Of a stretch of 64,000 nt of DNA, positions 1 to 64,000 are shown in pieces. The position numbers and the translations under genes were made by a program. Below the pieces are notes generated by a model that searched no databases, was not told where the DNA came from, and worked only from the letters and a program-made list of their open reading frames with translations. The stretch is taken from assembly GCF_006539865.1 (NCBI RefSeq), contig NZ_BJNV01000005.1, positions 1 to 64,000 on the forward strand, read 5' to 3'. Each line of letters opens with the position of its first letter. Within the stretch, counting starts at the first letter, position 1. This DNA is from Zoogloea ramigera. GTDB taxonomy: Bacteria > Pseudomonadota > Gammaproteobacteria > Burkholderiales > Rhodocyclaceae.

Positions 1-157
1 GTCAGGGAAGGAGCAACCGGCTCAAGGCGCGTCGCCTTGTCGGTGCGCGGCAGGCGGTTCGCGGCCTGGGGAGAGAAAGGCACGACTCGCCGAGCTCGGT
101 TCCCCCCTGCCAAGGGGGGCCAGGGGGGTCTGGCGGGCGACTGAAGTCGCACCTACA
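1..157. repeat. Mosaic intergenic repeat at the window edge
   Basis: This non-coding stretch downstream of the minus-strand kinase is assembled from modules found again elsewhere in the window. Bases 1-68 resemble 7231-7294. Bases 76-138 match 7111-7173 at 58 of 63 positions by eye. Bases 135-157 match the right arm of the inverted repeat at 6225-6247 with one mismatch. A short hairpin (GCACCT, AC, AGGTGC) spans 149-162. The two large modules occur in the opposite order at 7.1 kb. They look like dispersed intergenic repeats; their function is unknown, and the left copy may continue beyond the window. Confidence 0.6.
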
Positions 158-166
158 GGTGCTTGT

Positions 167-2713
167 TCAGCCCACGCCGCTGCCCTTTCGCAGGCACACG
201 GTGAACCAGAAGGTGGCGCCTTGGCCCGGGGTGCTGTCGACGCCGATCTCGCCGCCCATCAGGTGCACGATGCGCTTGCTGATGGCCAGCCCCAGCCCGG
301 CGCCGCCGTATTGGCGGGTGGCCGAGTTGTCGGCCTGCTCGAAGGCCGAGAAGAGGCGCGCGATGTCGTCGGAGGCGATGCCGATTCCGGTGTCCTGGAT
401 CTCGAAACGCAGGCACAGCTGGGCCGGGGTGCCGTCGAGGCGGTGGATGCGCAGGACGACGGCCCCCGCCGCGGTGAACTTGATGGCGTTGCCGAGCAGC
501 TTGGCGAGCACCTCGCACAGGCGCTTTTCGTCGCCGCGCAGGGCCAGGGCCGTGATGGCGGGGGGCTGGGTGAGCTGCAGGGTGAGGCCCTTGTCGACGG
601 CCTGGGCGCCGATCTCGGCGTGCAGCCGTGACAGCAGGCCCGCGATGCTGAAGTCGGTTTCGTCGAGGGTGATGCGCTGCGACTCGATGTTGCTGATCTC
701 GAGGACGTTGTTGATGAGGCCGAGGAGCTGCCGGGAGGACTGGTCGATCTTGTCGAGGAGGTCGCGCTGCTTCGGGTCGTCGGCGCGGCGCAGCGCCAGG
801 CGGGTGAGGCCCATGATGCCGTTCATGGGGGTGCGCAGCTCGTGGCTCATGTTGCCCAGAAAGGCGCTCTTGGCGCGGCTGGCGGCCTCGGCGGTATCGC
901 GGGCGGCGCGCAGTTCAAGCTCCATGGCCTTGCGGGCGGTGAGGTCCACGTGGGTGCCCACGGCGCGCAGGGGGCGGCCGTCGGCGTCGCGCTCGACGAC
1001 CATGCCGCGGCTGAGGATCCACCGATAGCCGCCGTCCTTGCCGCGCATCCTGAACTCCAGCTCGTAGTGCCCGGTGTCGCTCAGCATTCGGCCGGACTCT
1101 GCCTCCACAAACGCCCGCTCGTCGGGATGCACGAGGTCGAGCCAGGCCGAATGCCTGTCGCAACCCAGCTCGCTGGGCTCGAAGCCCAGCATTCGGCTGT
1201 ACATGGGGCTGGTGAACACCTGGCCGGTCTGCAGGTTGGCCTCCCACAGGCCGTCGTTGGCGGCCTCCATGGCATCGGCGTAGCGGGTCTCGCTGCGGCG
1301 CAGCTCTTGGTTGGCAAGGCGCAGCGACTCGGCGAGGGCTTCGAGCTGGCATTTCGAGGCGGCCAGCGCCTCTTCGCTGGCCTTGCGCCGGGTGATGTCC
1401 TGCACCACGCCATGCACCTTGACAATGCGGCCGTCACCCTCCCGCACCGCCCGGCCATGGGCCGAGATCCACAGCACCGGGCCATCCGGCAGGTTCACGC
1501 GGTATTCCTGGTGGTAGTTGCCGCCGGTCCTGAAAGCCTCGGCGATGGCCTGCTCGACCCGCTGGCGGTCGTCGTCGGGCAGGCGCTCGAGAAAGCGGTC
1601 GAGGGGGGGCCGGGCGCTGGTAGGCAGGCCGAAGAGCGCCAGGCAACGCTCGGAGGCGGCCACCCGCCGGTCGGTGACGTCCAGGCTCCAGATGCCCAGA
1701 TTGGCGCTGTCGATGGCCAGCTGCATCCGCTCGGCCGCCTCGCTGCCCCGCAGCGCGCTGCGGTAGATGCGCCGCGCCGAGAGCGCCGTGATCAGGATGA
1801 TCGCCCCGCACAGGCCGAAGAGCAGCACCGAATGGCGCCGCCAGCTCGACAGATATTCGCTCTCTGCGCGCCCGATGTTCACGAAGAAGGGGTAAGCCAC
1901 CACCGGCCGGTAGGAGAAGATGCGCTCGACGCCGTCGAGGGGCGAGGTGGCGATATAGGCGCCCCCCTCGGGATGCCTGCGGACGCGATCGCGGAAGGTG
2001 TTCGATACCGTCGTGTTGCCCGGCCCGGCGCCGGGCCCTTCGACCTGGGGGTGGCGTGCCACCTGGGCCATGTCGAGGTTGCGCAGCACGGCAACCCCCG
2101 AGGGGCCGAGGCTGGGTTTGGCGAGCAGCTGGGTGAGGGCTTCGGTCTTGAGGGTCACCGCCACCACCCCGGCGAAGCTGCCGTCCGGGTTGTCGAGCCG
2201 GCGCGCCATGACCAGCACCCAGGTCTGGCTGCCCCTGGCGATGAAAGGGCCATCGAAGATCGGGCCGCGGGCGCTGCCGTCACGGGCCTTGATGAAATAG
2301 CCCCGGTCCGCCAGGTCGACGTCGCCCCGTGTGCCGTGGCTGCCGAAGCGGGGCGCGCCGTTGGGGCCCAGCACCATCACCGTGAGCGCCTCGGGCACCT
2401 GCAGGAGCTGGCGGTCGAGAAAGGCATTGAAACGGCCGGCGTCGACACCGCCGTGGGTGGCCGCATCGAGGTAGTAGTTCTCGGCCGACTGGATCAGCGA
2501 CTCGGTGCGCGCAAACAGGGTGCCGACATCGTCCGCCAGGAGCAGGGAGAGGTTGTGGAGGTCGGCCTCGGAACGCTCGGATTCACCCAGGTGCTCCGAG
2601 CGCACCACCAGGCCGGTGAGGCCCAGAGCCAGCAGCGTGATGAGGAGCGTGACGAGGACATACTGCCGCCAGTCGGGGCGTCGGGCAGGCAATGCGGGGG
2701 CTGGGGGCAACAT
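167..2713 (-). CDS. Membrane sensor histidine kinase (dCache-like sensor, two PAS domains)
   Basis: This is an inner-membrane two-component sensor kinase of about 848 residues. Helices near residues 18-37 and 294-313 bracket a periplasmic region of about 255 residues that resembles a double Cache sensor. Two cytoplasmic PAS folds follow (about 325-445 and 470-595). The H-box NMSHELRTPMNG places the phosphorylated His near residue 624, and the ATPase boxes DTGIGI (about 774) and GAGLGLAI (about 804) are intact. The protein ends just after the ATPase domain, so it has no receiver domain and needs a separate response regulator, which is not next to it. The ATG was preferred over a GTG 15 bases upstream because AGAGGA lies at good distance from the ATG. 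The ligand cannot be read from the sequence. Confidence 0.88.
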   Translation of the reverse strand: MLPPAPALPARRPDWRQYVLVTLLITLLALGLTGLVVRSEHLGESERSEADLHNLSLLLADDVGTLFARTESLIQSAENYYLDAATHGGVDAGRFNAFLDRQLLQVPEALTVMVLGPNGAPRFGSHGTRGDVDLADRGYFIKARDGSARGPIFDGPFIARGSQTWVLVMARRLDNPDGSFAGVVAVTLKTEALTQLLAKPSLGPSGVAVLRNLDMAQVARHPQVEGPGAGPGNTTVSNTFRDRVRRHPEGGAYIATSPLDGVERIFSYRPVVAYPFFVNIGRAESEYLSSWRRHSVLLFGLCGAIILITALSARRIYRSALRGSEAAERMQLAIDSANLGIWSLDVTDRRVAASERCLALFGLPTSARPPLDRFLERLPDDDRQRVEQAIAEAFRTGGNYHQEYRVNLPDGPVLWISAHGRAVREGDGRIVKVHGVVQDITRRKASEEALAASKCQLEALAESLRLANQELRRSETRYADAMEAANDGLWEANLQTGQVFTSPMYSRMLGFEPSELGCDRHSAWLDLVHPDERAFVEAESGRMLSDTGHYELEFRMRGKDGGYRWILSRGMVVERDADGRPLRAVGTHVDLTARKAMELELRAARDTAEAASRAKSAFLGNMSHELRTPMNGIMGLTRLALRRADDPKQRDLLDKIDQSSRQLLGLINNVLEISNIESQRITLDETDFSIAGLLSRLHAEIGAQAVDKGLTLQLTQPPAITALALRGDEKRLCEVLAKLLGNAIKFTAAGAVVLRIHRLDGTPAQLCLRFEIQDTGIGIASDDIARLFSAFEQADNSATRQYGGAGLGLAISKRIVHLMGGEIGVDSTPGQGATFWFTVCLRKGSGVG

Positions 2714-2835
2714 ATCGAATCCTCTCACGGCACAAAAATGCCACCGACGGCCCCCGAATACGGGGTGCGTTACTCTAGGTGGGCGGGCTGGCGTGGGTCA
2801 AGCGTGCTGGGTGGGGTGAATGGGGCCGGTGCCGC

Positions 2836-4182
2836 TCAGCGGGAGCGCGCCAGGTCGGTGTCGGCGGTGCTCTGCTCGTCGGTGTACAGGCTGACGGGCG
2901 CAGGCTGACTGCCGGCGTGGCAGCTGACGATCACGTTGGACAGCGGCTTGCCCTTGTGGAGCACCTCGACGCCGCAGCGCCCGAAGACGCTCTCGATGGT
3001 GGCCAGCAGGTTGCGGGCGTAGGGCGTCTCGAGGCGGCCGTCGAGGATCAGGTTGGCAAACAGCACGCCGCCGGGGGCCAGCGCCCGGCGGGCGTCGCGC
3101 CAGAACTCGCGGGTGACCAGGTGGCCGGGGATGGAGGTGTGGCTGCTGAAGACATCCACCACCACCGCGTCGAAGCGCCGGGGCGTGCCGGCGACGAAGC
3201 GGCGGGCGTCGTCCACGATGAAGTCGCCGCGGATCGGGCCCTTCAGAAAGCGGGCCTCGGCGATGGCGCGGATCTCCGGGTCGATGTCCACGTAGGTGTA
3301 ATGGTTGAGGGGCTCGTGGTGCGACAGGGTGAAGCCGCCGGCCCCCAGCACCAGCACCTGGCGGCCGGCAAAGCCCAGCTCATCGAGCAGCACATGGCGC
3401 AGGTGGGTGATGTAGCGGGCGTAGCCGGGGGGCTCGCCGGCGTCGATCAGCGAGGCCAGCGAGTTGTTGACGAAGAAGGCGCGGGGGTCGGGGTGGCCGG
3501 GGAGTTCGACCGGGCTCACCGCGTAGTCGGCGTAGGCGGTGTCGACCACCTCACTGGGCGGGAACAGGTTGACGGCCACCGCCAGCGCCGCCGTGGCCAG
3601 CGCGACGGCCCAGGCGCGGCCCTGCTGCCGGGCGAGGGCGAGGCTGCCCGCGGCGAGGCCCAGCGCGCAGGCCAGCACCGCCGCCGACACGCCCAGCCAC
3701 TGCATCACCCCCAGCGACAGGCTCACCGAACCCAGGAAGCTGCCAAGGGTCGACCAGTACAGGGCGTGGCCGCTGGCCTCGCCGGTGCGCATGTGCTTCA
3801 TGAGGTTGGTGAGCACCGGCACCGTCTGGCCGAGCAGCCAGGCCAGCGGGCACAGCACGCCGCCGATGAATACAAGGTAGGCCACCCCCACCGGCTGCAG
3901 GTGGGCAAACAGGCCATCCACCGTAACCCGCGCCAGCCCCAGCCCGGCGAGCAGCGCCGAGAGCGCAAAGTTGCGCGCCACCACCTGCGTGAAGCGCTCG
4001 CTCACCCGGGCGCCCGCGGCATAACCCAGGGCCAGCGCGAGCAGAAAGAGGCCGATGGTCGGCGCGGTGACGACGATGGCGCTGCCCACGTGGGGCACCA
4101 GCCGGCGCAGGGCGATGACCTCGGCGCCGAGGGAACAGAAACCTTCGATGAAGACGATCAGGTAAAGCAGCTGGCGGGGCAT
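2836..4182 (-). CDS. Membrane-anchored spermidine synthase-like protein
   Basis: The protein has about 448 residues. The N-terminal 200 or so form several hydrophobic helices resembling a transporter fold. The C-terminal half is a Rossmann methyltransferase/spermidine-synthase fold, with a glycine-rich nucleotide loop (VLGAGGFTLSHHE), an acidic residue after strand 2 (YVDIDPE), a DARRF motif, and VVDVFSSHTSIPGHL where aminopropyltransferases carry their catalytic region. Such membrane-fused spermidine-synthase-like proteins are common in proteobacteria, but most lack a proven reaction, so aminopropyl transfer is only a guess. The ATG at 4182 begins MPRQLLYLIVF, directly before the first helix. 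The frame stays open further upstream but shows no protein-like character there. No obvious operon partner. Confidence 0.72.
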   Translation of the reverse strand: MPRQLLYLIVFIEGFCSLGAEVIALRRLVPHVGSAIVVTAPTIGLFLLALALGYAAGARVSERFTQVVARNFALSALLAGLGLARVTVDGLFAHLQPVGVAYLVFIGGVLCPLAWLLGQTVPVLTNLMKHMRTGEASGHALYWSTLGSFLGSVSLSLGVMQWLGVSAAVLACALGLAAGSLALARQQGRAWAVALATAALAVAVNLFPPSEVVDTAYADYAVSPVELPGHPDPRAFFVNNSLASLIDAGEPPGYARYITHLRHVLLDELGFAGRQVLVLGAGGFTLSHHEPLNHYTYVDIDPEIRAIAEARFLKGPIRGDFIVDDARRFVAGTPRRFDAVVVDVFSSHTSIPGHLVTREFWRDARRALAPGGVLFANLILDGRLETPYARNLLATIESVFGRCGVEVLHKGKPLSNVIVSCHAGSQPAPVSLYTDEQSTADTDLARSR

Positions 4183-4246
4183 GGGGCGAAGGGCACTTTG
4201 CGGAGGCCGGATTATCGCCCAGGCGAGGGGTGTTGCCTGCGGTGTA

Positions 4247-4278
4247 GAGCAACTGCTCCATAAATGCACACCTGCTCC
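4247..4278. promoter_or_regulatory. Candidate upstream activator sites for the sigma54 promoter
   Basis: An imperfect palindrome GAGCAACTGCTC (4247-4258) is followed by a half-site CACCTGCTCC (4269-4278). Both lie 110-145 bases upstream of the -24 element at 4390, a usual distance for enhancer sites of sigma54 activators. The same half-site forms a perfect everted palindrome at 7417-7441. Binding by the AcoR-type activator encoded at 10451 is inference. Confidence 0.4.
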
Positions 4279-4389
4279 ACGCAAAGACACGGCGGGCAGC
4301 CGGGCGCAGCGTGAGGCAGGGCCTTCGTTTTTTACAGACCCTTGAAAACATTGAACTTTACACGCCACCCAGGGGCTGGCCCTGGCGCT

Positions 4390-4405
4390 GGCACGGCACA
4401 TGCAC
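4390..4405 (+). promoter_or_regulatory. Sigma54 (-24/-12) promoter for the aldehyde dehydrogenase
   Basis: The sequence TGGCACGGCACATGCA has GG and GC separated by exactly 10 bases and nearly matches the consensus TGGCACG-N4-TTGCW. Transcription would start near 4417, leaving a leader of about 70 bases before the ATG at 4489. A sigma54 activator gene lies 6 kb downstream, and candidate enhancer sites lie just upstream. Confidence 0.8.
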
Positions 4406-4488
4406 TTTAATTGCCACGAGTCGCGGCGAAAGGAATCGCCGGTCTTGAGTCAGCCCGCATCACCCATTCGATAAAACAGGAGACAAAC

Positions 4489-6009
4489 ATGCTTTACGCT
4501 GCCCCCGGTACCGCCGGCGCCAAGATTGCCTACAAGGCCCGCTACGAAAACTTCATCAATGGCCAATGGGTCGCCCCGGTGAAGGGTGAATACTTCGACG
4601 TGATCACGCCGGTGAACGGCAAGGTGTACACGCAAGCCGCCCGCTCCACCGCCGAAGACGTCGAGCTGGCCCTGGACGCCGCCCACGCCGCGTTCCCGAA
4701 GTGGGGCAAGACCGATGCGGCCACCCGCTCCAACGTGCTGCTGAAGATCGCCGACCGCCTCGAAGCCAACCTCGAGCTGCTGGCCTACGCCGAGTCCGTC
4801 GATAACGGCAAGCCGATCCGCGAAACCCTGAACGCCGACATCCCGCTGGCCGTCGACCACTTCCGCTACTTCGCCGGCTGCCTGCGCTCGCAGGAAGGTG
4901 GTATCTCCGAGATCGACGAGAACACCATGGCCTACCACATCCATGAGCCCCTGGGCGTCGTGGGCCAGATCATCCCCTGGAACTTCCCGATCCTGATGGC
5001 CGCCTGGAAGCTGGCCCCGGCCCTGGGCGCCGGCAACTGCGTGGTGCTGAAGCCCGCCGAGTCCACCCCGATCTCCATCCTGATCCTGGCCGACCTGATC
5101 TCCGACCTGCTGCCGCCGGGCGTGCTGAACATCGTCAATGGCCTGGGCCGCGAAGCCGGCATGCCGCTGGCCACCAGCAAGCGCATCGCCAAGATCGCCT
5201 TCACCGGCTCCACCGCCACCGGCCGCGTGATCGCCCAGGCCGCCGCCAACAACCTGATCCCGGCCACCCTGGAGCTGGGCGGCAAGTCGCCCAACATCTT
5301 CTTTGCCGACATCATGGACAAGGACGATGCCTTCCTCGACAAGGCCATCGAAGGCATGGTGCTGTTCGCCTTCAACCAGGGCGAAGTGTGCACCTGCCCG
5401 AGCCGCGCGCTGATCCAGGAATCGATCTACGACAAGTTCATCGAGAAGGTGCTGAAGCGCGTCGCCGCCATCAAGCAGGGCAGCCCGCTCGACACCGACA
5501 CCATGATGGGTGCCCAGGCCTCCGACGTGCAGATGGAAAAGATCCAGTCCTACCTGAAGCTGGGCAAGGAAGAAGGCGCCGAGTGCCTGATCGGCGGCGA
5601 GCGCGCCCACCTGGGTGGCGACATCGAAGGCGGCTACTACATCCAGCCGACCCTCTTCAAGGGCCACAACAAGATGCGCATCTTCCAGGAAGAGATCTTC
5701 GGGCCGGTGCTGGCCGTGACCACCTTCAAGGACGAAGCCGAAGCCCTGGCCATCGCCAACGACACCCCCTACGGCCTCGGCGCCGGCGTGTGGAGCCGTA
5801 ACGGCAACGTCGCCTACCGCATGGGCCGCGCCATCCAGGCCGGCCGCGTATGGACCAACTGCTACCACGCCTACCCGGCCCACGCGGCCTTCGGCGGCTA
5901 CAAGGAATCCGGCATCGGCCGTGAAACCCACAAGGTCATGCTGGACCACTACCAGCAGACCAAGAACCTGCTTGTCAGCTACAGCGAGAACAAGCTCGGC
6001 TTCTTCTGA
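4489..6009 (+). CDS. exaC: NAD-dependent aldehyde dehydrogenase (ExaC/AcoD type)
   Basis: Cytoplasmic enzyme of 506 residues, the usual length of ExaC/AcoD-type acetaldehyde dehydrogenases. It oxidises short aldehydes, typically acetaldehyde from ethanol or acetoin, to the acid using NAD. Visible motifs are the coenzyme region IIPWNFPI (about 161-168), the general-base Glu in LELGGKSPN (E262) and the nucleophile Cys in NQGEVCTC (C301). The start is the ATG with AGGAGA seven bases upstream; the open frame extends further upstream but without a ribosome site. A sigma54 promoter precedes it and a strong terminator follows. With the DUF779, cytochrome and pedF genes nearby it fits an alcohol-oxidation regulon in which this step removes the aldehyde made in the periplasm. 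Substrate range is inferred from family. Confidence 0.93.
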
Positions 6010-6060
6010 TCACGGCAGTCTCCTCCGCACGCCCGCGCTGGCTCGCGGGCAGGAACTTCA

Positions 6061-6085
6061 GGGGCGGGCAACCGCCCCTTTTTTT
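6061..6085 (+). terminator. Intrinsic terminator after the aldehyde dehydrogenase
   Basis: The stem GGGGCGG / CCGCCCC encloses a GCAA loop and is followed by seven T residues. It lies 52 bases after the exaC stop codon, so exaC is probably monocistronic. Confidence 0.9.
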
Positions 6086-6159
6086 AGGCTTGGTCAGTGT
6101 TGTCCGTGGAGCCGCCGCACGCCGGCGATGCTTCGTGCAGGGGCGACTTTTAGGGGCGA

Positions 6160-6247
6160 TGTAGGGGCGACTTCAGTCGCCCGCGGACTCCGATCAACGG
6201 CATGTCTTTTGATCAACGTGCGGAGGGCGACTGAAGTCGCCCCTACA
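6160..6247. repeat. Inverted repeat with perfect 23-bp arms
   Basis: The arms at 6160-6182 and 6225-6247 are exact reverse complements. Each arm also contains its own near-palindrome (GGCGACT, two bases, AGTCGCC), so the DNA or RNA could fold as one long hairpin or as two small ones. A single copy with one mismatch is at 135-157. The rest of the 339-base gap between exaC and the DUF779 gene holds only the terminator and partial echoes of the same motif (for example around 6139-6150). It looks like a dispersed intergenic repeat; no gene was seen. Confidence 0.75.
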
Positions 6248-6348
6248 AGGCTACAACCCTTCAGCACACCCAATCGGCGCCGCGATGCAAGTCCGGCACC
6301 TGCATCCGCAGACAACCGGCACCCAGCCTTCTTATCGAGGACAAGACG

Positions 6349-6720
6349 ATGGTCGACCGCGTGATTGCCACTCCGGCGGCACTGGATCTGATCGATGCGC
6401 TGAAGGGCCGGCACGGCCCGGCGCTGATGTTCCACCAGTCCGGCGGCTGCTGCGACAACAGCTCCCCCAACTGCTACCTGCCCACCGACCTCACCGTCGG
6501 CCCCTACGACCTCAAGCTCGGGGAGATCGGCGGCGTGCCCTTCTACATGGGCGCTGCCCAGTACGAGTACTGGAAGCACACCCAGCTGATCATCGACGTG
6601 GTGACGGGCCAGGGCGGCAACTTCTCCCTCGAGGCGGGCAGCGGCAAGGCTTTCATCACCCGCTCGCGCCTGTTCTCCGACGACGAATGGGATGAGCTGG
6701 AAGCCGCCGGCCTCGTCTGA
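6349..6720 (+). CDS. DUF779 family protein
   Basis: Small soluble protein of 123 residues from the DUF779 family, which is repeatedly found beside ExaC/AcoD-type aldehyde dehydrogenases. Its conserved core contains a paired-cysteine motif SGGCCDNSSPNC (about 32-43) that could bind metal or take part in redox chemistry. No signal peptide is visible, so it should be cytoplasmic. A GAGGA site precedes the ATG. The biochemical role of the family is not established to my knowledge; a helper function for the dehydrogenase is inferred from gene neighbourhood only. The cytochrome gene follows after 36 bases, so the two may be co-transcribed. Confidence 0.85.
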   Translation: MVDRVIATPAALDLIDALKGRHGPALMFHQSGGCCDNSSPNCYLPTDLTVGPYDLKLGEIGGVPFYMGAAQYEYWKHTQLIIDVVTGQGGNFSLEAGSGKAFITRSRLFSDDEWDELEAAGLV

Positions 6721-6756
6721 TCCAACCCCGAACACGCAACGCAAGGAATACTACCG

Positions 6757-7089
6757 ATGAAAGCTCTCACCTTCCGCCACACCCTCGCCCCGCTCGTCGC
6801 CGTGCTCGCCATCGGCGTCAGCGCCCCCTCCAGCGCGTCGGAGGCGATCGTCAAGAAGGCCCGCTGCGTGGCCTGCCACGCGGTTGACGCCAAGCGCGTC
6901 GGCCCGGCCTACAAGGAAGTGGCCGCCAAGTACAAGGGCGACGCCGGCGCCCCGGCCCGCCTGTTCGACAAGGTCCGCAGCGGCGGCAGCGGCGTGTGGG
7001 GCCAGGTGCCGATGATGGCCCACCCGGCCGACAAGATCAGCGACGACGACCTGAAGGCCGCGATCCACTGGATCCTGGCGCTGGAGTGA
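6757..7089 (+). CDS. Small class I cytochrome c (c551/c552 type), periplasmic
   Basis: The precursor has 110 residues. A signal peptide (about 1-28, ending SSASEA) directs export. The haem site CVACH is at residues 37-41 and the distal Met is in VPMMAH (86 or 87), as in small c551/c552 electron carriers. Mature length of about 82 residues fits that family. It probably carries single electrons between periplasmic dehydrogenases and a terminal oxidase or reductase. Position in the alcohol-oxidation cluster suggests it may receive electrons from the quinoprotein branch, but this is inference. AAGGAA lies upstream of the ATG. Confidence 0.88.
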   Translation: MKALTFRHTLAPLVAVLAIGVSAPSSASEAIVKKARCVACHAVDAKRVGPAYKEVAAKYKGDAGAPARLFDKVRSGGSGVWGQVPMMAHPADKISDDDLKAAIHWILALE

Positions 7090-7110
7090 ACGGGGTCGCT
7101 TAAGGCAGAC

Positions 7111-7294
7111 AAAGGCACGACCCACCGGGCCCGGCTCCCCCCTGCCAAGGGGGGCCAGGGGGGTCTGGCGGGCTGCGATATGAAGCGAGTCCACGCGGAC
7201 CCCGTACAACCCCTCCCCGGCCCTCCCCTTGTCAGGGGAGGGAGCGCTGGCTGAAGGTGTTTCGCCCTGTCGGTGCGCGACAATCGCAGGCCTG
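7111..7294. repeat. Mosaic intergenic repeat, second copy
   Basis: The gap of 353 bases between the converging cytochrome c and cytochrome b561 genes contains no gene. Bases 7111-7173 repeat 76-138 (58 of 63 identical). Bases 7231-7294 repeat the block at 1-68. A strong hairpin CCCTCCCC / GGGGAGGG lies at about 7221-7242. The module order is swapped relative to the left-edge copy, which suggests independently mobile or recombining intergenic modules. Confidence 0.6.
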
Positions 7295-7416
7295 CTCCTG
7301 CTGCAAGGGGCCGAATTCATTCGCACCCAGGGGTGAAACGAAGGATCGGCCCCGGCCTTACCGGCTGCGGGAGAGCAGGCTCGCCCCGTGGGCACAAACT
7401 CGACGAAGAATCTGCG

Positions 7417-7441
7417 CACCTGCTCCGCCCTGGAGCAGGTG
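7417..7441. promoter_or_regulatory. Perfect 10-bp palindrome beside the cytochrome b561 stop codon
   Basis: CACCTGCTCC and GGAGCAGGTG are separated by five bases and begin one base after the cytochrome b561 stop. As RNA it could be a stem-loop terminator for the pedF operon, but no U-run follows. The arm equals the half-site found upstream of the exaC sigma54 promoter, so it could instead be a binding site. Both readings remain open. Confidence 0.4.
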
Positions 7442-7442
7442 T

Positions 7443-7976
7443 TCAATTACGCAACAACCACCCCGGCAACATGCGCGACAGGGTGCCGTCGCGCTGGATG
7501 GCGTGCTTCAGCGCACCGGCCACGTGCAGGCCGACGAGGCCGGCGATGGCCCAGGCGGAATAGACGTGCACGGCCTTGAAGACGCCGTTGATGGCCTCGT
7601 CGGGCCAGCCGAGCTTGGGGAGCTCGAGGCCGAAGAACTTGAGGGCGTAGGGCGTGAACTGGGAGGCGATGACCCCCGCCAGGGGCGCGATCAGCATGAG
7701 GCCGTAAAGCGCGTGATGGACGGCCCGGGCGATGGCAGCCTCGAAGCCGCCGCTGAGCACTGGCGGCGGCGGATGGCCCCGGCGCCACAGGATGCGCAGC
7801 CCGATCAGCCCCAGCGCCACCAGCCCCCACGATTTGTGGAGGCCGTAGGCGGCGGTGCGCTCGGCGCCCTTGGGCAGGTCGATCATGCTCCAGCCGCGCC
7901 ACAGCAGCCACAGCACGACGGCCGCCTGGGCCCAGTGGATGAGCATGGCGGGCGCCGTGTAGCGTCGGGGTTTCAT
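7443..7976 (-). CDS. Cytochrome b561 family membrane protein
   Basis: An inner-membrane protein of 177 residues with four predicted hydrophobic helices. Histidines expected to ligate two b-type haems are visible in LIHWAQ (about 14), LHKSWG (about 47), HHALYG and HVYSAW/LHVAGALKH. Bacterial cytochrome b561 proteins pass electrons between the quinone pool and periplasmic carriers. It is the last gene of the coupled pedF set: its ATG overlaps the stop of the beta-propeller gene in an ATGA. In this context it could link periplasmic alcohol oxidation to quinone, which is inference. Confidence 0.85.
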   Translation of the reverse strand: MKPRRYTAPAMLIHWAQAAVVLWLLWRGWSMIDLPKGAERTAAYGLHKSWGLVALGLIGLRILWRRGHPPPPVLSGGFEAAIARAVHHALYGLMLIAPLAGVIASQFTPYALKFFGLELPKLGWPDEAINGVFKAVHVYSAWAIAGLVGLHVAGALKHAIQRDGTLSRMLPGWLLRN

Positions 7977-8923
7977 CGGATCGTCACTCCCCAGGGCAGC
8001 TCGCCCACCTCAATGTCGGCGAGCTTCTGCAGGGCGGCGGTGTCGATCACCGACACGCTGCCGGAGCGCCCGTTGGCCACGTAGAGCTTGGCCCCGTCGG
8101 GGGTCAGCGCCATGTTCCACGGCCGCTTGCCGACCGGGATGCTGGCCAGCACGCGATTGCTGGCCACGTCGATGGCCATCACGCTGCCGTCGCGCCCATT
8201 CGACACGAAGACCCGCTTGCCGTCGGGGTGCACGGCGATGCCGTTGGGGAACTGGCCGGCGGCGATCTCGGCCACCACGCGGCCGGCGGCCACGTCGATG
8301 GCGTACACCTTGCCCGCCAGCTCGCTGGCCACGTAGGCGCGGGTGCCGTCGGGCAGGAAGCCGATGCCCCGCGGCCGCTTGCCCACCGGGATGCTGGCGC
8401 TCTGGCGGCGGGCCGCCACGTCGATCACGTCCACCTGCTCGGCCTCTTCGGCGCTCACGTAGAGCAGGCGGCCATCGGGGCTGAACACGGCGTGCTCGGG
8501 GTTCTTGCCATGCACCGCAATGCGCGCCAGCTCGCGGCCGCTGGCGGCATCGAGGAGCACCACGCTGTTGTCGTCCTCGACGGCCACCGCCAGCAGCTTG
8601 CCGTCGGCCGACAGGCTGACGCCCTCCGGCGAGGCGCCCACCGGCACGCTGGTGACGAGCTTGCCGGTGGCGGTGTCGATGATCAGCAGGCTGCCGGTCT
8701 TGCCGTCGGTGACGTACACACGGCTGCCGCCACCGGCGATGCCGCGGGGCCGCTGACCAGCCGGGATGTCGGCCTGGCGGGCATCGGTGGCGGTGTCGAT
8801 GACGCTGAGGGTGGCCGACTTCTCGTTGGGCACATAGGCCAGCGGGCCGGCCTGTACGGCAGCCCCGAAAGCCGCCAGCAGCGCGGCGCACAGGATTCTC
8901 AGCGGTGCCATGGCGGGCCTCAT
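7973..8923 (-). CDS. PQQ-catabolism-associated YVTN beta-propeller protein
   Basis: Exported protein of 316 residues with an N-terminal signal peptide (ends near AVQAGPLAYV). It consists of about seven repeats containing YV(A/S)N or equivalent strands, such as VSVIDTA, VYVTDGKTG, LYVANGRSG and VFVSNGRDG, and folds as a beta-propeller. It resembles the beta-propeller proteins encoded with PQQ-dependent alcohol oxidation systems. The family's role is not settled; no PQQ-binding or catalytic residues were recognised. The start codon ATG overlaps the stop of the upstream binding-protein gene (ATGA), and an internal ATG four codons later is an alternative. Confidence 0.85.
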   Translation of the reverse strand: MRPAMAPLRILCAALLAAFGAAVQAGPLAYVPNEKSATLSVIDTATDARQADIPAGQRPRGIAGGGSRVYVTDGKTGSLLIIDTATGKLVTSVPVGASPEGVSLSADGKLLAVAVEDDNSVVLLDAASGRELARIAVHGKNPEHAVFSPDGRLLYVSAEEAEQVDVIDVAARRQSASIPVGKRPRGIGFLPDGTRAYVASELAGKVYAIDVAAGRVVAEIAAGQFPNGIAVHPDGKRVFVSNGRDGSVMAIDVASNRVLASIPVGKRPWNMALTPDGAKLYVANGRSGSVSVIDTAALQKLADIEVGELPWGVTIR

Positions 8924-9768
8924 GCGGGGGTGTGGGAGATGCCGTGGCGGCGGAAGATCTCGGTGAGGCTGCCGTCGCGCTTGAGCTCGGCGAGCGCTGC
9001 GGCGATGGCGTCGGCGAGCTCCTGCTCCTCGACCTTGACGGCCATGCCCAGGGGCCAGCTGCCAGTCTGGAGTTCGGGGAAGTTGACGGTGTCGATGGTG
9101 AGCTCTCCCCTGCCCTTCAGCGCGGCCTCGAGCTCGGCGCGAGGTGCCATCACGGCGGCGATCTTGCCTTCCAGCGCAGCCTGGGTGGCCTCGCCGACGG
9201 TCTTGAAGTGCACCACGTTCTCGCGCAGGCGGCCGTTGAGCACGCCGAGCAGGAAGGCGTCGGCCAGGGAGGCCGTCTCGACGCCGATCTTCTCGCGGGT
9301 GAACACCTCCAGCGCCACCGCGGCCGAGCCGCTGGGGGCCTGGCGAACCTGTTCGGGCCGGCGTGCGAGGGCCAGGGCCTCGCGGTGGTAGGCGCCGAAG
9401 ATGCGCACCTTGTCGTTGGCCTTGGCGAGGTAGGGGTCGACCGGCACGTGCATCATCACGTCGGCGGGCTGGGTGCCGAGGTAGTGGCCCTTCCACACCA
9501 TGTTGCGCAGGTCGTCGTTCATGTCCTCGTCGGCGTTGAAGCCGACCACCTCGGGCGCCAGGCCCAGCTTGGCGGCGAGGGCGCGGGCGAGGTCGGCGTC
9601 GATGCCCTTGCCGCCGGCCATCGAGTAGGGCGGGAAGTCGTTGTAGACGGCGAAGCGGAGGCGGCCGCGCTGGCGGAACGCCTCCAGCCCGTCGGCCCGC
9701 GCCGGCAAGGCCGCGGCCAGGGGCGCGGCGGCCAGCGCCTTCAGCCAGAGGCGGCGCTCAGTCTTCAT
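8920..9768 (-). CDS. Quinoprotein-associated periplasmic substrate-binding protein (SBP family 3)
   Basis: A precursor of 282 residues with a signal peptide (about 1-26, cleavage near PARADG). The rest has the two-lobe family 3 solute-binding fold, with the start typical of the quinoprotein-associated group (LRFAVYNDFPPYSMAGGKG, then IDADLARALA). Members are encoded with PQQ-dependent dehydrogenases, and no ABC permease or ATPase is present nearby. It may bind a substrate or cofactor for the periplasmic oxidation system, but the ligand is unknown. It overlaps the end of pedF by 11 bases and is coupled to the next gene through ATGA. Confidence 0.86.
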   Translation of the reverse strand: MKTERRLWLKALAAAPLAAALPARADGLEAFRQRGRLRFAVYNDFPPYSMAGGKGIDADLARALAAKLGLAPEVVGFNADEDMNDDLRNMVWKGHYLGTQPADVMMHVPVDPYLAKANDKVRIFGAYHREALALARRPEQVRQAPSGSAAVALEVFTREKIGVETASLADAFLLGVLNGRLRENVVHFKTVGEATQAALEGKIAAVMAPRAELEAALKGRGELTIDTVNFPELQTGSWPLGMAVKVEEQELADAIAAALAELKRDGSLTEIFRRHGISHTPA

Positions 9769-10186
9769 GGACGGTCTCCAGCCAGCTGCGGATCGCCCAC
9801 ATAGCCTCCTGGCTCAGGGTACCTTCGAAGGGGGGCATGTACACGCGGCCGTCGCGCACCGCGCCCTTGCGGATGCGCTGCATGAAGACTTCGTCGCCCT
9901 CGTCGCCGAGGGGCAGGTAACGCAGGTCCGGCGCGATGCCGCCCGAGATGGCGCCGAGGCCGTGGCAGCGGGCGCAGTTCTGGTTGAAGGCCGAGTCGCC
10001 GATGCGGATGGCGGTCTTGTCCTTGCGGTAGGGGTTGCTGGGCAGGAAGTCAGCGCCGAGGGCCTTGAGCCCGGTGGTATCGACGGCCTGGGGCACCACG
10101 TCACCGTGGGCCAGAACCTGGGGCGCAGCCCCGGCGATGCAGAGGACGGCGGCGAGCGTACCGAGGTGGCGGAAGGGATGTTTCAC
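9758..10186 (-). CDS. pedF: Cytochrome c-550 PedF-type, periplasmic
   Basis: A 142-residue precursor with a signal peptide ending near VLAHGDV. The haem motif CARCH is at residues 71-75, and the likely axial Met is in VYMPPFEG (M117). Around these sites it closely resembles the cytochrome c-550 PedF that accepts electrons from PQQ-dependent alcohol dehydrogenases. The GTG at 10186 was chosen because AAAGGAGA sits five bases upstream; the open frame further upstream has no signal-peptide character. It heads the pedF, binding protein, beta-propeller, cytochrome b561 set and is driven by a sigma54 promoter about 50 bases upstream. Its dehydrogenase partner is not in the window. Confidence 0.88.
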   Translation of the reverse strand: MKHPFRHLGTLAAVLCIAGAAPQVLAHGDVVPQAVDTTGLKALGADFLPSNPYRKDKTAIRIGDSAFNQNCARCHGLGAISGGIAPDLRYLPLGDEGDEVFMQRIRKGAVRDGRVYMPPFEGTLSQEAMWAIRSWLETVHED

Positions 10187-10235
10187 GTTGTCTCCTTTGT
10201 CGATTATGGATTTCGGGGCTTTATGGAGAGCTGCG

Positions 10236-10251
10236 AGCAAACCCTGTGCCA
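10236..10251 (-). promoter_or_regulatory. Sigma54 promoter for the pedF operon
   Basis: Read on the minus strand this is TGGCACAGGGTTTGCT: GG and GC are 10 bases apart, and the bases fit the -24/-12 consensus closely. Transcription would begin near 10224, about 38 bases before the pedF GTG. Confidence 0.82.
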
Positions 10252-10329
10252 GAAAGCGCAAAACCCCAATAAAGCCGGGCACGGCCCCTGTCGGAATGGG
10301 AAATCTGCCACGGAGCGGGACATACGCCT

Positions 10330-10345
10330 TGGCACGCCTATTGCT
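10330..10345 (+). promoter_or_regulatory. Sigma54 promoter reading toward the activator gene
   Basis: TGGCACGCCTATTGCT matches the -24/-12 consensus with GG-N10-GC spacing. It lies about 105 bases upstream of the activator ATG and diverges from the pedF promoter 79 bases away, so the two could share enhancer sites. If active, the activator would be transcribed by the same sigma factor it works with, which suggests autoregulation. Confidence 0.75.
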
Positions 10346-10450
10346 AAAAGAGACGACGCGACACACTGTTCTTTGCTAAGAAAAGACGCAGGTGTTACGT
10401 TATGAAGCACAACAAAAAAGAAATAATTTCAGCGACATACGGAGGAGACA

Positions 10451-12442
10451 ATGGGACAGTTGCAATTGCGGGCGGAAGTCCATGGAGAACGGCTGCTGCA
10501 GGCCCGCGAGCTCTTCTTTGAGCAAGGCGATCACCCCGACGGCCTGGTTGACCCCCTGATCCTGCGCTCCTGGGAGCGCTGCCGCCGCTTCGGCGTGGGC
10601 GACCCCCACCTCACCGACGTGACCTCGACCATGGACCGCGTGGCGCTCAAGACCGAGCAGGAGCGCAACCGCTTCCTGCTCACGCAGAGCCGGCCGATCA
10701 TGGAGCACGTCTTCGAGCAGATCCGCGAATCGGGCAGCATGGTGATCCTGGCCGACGCCAACGGGCTGCTGCTCGAAACGGTGGGCGACCCCGATTTCGT
10801 GAGCCGGGCGGATCGGGTCTCGCTGATGGCCGGCGCCTCTTGGGACGAGAACCTGCGCGGCACCAACGCCATCGGCACGGCGCTGGCCGAGGAATCGCCG
10901 GTGACGGTGCTGGGCGCCGAACACTTCCTGCAGCACAACGGTTTCCTCACCTGCTGTGCCAGCCCGATCTACGGGCCCGACGGGCGGCTGGTGGGCGTGC
11001 TCGACATCTCGGGCAGCTACCGCCGCCTGCAGCGCCACACCCTGGGGCTGGTGAGGCTGTCGTCGGCGCTGGTCGAGAAACGCCTGTTCGAGGCCTTCCA
11101 CGCCCGGGACATCCTGGTGTGCTTCCACTCCCGCCCCGACTACCTGGGCAGCCCCAAGGAGGGCATCGCCGCGGTGTCCCCCGACGGGCGTGTGCTGGCG
11201 ATGAACAGCAGCGGCACCGAGATCCTGGGCATCCGCCAGGTGGATGCCGTCCGCCGCGACTTCTCGATCGTCTTCGAGAGCAACCTGTCGGCCCTCATCG
11301 ACCGCCTGCGCCACAGCCACCAGGGCATCCAGGAGCTGTGTGTGAATGGCAAGCTGATCCACGTGCAATTGCGTGGCCAGCTGCCGACGCCGTCGGTGCA
11401 CGGCGGCCGCGGCGACGAGCGCGCCCTGCCCCCGCGCCCGGCACGCCGGGCCGATGCCAGCGCCGCGCCGGCCATCACCCTCGACACCCTCAACACCGGC
11501 GACGCGCGCCTGCAGGCGGCGATCGACCGGACCCGGCGGATGCTCGGCCGCGACATCCCGATCCTGATCCAGGGCGAATCGGGCGCCGGCAAGGAGATCT
11601 TCGCCAAGGCCTTCCACAACAGCGGCCCCCGCCGCGACCAGCCCTTCGTGGCGCTCAACTGCGCCTCCATCCCGGAAACCCTGATCGAATCCGAGCTCTT
11701 CGGCTACCAGGGCGGCGCCTTCACCGGCGCCCGCAAGGAAGGCGCGCCGGGCAAGATCCAGCAAGCCAACGGCGGCACCCTGTTCCTGGACGAGATCGGC
11801 GACATGCCCCTCAACCTGCAGGCGCGCCTGTTGCGCGTGCTGCAGGAGCGCTGCGTGACGCCCCTGGGCAGCACCAAGACGATCCAGGTGGACATCGCGC
11901 TGGTGTGCGCGACCCACCGCAAGCTGCGCGAGGAGGTCGCCCGCGGCAGCTTCCGCGAAGACCTCTACTACCGCCTCAACGGCATGAGCGTGACGCTGCC
12001 GGCCCTGCGCGAGCGCAGCGACATCCGCGCGCTGGTGAGCCGGCTGGCGCTCGCCGAGGTACCAGACCCGACCCTGGCGGTGCGTTTTTCGGAGGGTGCG
12101 CTGAAGGCCATCGAAGGCTATGCCTGGCCCGGCAACATCCGCCAGCTCCACAACGCGATCCGCGTGGCGATCGCCCTGCTGGACGAGGGCGAACAGCTGA
12201 TCACCGAGCAGCATCTGCCCGAGGAGCTCTTCGAGGCGCCGCTGGCTGCTGCCCCGGCCCCGGCGGCGGGCGGAGAACCCATGCGGGCCGCGGAGCCACT
12301 GGCGAGCGGCAGCAGCCTCGACGAGATCGGCCGTCAGGCCGCCATGCGCGCGCTCGAAGCGGCCGGCGGCAACATCTCGTCGGCGGCGCGCCAGCTGGGC
12401 ATCAGCCGCAACACGCTGTATCGCAAGCTGGGCAAGATGTAG
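10451..12442 (+). CDS. acoR: Sigma54-dependent transcriptional activator, AcoR type
   Basis: Cytoplasmic enhancer-binding protein of 663 residues. The N-terminal region (about 30-340) is a GAF/PAS-like sensory part typical of AcoR, with no phosphorylatable receiver. The AAA+ domain (about 345-575) carries Walker A GESGAGKE near 375, the sigma54-contact loop GAFTGA at 422-427 and Walker B GGTLFLDEIGD. The C-terminus (about 615-663) is a Fis-type helix-turn-helix (AARQLGISRNTLYRKLG). GGAGGAGA precedes the ATG. With three sigma54 promoters in its neighbourhood it probably activates exaC and the pedF operon in response to an alcohol or aldehyde signal. AcoR is the closest recognisable family; the true inducer is unknown. 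Confidence 0.9.
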   Translation: MGQLQLRAEVHGERLLQARELFFEQGDHPDGLVDPLILRSWERCRRFGVGDPHLTDVTSTMDRVALKTEQERNRFLLTQSRPIMEHVFEQIRESGSMVILADANGLLLETVGDPDFVSRADRVSLMAGASWDENLRGTNAIGTALAEESPVTVLGAEHFLQHNGFLTCCASPIYGPDGRLVGVLDISGSYRRLQRHTLGLVRLSSALVEKRLFEAFHARDILVCFHSRPDYLGSPKEGIAAVSPDGRVLAMNSSGTEILGIRQVDAVRRDFSIVFESNLSALIDRLRHSHQGIQELCVNGKLIHVQLRGQLPTPSVHGGRGDERALPPRPARRADASAAPAITLDTLNTGDARLQAAIDRTRRMLGRDIPILIQGESGAGKEIFAKAFHNSGPRRDQPFVALNCASIPETLIESELFGYQGGAFTGARKEGAPGKIQQANGGTLFLDEIGDMPLNLQARLLRVLQERCVTPLGSTKTIQVDIALVCATHRKLREEVARGSFREDLYYRLNGMSVTLPALRERSDIRALVSRLALAEVPDPTLAVRFSEGALKAIEGYAWPGNIRQLHNAIRVAIALLDEGEQLITEQHLPEELFEAPLAAAPAPAAGGEPMRAAEPLASGSSLDEIGRQAAMRALEAAGGNISSAARQLGISRNTLYRKLGKM

Positions 12443-12458
12443 CGGGTTGAAAAGGGTA

Positions 12459-12486
12459 AGCCTGGGCGGCGTCAGCGGCCCAGGCT
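12459..12486. terminator. Hairpin between converging genes
   Basis: AGCCTGGGC and GCCCAGGCT form a 9-bp stem with a 10-base loop, 17 bases after the activator stop codon and before the end of the converging peroxidase gene. There is no T-run on either side, so termination is likely but unproven. Confidence 0.45.
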
Positions 12487-12538
12487 GGAACCGCCGAGGG
12501 GCCGCGCACGACTGCGGTGCCCTGCCCGGCAGCCCACG

Positions 12539-13033
12539 CTACAGCAAGGCTTCGATGTCCCGGACCAGCGCGGCGGGCGAGGTGGTCGGGGCATGGCGGC
12601 TCACCGGGCGGCCGTTGCGATCGACCAGAAACTTGGTGAAGTTCCACTTGATGGCCTCGGACCCGAGCACGCCGGGCAAGGCGGCGGTGAGGTGGTGGAA
12701 CAGCGGGTGCGCTCCGCTGCCGTTCACATCCACCTTCTCGGCGAGAACAAAATCAACGCCGTAGTTGCGCTGGCAAAAGCCGGCGATCTCGGCGGCGCTG
12801 CCAGGCTCCTGGGCCCCGAACTGGTTGCACGGAAAGCCGATCACCACCAGCCCGCGGGGGCCGTAGGTTTCGTGGAGCCTTTGCAGGCCGGCGTACTGGG
12901 GCGTGAAGCCGCAGTGGCTGGCGGTATTGACGATCAACAGCACCTTGCCGGCAAAGTCGGCAAGGTGAAGGGGCGCGCCAGCCAGCGTACGCGCCTCGAA
13001 GGCATGAACACCGTGGGCCGGCCCGCCGTCCAT
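12539..13033 (-). CDS. Glutathione peroxidase family protein
   Basis: Cytoplasmic protein of 164 residues of the glutathione peroxidase family, which reduces hydroperoxides with thioredoxin or glutathione. The peroxidatic Cys lies in NTASHCGFTPQY (C41), and the catalytic partners are in FPCNQFG (Q71) and KWNFTKF (W130, N131). C87 (GFCQRNYG) sits where thioredoxin-dependent members have a resolving Cys, so thioredoxin may be the real reductant. The ATG at 13033 lies only four bases after the iscX stop codon, so the gene is probably the last of the isc operon; a longer frame upstream overlaps iscX and is less likely. Confidence 0.88.
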   Translation of the reverse strand: MDGGPAHGVHAFEARTLAGAPLHLADFAGKVLLIVNTASHCGFTPQYAGLQRLHETYGPRGLVVIGFPCNQFGAQEPGSAAEIAGFCQRNYGVDFVLAEKVDVNGSGAHPLFHHLTAALPGVLGSEAIKWNFTKFLVDRNGRPVSRHAPTTSPAALVRDIEALL

Positions 13034-13037
13034 CGCC

Positions 13038-13232
13038 CTACTCCACTTCCTCGATCCAGGCCTGCTGGATGGCTTCAAGGATGCGTTCGCCGCAGTGCTT
13101 GGGGTCGTCGTCGAACTCAGGGAGCGCCATCACCCAGCGCATCAGGTCGACAAAATTGAGCTTGGTCGGGTCGACGTCCGGGTGGGCGTCGGCCAGCTGG
13201 ATGGCGATTTCCTGAACTTCTACCCATTTCAT
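13038..13232 (-). CDS. iscX: Fe-S cluster assembly protein IscX
   Basis: A 64-residue acidic protein beginning MKWVEVQEIA and containing the family core DPTKLNFVDLMRWVMALPEF. IscX binds IscS and iron and modulates Fe-S assembly. Its length and position directly after fdx are typical. The ATG overlaps the fdx stop by one base (TGATG), which fixes the start and indicates translational coupling; upstream frame extension is inside fdx. Confidence 0.92.
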   Translation of the reverse strand: MKWVEVQEIAIQLADAHPDVDPTKLNFVDLMRWVMALPEFDDDPKHCGERILEAIQQAWIEEVE

Positions 13233-13573
13233 CAGTGCTTGCCCTCCCGGGCCATGTTGATGGAGTACTTGGGGATCTCGACGGTCAGCGGCGTGTCGGC
13301 CACCACTGCCTGGCACGACAGGCGCGAGTTGGGCTCCAGGCCCCAGGCCTTGTCGAGGAGGTCTTCCTCGAGTTCCTCCGCCGCCTCAAGGCTGTTGAAG
13401 CCCTCGCGCACGATCACGTGGCAGGTGGTGCAGGCGCAGGATTTCTCGCAGGCGTGCTCGATGTCGATGCCGTTGGCGAGCAGGGTGTCGCAGATGGTCT
13501 GGCCGGGTTCGGCCTCGAGCACGGCGCCCTCGGGGCACAGCTCGACGTGGGGAAGAACGATCAGTGTGGTCAT
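13232..13573 (-). CDS. fdx: ISC-system [2Fe-2S] ferredoxin
   Basis: An adrenodoxin-type ferredoxin of 113 residues that supplies electrons for cluster assembly on IscU. The cluster ligands follow the pattern Cys-X5-Cys-X2-Cys plus a distant Cys: C42, C48, C51 and C87. The gene lies between hscA (18-base gap) and iscX (one-base overlap), the standard isc order. Length matches the family. Confidence 0.95.
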   Translation of the reverse strand: MTTLIVLPHVELCPEGAVLEAEPGQTICDTLLANGIDIEHACEKSCACTTCHVIVREGFNSLEAAEELEEDLLDKAWGLEPNSRLSCQAVVADTPLTVEIPKYSINMAREGKH

Positions 13574-13591
13574 CTTGGGGTTTGTCCGGCG

Positions 13592-15460
13592 TCAGATCCG
13601 GAGTTCGTCGATCTTGTGGCCCGCCAGCGCGCTGCGGATGCTCTTGTCCATGCGCCGCGAGGCGAACTCGTTGGAGGCGCGATTGAAGGCTTCGAGCTGC
13701 AGCTTGATGGCTCGCACCTCGTTGCCGGCGGCGGCATCGCGCAGCGCACCGAGGGCGCTGTCGAGGGCCGCACGCTCGGGCTCATTGAGCAGGTCGCCGT
13801 CGGTGAGCAGGGCTTTCTCGGTGGCCTCGATGACCCGCGCCGCTTCGACCTGCTGCTCGGCCAGCCCGCGCCGCTCCATGTCGGCCTGGGCGTGCTCGAA
13901 GCTCGCCTTGAGCATGCCGGCCACCTCGTCGTCGGCCAGGCCGTAGGACGGCTTGACCTCGATGCGGGCCTCGACGCCGGTGGTGACCTCGCGGGCCGAC
14001 ACCGACAGGAGGCCGTCGGCGTCCACCTGGAAGGTCACGCGGATGCGTGCCGCGCCGGCGACCATGGGCGGGATGCCGCGCAGCTCGAAGCGCGCCAGCG
14101 AGCGGCAATCGGCCACCAGCTCGCGCTCGCCCTGCACCACGTGGAAGGACATGGCGGTCTGGCCGTCCTTGAAGGTGGTGAAGTCCTGGGCACGGGCGGT
14201 GGGGATGGTGGAATTGCGCGGGATGATCTTCTCGGCGAGGCCGCCCATCGTCTCGATGCCGAGGGACAGGGGGATCACGTCGAGGAGCAGCCACTCTTCG
14301 TCGGCGGCCCGATTGCCGGCCAGCACGTTGGCCTGCATCGCGGCGCCGATGGCGACCACGGTGTCGGGGTCGAGGTTGGTGAGCGGAGTCTGGCCGAAGT
14401 ACTCGCCGACGGCCTTCTGCACATGCGGCATGCGCGTGGCGCCGCCGACCATCACGACGCCCTTGACGTCTTCCGGCGAAAGGCCCGCGTCACGCAGGGT
14501 CTTCTTGATCGGGCGGAGGGTCTTTTCGACGAGCGGGCGGGTCATCTCGACAAAGACTTGCTGGTCGATGACCAGGTCCACCTCGTCACCGCTCTCGAGG
14601 CTCAGGCGGATCGGCACGGATTCGTCGAAGCTCAGGCGTTCCTTGACCTCGCGGGCCTTCATCAGCAGGCGGCGCGAATCGCGGTCGGACGGCAGCGAGA
14701 TGCCCGCGTTGTCGAGAATCCAGCAGAACAGGCGGTGGTCGAAGTCATCGCCGCCGAGGGCCGCGTCGCCGCTCGTCGCGACGACCTCGAAGATGCCTCG
14801 GGAGAGCCGCAGCACCGAGATGTCAAAGGTGCCGCCGCCCAGATCATAGACGGCATACACCCCCTCGGAAGCGTTCTCGAGCCCGTAGGCGATGGCCGCC
14901 GCGGTCGGCTCGTTGAGGAGGCGCAGCACGTTGAGGCCGGCCAGCCGGGCGGCGTCCTTGGTGGCCTGACGCTGGGCGTCGTCGAAGTAGGCCGGCACCG
15001 TGATGACCGCACCGGTGAGCTCGCCGCCCAGGCTGCGCTCGGCGCGCAGGCGAAGATCCTTGAGGATCTCGGCGGAGACTTCCACTGGGCTCTTGACGCC
15101 CTGCACGGTACGCAGGCGCACCATGCCGACGGCGTCAACGAAGTCGTAGGGCATGGTGTCGACGTGGGCGACGTCCTTGAGGCCGCGGCCCATGAAGCGC
15201 TTCACCGAGATGATGGTGTTGCGCGGATCGGTGGCCTGGGTGGCCTGGGCCTTGCGGCCCACGACGATCTGGCCGTCCGGCAGGTAATGCACCACGGAGG
15301 GCAGCAGCAGCTTGCCGTCGTCGTCCTGCAGGCACTGGGGCACGCCGTTGCGGACGGTGGCCACCAGCGAGTTGGTCGTGCCCAGGTCAATGCCCACCGC
15401 CAGCCGGTGCTGGTGCGGCGCGGTGGACATGCCCGGTTCAGAAATTTGCAGCAGAGCCAT
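13592..15460 (-). CDS. hscA: Fe-S assembly chaperone HscA (Hsp70 class)
   Basis: The protein has 622 residues, close to the length of E. coli HscA. The ATPase phosphate loop GIDLGTTNS is at about 23-31, and connect/adenosine motifs ([16 protein letters not shown]) are present. The C-terminal substrate-binding half recognises the LPPVK motif of IscU and drives release or transfer of the cluster. The start codon overlaps the hscB stop by one base (TGATG), so chaperone and co-chaperone are coupled. Nothing unusual was seen. Confidence 0.96.
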
Positions 15461-15990
15461 CAGGATTCCAGCGCCGTCAAGGCGTCATTGATTTCGTGTT
15501 GCAGCTTCTCGAGGAATTTCATGCGGCGCACGCTGTCGGCGGCGCCTTCGAGGTCAGCCGTCTCGTCGAGCTGGCGGGCGAGCTCGGCCTCGAGCGCCCG
15601 CGTGCCCTGGCGGAGCCGGCGGGAGAGCTCGTCGAGGGCGTCCTCGTCGGCGGCATCGGTGGCTTCGCCCAGGGCCTCGCGCCACTCCATCTGCTCCATC
15701 AGGAAGTCGGGCGCCATCGCGGTGTTGGTGTCAAAACCCGGGTCGACGCCCCGCAGCTCAAGCAGGTAATGGCCGCGGGTGAGCGGGCTCTTGAGGGTGC
15801 GGAAGGCTTCGTTGGCGTGGGTGGCCCACTGCATCGACAGGCGTTTTTCGGTGTCGGACAGATGGGCGAAACGGTCGGGGTGCACCCTGGCCTGGATGTC
15901 GATGTAGGCCTGCTCCAGCCTCTCCATGTCGATGGAGAAGGCCGGAACAAGGCCGAACAACGCGAAGTAGTCCTGCTTGAGGTCGATCAT
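15460..15990 (-). CDS. hscB: Co-chaperone HscB (J-domain)
   Basis: A protein of 176 residues. The N-terminal J-domain has the HPD tripeptide at 37-39 (VHPDRFAH) that stimulates the HscA ATPase. The C-terminal helical domain binds IscU. It begins one base after the iscA stop codon and overlaps hscA by one base. Length and context are typical. Confidence 0.95.
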
Positions 15991-15991
15991 C

Positions 15992-16315
15992 TCAGACGGT
16001 GAAGCTCTCGCCGCAGCCGCACTCGCCCTTCACGTTCGGGTTGTTGAACTTGAAACCTTCGTTGAGGCCTTCGCGCACGAAGTCGAGTTCGGTGCCGTCC
16101 ATGTAAGGCAGGCTCTTCGGGTCGAGCAGAACCTTGAGGCCGTGGGATTCGAAGACCACGTCGTCGGCCAGCACCTCGTCGGCGAACTCGAGCTTGTAGG
16201 CCATCCCGGAACAGCCCGACGTGCGCACGCCGAGGCGGATACCGACGCCCTTGCCGCGCTTGGCGATGAAGTTACCGATGTGGGTTGCAGCCTTGTCGGA
16301 CAGGGTTACTGCCAT
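15992..16315 (-). CDS. iscA: A-type Fe-S carrier IscA
   Basis: Protein of 107 residues with the three conserved cysteines of A-type carriers: C35 (SGCSGM) and C99/C101 (ECGCGESF). IscA binds iron or a cluster and hands it to target proteins, especially [4Fe-4S] enzymes. It sits between iscU (13-base gap) and hscB, and a GGAGC site precedes the ATG. Confidence 0.95.
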
Positions 16316-16328
16316 GATCGGGCTCCTT

Positions 16329-16712
16329 TCAGCCGTTGTGCTTCTTTTTGTAGTCCTCGACCGCCGCCTTGATGGCGTCTTCGGCCAGGATCGAGCAGTG
16401 GATCTTCACCGGCGGCAGCGCCAGCTCTTCGGCGATGGCGGTGTTCTTGATGTCGAGGGCCTGGTCGAGGGTCTTGCCCTTGACCCACTCGGTGACCAGC
16501 GAGCTGGAGGCGATCGCCGAGCCGCAGCCGTAGGTCTTGAACTTGGCATCCTCGATGATGCCGTCCTTGCCGACCTTGATCTGCAGCTTCATCACGTCGC
16601 CGCAGGCCGGCGCGCCGACCATGCCGGTGCCGATGCCGTCGTCTTCCTTGCCGAAGGCGCCGACGTTGCGGGGGTTTTCGTAGTGGTCGAGGACCTTTTC
16701 GCTGTATGCCAT
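16329..16712 (-). CDS. iscU: Fe-S scaffold protein IscU
   Basis: Scaffold of 127 residues on which [2Fe-2S] clusters are built from sulfur supplied by IscS. The ligand cysteines C37 (PACGDV), C63 (YGCGSA) and C106 (KIHCSI) and the conserved D39 are present. The HscA-recognition motif LPPVK is at 99-103. The gene follows iscS after 13 bases. Confidence 0.97.
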
Positions 16713-16725
16713 GTTTGCTCTCCTG

Positions 16726-17937
16726 TCAGTGGGCTGCCCACTGCACGGTGTTCAGATCGATGCCTTCCTTGTACATGTCCCAGAGGGGCGACAATTCACG
16801 GAGCTTGCCGATCTTTCTCTGCAGCAGGTCGATTGTATAGTCGATCTCCTCGACCGTCGTGAAACGGCCCAGGGTGAAGCGGATCGAGCTGTGCGCCAGC
16901 TCGTCGTTGCGGCCCAGCGCCCGCAGCACGTAGGACGGCTCGAGGCTGGCCGAGGTGCAGGCCGAACCGCTGGAGACCGCCACATCCTTGATGGCCATGA
17001 TCAGGGATTCGCCTTCAACGTAAGCAAAGCTGATGTTGAGGTTGTGGGGCACGCGGTGCGCCATGTCGCCGTTGACGAACACTTCCTCCATCTGCGAGAG
17101 GCCCTTGAGCAGGCGGTCGCGCAGTTCGCCGACGCGCTTGTTCTCTTCAGCCATCTCGAGGCGGGCCAGGCGGAAGGCTTCGCCCATGCCGACGATCTGG
17201 TGGGTGGCCAGGGTGCCGGAGCGCAGGCCGCGCTCATGGCCGCCGCCGTGCATCTGGGCTTCGAGGCGGACGCGGGGCTTGCGCCGCACGTAAAGGGCGC
17301 CGATGCCCTTGGGGCCGTAGGTTTTGTGGGCGCAGAAAGACATCAGGTCGACTTTGAGCTTGGCGAGGTCGATGTCGACCTTGCCGGTGGCCTGGGCCGC
17401 ATCGACGTGGAAGATGACGCCCTTCTCGCGGCAGATTTCGCCGATCTCGGCGATCGGCTGGATCACGCCGATCTCGTTGTTCACGAACATCACCGAGACC
17501 ACCACTGTGTCGGGGCGGATGGCCGCCTTCAGCACCTCGAGGTCGATCAGGCCATTTTCCTGGACGTCGAGGTAGGTGGCTTCGAAGCCTTCCCGCTCGA
17601 GTTCGCGCACGGTGTCGAGGACGGCCTTGTGCTCGGTCTTGACGGTGATGATGTGCTTGCCCTTGCCGGAGTAGAAATGCGCCGCGCCCTTGATCGCCAG
17701 GTTGTTGGACTCGGTGGCGCCGGAGGTCCAGATGATTTCCTTGGGGTCGGCGTTAACGAGCTTGGCCACCTCTTCGCGGGCCTCCTCGACGGCCTTCTCG
17801 GCGGTCCAGCCGAAGGGGTGGCTGCGGGATGCCGGGTTGCCGAACAGTTCCGTGAGATAGGGAATCATCTTCTCGGCCACGCGGGGGTCCACCGGCGTGG
17901 TCGCGGAGTAATCCAGGTAGATCGGGAACTTGAGCAT
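16726..17937 (-). CDS. iscS: Cysteine desulfurase IscS
   Basis: A PLP enzyme of 403 residues that removes sulfur from cysteine for Fe-S clusters, tRNA thiolation and other uses. H103 (TEHKAV) stacks on the cofactor, K205 (SFCAHKTYG) forms the Schiff base, and the persulfide Cys is C327 in [16 protein letters not shown], the classical IscS loop. It lies 44 bases after a second desulfurase gene and 13 bases before iscU. Features and length match housekeeping IscS. Confidence 0.97.
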
Positions 17938-17981
17938 CTTAGTCTTCTCCGTGCTGCAAAAAAGTGTCTGTCCTGTAAACC

Positions 17982-19130
<1,149 letters not shown>

Positions 19131-19149
19131 CATTGCTCTCCGGCGTGAC

Positions 19150-19638
19150 TCAGGCGATGAGCACCGGCTTGCCACCGTTGCGGGTGGCGCTGGCGGCACG
19201 CTCGTCGTGAAGCACGGCGTGCTGCGCGACCTTGCGGCGCTGCTGCTCGACCAGGCTGGCGAGGGTCACCGAGTGCAGGTATTCGTACATGCGGCGGTTG
19301 AGATTGGTCCACAAATCGTGGGTCATGCAGACGTGGGCGTCGTGGCAGTTTTCCTTGCCGCCGCAAGAGGTTGCATCGAGGGGCTCGTCGACCGCCGCGA
19401 TGATGTCGGCCACGGTGATCGCCGCCATGTCACGGGCCAGGGCGTAACCGCCACCAGGGCCACGCACACTGCTGACGAGCTCGAAACGGCGCAATTTGCC
19501 GAAGAGTTGCTCGAGATAGGAAAGGGAGATCTTCTGGCGGTCGGCGATACCAGCCAGCGTGACCGGGCCGTCGGCACAACGCAAGGCCAGATCAATCATT
19601 GCCGTGACGGCAAAACGACCTTTGGTAGTGAGTCTCAT
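19150..19638 (-). CDS. iscR: Fe-S cluster regulator IscR
   Basis: Rrf2-family repressor of 162 residues. The N-terminal winged helix (about 1-65, RFAVTAMIDLAL then SLSYLEQLFGKL) binds DNA. The [2Fe-2S] ligands C92, C98, C104 and H107 occur at the same numbers as in E. coli IscR. With its cluster the protein represses the isc operon through type 1 sites; two such sites lie in its own upstream region. It is the first gene of the isc run, 19 bases before the second desulfurase. Confidence 0.96.
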   Translation of the reverse strand: MRLTTKGRFAVTAMIDLALRCADGPVTLAGIADRQKISLSYLEQLFGKLRRFELVSSVRGPGGGYALARDMAAITVADIIAAVDEPLDATSCGGKENCHDAHVCMTHDLWTNLNRRMYEYLHSVTLASLVEQQRRKVAQHAVLHDERAASATRNGGKPVLIA

Positions 19639-19669
19639 GGCAGCTCCGGGGGCAGGCTGGTAAGCAATA

Positions 19670-19722
19670 ATAGTTGAACGTTTCAGTCAAGAATACCAAA
19701 CCCGACCAATTCGATCAACTAT
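19670..19722 (-). promoter_or_regulatory. Two IscR type 1-like sites and iscR promoter
   Basis: Read on the minus strand, two 25-base sites match the type 1 IscR consensus: one at 19698-19722 (starts ATAGTTGATC) and one at 19670-19694 (starts ATTCTTGACT, ends CAACTAT). A sigma70-like promoter fits between them: TTGATC at 19713-19718, a 17-base spacer and TATTCT at 19690-19695. Both sites overlap promoter elements, as expected for autorepression by holo-IscR. Confidence 0.75.
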
Positions 19723-19730
19723 TTTGCGGC

Positions 19731-20495
19731 TCAGTCCACCATCTTCCCGAGGCCTTTGGGATCAAAGGAATCCGCCGCCCGCACGGCGCCGTCGACGGCG
19801 ATGCCAGCCTCGGCCAGCCGGGCGATGAGGATGCCGATGCGCCGGTCGGTCTCGACGGCGTGATCGAGGAGGCCGTGCAAGGCCTTCGAGACCGGGTCGT
19901 CGAGGTCGCGGGTCACGCCGTAGGCGGTGAAGCCCATCTGCTCGGCCTTCGCCTCCCGTGCCCGCGCTGCATCGTCGATGCTGGCGTCGATGATGCGCGC
20001 CGGGTTGCCCACCGCGGTCGCCCCGGCCGGCACCGGCTTGACCACCACCGCGTTGGAGCCGACCTTGGCGCCGTCGCCCACCTCGAAGCCGCCCAGCACC
20101 TTGGCCCCGGCGCCGATCACCACCCCGCGCCCGAGGGTCGGATGGCGCTTGGTGCCGCGGTAGAGCGAGGTACCCCCGAGGGTGACGCCCTGGTAGATCG
20201 TGCAGTCGTCGCCGACCTCGGCGGTCTCGCCGATCACCACGCCCATGCCGTGGTCGATGAAGACCCGCCGGCCGATGGTGGCGCCCGGATGGATCTCGAC
20301 ACCTGTCAACATGCGCCCCACATGGCTGGTGAAGCGCCCCACCCAGCGGAACCCACGCCGCCAGGCAGCGTTGGCAAAACGGTGCAGCCACAGGGCGTGC
20401 ATGCCCGGATAGCAGGTGAGAACCTCCCACCTGGAGCGTGCCGCCGGGTCATGCTGAAGCACATTGGCCACGTCTTCACGCAGACGACTGAACAT
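19731..20495 (-). CDS. cysE: Serine O-acetyltransferase
   Basis: Enzyme of 254 residues that makes O-acetylserine from serine and acetyl-CoA, the first step of cysteine synthesis. The N-terminal helical part is followed by left-handed beta-helix hexapeptide repeats ([34 protein letters not shown]). The catalytic His is in FIDHGMG. Its position just before iscR parallels the cysE2-iscR arrangement of some proteobacteria and would couple cysteine supply to sulfur demand. An IscR-like site lies about 85 bases upstream. Length is near family average. Confidence 0.94.
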
Positions 20496-20579
20496 GAGAG
20501 AGAACTCCCGAAAATGGATCGCTGTTTTCCCGCTCCGCTGCCGGACACGCCGTGCGCGGAGCTGATTTGTTATCGTTTA

Positions 20580-20604
20580 ATTTCCGACTATTTTAGTCTA
20601 CTTC
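20580..20604 (-). promoter_or_regulatory. Candidate IscR type 1 site upstream of cysE
   Basis: On the minus strand the core GACTAAAATAGTCGG agrees with all 15 central positions of the type 1 consensus; over 25 positions about 20 agree. It overlaps the trmJ stop codon and lies 85 bases before the cysE ATG. It implies that IscR also controls cysE. No convincing -35/-10 pair was identified beside it. Confidence 0.5.
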
Positions 20605-21320
20605 TTTTCGAAGGCGCTCAACATCCCGCGCAGAATGTTGATCTCGTCCTTCTCGAGCCGAATCCGCCCGAACAGGCGCCTGAGGCGCGGCCACAGGCGC
20701 TTGGAGTTGGTGGGGTTGAAGAAGCCGCTGGCGGTGATCGCCCGGTCGAGGTGAGCGTAGAAGCCCTCGATCTGCTCGTGGGTGGCCGGCTCGAACTCGA
20801 TGCCGGGCGCCGTTCCGGGGTCGAGGGCAGCCATGCGGAGCTCGTAGCACAGCACCTGCACCGCAGCCCCGAGGTTGAGGGACGAATAGGCCTCGCTCAC
20901 CGGGATCTTGACGGGCATGTGGCACAGGGCCACGTCGTCGTTGGAGAGGCCCTTTGTCTCGTTGCCGAAGACCAACGCCACATCACCGAAGGTGGCCCGC
21001 CCGACGATTTCGCCGGCGGCTTCTCGCGCCCACTTCATCGGCACGGCCATCTCGCGCTTCCTGGCCGTCATGGCCGCGGCGAACACCGTGCCTTCGAGCG
21101 CCTCGGCGAGGCTCCCGACAACCCGCGCATTGGCGAGGATGTCGTCGGCGCCCGCCGCCCGGGCGGTGGCCACGGGATCGGGGAAGAATTGGGGATCAAC
21201 CAGCACCAGCTGCGACAGGCCCATGGTTTTCATGGCCCTGGCCGCCGCACCGATGTTGCCAGGATGGCTGGTTCGGGAGAGGACGACACGCACGCGCCCA
21301 AGCGCGCCATCGAGGTTCAT
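20598..21320 (-). CDS. trmJ: tRNA (cytidine/uridine-32-2'-O)-methyltransferase TrmJ
   Basis: SPOUT-class RNA methyltransferase of 240 residues (E. coli TrmJ has 246). It starts NLDGALGRVRVVLSRTSHPGN; motif 2 ALVFGNETKGLSN and motif 3 IPVSEAYSSLNLGAAVQVLCYEL form the trefoil-knot SAM site. It methylates the 2'-OH of position 32 in certain tRNAs. The ATG at 21320 was chosen because similarity begins there; the upstream part of the open frame is antisense to suhB. TrmJ commonly precedes the isc cluster in proteobacteria. Confidence 0.93.
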   Translation of the reverse strand: MNLDGALGRVRVVLSRTSHPGNIGAAARAMKTMGLSQLVLVDPQFFPDPVATARAAGADDILANARVVGSLAEALEGTVFAAAMTARKREMAVPMKWAREAAGEIVGRATFGDVALVFGNETKGLSNDDVALCHMPVKIPVSEAYSSLNLGAAVQVLCYELRMAALDPGTAPGIEFEPATHEQIEGFYAHLDRAITASGFFNPTNSKRLWPRLRRLFGRIRLEKDEINILRGMLSAFEKK

Positions 21321-21397
21321 ATTAAAATATGTGGTTTTCCGAATTAGTGGTCGACCGACGGGCCGTTTGTGCCCGGGCCGGCAAGCCGCCAGACACC

Positions 21398-22210
21398 ATG
21401 CACCCCACTCTGAACATCGCAATCAAGGCCGCACGCCGTGCCGCCACCGTCATCAACCGGGCCGCCCTCGACGTGGACCTGCTCCGCGTTGAAGCCAAGC
21501 AACCCAATGATTTCGTGACGGAAGTCGATCGGGCGGCCGAAGAGGCCATCATCCAGGTGCTGCGCGAGGCCTACCCGAGCCACAGCATTTTAGCAGAAGA
21601 GTCCGGCGAGACCGGCCCGGCCACCGACACCGACACCGAATACCAGTGGATCATCGACCCGCTGGACGGCACGACCAACTTCATCCACGGCTTTCCCCAG
21701 TACGCGATCTCCATCGCCCTGGCGCGAAAGGGCGTGGTCAAGCAGGCCGTCGTCTTCGACCCGAACCGCAACGAGCTGTTCACCGCCTCCAAGGGCGGCG
21801 GCGCCTTCCTCAACGACCGCCGCATCCGCGTCTCCAAGCGCCTGCGCCTCGCCGACGCCCTGATCGGCACGGGTTTCCCCTATCGCCAGTTCAGCAACGT
21901 CGACACCTACCTGGCGATCTTCAAGGAACTCACGCAAAAAACCGCCGGCCTGCGTCGTCCGGGCGCCGCGTCCCTCGACCTGGCCTACGTGGCAGCCGGC
22001 CGTCTCGACGGCTTTTGGGAATTCGGCCTGTCGCCCTGGGACATGGCCGCCGGCAGCCTCCTGATCAGCGAAGCAGGCGGCCTGGTGAGCGACCTGTCCG
22101 GTGAATCCGACTACCTCACCACCGGCAACATCATTGCCGGCACCCCCAAGGTCTTCCCGCCGCTGATGCAGGTCGTCCAAGGCCACTGCGGCGACAAGCT
22201 GCGGGCCTGA
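21398..22210 (+). CDS. suhB: Inositol-1-monophosphatase family protein SuhB
   Basis: Enzyme of 270 residues from the inositol monophosphatase family. Metal ligands are visible in AEESG (E67/E68), IDPLDGTTN (D87, D90) and SPWDMAAG. SuhB also binds NusA/RNA polymerase in E. coli and aids rRNA antitermination; whether this holds here is not shown. The ATG giving [15 protein letters not shown] matches the usual SuhB N-terminus; the 23 upstream codons do not. It diverges from trmJ with a 77-base gap and is followed after 8 bases by an esterase. Confidence 0.93.
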
Positions 22211-22218
22211 TCGCGGCG

Positions 22219-22830
22219 ATGTTCCGCACCCTCCTCGGCGCCGCGCTCACCAGCCTGCTGCTCGTTTGCAGCAGCGCCTGGGCCGGCACGGTGCTGGTGT
22301 GGGGCGACAGCCTGTCGGCCGGCTACGGGCTGCGCCAGCAGCAGAGCTGGCCGGCACTGCTCGGTGAGCGGATCAGCGCAGCCCGGCTCCCCCACAAGGT
22401 AGTGAACGCCAGCATCAGCGGCGAGACCACCGCGGGTGGTCTGGCGCGTCTGCCGGCCGCACTCGAAACCCACAAGCCGTCGGTCGTCGTCATCGAACTC
22501 GGCGCCAACGACGGGCTGCGCGGCCTCCCCGTAAAGGCGATGGCCGCGAATCTGCAGGCCATGGTCGACGCCAGCCGCAAGGCCGGCGCGCAGGTACTGC
22601 TGGTCGGCATGCGGATGCAGCCCAACTACGGCCCCGACTACACTGCCCGCTTCGAGGCGGTATTTCGCGATCTCGCTAAAACCAACCGCCTGCGTCTGGT
22701 GCCCTTCATGATGGAAGGCTTCGCCGATCAGCGGCACTACTTTCAGGCCGACGGCATCCACCCGGTGGCCGAAGCCCAGCCACTCATACTCGACACGATC
22801 TGGCGCGAACTGAAACCCCTGCTCCGCTGA
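22219..22830 (+). CDS. Arylesterase / TesA-like lysophospholipase, exported
   Basis: SGNH hydrolase of 203 residues with a signal peptide (ends SSAWAG). Block I GDSLSAGYGL holds the nucleophile Ser (about 31), Gly/Asn blocks are at SISGETTAGG and LGANDGLRG, and the Asp-His pair is in DGIHPVAEAQ. This is the TesA/arylesterase group: periplasmic thioesterase, protease I and lysophospholipase L1 activities. It starts 8 bases after suhB, so the two are likely co-transcribed. In many genomes TesA is divergent from an ABC transporter; that partner is absent here. Confidence 0.9.
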   Translation: MFRTLLGAALTSLLLVCSSAWAGTVLVWGDSLSAGYGLRQQQSWPALLGERISAARLPHKVVNASISGETTAGGLARLPAALETHKPSVVVIELGANDGLRGLPVKAMAANLQAMVDASRKAGAQVLLVGMRMQPNYGPDYTARFEAVFRDLAKTNRLRLVPFMMEGFADQRHYFQADGIHPVAEAQPLILDTIWRELKPLLR

Positions 22831-22839
22831 AAAAGCCGC

Positions 22840-23391
22840 TCAGGGCAGGCGCAGTCCCGGGTTGTGCCCTTTCACGGCGCAGATGCGCTGGACCACCGCA
22901 GGCTTCGGCTCTGCGACCTCCCCCTGCTCGTACGCCAGCACCGTGCAGGCGTCGGCCACAGTCTCCAGCAACTCGTGGGAACGCAGCAGGAAATCCGGAT
23001 TGCTCGGTTTGCCAAAGCGCTCGTTGCCGACCATGAAGGTCTCGTAGATCAGCACGCCCCCCGGATTGAGCGCCGTGAGCAGCAAGGGCAGACGCGGCCG
23101 AAAGAGGTAGTTGGTCACCACGATTCCGTCGAAGTGCTGGCGGGCGTAGGGCCACGGGCCGTTTTCGAGATCCACCTCGCGAACCTTGAGGTGCGGCACG
23201 CCGGCCAGCAGCTCCAGCGCCACCGCGTCCCGGTCGGCGGCCTCCACCCGGAAGCCCCGGCTGACCAGCCAGCGGGCATGTCGCCCGCTCCCGCAGGCAA
23301 GATCGAGCACCTCGCCACCAGCGGCAATGAGCGGCGCAAAGCGCGTCACCCACGTCGAAGGTGTAGTCGAACCCGCATGGCGCAAAGGCAT
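22840..23391 (-). CDS. Class I SAM-dependent methyltransferase
   Basis: A 183-residue protein with the SAM-binding motif EVLDLACGSGRHARWL (glycine-rich loop), an acidic residue after strand 2 (VEAADRD) and a later NPGGVLIYETF strand. It is related to small TehB/UbiE-like methyltransferases; the substrate is unknown. The start was set at the ATG with GGGAGAG four bases upstream; the longer frame has no such site. It converges with the esterase gene, whose stop is nine bases away. Confidence 0.82.
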   Translation of the reverse strand: MPLRHAGSTTPSTWVTRFAPLIAAGGEVLDLACGSGRHARWLVSRGFRVEAADRDAVALELLAGVPHLKVREVDLENGPWPYARQHFDGIVVTNYLFRPRLPLLLTALNPGGVLIYETFMVGNERFGKPSNPDFLLRSHELLETVADACTVLAYEQGEVAEPKPAVVQRICAVKGHNPGLRLP

Positions 23392-23500
23392 TCCGCTCTC
23401 CCTGTCTGATTGATTTTGAAACCGCTGCAAACGCCCTGAGTGTGAGGCTGATCGTCCGGCGGGGTTCCGGAAAAATGGCCGGCAATCAAAAAACGGGCGC

Positions 23501-23526
23501 AAAAAAACGGGCGCCTGGGCGCCCGC
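23501..23526 (-). terminator. Intrinsic terminator after pnp
   Basis: On the minus strand GCGGGCGCC, CA, GGCGCCCG is followed by seven T residues. It lies about 23 bases after the pnp stop codon and closes the long nusA-pnp operon. Confidence 0.88.
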
Positions 23527-23549
23527 TTTCAGTAAGGCCTAAGCGAGGA

Positions 23550-25646
23550 TCACTCGGCCTTTTCGTTCAGCAGCGCCTTCATCGACAGACGCACACGGCC
23601 CTTCTCGTCGGTCTCGAGCACCTTGACGCGGACGACCTGACCTTCCTTGAGGTAGTCGGACACGGCGTTGACGCGCTCGTTGGCGATCTGGGACACGTGC
23701 AGCAGGCCGTCGCGGCCCGGCATGATGTTGATGATCGCACCGAAATCGAGGATGCGCACGACCGGGCCTTCATAGACCTTGCCCACTTCCACCTCGGCGG
23801 TGATTTCCTCGATGCGCTTCTTGGCCACCTGGGCGCCCTCGGAGCTCACGGAGGAGATCGTCACGTTGCCGTCGTCGGTGATCTCGATGACCGTGCCGGT
23901 TTCTTCCTGCAGGCCACGGATCACGGCGCCGCCCTTGCCGATCACGTCGCGGATCTTCTCGGGGTTGATCTTGAGGGTGATCATGCGCGGCGCGAAGGTG
24001 GACACCTCTTCGCGGGCACCTTCCAGGGAGGTCTTCATCAGACCCAGGATGTGCATGCGGCCTTCCTTGGCCTGGGCCAGGGCAACCTGCATGATCTCCT
24101 TGGTGATGCCGAGGATCTTGATGTCCATCTGCAGCGCAGTGACACCCTTCTCGGTACCGGCGACCTTGAAGTCCATGTCGCCCAAGTGATCTTCGTCACC
24201 CAGGATGTCGGTGAGCACCGCGAAACGGCCGCCGTCCTTGATGAGGCCCATGGCGATGCCGGCCACGGGGGCAGACAGCGGAACGCCGGCGTCCATCATG
24301 GCCAGGGAGCCGCCGCAGACGGAAGCCATCGAGCTGGAGCCGTTGGACTCGGTGATCTCGGACACCACGCGCACGGTGTAGCTGAACTCTTCCTTGCTCG
24401 GCAGCACGCCGGCCAGCGCGCGCTTGGCCAGACGGCCGTGGCCGATCTCGCGGCGCTTGGGCGAGCCGAAGCGACCGCATTCGCCGGTGGAGAACGGGGG
24501 GAAGTTGTAGTGCAGCATGAAGCGCTCGCGGTACTCGCCGGCGACCGCGTCGATGATCTGCTCGTCGCGGCCGGTGCCGAGGGTGGTCACCACCAGGGCC
24601 TGGGTCTCGCCGCGGGTGAACAGCGCGGAGCCGTGGGTGCGCGGCAGCACGCCGACACGGATGTCGATCGGGCGGACGGTGCGGGTGTCACGGCCATCGA
24701 TGCGCGGCTCACCGCTCAGGATGCGGCCACGGACCACCTTCGATTCCAGATCGAAGATGATGTTGTTGACGGTGTTCTTGTCGAACTCACGGCCGTCGGC
24801 GGCAAGGGCTGCATACACCTCGTCGGAGATGGCCGACAGCTGCTGGGAGCGCGCCTGCTTGGCGGTGATGCGGAAGGCTTCCTCGATCTTGGCACCGGCG
24901 ACTTCGGTGACGCGGGCGATCAGGGCTTCGTCCTTGGCCGGAGCCTGCCAGTCCCACTCGGGCTTGCCGGCCATATCGACCAGCTCGTTGATGGCGGTGA
25001 TCGCGGCCTGCATCTGGGTGTGGCCGAAGACCACACCGCCCAGCATCACGTCTTCCGGCAGCTCGAGGGCTTCGGATTCGACCATCAGCACGGCACTCTC
25101 GGTGCCGGCCACGACCAGGTTCATCTGGCTGGTCTGCAGCTGGGTGGCGGTCGGGTTGAGGATGTACTGGCCGTTGGCGTAACCCACGCGGCAGGCGCCG
25201 ATCGGGCCGGCAAACGGGATGCCGGCGATGGCGAGGGCGGCCGAGGCGGCGATCATCGCGGGAATGTCGGCGTCGACTTCCGGGTTCAGGGAGACGACCT
25301 GGGCGATGACCTGCACTTCATTGTAGAAGCCGTCCGGGAAGAGCGGGCGGATCGGACGGTCGATCAGGCGGGAGGTCAGGGTCTCTTTTTCGGTCGGGCG
25401 GCCTTCACGCTTGAAGAAGCCGCCGGGGATGCGACCGGCTGCGTAGAACTTTTCGACGTAATCAACGGTGAGCGGAAAGAAATCCTGGCCCGGCTTGGCG
25501 TTCTTGGCGGCCACCACGGTGGCCAGCACAACGGTGTCGTCCATATTGATGAGCACGGCGCCATGAGCCTGACGGGCGACTTCGCCGGTCTCCATGATCA
25601 CGGTATGGGAGCCGTAGGTGAAACTCTTCTTGATTGCGGTAGGCAA
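23550..25646 (-). CDS. pnp: Polyribonucleotide nucleotidyltransferase
   Basis: PNPase of about 698 residues: two RNase PH domains separated by a helical domain, then a KH domain with [10 protein letters not shown] and an S1 domain beginning [17 protein letters not shown]. It degrades RNA 3' to 5' using phosphate and is part of the degradosome. A TTG start at 25646 ([11 protein letters not shown]) is preferred because AAAGGA lies six bases upstream; an ATG five codons earlier at 25661 lacks a ribosome site. The gene follows rpsO after about 190 bases, the usual order. Confidence 0.96.
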
Positions 25647-25838
25647 AGGATGTCCTTTCATTCAATCGGCTGACGGCAAACTACAACCGTGCACTCAGCC
25701 GAGGTAACGCGCCGTTTCGTGGCGCACAGATGTGACAAAGCCGGCGAAGCCACGCGGACTTACACCGGCTGTGCCCATGATCAAGCCTGCGCGAAATGCG
25801 GCAGGGTTGTCACGTTCGGTAGAGCGTGCTCTGGCCGA

Positions 25839-26108
25839 TTACTTACGCAGACCGAGGCGAGCGATCAGCTCACGGTAGCTATCGACATTCTTGCGCTTCA
25901 GGTAGTCGAGCAGCTTGCGACGCTGGCTCACCATCATCAGGAGACCACGGCGGGAGTGGTGATCCTTGACGTTGGCCTTGAAGTGGCCGGTCAGATCGTT
26001 GATGCGGGCGGTAAGCAGAGCGACTTGCACTTCCGGAGAACCGGTGTCGCCCTTGGCGCGCTGGTAGTCGCCAACGATTTGCGCTTTTTGTTCAGTGGAG
26101 ATTGCCAT
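25839..26108 (-). CDS. rpsO: 30S ribosomal protein S15
   Basis: The standard 89-residue S15: [16 protein letters not shown] at the N-terminus, [16 protein letters not shown] and the 16S rRNA-binding segment [22 protein letters not shown]. It binds the central domain of 16S rRNA early in 30S assembly. In E. coli S15 represses its own translation through its leader; the spacer of 75 bases before this gene could hold such a structure, but I did not identify one. Confidence 0.98.
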
Positions 26109-26183
26109 TGTTTAACTCGGTTAGGATTTAGCCTTGCGAAGCGCGCCATTATATCGAACGCAAGGCGGGTTGCTCAAGACATT

Positions 26184-27101
26184 TCATCGATTTCCCGTCG
26201 CAACCAGGCGCGTGGGGATCAGCTCCCCCTCCTCGCCGTAGGTCGCGACCCCGAGGAAATGTTCCCCTTCATACGCCCGGACCATGCATCCAGGCTCGCC
26301 ACTACAGCCCTGCACCGGCTGTCCGTGGGTCAGACTGCGGGCCTGAGCCGCGTCGAGCTGCAACACGGGCAAATGCACCAACAGCGCGTCCACGGGCGCC
26401 AGGCGGCCATCCCGCTCCTCGGCCGGGACGGCCTCAAAATCAGCCAGCGGCAGCGACACATCCAGCCCGAACGGGCCGATCTTCGTACGCCGCAGCGCCG
26501 TGAGGTGGGCACCGCAGCCGAGCAGCGCCCCGAGGTCGGAGGCCAGCGTGCGCACGTAAGTGCCCTTGCTGCATTCAACCCGAACCTTCAGGCTGTCGCC
26601 ATCACGTTCGAGCAATTCGAAACGGTAGATCGTGACCCGACGTGGCTCCCTCGGGATCTCGATGCCTTCCCGGGCGTACTCGTAGAGCGCCTTGCCGTGG
26701 TGCTTGAGGGCCGAGTACATGGGCGGCACCTGCTCGATCTCGCCCCGCAGGGTGGCAATCGCTGCCTCGATGGCCGCATCACTCACATCCACCGGGCAAC
26801 AGGCGAGCACCTCACCCTCCGCATCGGCGGTGGTGGTGGTGACGCCCAGCAGCACGGTCGCGTCGTAGGCCTTGTCGGCGTCGAGCAACGTCTGCGAAAA
26901 CTTGGTCGCCTCGCCGAAGGTGAGCGGCAACAGGCCGCTCGCCATCGGGTCGAGGGTGCCGGTATGCCCGCCCTTCGCCGCGCTCAGCAGCCAGCGGGCC
27001 TTCTGGAGCGCATTGTTGGAGCTGATGCCGACCGGCTTGTCGAGGAACAGCACGCCGTCGACGATGCGGCGCGGCGTGCGGCGCTGGGGAGGACGGGACA
27101 A
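26184..27101 (-). CDS. truB: tRNA pseudouridine-55 synthase TruB
   Basis: Enzyme of 305 residues that converts U55 to pseudouridine in the T-loop of tRNAs. The catalytic Asp lies in GGHTGTLDPMASG (D51), and KPVGISSNNALQ precedes it. The C-terminal part resembles a PUA-like extension. It lies between rbfA and rpsO as in many proteobacteria. Confidence 0.96.
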   Translation of the reverse strand: MSRPPQRRTPRRIVDGVLFLDKPVGISSNNALQKARWLLSAAKGGHTGTLDPMASGLLPLTFGEATKFSQTLLDADKAYDATVLLGVTTTTADAEGEVLACCPVDVSDAAIEAAIATLRGEIEQVPPMYSALKHHGKALYEYAREGIEIPREPRRVTIYRFELLERDGDSLKVRVECSKGTYVRTLASDLGALLGCGAHLTALRRTKIGPFGLDVSLPLADFEAVPAEERDGRLAPVDALLVHLPVLQLDAAQARSLTHGQPVQGCSGEPGCMVRAYEGEHFLGVATYGEEGELIPTRLVATGNR

Positions 27102-27157
27102 ACGAAGGCTTCCTGAACGGGCGACGCCTGCGCGCCGCCACTGTGATCAAAGAACGC

Positions 27158-27568
27158 TCAGCTGGCAGGATCGGTGTCTGGCTTCGCGCCTTCACCGCCC
27201 TCTTCCGCGTTGTGACGATCGGCTTCGATCGCCTTGTCGATGAGGGCCGAGATGCGGTTGCCGTTCTCGACCGACGGGTCGTAGTGGAAATGCAGCTCGG
27301 GCAGCGTGTGAATGCGGATACGCTTGCCCAGCTCGCGGCGCAAGAAGCTGCTGGCACGGCGCAGGCCGCGCTGGATCTCGTCGAGCCCTTCCTGGCCCGT
27401 CATCGAGGTGAAATACACCTTGGCGTGGGCGTAGTCGGGCGTGATCTCCACGTCGGTCAGGGTGATGAAACCGACGCGGGGGTCTTTGAGCTCCAGGCGG
27501 ATCAGCTCGGCCAGTTCGCGACGGATCTGCTCCGCCACGCGCTGGCCACGGGAAAACTCCTTGGGCAT
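27158..27568 (-). CDS. rbfA: 30S ribosome-binding factor RbfA
   Basis: A KH-like protein of 136 residues that helps mature the 5' end of 16S rRNA and supports late 30S assembly. It starts MPKEFSRGQRVAEQIRREL and carries the LRRELGKRIRIHTLPELHFHYD segment typical of the family. It begins three bases after the infB stop codon, so the two are tightly coupled. Confidence 0.95.
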   Translation of the reverse strand: MPKEFSRGQRVAEQIRRELAELIRLELKDPRVGFITLTDVEITPDYAHAKVYFTSMTGQEGLDEIQRGLRRASSFLRRELGKRIRIHTLPELHFHYDPSVENGNRISALIDKAIEADRHNAEEGGEGAKPDTDPAS

Positions 27569-27571
27569 GGC

Positions 27572-30457
27572 TTACAGAGTCCGCGCGATTTCCTGGATTT
27601 CGAACACTTCGAGCTGGTCGCCTTCCTGGAGATCGTTGAAATTACGGACCTGCAGGCCGCACTCGTAGCCGAACTTGACTTCCTTGACGTCGTCCTTGAA
27701 GCGCTTGAGCGACTCGAGTTCACCGCTGTGGACCACCACGTGGTTGCGCAGCACACGGACCAGCGCGTTGCGCTTGACGATGCCTTCGAGCACGTAACAA
27801 CCCGCGATCGTGCCGACCTTGGAGATGGTGAAGACCTGGCGGACCTCGACCATACCCAGGACCTGCTCGCGCTTCTCGGGGGCCAGCATGCCGGACAGGG
27901 CGCTCTTAACCTCATCGACGGCGTCGTAGATGATGTTGTAGTAGCGCAGATCGACGCCGAAGGTCTCGGCCAGCTTGCGGGCATTGGCATCGGCACGGAT
28001 GTTGAAGCCGATGATGACCGCGCCGGAGGCCTGGGCCAGGTTGACGTCGGACTCGCTGATCGCGCCGACACCGCCGTGGATGACCTGCACCCGGACCTCG
28101 TCGGTGGACAACTTGACCAGCGAGTGGGCCAGCGCCTCCTGGGAGCCCTGCACGTCGGCCTTGATGATCAGCGGCAGGGTCTTCACCTCGCCCTCGCCCA
28201 TCTGTTCGAACATGCTCTCGAGCTTGGCCGCCTGTTGCTTGGCCAGCTTGACGTCGCGGAACTTGCCCTGACGGAACAGGGCGATTTCGCGAGCCTTGCG
28301 CTCGTCGGCCAGCGCCACCACTTCGTCGCCAGCACCCGGCACATCGGCCAGGCCGAGGATCTCGACCGGGATCGACGGACCGGCTTCGTCGATGGGCTTG
28401 CCGTTTTCGTCGAGCATGGCACGGACACGACCGAAGGTCGCACCGGCCAGCACCACGTCACCGCGACGGAGGGTACCGGACTGGACCAGCAGCGTCGCCA
28501 CCGGGCCGCGACCCTTGTCGAGGCGGGCTTCGATGATGAGGCCCTTGGCCATGGATTCCTTCGGGGCCGTGAGTTCGAGCACTTCGGCCTGCAGCAGGAT
28601 GCCTTCGAGCAGGTTGTCGATGCCCTGGCCGGTCTTGGCCGAGACTTCAACGAACATCGTGTCGCCACCGTAGGCTTCCGGAACCACGCCTTCGGCGATC
28701 AGCTCCTGACGGACGCGCTCGAGGTTGGCACCCGGCTTGTCGATCTTGTTGACCGCCACGATCAGGGGCACTTCGGCCGCCTTGGCGTGGTGGATGGCTT
28801 CCTTGGTCTGCGGCATCACGCCGTCGTCGGCCGCCACCACCAGCACGACCAGGTCGGTCGCCTTGGCGCCACGGGCACGCATCGCGGTAAACGCTTCGTG
28901 GCCCGGGGTGTCGAGGAAGGTCACCATGCCACGCTCGGTTTCGACGTGGTAAGCACCGATGTGCTGGGTGATGCCGCCCGCTTCGCCCGCAGCCACCTTG
29001 GCGCGGCGGATGTAGTCGAGCAGCGAGGTCTTGCCGTGGTCGACGTGGCCCATGACGGTGACGACCGGAGCGCGGGGCTCCAGCGCGACATCCTTGTGCT
29101 CGACGTTCTCCTCGAGGAAGGCATCGGGGTCGTCCAGCTTGGCGGCGAGCGCCTTGTGGCCCATTTCCTCGACGATGATCATCGCCGTGTCCTGGTCCAG
29201 CACTTGGTTGATGGTGACCATGGTGCCCATCTTCATGAGGGCCTTGATGACCTCGGTGGCCTTGACCGCCATTTTGTGGGCCAGATCGGCCACGGAGATG
29301 GTCTCGGGCACATGCACTTCACGGACGATGGGCTCAATCGGTGCGACGAAGGCCGGGCTGTCCTGGTGGCGACCACCACGACCGCCGCTGCGACCACCGC
29401 CGCGCCAGCCACCGGCACCACCGGTGGTGTCGCCGCGGGTCTTGATGCCGCTGCCGCGACGCTTGGTATCGGCCGCCGCATCCTTGCCGACGACCTTCTT
29501 GGCGTCCTTGCGGGCACCCTTGTCTTCGGGCTTGGCCGGCTTGTGGAGCGTACCCGTCTTGGGCGCAGCCTCTTCAGCCTTGGCCTTCTCGGCCGCAGCG
29601 GCACGCGTCTTTTCGTCTTCGGCGCGCTGCAGCATGGCGGCGCGGGCACGGGCTTCACGCTCCTGCTTTTCCTTGAGGTCGGCAGCCTGACGTGCCTGCA
29701 GCTCGGCGTGGCGCTGGGCCTCGCGTTCCCGGGACGCCTTCTCTTCGGCGCTCAGGATGGAGCCGCCCGCCACGACACGACGGACCGGCGCAGGGCGCTG
29801 CTCGGATTTCGGTGTTTCAGCCTTTGGAGCCTCGGCCTTCTGTGCGGCCGCCTTGGTGACCTCCGGCTTGGCCGGCTCGGCCTTGACGGGTTCAGCCTTG
29901 ACGGGTTCAGCCTTGACCGGCTCGGGCTGGGGCTCGGGCTCGATGACCGGAGCGGGCTCCGGTGCAGCCTCGACGACCGGAGCGACTTCGGGCTCCGGCT
30001 GCGGAGCGGGCTCGACGGCCGGCACGGCCTCGACGACCGGCGCTTCGGCGACCACCTCGGGCACGACGGCCTCGATGACGGGCTCCGGCACGGGCGCCGC
30101 CACGGGCTCTGCAGCGGCGACGGGCGCCGCAGCAACGGCGGACTCGGGCACCAGGGCCTCATCACGCTTGACGAAAACGCGCTTCTTGCGCACCTCGACC
30201 TGCACGGTACGTGCGCGGCCGGTGGAGTCGGTCGCCCGGATCTCGCTGGTTTCCTTGCGCGTCAGGGTGATCTTCGACTTTGCTGCCGTATCACCGTGGG
30301 CACGGCGCAAAAAGTCGAGCAGTCGGGTCTTGTCTTGCTCCGACAGCAGATCGGTTTCCCGGGCTTTATCCACGCCAGCCTTCTGCAACTGCTCGAGCAA
30401 TACGGAGGCCGGCATTTTGAGCTCGCCGGCAAATTGTGTAACGGTTGTCTGTCCCAT
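27572..30457 (-). CDS. infB: Translation initiation factor IF-2
   Basis: A large IF-2 of 961 residues. An N-terminal IF2N domain is followed by a long Ala/Pro/Glu-rich linker (about 95-245) containing tandem VKAEP units, and then by a basic region. The GTPase begins near residue 465 with GHVDHGKTS, followed by DTPGHEAF and NKIDKP. The C-terminal domains bind initiator tRNA. The low-complexity linker is longer than in E. coli IF-2 (890 residues in total) but is common in betaproteobacteria. It follows nusA after 16 bases. Confidence 0.97.
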
Positions 30458-30473
30458 CTTGAACCTCCGGGTA

Positions 30474-31946
30474 TTACTCGAACCAGTGCGCGCGCGCCTT
30501 GGTGATCAGATTCTTGGCCCGCTCTTCGTCCAGCCCCGACAATTCCATCAGTTCATCCACCGCCAGGTCAGCCAGTTCGTCGCGGCTATGTACGCCACCC
30601 TGGGCCAGCTTCGCGGCCAGGGGCTTGTCCATGCCTTCGAGGCCAAGCATGTCCTCGTTGACGGTTTCCAGTTGCTCTTCGGTGACGATGGCCTCGGTAA
30701 GGAGCACGTTGCGGGCGCGGTTGCGCAGCTCGTTCACCGTTTCTTCGTCGAAGGATTCGATTTCCAGCATCTCTGCCAGCGGAACATAGGCGATTTCCTC
30801 GAGCGACGAGAAACCCTCGTCGATCAGGATGTCGGCCACTTCCTCGTCCACGTCCAGCTTGGAGATGAACAACTGACGCACACTGGTGTGCTCGGCCTCG
30901 GACTTGCGTTCCGATTCCGCTTCGGTCATCAGGTTGATGGTCCAGCCGGTGAGTTCGGACGCCAGCTTGACGTTCTGGCCGTTACGACCGATGGCGATGG
31001 CGAGGTTGTTCTCGTCCACGACCACGTCCATCGCGTGGGCTTCCTCGTCAACGACGATGGAAGACACCTCGGCCGGCTGCAGCGCGCCGATGACGAACTG
31101 CGCCGCCTCGGGCGACCACAGCACGATGTCGATGTTCTCGCCGCCGATCTCGTTGCGCACGGCGGTGACGCGGGAGCCGCGCAGGCCGACGCAGGTGCCG
31201 ATCGGGTCGATGCGCGGGTCGTTGGACTTGACGCCGATCTTGGCGCGCAGGCCAGGGTCACGGGCACAGGCCTTGATCTCGAGGAGACCGTCGCCGATTT
31301 CCGGGACTTCCAGCTCGAACAGGCGCATCACGAACTCAGGCGCGGTGCGCGAGAGGATCAGCTGCGGACCACGGGCGCCGCGGTCGATGCGCAGCAGGTA
31401 AGCCTTGACCCGGTCGCCGACGCGGAGGTTTTCCTTGGGGATCATCTGGTCGCGGGGCAGCACGGCCTCCAGGCGACCCACTTCGATGATCGCGTTGCCA
31501 CGCTCCATGCGCTTGATGGCGCCGGAGATGATGTATTCCTTGCGCTCCAGGAAGTCGGCGAGGATCTGCTCGCGCTCGGCATCACGCACCTTCTGCAGGA
31601 TCACCTGTTTGGCGGCCTGGGCACCGATGCGGCCGAAGTCGATGGGCTCCAGCCCTTCCTCGACATAATCACCGACCTGGATCTCGGGGTATTCTTCCCG
31701 GGCGTCGATCAGGCCCATCTGGGCTTCGTCGTTCTCCACTTCCTCGTCCGGCAGCACCTGCCAGCGGCGGAAGGATTCATAATCGCCGGTCTCCCGGTCG
31801 ATGGCGACGCGCACGTCGGCTTCGTCGTTGATACGTTTTTTCGTTGCCTGAGCAAGCGCGGACTCCAGCGCAGAAAAAACGATTTCCTTCGAAACGTTTT
31901 TCTCGCGGGCCAGGGCGTCAACCAACAGCAAAATTTCGCGGCTCAT
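30474..31946 (-). CDS. nusA: Transcription termination/antitermination factor NusA
   Basis: NusA of 490 residues: the N-terminal RNA-polymerase-binding domain, an S1 domain, two KH domains ([38 protein letters not shown]) and two C-terminal acidic helix-hairpin-helix repeats ending RAHWFE. It modulates pausing, termination and rRNA antitermination. It lies 21 bases after rimP. Since NusA can regulate its own operon, the attenuator-like leader upstream of rimP is relevant. Confidence 0.97.
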
Positions 31947-31967
31947 ACCTGCAAACCTCCAAACTTC

Positions 31968-32396
31968 TTAGAACTTGGGCACCAGGCGGGCCTTTTCGAT
32001 TTCTTCAAACGGGACCTCGACAGGCCCCTTTTCCGTTTCCAGGGTCACAACGCCGTCTTTCAGGCCTTGCAGCACCCCGGCGAAATTACGCTGATTGGCG
32101 ATCGGCATGCGCAGGCGAAGCTGCACATCCTGCCCGGCGAAGCGCTCGAAATCCGCCGCTTTCTTGAGCGGGCGATCCAGACCGGGGGACGAGACCTCGA
32201 GGCGGTCGTAGTCGATATTTTCAACCTCGAAGATTCGCGTCAGCTGGTTGCTCACGGTGGCACAATCATCCACAGTGATGCCGTTCGGCGAATCAATGAA
32301 CACCCGCATGAGACGCCCTCGGGGCGATGTCTCGAAGTCGACCAGTTCGTAGTCGAGCCCTTGTACGGTCTGTTCGATCAAATTCAGCAACTCCAT
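31968..32396 (-). CDS. rimP: Ribosome maturation factor RimP
   Basis: A 142-residue protein needed for 30S maturation, beginning MELLNLIEQTVQGLDYELVD and containing VDDCATVSNQLTRIF and SSPGLDRPLKKAADFERFAG, the family core. It is the first gene of the nusA-infB operon. The ATG is preceded by a GGTAA-rich leader and by an apparent transcription attenuator about 50 bases upstream. Confidence 0.95.
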   Translation of the reverse strand: MELLNLIEQTVQGLDYELVDFETSPRGRLMRVFIDSPNGITVDDCATVSNQLTRIFEVENIDYDRLEVSSPGLDRPLKKAADFERFAGQDVQLRLRMPIANQRNFAGVLQGLKDGVVTLETEKGPVEVPFEEIEKARLVPKF

Positions 32397-32443
32397 TTAC
32401 CAGCCAACTCCCCATGGCGCCTGCGGCGCGATTCCTAGCCCAC

Positions 32444-32469
32444 AAAAGAAAAATGGGCGAAACGCCCAT
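32444..32469 (-). terminator. Terminator-like attenuator in the rimP-nusA leader
   Basis: On the minus strand ATGGGCG, TTT, CGCCCAT is followed by TTTTCTTTT, a typical intrinsic terminator. It lies between the promoter at 32523-32551 and the rimP ATG at 32396. Upstream bases CATCC could pair with GGATG, which overlaps the 5' side of the terminator stem, giving a possible antiterminator. It could alternatively end rluB transcripts or a small RNA. Confidence 0.7.
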
Positions 32470-32522
32470 CCCTGTTTAATTTCGACCGGATGTCGACCCT
32501 TTCGGGCCGATACAACGATAAA

Positions 32523-32551
32523 AGTATAACAGCCCGCCGAAGCGGGCGCAA
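32523..32551 (-). promoter_or_regulatory. Promoter for the rimP-nusA-infB operon
   Basis: On the minus strand TTGCGC, a 17-base spacer and TATACT preceded by TG (extended -10) form a good sigma70-type promoter. The start point would be near 32516, giving a leader of about 120 bases. The spacer contains a GCCCGC/GCGGGC hairpin that may serve rluB as a terminator. Confidence 0.6.
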
Positions 32552-32577
32552 TTTTTACCCTGCGGCGCGGCCCCGGA

Positions 32578-33756
32578 TCAGGGTTGGCGACGCGTCGGCC
32601 GGGGGCCGCTGCGCGGCTTGCCGCCAGAGTTGACGGGCTTCGGCAAACCAGCCAGAGCACACACATCCTCAACGGCCATGTCCTCCCACATGCCGCGCTT
32701 GAGCCGCGACGGCAGCGCCACCGGACCATAGCGGACGCGCATCAGGCGGCTCACCGTCAGGCTCAGGGCTTCGAACATGCGGCGCACCTCGCGGTTGCGC
32801 CCCTCCGACAGGGTGACCCGGTACCAGTGGTTGGCACCCTCGCCGCCGGCGTCGAACAAGGTGTTGAACTTGGCGGGGCCATCCTCGAGCTCGATCCCGG
32901 CGAGGAGCGCCTGCTTCTGGACGTCGTCGAGTTCACCCATGATACGAACCGCATACTCCCGATCAAGCTCGTAGCGGGGATGCATGAGCTTGTTGGCGAG
33001 TTCGCCATCGTTCACGAAGAGCAGCAGCCCCGAGGTGTTGAAGTCGAGCCGCCCCACCGCGATCCAGCGCCCCTTGCGGAGCACGGGCAGGCGGTCGAAG
33101 ACCGTCGGGCGCCCTTCCGGGTCGTCGCGGGAGACGATCTCGCCCTCAGGCTTGTGATAGAGCACGACCCGCGGAATCCGCGGCGCGAAGCGCAGGGGCA
33201 TCAGCTTGCCATTGACACGCACCCGGTCGCCCGGGCCGACCTTCTGGCCGACGTCGGCGGGCTCGCCATTGACCGAGATCCGCCCGGCGACGATCCACTC
33301 CTCGATCTCCCGGCGGGAGCCGATGCCGGCCGCCGCCAGCACCTTGTGCAGGCGCTGGGGCTCGGTGTAAGTGGTGTCCTGGGGGCGCTTGCCGCGGCGC
33401 GGGTCGGCGCCCTCCTGGAGCGGGATCTCGCTGCTCGCCAGCGGGTACGGCGCCTCTGGAGACGTGTAGGCAGCGGCAGGCCCCTGCTTCCGGGCGCGCC
33501 AGTTGCCGCGCCCACCCTCGAGGTTGGAGAGGCCGATGGCCGAGGCGTTGCTGCGGGGCTGACGAGCGCCATCGGCGTCGCGCTCCGGACGGCCAGCGCG
33601 GTTTCCGGCAGGCCGCGCGTCGCGGTTGCCCTCGACTGGCGGCTTGCCGCGGCTGCGGCGCCCACCCTGAGGGCCTTCGGGGCGATTGTTTTCGGCGCCC
33701 GGCTTGCCAGATTTAGCTCTGAACGGCCGGTTCTTCGGTTTTTGGGAGGTCGACAA
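32578..33756 (-). CDS. rluB: 23S rRNA pseudouridine synthase (RluB-type) with basic N-terminal tail
   Basis: RsuA/RluB-family enzyme of 392 residues. An S4 RNA-binding domain starts near residue 135 ([21 protein letters not shown]), and the catalytic Asp lies in [18 protein letters not shown]. The first 130 or so residues are low-complexity and rich in Arg, Gly and Pro, and probably bind RNA non-specifically. RluB modifies U2605 of 23S rRNA in E. coli; assignment to RluB rather than RluE/RluF rests on scpB context. The TTG start overlaps the end of scpB by 44 bases. Confidence 0.88.
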
Positions 33757-34300
33757 GATCCATGATCCTTTCGATTTCAGTCAGGGGAGGCAACTCGGTC
33801 AGGCTGCGCAGGCCGAGGTCCTCCAGGAATTTTCGGGTCGTGGCATACAAACCCGGGCGGCCGGGGGTGTCCCGGTAGCCCACCACGTCCACCCACCCCC
33901 GAGACTCGAGGGCTTTGAGTACGTTCGTCGAGACGACGACACCGCGGATATCCTCGATGTCGCCGCGGGTCACGGGCTGGCGGTAGGCGATGATGGCGAG
34001 GGTTTCGAGCACCGCCCGCGAATACTTCGGCGGCCGCTCCTGCTTGAGCCGGTCGAGATACACCTGGTACTCGAGGCGGGTCTGGAAACGCCAGCCGCCA
34101 GCGGTCTGCACCAGCTCGGCGCCCCGCCCCTGCCAATCGTTCACGAGCTCGAAGAGGGTATTTCGCACCAACTCGGCGCCCGGATCGTCCTCAAACAGCC
34201 GGCGCAGCTCGCTCACCGGCAGCGGCGCCGGCGCGGCAAGCAGGGCGGTCTCGATCACGCGCTTGAACTCTTCAGTCGAATCCGGCTGCAGCATCGGCAC
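33713..34300 (-). CDS. scpB: Segregation and condensation protein ScpB
   Basis: Protein of 195 residues with two winged-helix domains ([46 protein letters not shown]). ScpB dimerises and joins ScpA and SMC in the condensin complex that compacts and segregates the chromosome. It overlaps scpA by 29 bases and rluB by 44, indicating a compact co-translated group. Confidence 0.94.
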
Positions 34301-35108
34301 GCTTCACGTAAATGGGGGCAAAAGCCTCGTTCTGGGTTACGACCACCAGGCGCTCCTTGACGAGCTCCAGGGTGGCAAGAAAGCTCACCACCAGGCCCGC
34401 GGGGCCGAGGGTGTGATCGAACAATGTTTCGAAGACCACGAAGGTGTCATCACTCAGCTTGCGCAGGATCAGGGTCATGTGCTCGCGCACCGACAGCTCC
34501 TCGCGCTGGATGGTGTGATTGCGCTTCAGGCGGCTCTGCCGGGCGATCTTCAGCCACGCCAGCTGCAGGTCGTGCAGCGTCACGGTGGGCTGGCGCTCGA
34601 CCACCTTCTCGGCGACGAACACCCCGACCCATTCAAAATCCCGCTCGACCCGTGGCAACTGATCGAGCCTGGCGGCGGCCCGCTTCATCTGTTCATACTC
34701 AAGCAGACGCCGGACAAGCTCCGCCCGGGGGTCGAGCTCTTCGGCGTCGTCGGCCCTCGGCGGCCGCGGCAGCAACATGCGCGACTTGATCTCGAGCAGC
34801 GTGGCGGCCATCAGCAGGTAGTCGGCAGCCAGCTCAAGGTTGTGGTGGCGCATGGCCTCGACATACTCGAGATACTGGGCCGTCAGCGGCACCATCGGGA
34901 TGTCGAGGACGTTGATGTTGGCCTTGCGGATCAGGTAGAGCAGCAGGTCCAGCGGCCCTTCGAAGGCCTCGAGGATCACCTCCAGCGCATCGGGCGGGAT
35001 GTACAGATCCTTGGGCAGATCGAAGATCGGCTCGCCGTACATGCGACCGACCACTGACTCCGGCAGCCCGGCTGGCGCCGCCACATCCGCGACGGCGCTC
35101 AAAACCAC
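34272..35108 (-). CDS. scpA: Segregation and condensation protein ScpA
   Basis: Kleisin subunit of the SMC-ScpAB condensin, about 278 residues. The recognisable core starts at [21 protein letters not shown] and continues with [36 protein letters not shown], which binds SMC; the C-terminus is a winged helix. The start is uncertain: a GTG at 35108 has GGAG too close, a TTG at 35102 is better spaced, and an ATG at 35042 is also possible. It follows trpS after 76 bases. Confidence 0.92.
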
Positions 35109-35184
35109 ACTCCGGGATCAGAGACTAGCACGCGATCGGCAGCCCTCCAAGGGAGGACGGCACGCCCGGAAAGGGACTGCCCCA

Positions 35185-36387
35185 TCAAGTGTAGCTCAGC
35201 CCCATCGCGTCGCGGACTTCGCGCATGGTTTCCTGGGCCAGCTTGCGCGCCTTGTCGCAGCCATCGGCAACGATGCTCTTGACCAGGGTCGGGTCGTCGA
35301 GATAGGGCTGCGCCCGCTCGCGCATGGCGTCCTGCTCTTTGAGCACGGCGTCGATGACCGGCTGCTTGCACTCGATGCAGCCGATACCGGCGCTCTTGCA
35401 GCCCTGGGTCACCCAGTTGCGGGTGGAATCATCGGAGTAGATCACATGGAACTGCCACACCGGGCACTTCTCGGGGTCGCCCGGGTCGGTGCGGCGGACC
35501 CGCGCCGGGTCGGTCTGCATGGTGCGGATCTTCTTGGTGAGCGAGTCGGCCTCCTCACGCAGGAAGATGGTGTTGCCGTAGGACTTGGACATCTTCTGGC
35601 CGTCGAGGCCAGGCATCCGCGAGGCTTCGGTGAGCAGCGCGCCGGGCTCGACGAGGATCATCTTGCCGCTGCCCTCAAGGTAGCCGTAGAGCCGCTCGCG
35701 GTCGCCCATCGAGAGATTCTGGGCCTCCTCGAGCAGCGCCTTGCCGAGGGCCAGGCCCTCTTCGTCGCCGTTCTGCTGGAAGCGGGTGCGGAACTCGTCG
35801 TAGAGTCTGGCGCGCTTGGAGCCGAGCTTCTTGATCGCCTCCTTGGCCTTCTCCTCGAAACCGGGCTCGCGACCGTACATGTGATTGAAGCGCCGGGCGA
35901 GCTCACGGGTGAACTCGACGTGGGGGAGCTGGTCCTCGCCCACCGGCACCTTGTCGGCCCGGTAGATCAGGATGTCGGCGCTCATCAGCAGCGGATAGCC
36001 CAAAAAGCCGTAGGTGGACAGATCCTTGTGGGACAGCTTCTCCTGCTGGTCTTTGTAGGTGGGGACGCGCTCGAGCCAGCCCTGGGGCGTCATCATCGAC
36101 ATCAGCAGGTGCAGCTCAGCGTGCTCGGGCACGCGGGACTGGATGAAGATGGTAGCCTGGGCCGGGTCGACGCCGGCGGCCAGCCAGTCGACGATCATCT
36201 CCCAGACGCTGGCCTCGATACCCTTCGGGTTGTCGTAGTCGGTCGTCAGCGCGTGCCAGTCGGCCGCGAAGAACAGGCAGGGGTACTCGGCCTGCAGCTT
36301 GACCCAGTTTTTCAGGACGCCGTGGTAGTGGCCGAGGTGGAGCCGCCCGGTGGGGCGCATGCCGGAGAGGACGCGTTCAGCGAACAT
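35185..36387 (-). CDS. trpS: Tryptophan--tRNA ligase
   Basis: Class I aminoacyl-tRNA synthetase of 400 residues. The HIGH-type signature is RLHLGHYHG near residue 15 and the KMSKS loop is in DGQKMSKSYGNT near 265. It charges tRNA-Trp. Length exceeds the 334 residues of E. coli TrpS; betaproteobacterial enzymes often have this longer C-terminal part, including the CKSAGIGCIECK cysteine cluster seen here. It starts 9 bases after the membrane protease gene. Confidence 0.96.
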   Translation of the reverse strand: MFAERVLSGMRPTGRLHLGHYHGVLKNWVKLQAEYPCLFFAADWHALTTDYDNPKGIEASVWEMIVDWLAAGVDPAQATIFIQSRVPEHAELHLLMSMMTPQGWLERVPTYKDQQEKLSHKDLSTYGFLGYPLLMSADILIYRADKVPVGEDQLPHVEFTRELARRFNHMYGREPGFEEKAKEAIKKLGSKRARLYDEFRTRFQQNGDEEGLALGKALLEEAQNLSMGDRERLYGYLEGSGKMILVEPGALLTEASRMPGLDGQKMSKSYGNTIFLREEADSLTKKIRTMQTDPARVRRTDPGDPEKCPVWQFHVIYSDDSTRNWVTQGCKSAGIGCIECKQPVIDAVLKEQDAMRERAQPYLDDPTLVKSIVADGCDKARKLAQETMREVRDAMGLSYT

Positions 36388-36396
36388 GATCGATTG

Positions 36397-37056
36397 TCAA
36401 AGTCCAAAAACGATTGCAAGAACAAAACGGAAGATGGCCACAAGCGGCCCGAGGATGTCGCCAAGGATACCCGTGAACAGCAAGAGCAACAGAATGGGGA
36501 AACCGTAGGGCTCGAGCTGCGCGAACTTGTAGGCCGGGCCAGCGGGCAGCAGGCTCACCGCAATCCGCCCGCCGTCGAGGGGCGGCAGGGGGAGCAGGTT
36601 GAGGATCATCAGCACCGCGTTGATCTGCATGCCCGCGTCGGCCATCCGGGCCAGCGGGATGGCGTATTCGCTGTCGGAGATCAGCACCGCCAGGCGGAAC
36701 AGCAACGCCCAGCCGATCGCCATCGCCAGGTTGGCCAGCGGGCCAGCCGCGGCCACCCACAGCATGTCGGCCTTGGGATTGCGCAGACGCCCAAAATTGA
36801 CCGGCACCGGCTTGGCCCAACCGAAAAGCATCGCCGAACCCGCCGCCAGACTGCTGGTGACGAGGATCAGGGCTGGCACGACGAGGGTGCCCATCGGGTC
36901 GATGTGGCGCAGCGGATTGAGGCTGATGCGCCCCGCCAGCTCGGCCGTGCGATCACCGAAGTGGCGCGCCGCATAGCCGTGGGCGGCCTCGTGGAGGGTG
37001 ATGGCGAGCAGGACGGGCAGCGCCCAGATGGTCAGCGTCGAGATGAATTCTTGCAT
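36397..37056 (-). CDS. Site-2 protease-like M50 family membrane peptidase
   Basis: An integral membrane protein of 219 residues with about five hydrophobic helices. The zinc motif HEAAH is at 22-26 and the third-ligand Asp lies in LPLPPLDGGRI (D161), so the catalytic residues are complete. Small M50 proteins of this kind have no PDZ domain. The substrate is unknown; the family cleaves proteins inside membranes. It sits between yciO and trpS, an arrangement common in betaproteobacteria. Confidence 0.9.
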   Translation of the reverse strand: MQEFISTLTIWALPVLLAITLHEAAHGYAARHFGDRTAELAGRISLNPLRHIDPMGTLVVPALILVTSSLAAGSAMLFGWAKPVPVNFGRLRNPKADMLWVAAAGPLANLAMAIGWALLFRLAVLISDSEYAIPLARMADAGMQINAVLMILNLLPLPPLDGGRIAVSLLPAGPAYKFAQLEPYGFPILLLLLFTGILGDILGPLVAIFRFVLAIVFGL

Positions 37057-37121
37057 GGAGTCGGTCCGAGGCGGGCTGCGATTCTAGCAGAGCCGGCGCA
37101 TAGCCCCGCCTCGGCCTGCGC

Positions 37122-37745
37122 TCAAAGCCCGAAGGGGGCGAGGCTGCCCCGCCCTTCGCGGATGAGCTCGGGCGTGCCGCTGGTGAGGTCGATGATGGTG
37201 GTGGCCTCGCCGCGGCAGGCACCGCCCTCGATGATCAGGTCCACATCCTTCTCGAGGCGCTCGCGGATCTCCTCGGCATCAGTGAGGGGTGTCTCCTCGT
37301 CGGGCAGCAGCAGCGTGGAGCTCAGCATCGGCTCGCCGAGCTCGGCCAGGAGCGCAGCCACCACCGGATGGTCGGGCACCCGCAGGCCGATCGTCTTGCG
37401 CTTGGGGTGGAGCACCCGGCGCGGCAACTCCTTGGTGCCCTCGAGTATGAAGGTGTAGGGCCCCGGCGTGGTGGCCTTGAGCAGCCGATACTGGCTGTTG
37501 TCGACCCGCGCATAGGTGGCGATATCTGAAAGATCGCGGCAGATCAGCGTGAAATGATGACGTTCGTCGACGCCACGGATGCGCCGGATGCGCGCCAGCA
37601 GCGCGTTGTCGCCAGTGATGCCGCCGAGCGCGTAGGCCGAATCGGTGGGAAAGGCGATGAGCCCGCCCTTGCGCATGATCTCCGCCGCCTGCTTGATGAG
37701 GCGCGGCTGGGGCTGTTCGGGATGTACAGAAAAGAATTGAGCCAT
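37122..37745 (-). CDS. yciO: YciO/YrdC/Sua5 family protein
   Basis: Protein of 207 residues with the YrdC-like RNA-binding fold: GGLIAFPTDSAYALGG at the N-terminus, then IRRIRGVDERHHFTLICRDL, and a C-terminal REGRGSLAPFGL. Relatives TsaC/Sua5 make threonylcarbamoyl-AMP for the t6A tRNA modification; YciO itself is a paralogue with weaker or uncertain activity. Its neighbours (PHP gene and M50 protease) match those of yciO rather than tsaC. It follows the PHP gene by 20 bases. Confidence 0.9.
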   Translation of the reverse strand: MAQFFSVHPEQPQPRLIKQAAEIMRKGGLIAFPTDSAYALGGITGDNALLARIRRIRGVDERHHFTLICRDLSDIATYARVDNSQYRLLKATTPGPYTFILEGTKELPRRVLHPKRKTIGLRVPDHPVVAALLAELGEPMLSSTLLLPDEETPLTDAEEIRERLEKDVDLIIEGGACRGEATTIIDLTSGTPELIREGRGSLAPFGL

Positions 37746-37765
37746 GATTCAGCAGAACGAAGTGA

Positions 37766-38605
37766 CTACGCCAGGCGCGTCCACACCGGCGTGAGATCGG
37801 GCGGCAGCGGGGAGGCCCGCCCGAGGTCGATGGGGCTGTCTTCCGGGCCGTGGAAATCGGACGCCCGGGAGGCCAGCAGCCCATATTTGCGGGCCATCCG
37901 GGCGAAGGCCAGCAGCTGGCCCCCGTCGTGGGCGCCGCAGGAGACCTCGACAGCTTCGCCGCCAAGGTCACGGAATTGTTCGAAGAGCATGTTCATCTCG
38001 GCACAACTGAGGCGATAACGCCCCGGGTGGGCGATCACCGCCAGGCCACCGGCGCCCTTGATCCAGCCCACGGCGTCCTCGAGGGTCGCCCAGACATGCT
38101 CCACATAGCCCGGCTTGCCGCGTGCCAGATAATGCAGGAACACGTCATGGACGTTCTTCGCGACGCCGATCTCCACCAGATAACGGGCAAAGTGCGCCCG
38201 GGTCACCAGAGCCGGGTTGCCCACGTAGCGCAAGGCGCCCTCGAAGGCCCCGTGGATGCCGATCCGCGCGAGCTCGTCGCCGATCCGCATCGCCCGCCCG
38301 TCACGGCCGCCGCGCACCTGGGCCAGGCCCGAGATCAGCGCCTGGTTAGCCGGATCGACCCCCAGGCCGACGATGTGCAGGGTCTGGTCCAGCCACGACA
38401 CCGATATCTCGACTCCCGGCACGAAACGCAGGCCGATGTCGGCTGCCTCGGCGGCGGCATCCGCGATGCCGAGCAGTTCGTCGTGATCGGTGAGCGCCAG
38501 CAGATCGACACCATTGGCGTGGGCGCGGCGTACAACCTCGGCGGGCGAGAGGGTTCCGTCGGAGGCGGTGGAGTGGCAATGCAGATCGGCGTTGAGAGCG
38601 TTCAT
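37766..38605 (-). CDS. rnm: PHP-domain phosphoesterase, RNase AM-like
   Basis: A metal-dependent phosphoesterase of 279 residues with the PHP motifs ADLHCHSTASDG, LALTDHDE, IAHPGRYRLS and SDFHGPEDS. It corresponds to YciV/TrpH, a 3',5'-nucleotide bisphosphatase and 5'-3' exoribonuclease that matures the 5' end of 5S and other rRNAs. The ATG at 38605 overlaps the stop of the upstream hydrolase gene (ATGA), which decides the start. Assignment to RNase AM is by family; I cannot exclude other PHP phosphoesterases. Confidence 0.88.
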   Translation of the reverse strand: MNALNADLHCHSTASDGTLSPAEVVRRAHANGVDLLALTDHDELLGIADAAAEAADIGLRFVPGVEISVSWLDQTLHIVGLGVDPANQALISGLAQVRGGRDGRAMRIGDELARIGIHGAFEGALRYVGNPALVTRAHFARYLVEIGVAKNVHDVFLHYLARGKPGYVEHVWATLEDAVGWIKGAGGLAVIAHPGRYRLSCAEMNMLFEQFRDLGGEAVEVSCGAHDGGQLLAFARMARKYGLLASRASDFHGPEDSPIDLGRASPLPPDLTPVWTRLA

Positions 38606-39495
38606 GATTCCTTCGACAACAAGAATGACTCGATGATCCGGGCAACGACGTCCGGTTGGTCGTGGTGCAGGTTGTGGCCGCAATCGGCCACCTGCACCTC
38701 GCGAAAATCTCGGAAACATGCCCGCGCTTCGGCGTGGGCTGCGTCACTCACCCCCAACTTGCGGCGCAGATCGGGCTCGGCCGGCTCCACCCACAGTACA
38801 GGCGCCGTCACCCGCCGCCATGCGGCCATGGCCTCGGCACGGCGATACAGCACCGGGTTCACCCGCCGGTGAGCCGGATCGCCGGCGAGGCGAAACCCGC
38901 CCTCGCCGTCTGCCTCGCCCAGATGCCCGGCGAGAAAGGCCGCCCTGCCGGCTTCCAGCCGCGGGTTGTCGGCCATCAGGCGGACAGCCAGGGCGCCCTG
39001 GTCGGCGTACCCCCGGAACCTGGCCGGCGCTGCCAACTCGGCCATCCATTTTTCGATCCGCCCCGGGGACTGCTCGGGCTGCGTATCGGCAAGGCCGAAG
39101 GCATCCAGCGCCACCACGTGGGACACCCGGGCCGGCCTGACCCCCGCATACAGGCTGGCCACGTTGCCGCCCAGGCTGTGGCCGACGAGGCGCAGCGGCT
39201 CGTCCGGCGCCACGCTGCGGGCGATGGCGTCGAGATCACCCAGATAATCGGGAAACCAATAAGCGTCGCCCCGCCATTCGGTGAGCCCGAAGCCACGCCA
39301 GTCGGGCGCGATCACATGCCAGTCGGCCTCCAGTGCATCGACAACGAACTGGAACGACGCGGAGACGTCCATCCAGCCGTGCAGCATGAAGAGCTTCGGC
39401 GCCCCCTCCCTGCCCCACTCGCGAAGGTGATAGCGCAGGCCCCGGACGCCCAGGTAGCGGCTCCGGAAGGGTTTTTGGGGAATGCTCATTTTCAT
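38602..39495 (-). CDS. Alpha/beta hydrolase
   Basis: A 297-residue alpha/beta-hydrolase-fold protein. The oxyanion region [14 protein letters not shown], the nucleophile elbow [10 protein letters not shown] (Ser) and the terminal HNLHHDQP (His) are all present, so it is likely catalytic. The substrate is unknown; relatives include esterases and lactonases. Two in-frame ATGs (39495 and 39489) are possible starts, neither with a strong ribosome site. It is first in the run leading to yciO and trpS. Confidence 0.85.
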
Positions 39496-39510
39496 GAGTG
39501 TATCAGACCC

Positions 39511-39540
39511 TTGCCGCCGCCCGCCGGCCGGTGGTAAGGT
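39511..39540 (+). promoter_or_regulatory. Putative promoter for the gcv operon
   Basis: TTGCCG (39511-39516), an 18-base spacer and TAAGGT (39535-39540) give a plausible sigma70-type promoter whose start point would fall at the beginning of the glycine riboswitch. The match is moderate. Confidence 0.45.
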
Positions 39541-39550
39541 GCGCGCGTCG

Positions 39551-39770
39551 TGTGGGAGAGCGCTCGCCAGCATCATTCAAGTCAGCGAGCCGCCGAAGGC
39601 GCAACCCCCGGAACCGCTCAGGCAAACGGACCGCCGACGAATCAAGAATCTGGAGAGTGATGTCACCTCTGGCGCCCAGGGCGCGGCGGTCGACATCCAC
39701 CGAAGGGGCACGCAGCACGCTACGCCATTTATCGTGGTCGGCTGCAATCTCTCAGGTACAAAGGACAGAT
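39551..39770 (+). promoter_or_regulatory. Tandem glycine riboswitch
   Basis: Two consecutive glycine aptamers are recognisable. The first (about 39551-39638) has GGGAGAGCGC, then GCCGAAGGCGCAA, then GCTCAGGCAAACGGACCGCC. The second (about 39648-39770) has CTGGAGAGTG, CACCGAAGGGGCA, and AATCTCTCAGGTACAAAGGACAG. These are the conserved core blocks of both halves of the gcvT RNA element. A strong terminator follows immediately, then gcvT, so glycine should switch on the cleavage operon by antitermination. Confidence 0.92.
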
Positions 39771-39812
39771 GGGGCCGCCGCGACCAAAGGTCGCGGCGGC
39801 CCCATTGTTTTT
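39771..39812 (+). terminator. Riboswitch-controlled terminator before gcvT
   Basis: A perfect 15-bp stem (39771-39785 with 39789-39803) closes on a 3-base loop and is followed by ATTGTTTTT. It starts right at the end of the second aptamer and lies 33 bases before the gcvT ATG. It is the likely expression platform of the glycine riboswitch. Confidence 0.88.
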
Positions 39813-39844
39813 CTACACTGAGAAAATTGCGACCGGAGACACCG

Positions 39845-40927
39845 ATGCCCCAACACACACCCCTTCACGCCGCCCACGTCGCGGCAGGCGCCCGCATGGT
39901 CGACTTTGCCGGCTGGGACATGCCTGTCAATTACGGCTCCCAGATCGAGGAGCACCACGCCGTACGCCGTGACGCCGGCATGTTCGACGTCTCCCACATG
40001 CTGGCCCTCGACCTCGCTGGCGCCGGCAGCAAGAGCTTCCTGCGCGGCCTCATCGCCAACGACGTGGCCAAGCTGGTCGAACCGGGCAAGGCGCTGTACT
40101 CCTGCATGTTGACCCCTGAAGGCGGCGTGATCGACGACCTGATCGTCTACTACCTCTCCGACACCACCTGGCGCATCGTCGTCAATGCTGGCACCGCCGA
40201 CAAGGACGTCGCCTGGATGCAGGCCCGCCTGGCCGAAGGCGGTTTCGACGCGGCCCTCACCGTGCGCCGCGACCTGGCGATGATCGCCGTCCAGGGCCCC
40301 AACGCCCGCGCCAAAACCTGGTCCGCCCTGCCCGGCAGCGAGGCCGCCTCCGCCGGGCTCAAGCCCTTCCAGGCCGCCGCCTGGGGCGATTTCTTCATCG
40401 CCCGCACCGGCTACACCGGCGAAGACGGCTTCGAGCTCACCCTGCCCGCCGACCAGGCCGCCGCCACCTGGAGCGCCCTCGTTGCCGCCGGCGTCAAGCC
40501 CTGCGGCCTCGGCGCCCGCGACACCCTGCGCCTCGAGGCCGGCATGGCCCTCTACGGCAACGACATGGACGAGAGCATCTCCCCCCTCGACGCCGGCCTC
40601 GCCTGGACGGTGGATTTCTCCGACGCCTCCCGCGACTTCGTCGGCAAGGCCGCCCTCCTCGCCAAACCCGCCAGCCGCCAGGTGCTCGGCCTGGTGCTCG
40701 AAGACAAAGGCGTGCTGCGCGCCCACCAGGCGGTCTTCACCGCCCAGGGCGAAGGCGAAACCACCAGCGGCACCTTCTCGCCGACCCTCGAAAAGGCCAT
40801 CGCCATGGCCCGCCTGCCCCTTGGCGTCGCCGTCGGCGAGCAGGTCGAGGTCGACATCCGCGGCAAGCGCCTCAAGGCGCGGGTCGTCAAGGCATCCTTC
40901 GTCCGCAAGGGCCAGGCCCTGATCTGA
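39845..40927 (+). CDS. gcvT: Glycine cleavage system T protein (aminomethyltransferase)
   Basis: Enzyme of 360 residues that transfers the methylene group from the lipoyl arm of GcvH to tetrahydrofolate and releases ammonia. Typical segments are [20 protein letters not shown], the DVSHM motif (about 49-53), and [14 protein letters not shown] precedes the ATG, which begins [12 protein letters not shown]; the longer open frame upstream is riboswitch RNA, not protein. It is the first gene of gcvT-gcvH-gcvP. Confidence 0.96.
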
Positions 40928-40973
40928 GCCGCACACCCGATTCCCTTTCACCCCAATTTATAAGGACACTCCC

Positions 40974-41351
40974 ATGAACATCCCCGGCAACCTGCGTTAC
41001 ACCACCTCCCACGAGTGGGTCCGCGTCGAGGCCGACGGCAGCCTGACCATCGGCGTCACCGACCACGCCCAGGAGGCCCTCGGCGACGTGGTCTTCCTCG
41101 AGCTGCCTGATGCCGGCCGTGCTGTCGCCGCCGGCGAGGCCATCGCGGTGATCGAATCGGTCAAGGCTGCCTCCGACATCTACGCCCCGGTCGCCGGCGA
41201 GATCATCGGCTCCAACCAGGAAGCCGTCGACGCCCCCGAAGCCGTCAACGCCGACGCCTACGCCACCTGGCTGTTCAAGCTGAAGCCCGCCAACGCCGCC
41301 GACGTGGATGCCCTCCTCGACGCCGCCGGCTACGAAGCCGCCATCGGCTGA
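40974..41351 (+). CDS. gcvH: Glycine cleavage system H protein
   Basis: A 125-residue lipoyl carrier protein that shuttles the aminomethyl intermediate between GcvP, GcvT and the L protein. The lipoylated Lys is K64 in [10 protein letters not shown]. The N-terminus [15 protein letters not shown] is typical. AAGGACA precedes the ATG, 46 bases after gcvT. Confidence 0.97.
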
Positions 41352-41485
41352 GCGGTCTCCGCCCCCGGGCCTCACCTCCTGCACCGCGGGGGCGGGCCCG
41401 AACACCCCGATTTCACCTCAGGCCCCTGGGCGCGCCCGCCGTGCGCCCGGTGCCAACGCTGTAACCCGAGAACCGAGTTTCCTCC

Positions 41486-44377
<2,892 letters not shown>

Positions 44378-44425
44378 GTGCCAGAGGCTCTCCGGGGGTG
44401 CAAGGCCTCCGGAGAGCGCCGGCGC

Positions 44426-44455
44426 GGCCCCTGAAACCACCAGGATTCAGGGGCC
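44426..44455. terminator. Hairpin terminators between gcvP and the protease gene
   Basis: GGCCCCTGAA (44426-44435) pairs with TTCAGGGGCC (44446-44455) around a 10-base loop. A second hairpin, GCTCTCCGG (44387-44395) with CCGGAGAGC (44409-44417), lies nearer gcvP. The genes converge here, so the pair may stop transcription from both sides, although neither hairpin has a T-run. Confidence 0.5.
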
Positions 44456-45208
44456 GATCAGTGCCTTGAGAAAACTGACCGGGATGGCATAGGAAATCCC
44501 TGAGGGGTTGGTCAGCGCCGACTCCTTGGTGCCTTTCACGAAGACCATGTTGAGGATGCCCAGCACCGCGCCGCTCTCCGGGTCGTAGAGCGGGCTGCCG
44601 CTGTTTCCGGGGTAGGAGACGATGTCGAGTTGCAGCACCGTGTAACCTCCGAGGGATAAGCGGCGGACCGTCTTGCTGTCGAGTTGCTGCGCCGACGCCA
44701 GCGGCTGCCCGACCGGCGTGAGCGCCGAGACGATTCCCTTGTGGGTGACCGGCACGATGCCGATGCTGCCGCCGAGCGGAAAGCCGGTGATTGCCACATC
44801 CTGCCCTTCTCGCACAGCGCTCGAATCGCCCAGCGACAGCGCCGGCAGTGGCGGGCCGTCGAACCTCAGCAGGGCCAGATCGTGGTCCGGGTCGGCGGCC
44901 TCGCGTCTCACCGGACGCGCCACGACGCGCCCGCTGCCCGGAAGGGCGATCACGAGCTTCTCGTCGCTCCCTTCGGGCACGGATGCCAGCACATGGGCAT
45001 TGGTCACCACACGATTACCGTCGCCAACGACAAAGCCCGTGCCTAAAAAACGGAACCGCGGGTTGCCGACCGGGACATAAGTGCCCACCGCAACGACCGA
45101 CTGCTTGACCCGGGCGATGGTGCCCGGAAAATCTGCCCAGGCCTGCAGCGGCAGCAGCCCACCCAACAGCCCGAGCGCCAAAATGCGGCGCCGTGCCGGG
45201 CGCAGCAT
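44447..45208 (-). CDS. Trypsin-like serine protease, exported
   Basis: A 253-residue precursor with a signal peptide (about 1-25, ending LQAWADF). It has the chymotrypsin/DegP-type triad: H72 (VTNAHVL), D110 (DPDHDLALL) and S203 (GNSGSPLY). No PDZ domain follows, so it is shorter than DegP/HtrA. It probably acts in the periplasm. The ATG overlaps the stop of the transglycosylase gene by one base (TGATG), suggesting a joint role in envelope maintenance, which is inference. Confidence 0.86.
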   Translation of the reverse strand: MLRPARRRILALGLLGGLLPLQAWADFPGTIARVKQSVVAVGTYVPVGNPRFRFLGTGFVVGDGNRVVTNAHVLASVPEGSDEKLVIALPGSGRVVARPVRREAADPDHDLALLRFDGPPLPALSLGDSSAVREGQDVAITGFPLGGSIGIVPVTHKGIVSALTPVGQPLASAQQLDSKTVRRLSLGGYTVLQLDIVSYPGNSGSPLYDPESGAVLGILNMVFVKGTKESALTNPSGISYAIPVSFLKALIGP

Positions 45209-46128
45209 CAGGGGCTCACCGACTTGAGCGCCTGCAACGCAGGCGATGCGGCGGCGACGCCCGCATCAAACGGATGCTCGGTGCGCGGGAAGAATTCGAG
45301 AATCCGCCGCACGTAGTTCTGGGTTTCCTTGTACGGCGGAACGCCCTTGTAGCGGTCGACGGCGCCCTCACCGGCGTTGTACCCGGCCACCGCGAGCGCC
45401 ACGTTGCCCCGATAGTAGGCCAGCAACCAACGCAGATAAGCCAGGCCGCCCTTGATGTTCTCCACCGGATCGAAGCTGTTCTTCACGTTGAAACGGCTGG
45501 CCGTCTCGGGGATCAGCTGCATCACGCCCATGGCGTTCTTGGGCGAGGTGGCGTTCACGTCGAAATTGGATTCCGTCGTGGCGATGGCCAGGGCCAGCCG
45601 CGGCTCGATGGAGAAGCGCGGCGCCAGGGTGGTGATGAGTTCGACGACCCGCTTCTTGCGTTCGGGCAGGGAGGCCAGGTATTTCTGGGTGTCCCAGTTC
45701 TCGCGGGTGGCCGCAAAGGCGTAGCGCGCCACCGCGGGTTTCAGGCAGTCGGGCACCGCGCCGGTGTATTCGCCCGCCAGGCGACGCCCCTTTTCGGCGC
45801 CGGGATGGCCCTGGAACATGGCCATTTCGAACAACGTCGCGGCGTAGGCATCGTCCCGCGCCACGCCGCGGCCGTTGGCGTACATCCAGCCGAGGTTGTA
45901 CATGGCCTCGGCGTTGCCGAGGCGCACCGCATCGCAATAAAGCCCGGCAGCGTGCTCCGGGTCCCGGGGCACGCCCTCGCCGTGCTCGAAGGCCAGCGCC
46001 TGCTCGACGAGCTGACGCGGATCGGCCGCGGGCTCACCCAGCCCCGCCCCCCAGGCCCCGCCGGCAAAGCTGCCGAGCAGGGTGAGGGACGCGACCAGGC
46101 GCAGCGCAGCGGCCCGGGCCTTGATCAA
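45208..46128 (-). CDS. Lytic transglycosylase with Sel1-like repeats
   Basis: An exported murein hydrolase of about 306 residues. A hydrophobic signal segment (LRLVASLTLLGSFAGG) is followed by Sel1/TPR-like helices (AMYNLGWMYANGRGVARDDAYAA) and a C-terminal SLT domain with the catalytic Glu in AIATTESNF, then GVMQLIPETA and NIKGGLAYLRWLL. It cleaves peptidoglycan glycan strands. The likely start is the TTG at 46128 overlapping the upstream stop codon (TTGA), with AAGGTG eight bases before; a GTG at 46137 is an alternative. Its promoter may have been lost with the upstream gene. Confidence 0.84.
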   Translation of the reverse strand: MIKARAAALRLVASLTLLGSFAGGAWGAGLGEPAADPRQLVEQALAFEHGEGVPRDPEHAAGLYCDAVRLGNAEAMYNLGWMYANGRGVARDDAYAATLFEMAMFQGHPGAEKGRRLAGEYTGAVPDCLKPAVARYAFAATRENWDTQKYLASLPERKKRVVELITTLAPRFSIEPRLALAIATTESNFDVNATSPKNAMGVMQLIPETASRFNVKNSFDPVENIKGGLAYLRWLLAYYRGNVALAVAGYNAGEGAVDRYKGVPPYKETQNYVRRILEFFPRTEHPFDAGVAAASPALQALKSVSP

Positions 46129-46598
46129 AGCCGCCACACCTTGGCCCCAGCCGCTTCCAGCGCCGCCGGATCGTAGAAGCTCTTCACATCCGCAAACACG
46201 CCGTTCGGCACGAGCTTCTCGCACAGCGCGCCGACGCCCATCTCGCTGTACTGCTTGTGGGCCACCGCGCCGACAATCGCCGCCGCGCGCGGGAGCTTGT
46301 CCCAGGCGGTGAGGCTGACGCCGTATTCGTGCTCCGCCTCGGCCGATTCGGCCACCGGGTCGTGCACGTGCACGGTGCAGCCGTAGCTCTTCAGCTCGTT
46401 GATCACGTCGATCACCTTGCTGTTCCGGAGGTCCGGGCAGTCTTCCTTGAAGGTGAGGCCCAGCACGATGACGTCGGCGCCCTTGATGTTGTGGCCGTTC
46501 TGGATCATCTGCTTGACGGCCTGCTCGGCGACGTACTTGCCCATGCTGTCGTTGATCCGGCGGCCGGCCAGGATGACTTGCGGGTGGTAGCCCAGCAT
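46125..46598 (-). pseudogene. 5'-truncated UDP-glucose/GDP-mannose dehydrogenase family fragment
   Basis: Only the C-terminal 157 or so residues of a nucleotide-sugar dehydrogenase (TviB/WbpA-like) remain: LGYHPQVILAGRRINDSMG from the substrate/dimer domain, GLTFKEDCPDLRNSKVIDVI, and DVKSFYDPAALEAAG at the end. The family has about 425 residues, so the NAD-binding domain and catalytic Cys are missing. The sequence changes at 46598 into the start-less GGDEF-EAL gene on the other strand. The methionine at the break is probably an internal residue, not a true start. It is either a deletion remnant or an assembly junction. Confidence 0.85.
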
Positions 46599-48410
46599 GT
46601 GTCGACCGGCCTGCTGGGCACCTTCCTGCTCGTCACCAGCGGACGCACGCGGCGCATCGAGAGCCTCGTCTCCCAACGCACCGCCGAGCTGGCCGACGCG
46701 AGCGCGCGCCTGATCGCCAAGCAGGCGATCCTCACCCACGCGGAGCGCATCGCCCGGCTGGGCAGCTGGGAAACCCAGCCGGCCACCGGCAAGACCTACT
46801 GGTCGGCCGAGCTGTTCCACATCCTGGGCGTCCCGCCCGACCAGGCCGCCGGCGTCGACCGGCTCCTCGCCGCCATCCACCCGGACGACCGCGAAACCCT
46901 GCGCGCCGCACTGAACACAGTCGGAAACGGCGGCGCGGCCACCAGCGTCGATGTCCGCCTGCCCGAACGCGACGGCAGCTCGCCCATCGTCCACGTCTCC
47001 ATCGAGGCCACCCGCGGCGCAGATGGCGTCGAAACCCTCCGCGGCACCCTGCAGGACATCTCCGAGCGGCGGGCCGCAGAAGCCCACATCCATTACCTCG
47101 CCCACTACGACACCCTGACCGGGCTGCCCAACCGCAGCCTGTGGGCCAGCCGCGCCAGCCAGGCCCTCGCCTTCGCCCGCCGCCACCAGCTGAAGCTGGC
47201 GGTGCTGTTCCTCGACCTCGACAACTTCAAGACCATCAACGACACCCTCGGCCACCCGGTGGGCGACCGCCTGCTGTCGTCCGCCGCCGGCCGCCTGTCG
47301 GCCTGCCTGCGCGACGAGGACGTGCTGGCGCGCATCGGCGGCGACGAGTTCGTGATCCTGCTGCCCAAGCTCAACCGCAGCGACGACGCCGCCGTCGTGG
47401 CCCGCAAGCTCCTCGAGAGCCTCACCCAGCCCTTCGACATCGACGGCCAGGAGCTCACCGTCAGCACCAGCATCGGCATCGCGGTCTATCCGGGCAACGG
47501 CAGCGACATCGACGTCCTGCTCAAGCACGCCGACACCGCGATGTACGGCGCCAAGAACGAAGGCCGCAACGACTTCCGCTTCTTCACGCCCGACATGAAC
47601 AGCCGGGTTTTTGCCCGCCTCAAGCTCGAAAACGCCCTGCGCCGCGCCATCGAGCGCAACGAGTTGATCCTCGAGTACCAGCCCCAGTGGGAAATGCCCG
47701 AGCAGCGCCTGATCGGCGTCGAGGCGCTGGTGCGCTGGGAGCACCCCGAGCGCGGGCGGGTCACCCCGCTCGAGTTCATCCCGGTGGCTGAGGAGAGCGG
47801 CCTGATCCACGCCATCGGCGACCACGTGCTGCGCACCGCCTGCCTCCAGCAGGCCGCCTGGCACGCTGCGGGCCTGAGGCCGGTGACCATCGCGGTGAAC
47901 ATTTCGGCGCTGCAGTTCCGTCGGCAGGGCTTCCTCGAGCGCGTCCGTCGGATCATCGACGAGACCGGGGCCGACCCGAAGGGGCTCGACCTGGAGCTCA
48001 CCGAAAGCGCGCTGATGCAGCCCGGCCCCGAGATCGAGGCCCAGCTCGCCAGCCTGCGCGAGATGGGTTTCGGGCTGGCTCTCGACGACTTCGGCACGGG
48101 CTACTCCAGCCTCGCTTACCTCAAGCGGATCCCCCTCACCCACCTCAAGATCGACCGCTCGTTCGTGCAGGACCTGCCCGGCGACGCCGAGGACGCCGCC
48201 ATCGCCACCGCCACCCTGTCGATCGCCCGCGACCTGGGCCTCGCGGTGATCGCCGAGGGCGTCGAGACCCCGGCCCAGCGGGATTTCCTGCTCACGCGCC
48301 AGTGCCGGGTGATGCAGGGCTACCTGCTGTCGCCCCCCCTGCCGGCCACGGCCATCACCCAGCTGCTGCGCGACGACCAGGTGGGCGGGCCCGCAGCGCG
48401 GCCCCCCTAA
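46599..48410 (+). pseudogene. 5'-truncated PAS-GGDEF-EAL protein
   Basis: The preserved part encodes about 603 residues: the end of a transmembrane helix (GLLGTFLLVTSGRTRRIESL), a coiled coil, a PAS fold with a PAC-like end, a GGDEF domain (motif GGDEF at about 247-251) and an EAL domain (EAL at about 375-377, DDFGTGYSSLAYLK, EGVET). Both active motifs are intact, so the intact gene could make or degrade c-di-GMP. The usual upstream sensor and first helix are missing, and no ribosome site precedes the GTG at 46599. It joins the dehydrogenase fragment head to head. Confidence 0.82.
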
Positions 48411-48425
48411 AGCGCTGGCGCCCCG

Positions 48426-49799
48426 CTACTCCTTGATGCCGAGCCGCTCCAGCCGATAACGGAGCGAGCGGAACGTGACGCCCAGCGCGCGGGCCGCCGC
48501 CGTGCGATTGCCGCCGGTTTTTTCGAGGGCCTCCTCGATCACGTGGCGCTCGACCCGGTCGAGGTAATCCTGCAGCGGCGCCCCGCCCGGCGTCTCGGGC
48601 GCGGCGTGGCTGGCCTCGCCGATGTCGCTCGGGTCGAGGAGCAGGTCGTCGGCACCGATGGCGTCGCCGCTGCACAGGGCCAGCGCGCGCTCCAGCACGT
48701 TCTCGAGCTCCCGCACGTTGCCCGGAAAGGCGTAGGCCTTGAGCGCCCGGAGGGCGCCCTCGCTGAGCTTCACCGCCGGCAGGCCCGAAGACTCGGCCAG
48801 TCGCGCCAGCAACACCTCGGCCAGCTGCGGGATGTCCTCGCTACGCTCGCGCAGGGCCGGCATCCGCAGCTCGATCACGTTGAGGCGGTAGAACAGGTCC
48901 TGGCGGAAGCGCGCCGCATCGACCATCGCCTTCAGGTTCTGGTGGGTGGCGCTGAGGATGCGCACATCCACCGCCGTCTCGGCCGTGTCGCCGAGACGGC
49001 GGAACTTCTTTTCCTGGATCGCCCGCAGCAGCTTGACCTGCATCGGCAGGGGCAGATCACCCACCTCGTCGAGGAACAGCGTGCCCCCGTGGGCCGCCTG
49101 GAAAAAGCCCTCCCGATCGGCGTCGGCCCCCGTGAAGGCCCCCTTGCGGGCGCCGAAGAACTCGCTCTCCATCAGGTTCTCGGGGATCGCGCCGCAATTC
49201 ACCGCCACGAAGGGCGCCGCCGCGCGGGGGCCGAGTTCGTGGATCATGCGCGCAGCGCGCTCCTTGCCGCTGCCCGATTCGCCCGAGATGAAGACCGGCG
49301 CCTGGCTGCGCGCCAGCTTCTCGATGAGGGAGCGCACCTGCACCATCGCCGGCGATTCGCCGATCAGGCTGGTGCTGTCCTTGCGCGCGCCCTCGGCGCC
49401 TTCGGCGCTCACCGAGAACACCGACTTCACCAGCGCCCGCAGCTGCTCGATCGAGACCGGCTTGGACAGATAATCGAAGGCGCCGGCCTTGAGGGCCGTC
49501 ACCGCGTTGTCCATGCTGCCAAAGGCGGTGATCACCGCCACCGGCAGGTCGCGCACGTGCTCGGCGATGTAATGCACCAGCTCGAGCCCGTCGCCATCGG
49601 GCAGGCGCATGTCGGTGAGGCACAGGCGGTAGCGCTTCTCGCCAAGCAGGCGGCGGGCCTCGGCGAGGCTGGCCGCACCGTCGCTGGCGAGGCCCAGGCG
49701 CAACAGGGATAGTTCGAGCAGCTCACGGATGTCGTCCTCGTCGTCGACGATGAGCACATCCGGCCCGCTCGAACGGGCACGCCGTTCAGTTTGGGTCAT
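48426..49799 (-). CDS. pilR: Type IV pilus response regulator PilR
   Basis: NtrC-class activator of 457 residues. A receiver domain (about 14-125) has the phospho-Asp in LCLTDMRLPDGDG. The AAA+ domain has Walker A GESGSGKE, the GAFTGA loop (RKGAFTGADA) and Walker B GGTLFLDEVGD, and the C-terminus is a Fis-type helix-turn-helix. PilR activates pilA through sigma54. The ATG overlaps the pilS stop (ATGA), so PilS and PilR are made together. The pilus genes themselves are not in the window. Confidence 0.9.
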   Translation of the reverse strand: MTQTERRARSSGPDVLIVDDEDDIRELLELSLLRLGLASDGAASLAEARRLLGEKRYRLCLTDMRLPDGDGLELVHYIAEHVRDLPVAVITAFGSMDNAVTALKAGAFDYLSKPVSIEQLRALVKSVFSVSAEGAEGARKDSTSLIGESPAMVQVRSLIEKLARSQAPVFISGESGSGKERAARMIHELGPRAAAPFVAVNCGAIPENLMESEFFGARKGAFTGADADREGFFQAAHGGTLFLDEVGDLPLPMQVKLLRAIQEKKFRRLGDTAETAVDVRILSATHQNLKAMVDAARFRQDLFYRLNVIELRMPALRERSEDIPQLAEVLLARLAESSGLPAVKLSEGALRALKAYAFPGNVRELENVLERALALCSGDAIGADDLLLDPSDIGEASHAAPETPGGAPLQDYLDRVERHVIEEALEKTGGNRTAAARALGVTFRSLRYRLERLGIKE

Positions 49800-51379
49800 G
49801 GTTTGACGCGTCCGATGAGTCGGAAATGGGCACCGGGCAGCCCGGCCGGCTCGTCGGCGCACAGCTCCAGCACGGCGCCGTTGGCCTCTGCCAGCTCCCG
49901 GGAGATGTACAAGCCGAGACCGGTGCCTTTCGAGTGGGTGGTAAAGAACGGCTCAAAGATCTGCGCCCTCAGGTTGTCGGGCACGCCCGGGCCGTCATCG
50001 AGCACATCCAGCGCTACGCGGCCGTCATCGCGCAGGGCAGCGCCGATTTGTACCGCAGCCGGCCCTTTGCTGCAATACCTGTAGGCATTGACGACCAGAT
50101 TCGACAGGATCTGCCGCATGTGGGTGCGGTCGATCGCCATCTCGAGCCCGGGCAGTACGCGGTTTACCACCACCCCATGCCCGCCGTCGGCCTTGCCGAC
50201 CTCGAACTCCTCGATGAAATCGCCAACAAACTCGGCCAGCGGCAGAACCTCCCGCAGCGCCTCGTCCCGCCGCCCGAGGGCCAGCACGTCGCCCACCAGG
50301 TTGTCGATGCGCTGGGCGTTGCTGCCGATGATGCGGATCAGCCGGGCCTGCATCTCGCTGCGCTTCTCCTCGCGCAGCAGCTCGGCCGCCTGCGACACCG
50401 AGGCCAGCGGGTTGCGGATCTCATGGGCGATGCTGGCGGTGAGCCGCCCCAGCGCCGCCAGCTTGACCTGCTGCACCTGGCTGTGGATGCGGTCGAGGTC
50501 TTCCAGATACACCAGCGTCTCCCGCGCCTCGCCAGCCGGCAGGAAGCGCGCCAGCAGCATCGTGCCGCTGCCCTCGGCGCGCAGGCTATGGCTGGAGTTG
50601 TCCCGCGCGCCGGAATCCCGCAGGGCCCGGGCCAGGGCCGGCGCGTAGGCCGCCAGCGGCGCACCCTCCCGCAGGCCGGTGCCCAGCAGCACCGCCGCGC
50701 GGGGGTTGAACTGGCGCACCAGGCCATTCTCGCCCACCACCAGCACGCCGTCCTGCATGTCCTGGATGATCTGGCGGTTGAGCCGCAGCTGGCTGGCCAG
50801 GTCGACACCCCGCTGGCGAGCCAGCTTCTCGTTGGCGGCCGCCCGCAGCGCCAGCAGGCGCGCCACCTCGGCGATCGCAAAGAAGCCGATGCAGGTGATG
50901 CCGACGGTGAAGAAGTCCACCGTCGGCCGCCCCCACAGGGTGCCGAAGATGTTCTCGAGCAGCACGGCCACCGTGGCGTAGGCCGCGTAGAACAGCACCA
51001 TCCGCCCCTCGCCCACCAGCCCGGCGCCGGCCAGGGCGATGAGGATCAGGATCGGGATGCCGCTGCGGTAGCCGCCGCTGCTCCACATCACCAGGGTGAG
51101 CAGCGTGACGTCCACCAGCACCTGGATCGTCACCAGGCGGCGCAGGCCGATAAGGCGGGCGCTGTCGGGGAAGCCCAGCGCCAGCACCGCCGCCACGTAG
51201 GCGAAGGACGTGGCCACGAACAGCGTCGGCGACTCGCTCCCCAGCTGGAGCGAGCGCCCCGCCACCAGAAACAGCCCGGCCACGACCAGCCGGAACACGT
51301 TGAGATAGCGCAGGGGCTCCTTGAGGGTCAGCGCCTCGTCGAGGTCGCTGTCGGGCGCCCGAGGGGCGAGCCCCTTCAC
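49796..51379 (-). CDS. pilS: Type IV pilus sensor histidine kinase PilS
   Basis: A 527-residue kinase with about six N-terminal hydrophobic helices, a PAS domain (DMQDGVLVVGENGLVRQFN), a HisKA region with SIAHEIRNPLASVSQ and an ATPase domain (DDGPGV, GTGLGLYIS). It phosphorylates PilR. The GTG at 51379 is chosen because it overlaps the stop of the upstream PP0621-like gene (GTGA); the open frame further upstream is out of register with any protein-like sequence. The PilS assignment rests on domain order and on pairing with PilR. Confidence 0.88.
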   Translation of the reverse strand: MKGLAPRAPDSDLDEALTLKEPLRYLNVFRLVVAGLFLVAGRSLQLGSESPTLFVATSFAYVAAVLALGFPDSARLIGLRRLVTIQVLVDVTLLTLVMWSSGGYRSGIPILILIALAGAGLVGEGRMVLFYAAYATVAVLLENIFGTLWGRPTVDFFTVGITCIGFFAIAEVARLLALRAAANEKLARQRGVDLASQLRLNRQIIQDMQDGVLVVGENGLVRQFNPRAAVLLGTGLREGAPLAAYAPALARALRDSGARDNSSHSLRAEGSGTMLLARFLPAGEARETLVYLEDLDRIHSQVQQVKLAALGRLTASIAHEIRNPLASVSQAAELLREEKRSEMQARLIRIIGSNAQRIDNLVGDVLALGRRDEALREVLPLAEFVGDFIEEFEVGKADGGHGVVVNRVLPGLEMAIDRTHMRQILSNLVVNAYRYCSKGPAAVQIGAALRDDGRVALDVLDDGPGVPDNLRAQIFEPFFTTHSKGTGLGLYISRELAEANGAVLELCADEPAGLPGAHFRLIGRVKP

Positions 51380-51645
51380 CGGCGCGGGCCGAGGCGCCGG
51401 TGTTCTTCGGAACAGAAGAAGCCACCCGCGCCACGCACGCCCTCGCTCTCCGGCACGTGGAGGCCGCAGTGGGCGCAGGCCACCATCTGCTCGATCTCCT
51501 GCACCTCGGCCCGCGGCGGCATCGGCGCTCCCTCCGGCGCCTCGGCGTCGGGCTTCCGCCCTCCCTGCCCGAGCCCGCCGCGCAGGGCGCGCCGAACATA
51601 GAAAAGACCGATCAGGAAGAGGATGAACAGGGCGAGGTTGCGCAC
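51376..51645 (-). CDS. PP0621 family small membrane protein with zinc-ribbon motif
   Basis: Small protein of 89 residues: one N-terminal helix (LALFILFLIGLFYV) and a C-terminal cysteine motif VACAHCGLHVP followed by GFFCSEEH, which looks like a small treble-clef or zinc-ribbon site. Proteins of this kind precede pilS in many betaproteobacteria. The function is unknown. It overlaps pilS by four bases. Confidence 0.8.
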   Translation of the reverse strand: MRNLALFILFLIGLFYVRRALRGGLGQGGRKPDAEAPEGAPMPPRAEVQEIEQMVACAHCGLHVPESEGVRGAGGFFCSEEHRRLGPRR

Positions 51646-51674
51646 GGCCGGGGCTCCAGAGTTGGCTTTCGAGT

Positions 51675-52835
51675 TTAGCAGAAGCGCTGCAGGCGCTCGA
51701 ACGCGGCGGCCAGGGTATCCTCACGCTTGGCAAAGCAGAAGCGGATCACCTTTTCGTCGCGCCCGTCGCCGAAAAAGGCCGACAGGGGAATCGCCGCCAC
51801 GCCCACCTCACGGGTCAGCCAGTCGACGAAGGCGGTGTCGGCCTGATCCGAGATGGCCGCGTAGCGGACGGTCTGGAAATACGTGCCGGCGCAGGGCAGC
51901 AGCTCGAAGCGGGTGGCCGCCAGGCCGGCCCGGAAGAAATCGCGCTTCCCCTGGTAGAACGCCGCCAGCCCGAGGTGGCGCGAGGCATCGCCCATGTAGT
52001 CGGCCAGCGCCAGCTGCACCGGCGTATTCACGGTGAACACATTGAACTGGTGCACCTTGCGGAACTCGGCCATCAGCTCCCACGGCGCCAGCACGTAGCC
52101 CACCTTCCAGCCGGTCACGTGGTAGGTCTTGCCGAAGCTCGAGACGATCACGCTGCGGTCGGCCAGCTCGGGCACGCGGGCCACGCTCTGGTGAAGCTGA
52201 CCGTCGAAGACGATGTGCTCGTACACCTCATCGGCCACCACCACGATGCCGGTACCCCGGGTGATCGCCGCCAGCTCGGCCAGATCGGCGGCGGTCCACA
52301 CCGTGCCGGTGGGGTTGTGGGGCGTGTTGATCATGATCATCCGCGTCCGCGGCGTCACCAGCGCCCGCACCGCCTGCCAGTCGGGCCGGTACTCCGGCGC
52401 CGCCAGGCGGGCCCGGCGCACCACGCCGCCCTGCAGCTCGATCGCCGGCACATACGAGTCATACACCGGCTCAAAAACAATCACCTCGTCGCCCGGATGC
52501 ACCAGCGCCGCCACCGCGGTGAACAGCGCCTGGGTCGCCCCGGCGGTCACCGTCACCTCGTGCTCCGGGTCGTAGGCGGCGCCGTAGAGGGCCTCCACCT
52601 TGGCCGCGATCGCCGCCCGCAGGGCCGGCACACCGGCCATCGGCGCGTACTGGTTGTGGCCAGCCCGCATCCAGTGGGCGACGCGCTCGAAAAGCACGTC
52701 CTCGGCGCTGAAGTCGGGAAACCCCTGCGACAGGTTGATTGCCCCGCACTCCTGGGCCAGGCGCGACATGATCGTGAAGATGGTGGTGCCCACGGCCGGC
52801 AGGCGGGACACGATGGGGGCGGGAAAGTGGGGCAT
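51675..52835 (-). CDS. Class I aminotransferase (methionine aminotransferase-like)
   Basis: Protein of 386 residues with the fold-type I PLP architecture: INLSQGFPDFSAED near the N-terminus, NTPHNPTGTVW and the PLP Lys in SSFGKTYHVTGWKVGY. It resembles YbdL/MtnE-type enzymes that transaminate ketomethylthiobutyrate to methionine, or related kynurenine-type aminotransferases. It diverges from mtnA with a 122-base gap, which supports a link to methionine salvage. GGAG precedes the ATG at 52835; a longer start at 52859 has less support. Confidence 0.85.
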   Translation of the reverse strand: MPHFPAPIVSRLPAVGTTIFTIMSRLAQECGAINLSQGFPDFSAEDVLFERVAHWMRAGHNQYAPMAGVPALRAAIAAKVEALYGAAYDPEHEVTVTAGATQALFTAVAALVHPGDEVIVFEPVYDSYVPAIELQGGVVRRARLAAPEYRPDWQAVRALVTPRTRMIMINTPHNPTGTVWTAADLAELAAITRGTGIVVVADEVYEHIVFDGQLHQSVARVPELADRSVIVSSFGKTYHVTGWKVGYVLAPWELMAEFRKVHQFNVFTVNTPVQLALADYMGDASRHLGLAAFYQGKRDFFRAGLAATRFELLPCAGTYFQTVRYAAISDQADTAFVDWLTREVGVAAIPLSAFFGDGRDEKVIRFCFAKREDTLAAAFERLQRFC

Positions 52836-52957
52836 GGCGAACACTCCGGAAATGGCCACCGGATTCTGTCAGATGCCGCCCGGCGCGGCCAGCCGGCAGC
52901 ACCGCCTCGGGCCTCCCAGCCGCTACAATCACGCCCACCGCCCGACAGGACCCGACC

Positions 52958-54031
52958 GTGCCCGACACCTGCCCCACCCTGCGCCGCGACGGCGACCAGA
53001 TCGTCATCCTCGACCAGACCCGGCTGCCCTGGCGCGAAACCTTCGTGCGCCTGGATAGCCTCGACGCCGCCGCCGCCGCGATCCGCGACATGCAGGTGCG
53101 CGGCGCCCCGCTGATCGGCGCCACCGCCGCCTTCGGCATCGCGCTGGCCCTGCGCCACGACGGCTCCGACGCCGCGCTGGCGGCCGCCGACGCCTGCCTG
53201 CGGGCAACCCGCCCAACCGCTGTCAACCTCCACTGGGCCCTCGACCGGATGCAGGCCGCCCTGCGCCCCCTGCCCGCCATTGAGCGAAGCGCCGCCGCCT
53301 GGGCTGCCGCCGAAGACATCCGCGCCGGCGACGCTGCCGCCAACGCCGCCATCGGCCGCCACGGCCTCGCCATGCTGGAATCCCTCGCCGCTGGCCGCAC
53401 GGGCCCGCTACAGCTCATGACCCACTGCAACGCCGGCTGGCTCGCCACCTGCGGGCACGGCACCGCGCTCGCCCCGATCTACGCCGCCCACGCCGCCGGG
53501 CTGGCCATCCACGTGTGGGTCAGCGAAACCCGGCCCCGCAACCAGGGCCTCCTCACGGCCTGGGAGCTCGCCCGCGCCGGCGTGCCCCACACCCTCATCG
53601 CCGACAACGCCGCCGGCTGGCTGATGGCCGAAGGGCGGGTGGACTGCGTCATCGTTGGCGCCGATCGCATCGCCGCCAACGGCGACACCGCCAACAAGGT
53701 CGGCACCTACCTCAAGGCCCTCGCCGCCAGCGCCCACGGCGTGCCCTTCTATATTGCCGCACCGCGCTCGACCATCGACTTCGGCTGCCCGAGCGGCGCC
53801 GCGATCCCCATCGAAGAGCGCAGCGCCGACGAAGTCCGCATCGTCGCCGGCCTCACCGACGACGGCGACACCGCCCGCATCCACCTGGCCGCAGCCCACG
53901 CCGCCGCCTGCAACCCGGCCTTCGACGTGACCCCCGCCGGCCTCCTGTGGGGCATCATCGGCGAGTTCGGCATCCTGCCCCCCGACGGCCTGGCCACAAT
54001 TGCCAGCCACGCCAGCCTCGCCGGCCACTGA
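52958..54031 (+). CDS. mtnA: S-methyl-5-thioribose-1-phosphate isomerase
   Basis: Isomerase of 357 residues (eIF2B-like fold) that opens methylthioribose-1-phosphate to methylthioribulose-1-phosphate; related enzymes also take 5-deoxyribose-1-phosphate. The N-terminal RGAPLIGATAAFG, the catalytic Cys in MTHCNAGWLAT and the Asp in GADRIAANGDTANK are present. The start is a GTG. It lies 17 bases before a class II aldolase gene. The salvage genes mtnB, mtnC and mtnD are not in the window, which favours a shortened route. Confidence 0.93.
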   Translation: MPDTCPTLRRDGDQIVILDQTRLPWRETFVRLDSLDAAAAAIRDMQVRGAPLIGATAAFGIALALRHDGSDAALAAADACLRATRPTAVNLHWALDRMQAALRPLPAIERSAAAWAAAEDIRAGDAAANAAIGRHGLAMLESLAAGRTGPLQLMTHCNAGWLATCGHGTALAPIYAAHAAGLAIHVWVSETRPRNQGLLTAWELARAGVPHTLIADNAAGWLMAEGRVDCVIVGADRIAANGDTANKVGTYLKALAASAHGVPFYIAAPRSTIDFGCPSGAAIPIEERSADEVRIVAGLTDDGDTARIHLAAAHAAACNPAFDVTPAGLLWGIIGEFGILPPDGLATIASHASLAGH

Positions 54032-54048
54032 CCCACCGGAGCCTCCCC

Positions 54049-54706
54049 ATGAACGAAACCGTACTGCGCGACGGCCTCCTCGTCACCGCCCGTGCGATGG
54101 CCGCCAGCGGCCTCAACAAGGGCACCGCCGGCAATGCCAGCGTGCGCTGCCGGGACGGCTTCCTGATCACCCCCAGCGGCCGCCCCTACGAAGACTGCCA
54201 CCGGGACGACATGGCCTTGGTGGCCATGGACGGCAGCTGGCGCGGCCCCTTCGCCCCCTCCAGCGAGTGGCGCATCCACCGGGACATCCTGGCCGCCCAC
54301 CCGGAGGCCGGCGCCGTGCTCCACGCCCACTCGCCCTTCGCCACCGCGCTGGCCTGCCACCGGCGCGACATCCCCGCCTTCCACTACATGATCGCCCGCT
54401 TCGGCGGCAGCGACATCCGCTGCGCGCCCTACGCCACCTTCGGCACCCAGGCGCTGTCCGACGGCGCCCTGGCGGCCCTCGAAGGGCGCAGTGCCTGCCT
54501 GCTGGCCAACCACGGCATGCTCGTCTTCGGTGCCGACCTGCGCCGCACCCTGGCCCTCGCCATCGAGTTCGAGACCCTCTGCGAACACTACTGGCGCGCC
54601 TGCCAGCTGGGCACGCCGAGCATCCTGTCGGAAGCCGAGATGGCCGAGGTGATGATCCGCTTCACAACCTACGGCAAGCCCCAGCCCGCCAGCGCCCCGC
54701 CACCCG

Positions 54707-54735
<29 letters not shown>
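54049..54735 (+). CDS. Class II aldolase, FucA-like (5-deoxyribulose/methylthioribulose-1-phosphate aldolase candidate)
   Basis: Zinc-dependent aldolase/epimerase family protein of 228 residues. The key residues fall at the same numbers as in E. coli FucA: E73 (SSEWRIH), H92 and H94 (LHAHSPF) and H155 (LLANHGM). FucA-type enzymes split sugar-1-phosphates into dihydroxyacetone phosphate and an aldehyde. Beside mtnA it probably splits methylthioribulose- or 5-deoxyribulose-1-phosphate (the DHAP shunt); the alternative is a MtnB-like dehydratase. CCGGAG precedes the ATG. It overlaps the next gene by 29 bases. Confidence 0.88.
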
Positions 54736-59115
<4,380 letters not shown>

Positions 59116-59116
<1 letters not shown>

Positions 59117-60264
59117 TGCACTCCATAGACAGCCACCGCCCGCTCATCCTCGTCGTTGACGACGCGCCCGACTCCATCGAGCCCATCGTCAACTGCCTGC
59201 ACAAGGCCGATTTCCGCACCCGCATCGCCACCCGGGGCGAACGCGCGCTGCAGCTGGCCGCCAGCACGCCGGTGCCCGACCTGATCCTGCTCGACGTCAC
59301 GATGCCCGACATGGACGGCTACGAAGTCTGCAGCCGCCTCATGAACAACCCGGCCACCGCCAGCATCCCGGTGATCTTCCTGTCGATCCGCAACGAAGAG
59401 CTCGACGAGCAGCGCGGCTTCGACGCCGGCGCGGTGGACTACATCACCAAGCCGATCAGCCCGCCGCTGGTCCTCACCCGGATCCGCAACCACCTCACCC
59501 TCAAGGCCGCCAGCGACTTTCTGCGCGACCGCAACGCCTACCTCGAGCAGGAGGTCGGCCGGCGCACCCGTGAGCTGGCCCTGCTCCAGGACGCCACCAT
59601 CGTCGCCATGGCCTCCCTCGCCGAGACTCGCGACAACGAGACCACCCACCACATCCGCCGCACCCAGCTCTACCTGCGCACCCTGGCCCGCCACCTGCAG
59701 CACCACCCGCGCTTCGCCGCCGAGCTCACCGAGCAGAACATCGACCTGATGTACAAATCGGCCCCGCTGCACGACATCGGCAAGGTCGGCGTGCCCGACC
59801 GCATCCTCCTCAAGCCCGGCGAGCTCACCCCCGCCGAGTTCGAGATCATGAAGCGCCACACCACCCTCGGCCGCGACGCCATCAGCAAGGCCGAAACCCT
59901 GTTCGGTGTCTCGTCGAGCTTCCTGCGCTTCGCCAAGGAGATCGCCTACTCCCACCAGGAAAAGTGGGACGGCAGCGGCTACCCCCAGGGCCTCGCCGGC
60001 GAACGCATCCCGCTGGCCGCCCGCCTGATGGCCGTCGCCGACTCCTACGACGGCCTGATCAGCCAGCGCGTCTATAAAAAAGCCCACAGCCACGCCGAGG
60101 CCGTCGCCATCCTGGCGGCCCACCGCGGTACCCACTTCGACCCGGACATCATCGACGCCTTCCTCGAGGTGCAGTCCGACTTCCAGGGCATCGCGCGGCG
60201 TTTTGCCGACGCCCCGATCGACGAGGCCGCCGAGGCCGAGCGCGTCCGGCTGATCCTCGGCTAG
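59116..60264 (+). CDS. Response regulator with HD-GYP domain
   Basis: Protein of 382 residues: an N-terminal receiver with D60 in LILLDVTMPDMDG, and a C-terminal HD-GYP domain with H219-D220 (LHDIGKVGVPD) and G288-Y289-P290 (GSGYPQGL). HD-GYP enzymes hydrolyse c-di-GMP, so signalling through the upstream hybrid kinase likely changes c-di-GMP level. The ATG overlaps the kinase stop by one base (TAATG). A diguanylate cyclase/phosphodiesterase gene follows after 121 bases. Confidence 0.92.
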
Positions 60265-60385
60265 CCGGCTGGCGCAGGCCGGCACCGCCCCTCCAGTTCA
60301 AGAATGCCCTGCCTCGACCGTTAGAAGCCTTACAGACGGGACCCGCCCCAGAGGCCCCGCGTCAGACTTCAACACAGGAGAGCAG

Positions 60386-63130
60386 ATGACCAGCAGCCCG
60401 ACACCTTCCCGGGTGTTCGCCGCATTGCGCCGCCATGGGCTGGCGCTGCTGGTGCCATGCAGCATCCTCGCCATCACCTTCGGCGGCTACCGCGACAATC
60501 TCCAGAAAGAAGAAGCCAGCCGGCTCCTGCTGTTCCAGGCCCAGGCGCGGGTGCAGGTCAATCACCTCCGCGAACGCGCCGGCAGCCTGCTCCAGCTCGC
60601 CGAGAAGCTCCACACCCTGCGCCCGGAAAGCACCGGCAAACGCCCCGACGGGCTCGGCCCGGTGCTCGCCCAGCACCCGGAGATCCTGCGCGTCGGCGTC
60701 CTCCGCAGTGGCCCCGGCGGCAGCCTCATCACCGACAGCGCCGAACCCAGCCCGTCAGGCCCCCTGCCAGCCAGCGCCGCCAGCCTGCGCGACGCCCTCC
60801 CGGCGCTGGGCGGCAAACCCATGCTCAGCGCGCCCTATGCCCTTCCGGGTGACGGCGCCCAGGGCCGCCAGGCGGTCCTGATCCTCAGCCCGCTGCCCGG
60901 TACGCGGCGAGAGTTCGCCTTCATCGAGGTCGGCACCGAGCCCCTCCTGCGCCACGGCGTCGCCCCTGACGAGGGCCTGAGCGGCGCCCCGCGTTTCGTC
61001 GTCGACGTGCTCGACACCACCGACGCGCCCCGCCCGGTGTTCACGAGCGCGGCCGCGCCCGGCAGCCACGACAGCACCACCAAGAGCCTCGGCGCCTACG
61101 CCGAAGGCATCACCCTGGCCCAGCGTCACTGGCTCGTCATCGTCAGCCCGGGCGCGGCCGCCACCGGTGCGCTGCTCGACAGCGGCTCTGGCCGCTGGCT
61201 CGTCGGCGGGCTGCTGCTCACCCTGCTGGCCATCGCCATCCAGCACACCGTGCAGAGCCGCGCCGACGCCGTGCGCCGCCAGGTGGACGAAAAAACCCAG
61301 GCCCTCGCCGAAGCCAACGACGCCCTCGGCCGCTACATCGGCGCCCTGGCCGACGCCAACCGGCGCCTCGCCAGCGAGGTCGACGAGCACGCCCGCGCCG
61401 AAAGCCAGCTGCGCGAAACCACCAGCCTGCAGCGGGCCATCCTCGACTGTGCCGAATACGCGGTGATCTACACCGACGCGAAGGGCACCATCCGGGTCAT
61501 CAACCCCGCCGCCGAGCGCCTCTTCGGCTACCGGGCCGACGAGCTGATCGACAAGGCCACGCCGCAGATCCTCCACCCCGATGAGCACGCCCCCCGCTGG
61601 ACGCTCGAAGGTAGCACCATCGGCCTGATCTCGCTCCCCCCCGGCGCCGAGAGCCACTCCGCCGAGTTCGACATGCGCCGCCGTGACGGCAGCCTCTTCC
61701 CGGCCAGCCTGTCGGTCTCCATCGTGCGCGACACGCTCGGCCAGATCCGCGGCTACCTGGGCATCATTGCCGACATCACCCAGCGCGTCGACGCCGAGAG
61801 CCGCATCCGCCACCTCGCCCACTACGACAACCTCACCTCGCTGCCCAACCGCAGCCTGCTCAACCGCCATCTCGCGGACGTCCTCAGCGCCGCCCGGGCG
61901 CGCCACCGCCGGGTGGCCGTGCTGGTCACCGACCTGGACCACTTCAAGTACGTCAACGACACCCTCGGCCACCTGGCCGGCGACCAGCTGCTGCTGGCGG
62001 TGGCCCAGCGCCTGCGCACCGGCGTACGCGACGGCGACCTCGTGGCCCGCACCGGCGGCGACGAGTTCGTCATCGTGCTCGCCGACCTCGACGAAACCTA
62101 TCTCCCCGAAGAAGCCGGCGAGCGCCTAATCGCCAGCGTCGCCCGCCCCTTCGAGCTGGCCGGCCACCAGCTCACCGTCACCATGAGCGTCGGCATCGCG
62201 CTCTATCCCCACGACGGCGTCGATGGCGACACCCTCGTCAAGAACGCCGACGCCGCCATGTACCTGGCCAAGGAGCGCGGCCGCAACCAGGCCCGCTTCT
62301 TCGATCACGGCCTCTCCAGGCGCTACAGCGAACGCCTCGAGCTCGAGGGCCGCCTGCGCCAGGCCGTCGAAGCCCGTCAGCTGGCCCTTTACTACCAGCC
62401 CCAGGTGGACACCCTCTCGGGCGAGCTGATCGGCATGGAAGCGCTGATCCGCTGGTGCCAGCCCGACGGCAGCATGGTGCCGCCCGACAAGTTCATCCCG
62501 ATCGCCGAAGAATGTGGCCTCATCGTGCCCATCGGCGCCTGGGTGCTGCGGGAGGCCTGCCGCCAGCAACAGGCCTGGCTGCAGGAGGGCATCAGCCGGG
62601 TGCCGGTGGGCGTCAACCTGTCGGCCCGCCAGTTCGACGACACCACCCTGCTCGCCACCATCCAGGCCGCCCTCGCCGAGAGCGGCCTGCCGCCGGCCTA
62701 CCTCGACCTCGAGCTCACCGAAAGCCTGGTGATGGGCAACCCCGAACACACCCGCCAGGTGCTGGCCGAATGCAAGCAGCTCGGGCTGCAGCTGTCGGTG
62801 GACGACTTCGGCACCGGCTACTCCAGTCTGTCCTACCTCAAGCGCTTCCCGATCGACCGGCTCAAGATCGACCGCTCCTTCATCGCCGACATCGTCACCG
62901 AACCCGACGACGCCGCCATCGCCCAGACCATCATCGCCATGGCCCACACCCTGCGCCTCGAGGTGATCGCCGAGGGCGTCGAGACCGAAGCCCAGCTCGC
63001 CCTGCTGCGCCGCTGGCGCTGCGACGCCTACCAGGGCTACCTGTGCAGCCGCCCCCTGCCCGCCGACGAGATGACCAAGCTGCTCCGCCAGCTCCGCGCC
63101 ACCCGCCAGGTCGCCCTCGCCAACATCTGA
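60386..63130 (+). CDS. PAS-GGDEF-EAL membrane protein (c-di-GMP turnover)
   Basis: Protein of 914 residues. Two hydrophobic segments (about 17-34 and 272-290) enclose a periplasmic sensor of about 235 residues; a coiled coil and PAS domain follow (about 345-475). The GGDEF motif is at 557-561 (ARTGGDEFVIV) and the EAL motif at 685-687 (GMEALIRW), with DDFGTGYSSLSYLK and EGVET, so both domains look catalytically competent. It may synthesise or break down c-di-GMP depending on the signal. It is intact, in contrast to the truncated relative at 46.6 kb. Confidence 0.9.
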   Translation: MTSSPTPSRVFAALRRHGLALLVPCSILAITFGGYRDNLQKEEASRLLLFQAQARVQVNHLRERAGSLLQLAEKLHTLRPESTGKRPDGLGPVLAQHPEILRVGVLRSGPGGSLITDSAEPSPSGPLPASAASLRDALPALGGKPMLSAPYALPGDGAQGRQAVLILSPLPGTRREFAFIEVGTEPLLRHGVAPDEGLSGAPRFVVDVLDTTDAPRPVFTSAAAPGSHDSTTKSLGAYAEGITLAQRHWLVIVSPGAAATGALLDSGSGRWLVGGLLLTLLAIAIQHTVQSRADAVRRQVDEKTQALAEANDALGRYIGALADANRRLASEVDEHARAESQLRETTSLQRAILDCAEYAVIYTDAKGTIRVINPAAERLFGYRADELIDKATPQILHPDEHAPRWTLEGSTIGLISLPPGAESHSAEFDMRRRDGSLFPASLSVSIVRDTLGQIRGYLGIIADITQRVDAESRIRHLAHYDNLTSLPNRSLLNRHLADVLSAARARHRRVAVLVTDLDHFKYVNDTLGHLAGDQLLLAVAQRLRTGVRDGDLVARTGGDEFVIVLADLDETYLPEEAGERLIASVARPFELAGHQLTVTMSVGIALYPHDGVDGDTLVKNADAAMYLAKERGRNQARFFDHGLSRRYSERLELEGRLRQAVEARQLALYYQPQVDTLSGELIGMEALIRWCQPDGSMVPPDKFIPIAEECGLIVPIGAWVLREACRQQQAWLQEGISRVPVGVNLSARQFDDTTLLATIQAALAESGLPPAYLDLELTESLVMGNPEHTRQVLAECKQLGLQLSVDDFGTGYSSLSYLKRFPIDRLKIDRSFIADIVTEPDDAAIAQTIIAMAHTLRLEVIAEGVETEAQLALLRRWRCDAYQGYLCSRPLPADEMTKLLRQLRATRQVALANI

Positions 63131-63201
63131 AGCATCCGCCAGAGGTGGAACACCGCAGCACGGACGGGCAATGCCGCCGCCGGCGAGCACCGGGGCCAGC
63201 G

Positions 63202-63527
63202 CTGCAAAAAGCATCAACGTCGGTGCCCCAGGGGTGCTGCGTCGCTGCAAAAAGCATCGACGTCGGTGCCCCGGGGGTGCTACGTCGCTGCAAAAAGCAT
63301 CAACGCCGGTGCCGCGGGGGTGCTACGTCGCTGCAAAAAGCATCAACGCCGGTGCCCCGGGGGTGCAACGCCGCTGCAAAAAGCATCAACGTCGGTGCCC
63401 CGAGGGTGCAACGCCGCTGCAAAAAGCATCAACGCCGGTGCCCCGGGGGTGCAACGCCGCTGCAAAAAGCATCAACGTCGGTACCCCGGGGGTGCTGCGT
63501 CGCTGCAAAAAGCATCGAAACCGGGGC
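63202..63527. repeat. Tandem array of 43-bp repeats
   Basis: Seven complete 43-base units start at 63202, 63245, 63288, 63331, 63374, 63417 and 63460. A partial eighth starts at 63503 and keeps about 15 bases. Every unit begins CTGCAAAAAGCATC; units 4 and 6 are identical, and the others differ at a few positions (for example GTC/GCC and the last ten bases). There are no spacers, so it is not a CRISPR array. The 441-base gap between the GGDEF-EAL gene and azlD holds nothing else that I recognise. Confidence 0.93.
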
Positions 63528-63571
63528 CTTTACCGGCGTTAGCGCCCCCCGCCCGAACCGGCCCCGACCCG

Positions 63572-63895
63572 CTACAGCACGGCCTTGAACAGATACAGCG
63601 CCGCCATCCCCACCGCGATGGTGGCCAGCACGTTGCCAGTGCGCCACGCCACCACCGCCGCCACCAGGGCCGCCCACGGCTTGGGGGCGGCCAGCGCGAA
63701 GGCCACCTCGCCGGCGTGGATGAACAGCTCGCTCGCCGCCAGCGCCGCAAAGCTCGCCGGGGCGATGTGGCGGCACAGGCTATGCAGCCAGCGCGGCAGG
63801 GTTCGCCCGGCGAAGAGGCCGATCATCGCGTAGCGGAACAGAAAGGTGAGCGCACCCACCGCCGCCAGCATGGCCACCAGCGCGAGCGTGCTCAC
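63572..63895 (-). CDS. azlD: AzlD family branched-chain amino acid transport protein
   Basis: A very hydrophobic protein of 107 residues with three or four helices (LALVAMLAAVGALTFLFRYAM; VLATIAVGMAALYLFKAVL) and the FRY...LPRWL segment typical of AzlD. With AzlC it forms an exporter of branched-chain amino acids. The GTG start overlaps the azlC stop in a GTGA, so the two are coupled. It converges on the repeat array. Confidence 0.88.
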   Translation of the reverse strand: MSTLALVAMLAAVGALTFLFRYAMIGLFAGRTLPRWLHSLCRHIAPASFAALAASELFIHAGEVAFALAAPKPWAALVAAVVAWRTGNVLATIAVGMAALYLFKAVL

Positions 63896-64000
63896 CGCCG
63901 CGCCTCCCCGCGCCGGGCCACCGCTGCCCCGGCCAAGAGCCCCAACACGATCGCCAGCACCAGGCCCAGCCGGTAGGGCAGCGCGGCCAACGCCAGCACC
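63892..64000 (-). CDS. azlC: AzlC family permease, 3' end only
   Basis: The C-terminal 35 or so residues are visible (LPYRLGLVLAIVLGLLAGAAVARRGEARR), matching the last helix of AzlC-type permeases. The stop codon overlaps the azlD start. The rest of the gene lies beyond the window. Confidence 0.75.
   Translation of the reverse strand, partial: VLALAALPYRLGLVLAIVLGLLAGAAVARRGEARR

Follow-up and report, generated by a model that had tools for sequence, protein, structure and literature searches.

A 43-bp intergenic array of Zoogloea ramigera belongs to a class of sequence-diverse arrays with a period of two helical turns

A 43-bp tandem array between two convergent genes

The window, i.e. the whole stretch of 64,000 bp of Zoogloea ramigera DNA (genome G000) that was analysed, harbors a tandem array with a 43-bp unit in the intergenic gap of the convergent PAS-GGDEF-EAL and azlD genes (Table 1). 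An earlier note made from the letters of this DNA had described seven full units and a partial one in strict 43-base register between these genes, and both statements were borne out: TRF reported a period of 43 with 7.4 copies, 93% matches and 0% indels, and the ends of both genes were placed on either side of the array by Pfam. The score of 522 was clearly the top one among the 26 TRF rows for the window. Within the span given previously, 63202-63527, the repeat stops near 63516 and positions 63517-63527 are flank. The A5 tract recurs in all eight units as claimed, while the exact core CCCCGGGG is found in full units 2, 4, 6 and 7 only (of seven). The identity of units 4 and 6 was confirmed in the unit list. 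With its head-to-tail copies and a unit within 10-100 bp (7.4 x 43 bp), the array has the makeup of a minisatellite or VNTR. The core word GCAAAAAGCATC occurs eight times in the 4.6-Mb genome, every time inside this array. Upstream, positions 54707-63130 hold three successive plus-strand genes, by eye a hybrid histidine kinase, an HD-GYP-like response regulator and the PAS-GGDEF-EAL protein (the one gene on which Pfam was run), which likely form a c-di-GMP signalling cluster.

Table 1. Features of the 43-bp array and its surroundings (positions in the window)
Feature	Position	Strand	Basis or remark
43-bp tandem array, 7.4 copies, without indels	63200..63516	.	TRF, unit list
17-bp conserved core GCTGCAAAAAGCATCAA, first copy	63201..63217	.	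hairpin TGC-A5-GCA
Further core copies, every 43 bp	63244, 63287, 63330, 63373, 63416, 63459, 63502		
26-bp spacer, first copy	63218..63243	.	GGTGCCCC-GGGGGTGC type, homogenised in own genome (G000)
Two dyad axes per unit	63208..63230	.	A5 centre 63208, CCCC/GGGG centre 63229.5; 21.5 bp apart
Left flank of array	63131..63199	.	homologous in G007; missing from G005 and four other species
Right flank of array (GGGGCCTTTACCGGCGTTAGCGCC)	63517..63571	.	homology to G007 partial
PAS-GGDEF-EAL protein gene, convergent toward array	60386..63130	+	Pfam
AzlD gene, convergent toward array	63572..63895	-	Pfam

Stop-freeness of the plus strand had been put forward as a conspicuous property of the array. 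All three plus frames of 63202-63527 are indeed open (the minus frames contain 2, 2 and 4 stops), but their significance as reading frames found no support, because arrays of relatives contain stops (three in L003, two in L004, one in L006) and a period of 43 bp is unable to hold one frame. An open frame retained in relatives, as in a protein-coding repeat, is not seen, and the period is no multiple of three. A plus-strand stop is absent from 52% of the 43-mers of the window and from 23% of shuffled units. Among the 63674 windows of 326 bases, 1681 are free of stops in every plus frame. The stop-freeness of the array is incidental and ordinary for the base composition.

The EAL/azlD and thiolase/enoyl-CoA hydratase sites in related genomes

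A DNA search over 60 genomes, the own genome included, gave matches in four (G000, G005, G007 and, weakly, G008, where the match is not an array). Exact patterns of 27 bases in viral contigs and of 24 bases in genome contigs had no match, and blastn of 63100-63600 against a plasmid collection had none either. A looser two-core pattern matched one viral contig and eight genome contigs, the latter being three of Zoogloea (G005/G007), one of Luteibacter with a 37-bp REP-like array and four of Bacteroidales or Spirochaetia with 21-bp arrays. As the search pattern itself selected these four, the shared word GCAAAAAGC (also GCAAAAAGCATC) is no evidence of kinship. The viral match, a 48-bp repeat within a frame that by eye is structural-protein-like, was rejected as unrelated. 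The Luteibacter array (L035:5289-5385) is composed of tandem REP-like words TGTGGGAGCCGATTCATCGGCGATG linked by GCTTTTTGCC.

The EAL/azlD gene pair is present in seven genomes. The distance between the aligned coding ends amounts to 447 bp in G000, 387 bp in G007 and 39 bp in G005, and to roughly 25-36 bp in G002, G012, G003 and G014. Between the same two genes G007 carries five 43-bp units in which the core GCTGCAAAAAGCATCAA is kept and the 26-bp spacer is different, namely of the GGAGCC-TCGAAG-CTCC type; the core is likewise conserved in the arrays of G005. Since the same unit family is found at the same place in the independent assembly G007, the array is a product of neither chance nor assembly. 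Its copy number differs at this site as in VNTRs, with eight cores in G000, five in G007 and none in G005, a comparison of species and not of strains. By EAL identity (97.9% between G005 and G007, 92.8% from G000 to each), G005 and G007 are sisters, so that the simplest history would be a gain of the array in the common ancestor followed by loss in G005; a MAG error behind the absence in G005 is possible. The slippage and homogenisation suggested in the earlier note agree well with these data: the 26-bp spacers are alike within one genome while the G007 orthologue combines another spacer with the same 17-bp core, and another array is shorter in G005 by one continuous piece of about two units.

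A second site is located between the genes for a thiolase and an enoyl-CoA hydratase (Pfam), where G005 and G007 have a 43-bp array bordered on one side by an inverted core. Both genes were present in 16 of 30 fetched loci, with a gap of 382-470 bp in the three loci that contain an array (G000, G005, G007) and of 103-185 bp in the 13 others without one. The G000 array (C9 25736-26007, L191/L197) consists of 21-bp units of the GTGCTCGCGAGCAG / CTCGCGAG type with a dyad P of 0.0005, and its words are wholly unlike the A5-type 43-bp core that occupies the same orthologous site in G005 and G007. Thus, at this site the sequence turns over while the geometry stays.

Period, dyad symmetry and position of the arrays

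Further arrays were obtained by searching 23 genomes of the genus with a sequence-only profile built from 14 units. In all 13 arrays inspected, the top lags were 21/42/63/84 or 43/64/86 bp, 43 being 2 x 21.5. When all periods between 8 and 33 bp were admitted, 7 of 13 peaks in the own genome (463 kb) and 7 of 12 in G003 (400 kb) fell within 20.5-22 bp, compared with 0/1 in G006, 0/4 in G027, 0/2 in G064 and 2/5 in G042; four codon-shuffled control stretches gave no peak. The two G042 peaks, YadA-like by eye, were set aside as coding, as was L110, by eye a coiled coil. A second scan, which covered only the gaps between called genes at a lowered threshold, yielded periods of 20.5-22 bp in 7 of 11 cases in G000, 6 of 11 in G003 and 2 of 2 in G018 (one weak), and no 21-bp array in the samples of G006 (0/1), G021 (0/1), G011 (none), G027 (0/4) and G064 (0/2). 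Some of the G000 and G003 stretches (L089, L098, L114, L121) had been picked for their profile hits; once these and the window are left out, there are still eight arrays in about 719 kb, or roughly one in every 90 kb. The array of the window is therefore not a lone minisatellite but one of a class. Words are unlike between its arrays, and differing sequences with a shared two-turn spacing hint that spacing rather than sequence matters. The equal-phase protein binding proposed earlier stays putative and is strengthened by the many other arrays of the genus that share the period of 21-21.5 bp.

Additional intergenic arrays of about 21 bp in the own genome, all with different words, are located at L102:7534-7800, L098:9126-9400, L099:3430-3720, L084:5550-5760 and L085:1760-1990. 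Zoogloea also carries intergenic arrays of the 7-bp word GGGTAGT or its complement (L089:7901, L121:8201, L120:8576), and a stretch of 8 kb (L092:1675-9735), devoid of genes according to the codon-bias caller, shows periods near 22.5 and 10.5 bp and is perhaps foreign DNA. A literature search of open-licence PMC papers with few phrasings found nothing on intergenic arrays with a 21-bp lattice or on Zoogloea minisatellites.

As 21 bp equal seven codons, some arrays may encode short heptad-repeat peptides, which we regard as the least probable of the explanations considered. Of 19 arrays, 17 have one or more of the six frames open, but frequent open frames are expected by chance for such length and G+C. 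In the 43-bp arrays the frame shifts with each unit, stops interrupt all six frames of L085 and L103, and the relatives of the window array contain stops as well. Also in favour of coding are the 21-bp-period arrays of Bacteroidales MAGs (L030, L031, L034) and of a Spirochaetia MAG (L037), each of which has an open plus frame with seven-residue repeats (e.g. EAKSIDV). These could be heptad-coding or another case of the class; a dyad excess was seen in L030, L034 and L037 (0 of 60 permutations as high) and less clearly in L031 (3 of 60).

In five arrays of G003 and G014 the unit is a 15-bp imperfect palindrome plus a 6-bp linker. Among their 43 units, 37 of 38 spacings are exact multiples of 21, in a chain search that permitted spacings of 20-23, 42 and 43, while the units are only 47-55% identical. 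Pairing between the palindrome arms exceeded shuffled arms at position 3 (34 of 43 paired versus 21 +/- 3) and at positions 3-6 jointly (114 versus 96 +/- 6, P=0.0015), and was no better than in shuffles at positions 2 and 6. A small number of ancestral palindrome types may be the source of this covariation. In the orthologous arrays L074 and L076, 34 substitutions and no closed gap were counted, while the adjoining 110 bp showed 7 substitutions along with 3 gaps; a gap of 6 bp is located at the boundary, past the last unit.

Dyad symmetry was assessed in 15 arrays with 2000 column permutations. Ten reached P<=0.0005, and the others gave 0.026 (L085), 0.043 (window array), 0.059 (L003, in which the best axis is displaced by one base), 0.21 (L084) and 0.49 (L099). 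In single units of the window array the dyad is weak and nominally significant in one of seven. This test replaced an earlier one with 60 permutations, in which 15 of 19 arrays exceeded all controls (L003, L084, L099 and L103 did not) and which also covered L004, L006, L078 and L079, not part of the later set; the dyad signal of L004 and L006 was attributed to the inverted terminal core. By their palindrome density alone, arrays could not be told apart from background.

With genes called by a simple home-made codon-bias script, the 13 intergenic 21-bp arrays of G000 and G003 lie in six convergent, seven co-directional and no divergent gaps, compared with 40, 128 and 44 among 212 background gaps (Fisher, convergent P=0.019, divergent P=0.075). 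Arrays thus favour the 3' sides of genes.

A location downstream of genes would also suit an RNA element, transcribed as the 3' UTR of a flanking gene, whose hairpins protect the mRNA or end transcription. Compared with dinucleotide shuffles, RNA of the array folds somewhat better (z of -2.3 on the plus strand, -4.0 on the minus strand and -3.2 for G007), and the G005/G007 array has the thiolase stop on one side and a terminator-like hairpin with a T run on the other. Nevertheless, an intrinsic terminator was not found in 63000-63700, RNAalifold detected zero compensatory pairs among 14 43-bp units, and strand symmetry with a two-turn DNA period is unexpected of RNA. Rfam assigned no family at its gathering score; the only hit was SNORA77 with 18.4 bits versus a cut-off of 42, and the best E value of 0.45 was below threshold. 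An RNA function is therefore improbable.

Relation to known repeats and possible role

Bacterial minisatellites and VNTRs such as MIRU or BOX (boxB, 45 bp) are single sequence families. They resemble the window array in their homogenised tandem copies, similar unit length, variable copy number and intergenic location, whereas the Zoogloea arrays combine unlike sequences with one common period. Iteron and centromere arrays place sites at about two helix turns and are bound cooperatively on one face; iterons, however, repeat one conserved site adjoining the initiator gene of the replicon, while the Zoogloea arrays share the two-turn spacing but are dispersed and diverse in sequence.

The BIME/REP elements of enterobacteria and pseudomonads are likewise mosaics of palindromic words in intergenic DNA, located at 3' ends and often between convergent genes. 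They differ in that the sequence of the family is fixed and many hosts possess a RAYT enzyme, while in Zoogloea the words vary per array, the spacing equals two helix turns and the host is without Y1 transposase. Thauera is a related betaproteobacterium. For Thauera sp. MZ1T, clustered GTAG-1 REP arrays with short stems of 5 bp are described, which flank exopolysaccharide genes and were found via a tandem repeat database (PMC3733652); they are the nearest printed relatives among the literature examined. The GTAG tag is defining in Thauera and rare in Zoogloea.

An origin of the arrays as REP/BIME elements that a RAYT (Y1) transposase has dispersed is very improbable. Palindromic words, mosaic arrays, the extragenic position at 3' gene ends (convergent in the case of the window array), the Thauera example and the tags GTAG/CTAC, six in L115 and four in L098, speak for it. 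Against it, PF01797 (Y1 transposase) is found in 9 of 23 genus genomes and has no match in G000, G005 and G007, most arrays do not carry one GTAG or CGTC tag per unit, and a 21-bp lattice takes the place of a dispersed, high-copy family of fixed sequence. The window array, with its roughly 15 half-units, has nine CGTC/GACG and other arrays have 0-4, and GTAG/CTAC occurs 0-6 times. Since its host is without Y1 transposase by Pfam, the window array is not a RAYT-driven REP.

Two accounts of the observed class, with its common period, dyads in most arrays, 3' location, and gain, loss and word turnover at orthologous sites, are close in likelihood. Tentatively, we favour the window array as a young, homogenised, BIME-like array of phased dyads, in which imperfect palindromes are set on a two-turn lattice of 21 or 21.5 bp and the spacing is under selection. 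Units would be copied in register through slippage or gene conversion, words would drift, and selection would keep the spacing. The repeated dyads on one helix face could then form a DNA platform at gene ends, with a lattice of a dimeric nucleoid protein, a gyrase or topology site, or extruding hairpins as candidates. REPs at 3' ends and between convergent genes have been linked to supercoiling and to gyrase and IHF binding (PMC1525189); the Zoogloea arrays would work like BIME with no fixed sequence, and may serve DNA topology or a nucleoid protein. Weak points are the weak dyad of the window array, the borderline result for L003 and the absence of a dyad in L099 and L084. Arm positions 2 and 6 with pairing as in shuffles, the samples of G006, G021 and G011 devoid of intergenic 21-bp arrays and the zero compensatory pairs of the 43-bp units also speak against this account.

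About as likely, if not quite, the arrays are neutral minisatellites, whose palindromic words form hairpins while the DNA is replicated and expand by slipping in register, which persist only at gene 3' ends, where they do no harm, and which owe the 21-bp period to the mutational mechanism and not to function. This would fit the strong homogeneity of the window array, a change in the length of L079 that is unit-sized, the gain and loss of arrays at one site, the 0 of 13 divergent gaps and the array-free state of both sites in most genus members examined. As the window array was lost in G005 and most of these members are without both arrays, neither array is needed. However, old arrays with 47-55% unit identity have kept the exact lattice, the 34 substitutions and 0 gaps of L074/L076 stand against 7 and 3 in the flank, a mutational cause for exactly two turns is not obvious, and other homogeneous repeats in the same genomes, such as the 7-bp GGGTAGT, have other periods. 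The lack of indels, together with word turnover at one site, slightly favours selection on spacing.

More speculative, and rather doubtful, is the wider proposal that Zoogloea contains tens of sequence-free elements in which only the dyad lattice is selected and the words change in concert, even between close species at a single orthologous site. These would be platforms at gene ends that serve either a dimeric nucleoid protein able to read DNA shape or the control of supercoiling, with the Bacteroidales and Spirochaetia arrays as independent cases. Repeat families get recognised through their sequence, and a class with sequence turnover and fixed helical geometry would escape sequence searches. 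If true, DNA geometry by itself can be conserved. With such a class one could test directly whether the intergenic repeats of bacteria serve chromosome topology or are mere debris of slippage, and a comparison is readily at hand in Zoogloea species that do or do not carry an array at a given gene pair.
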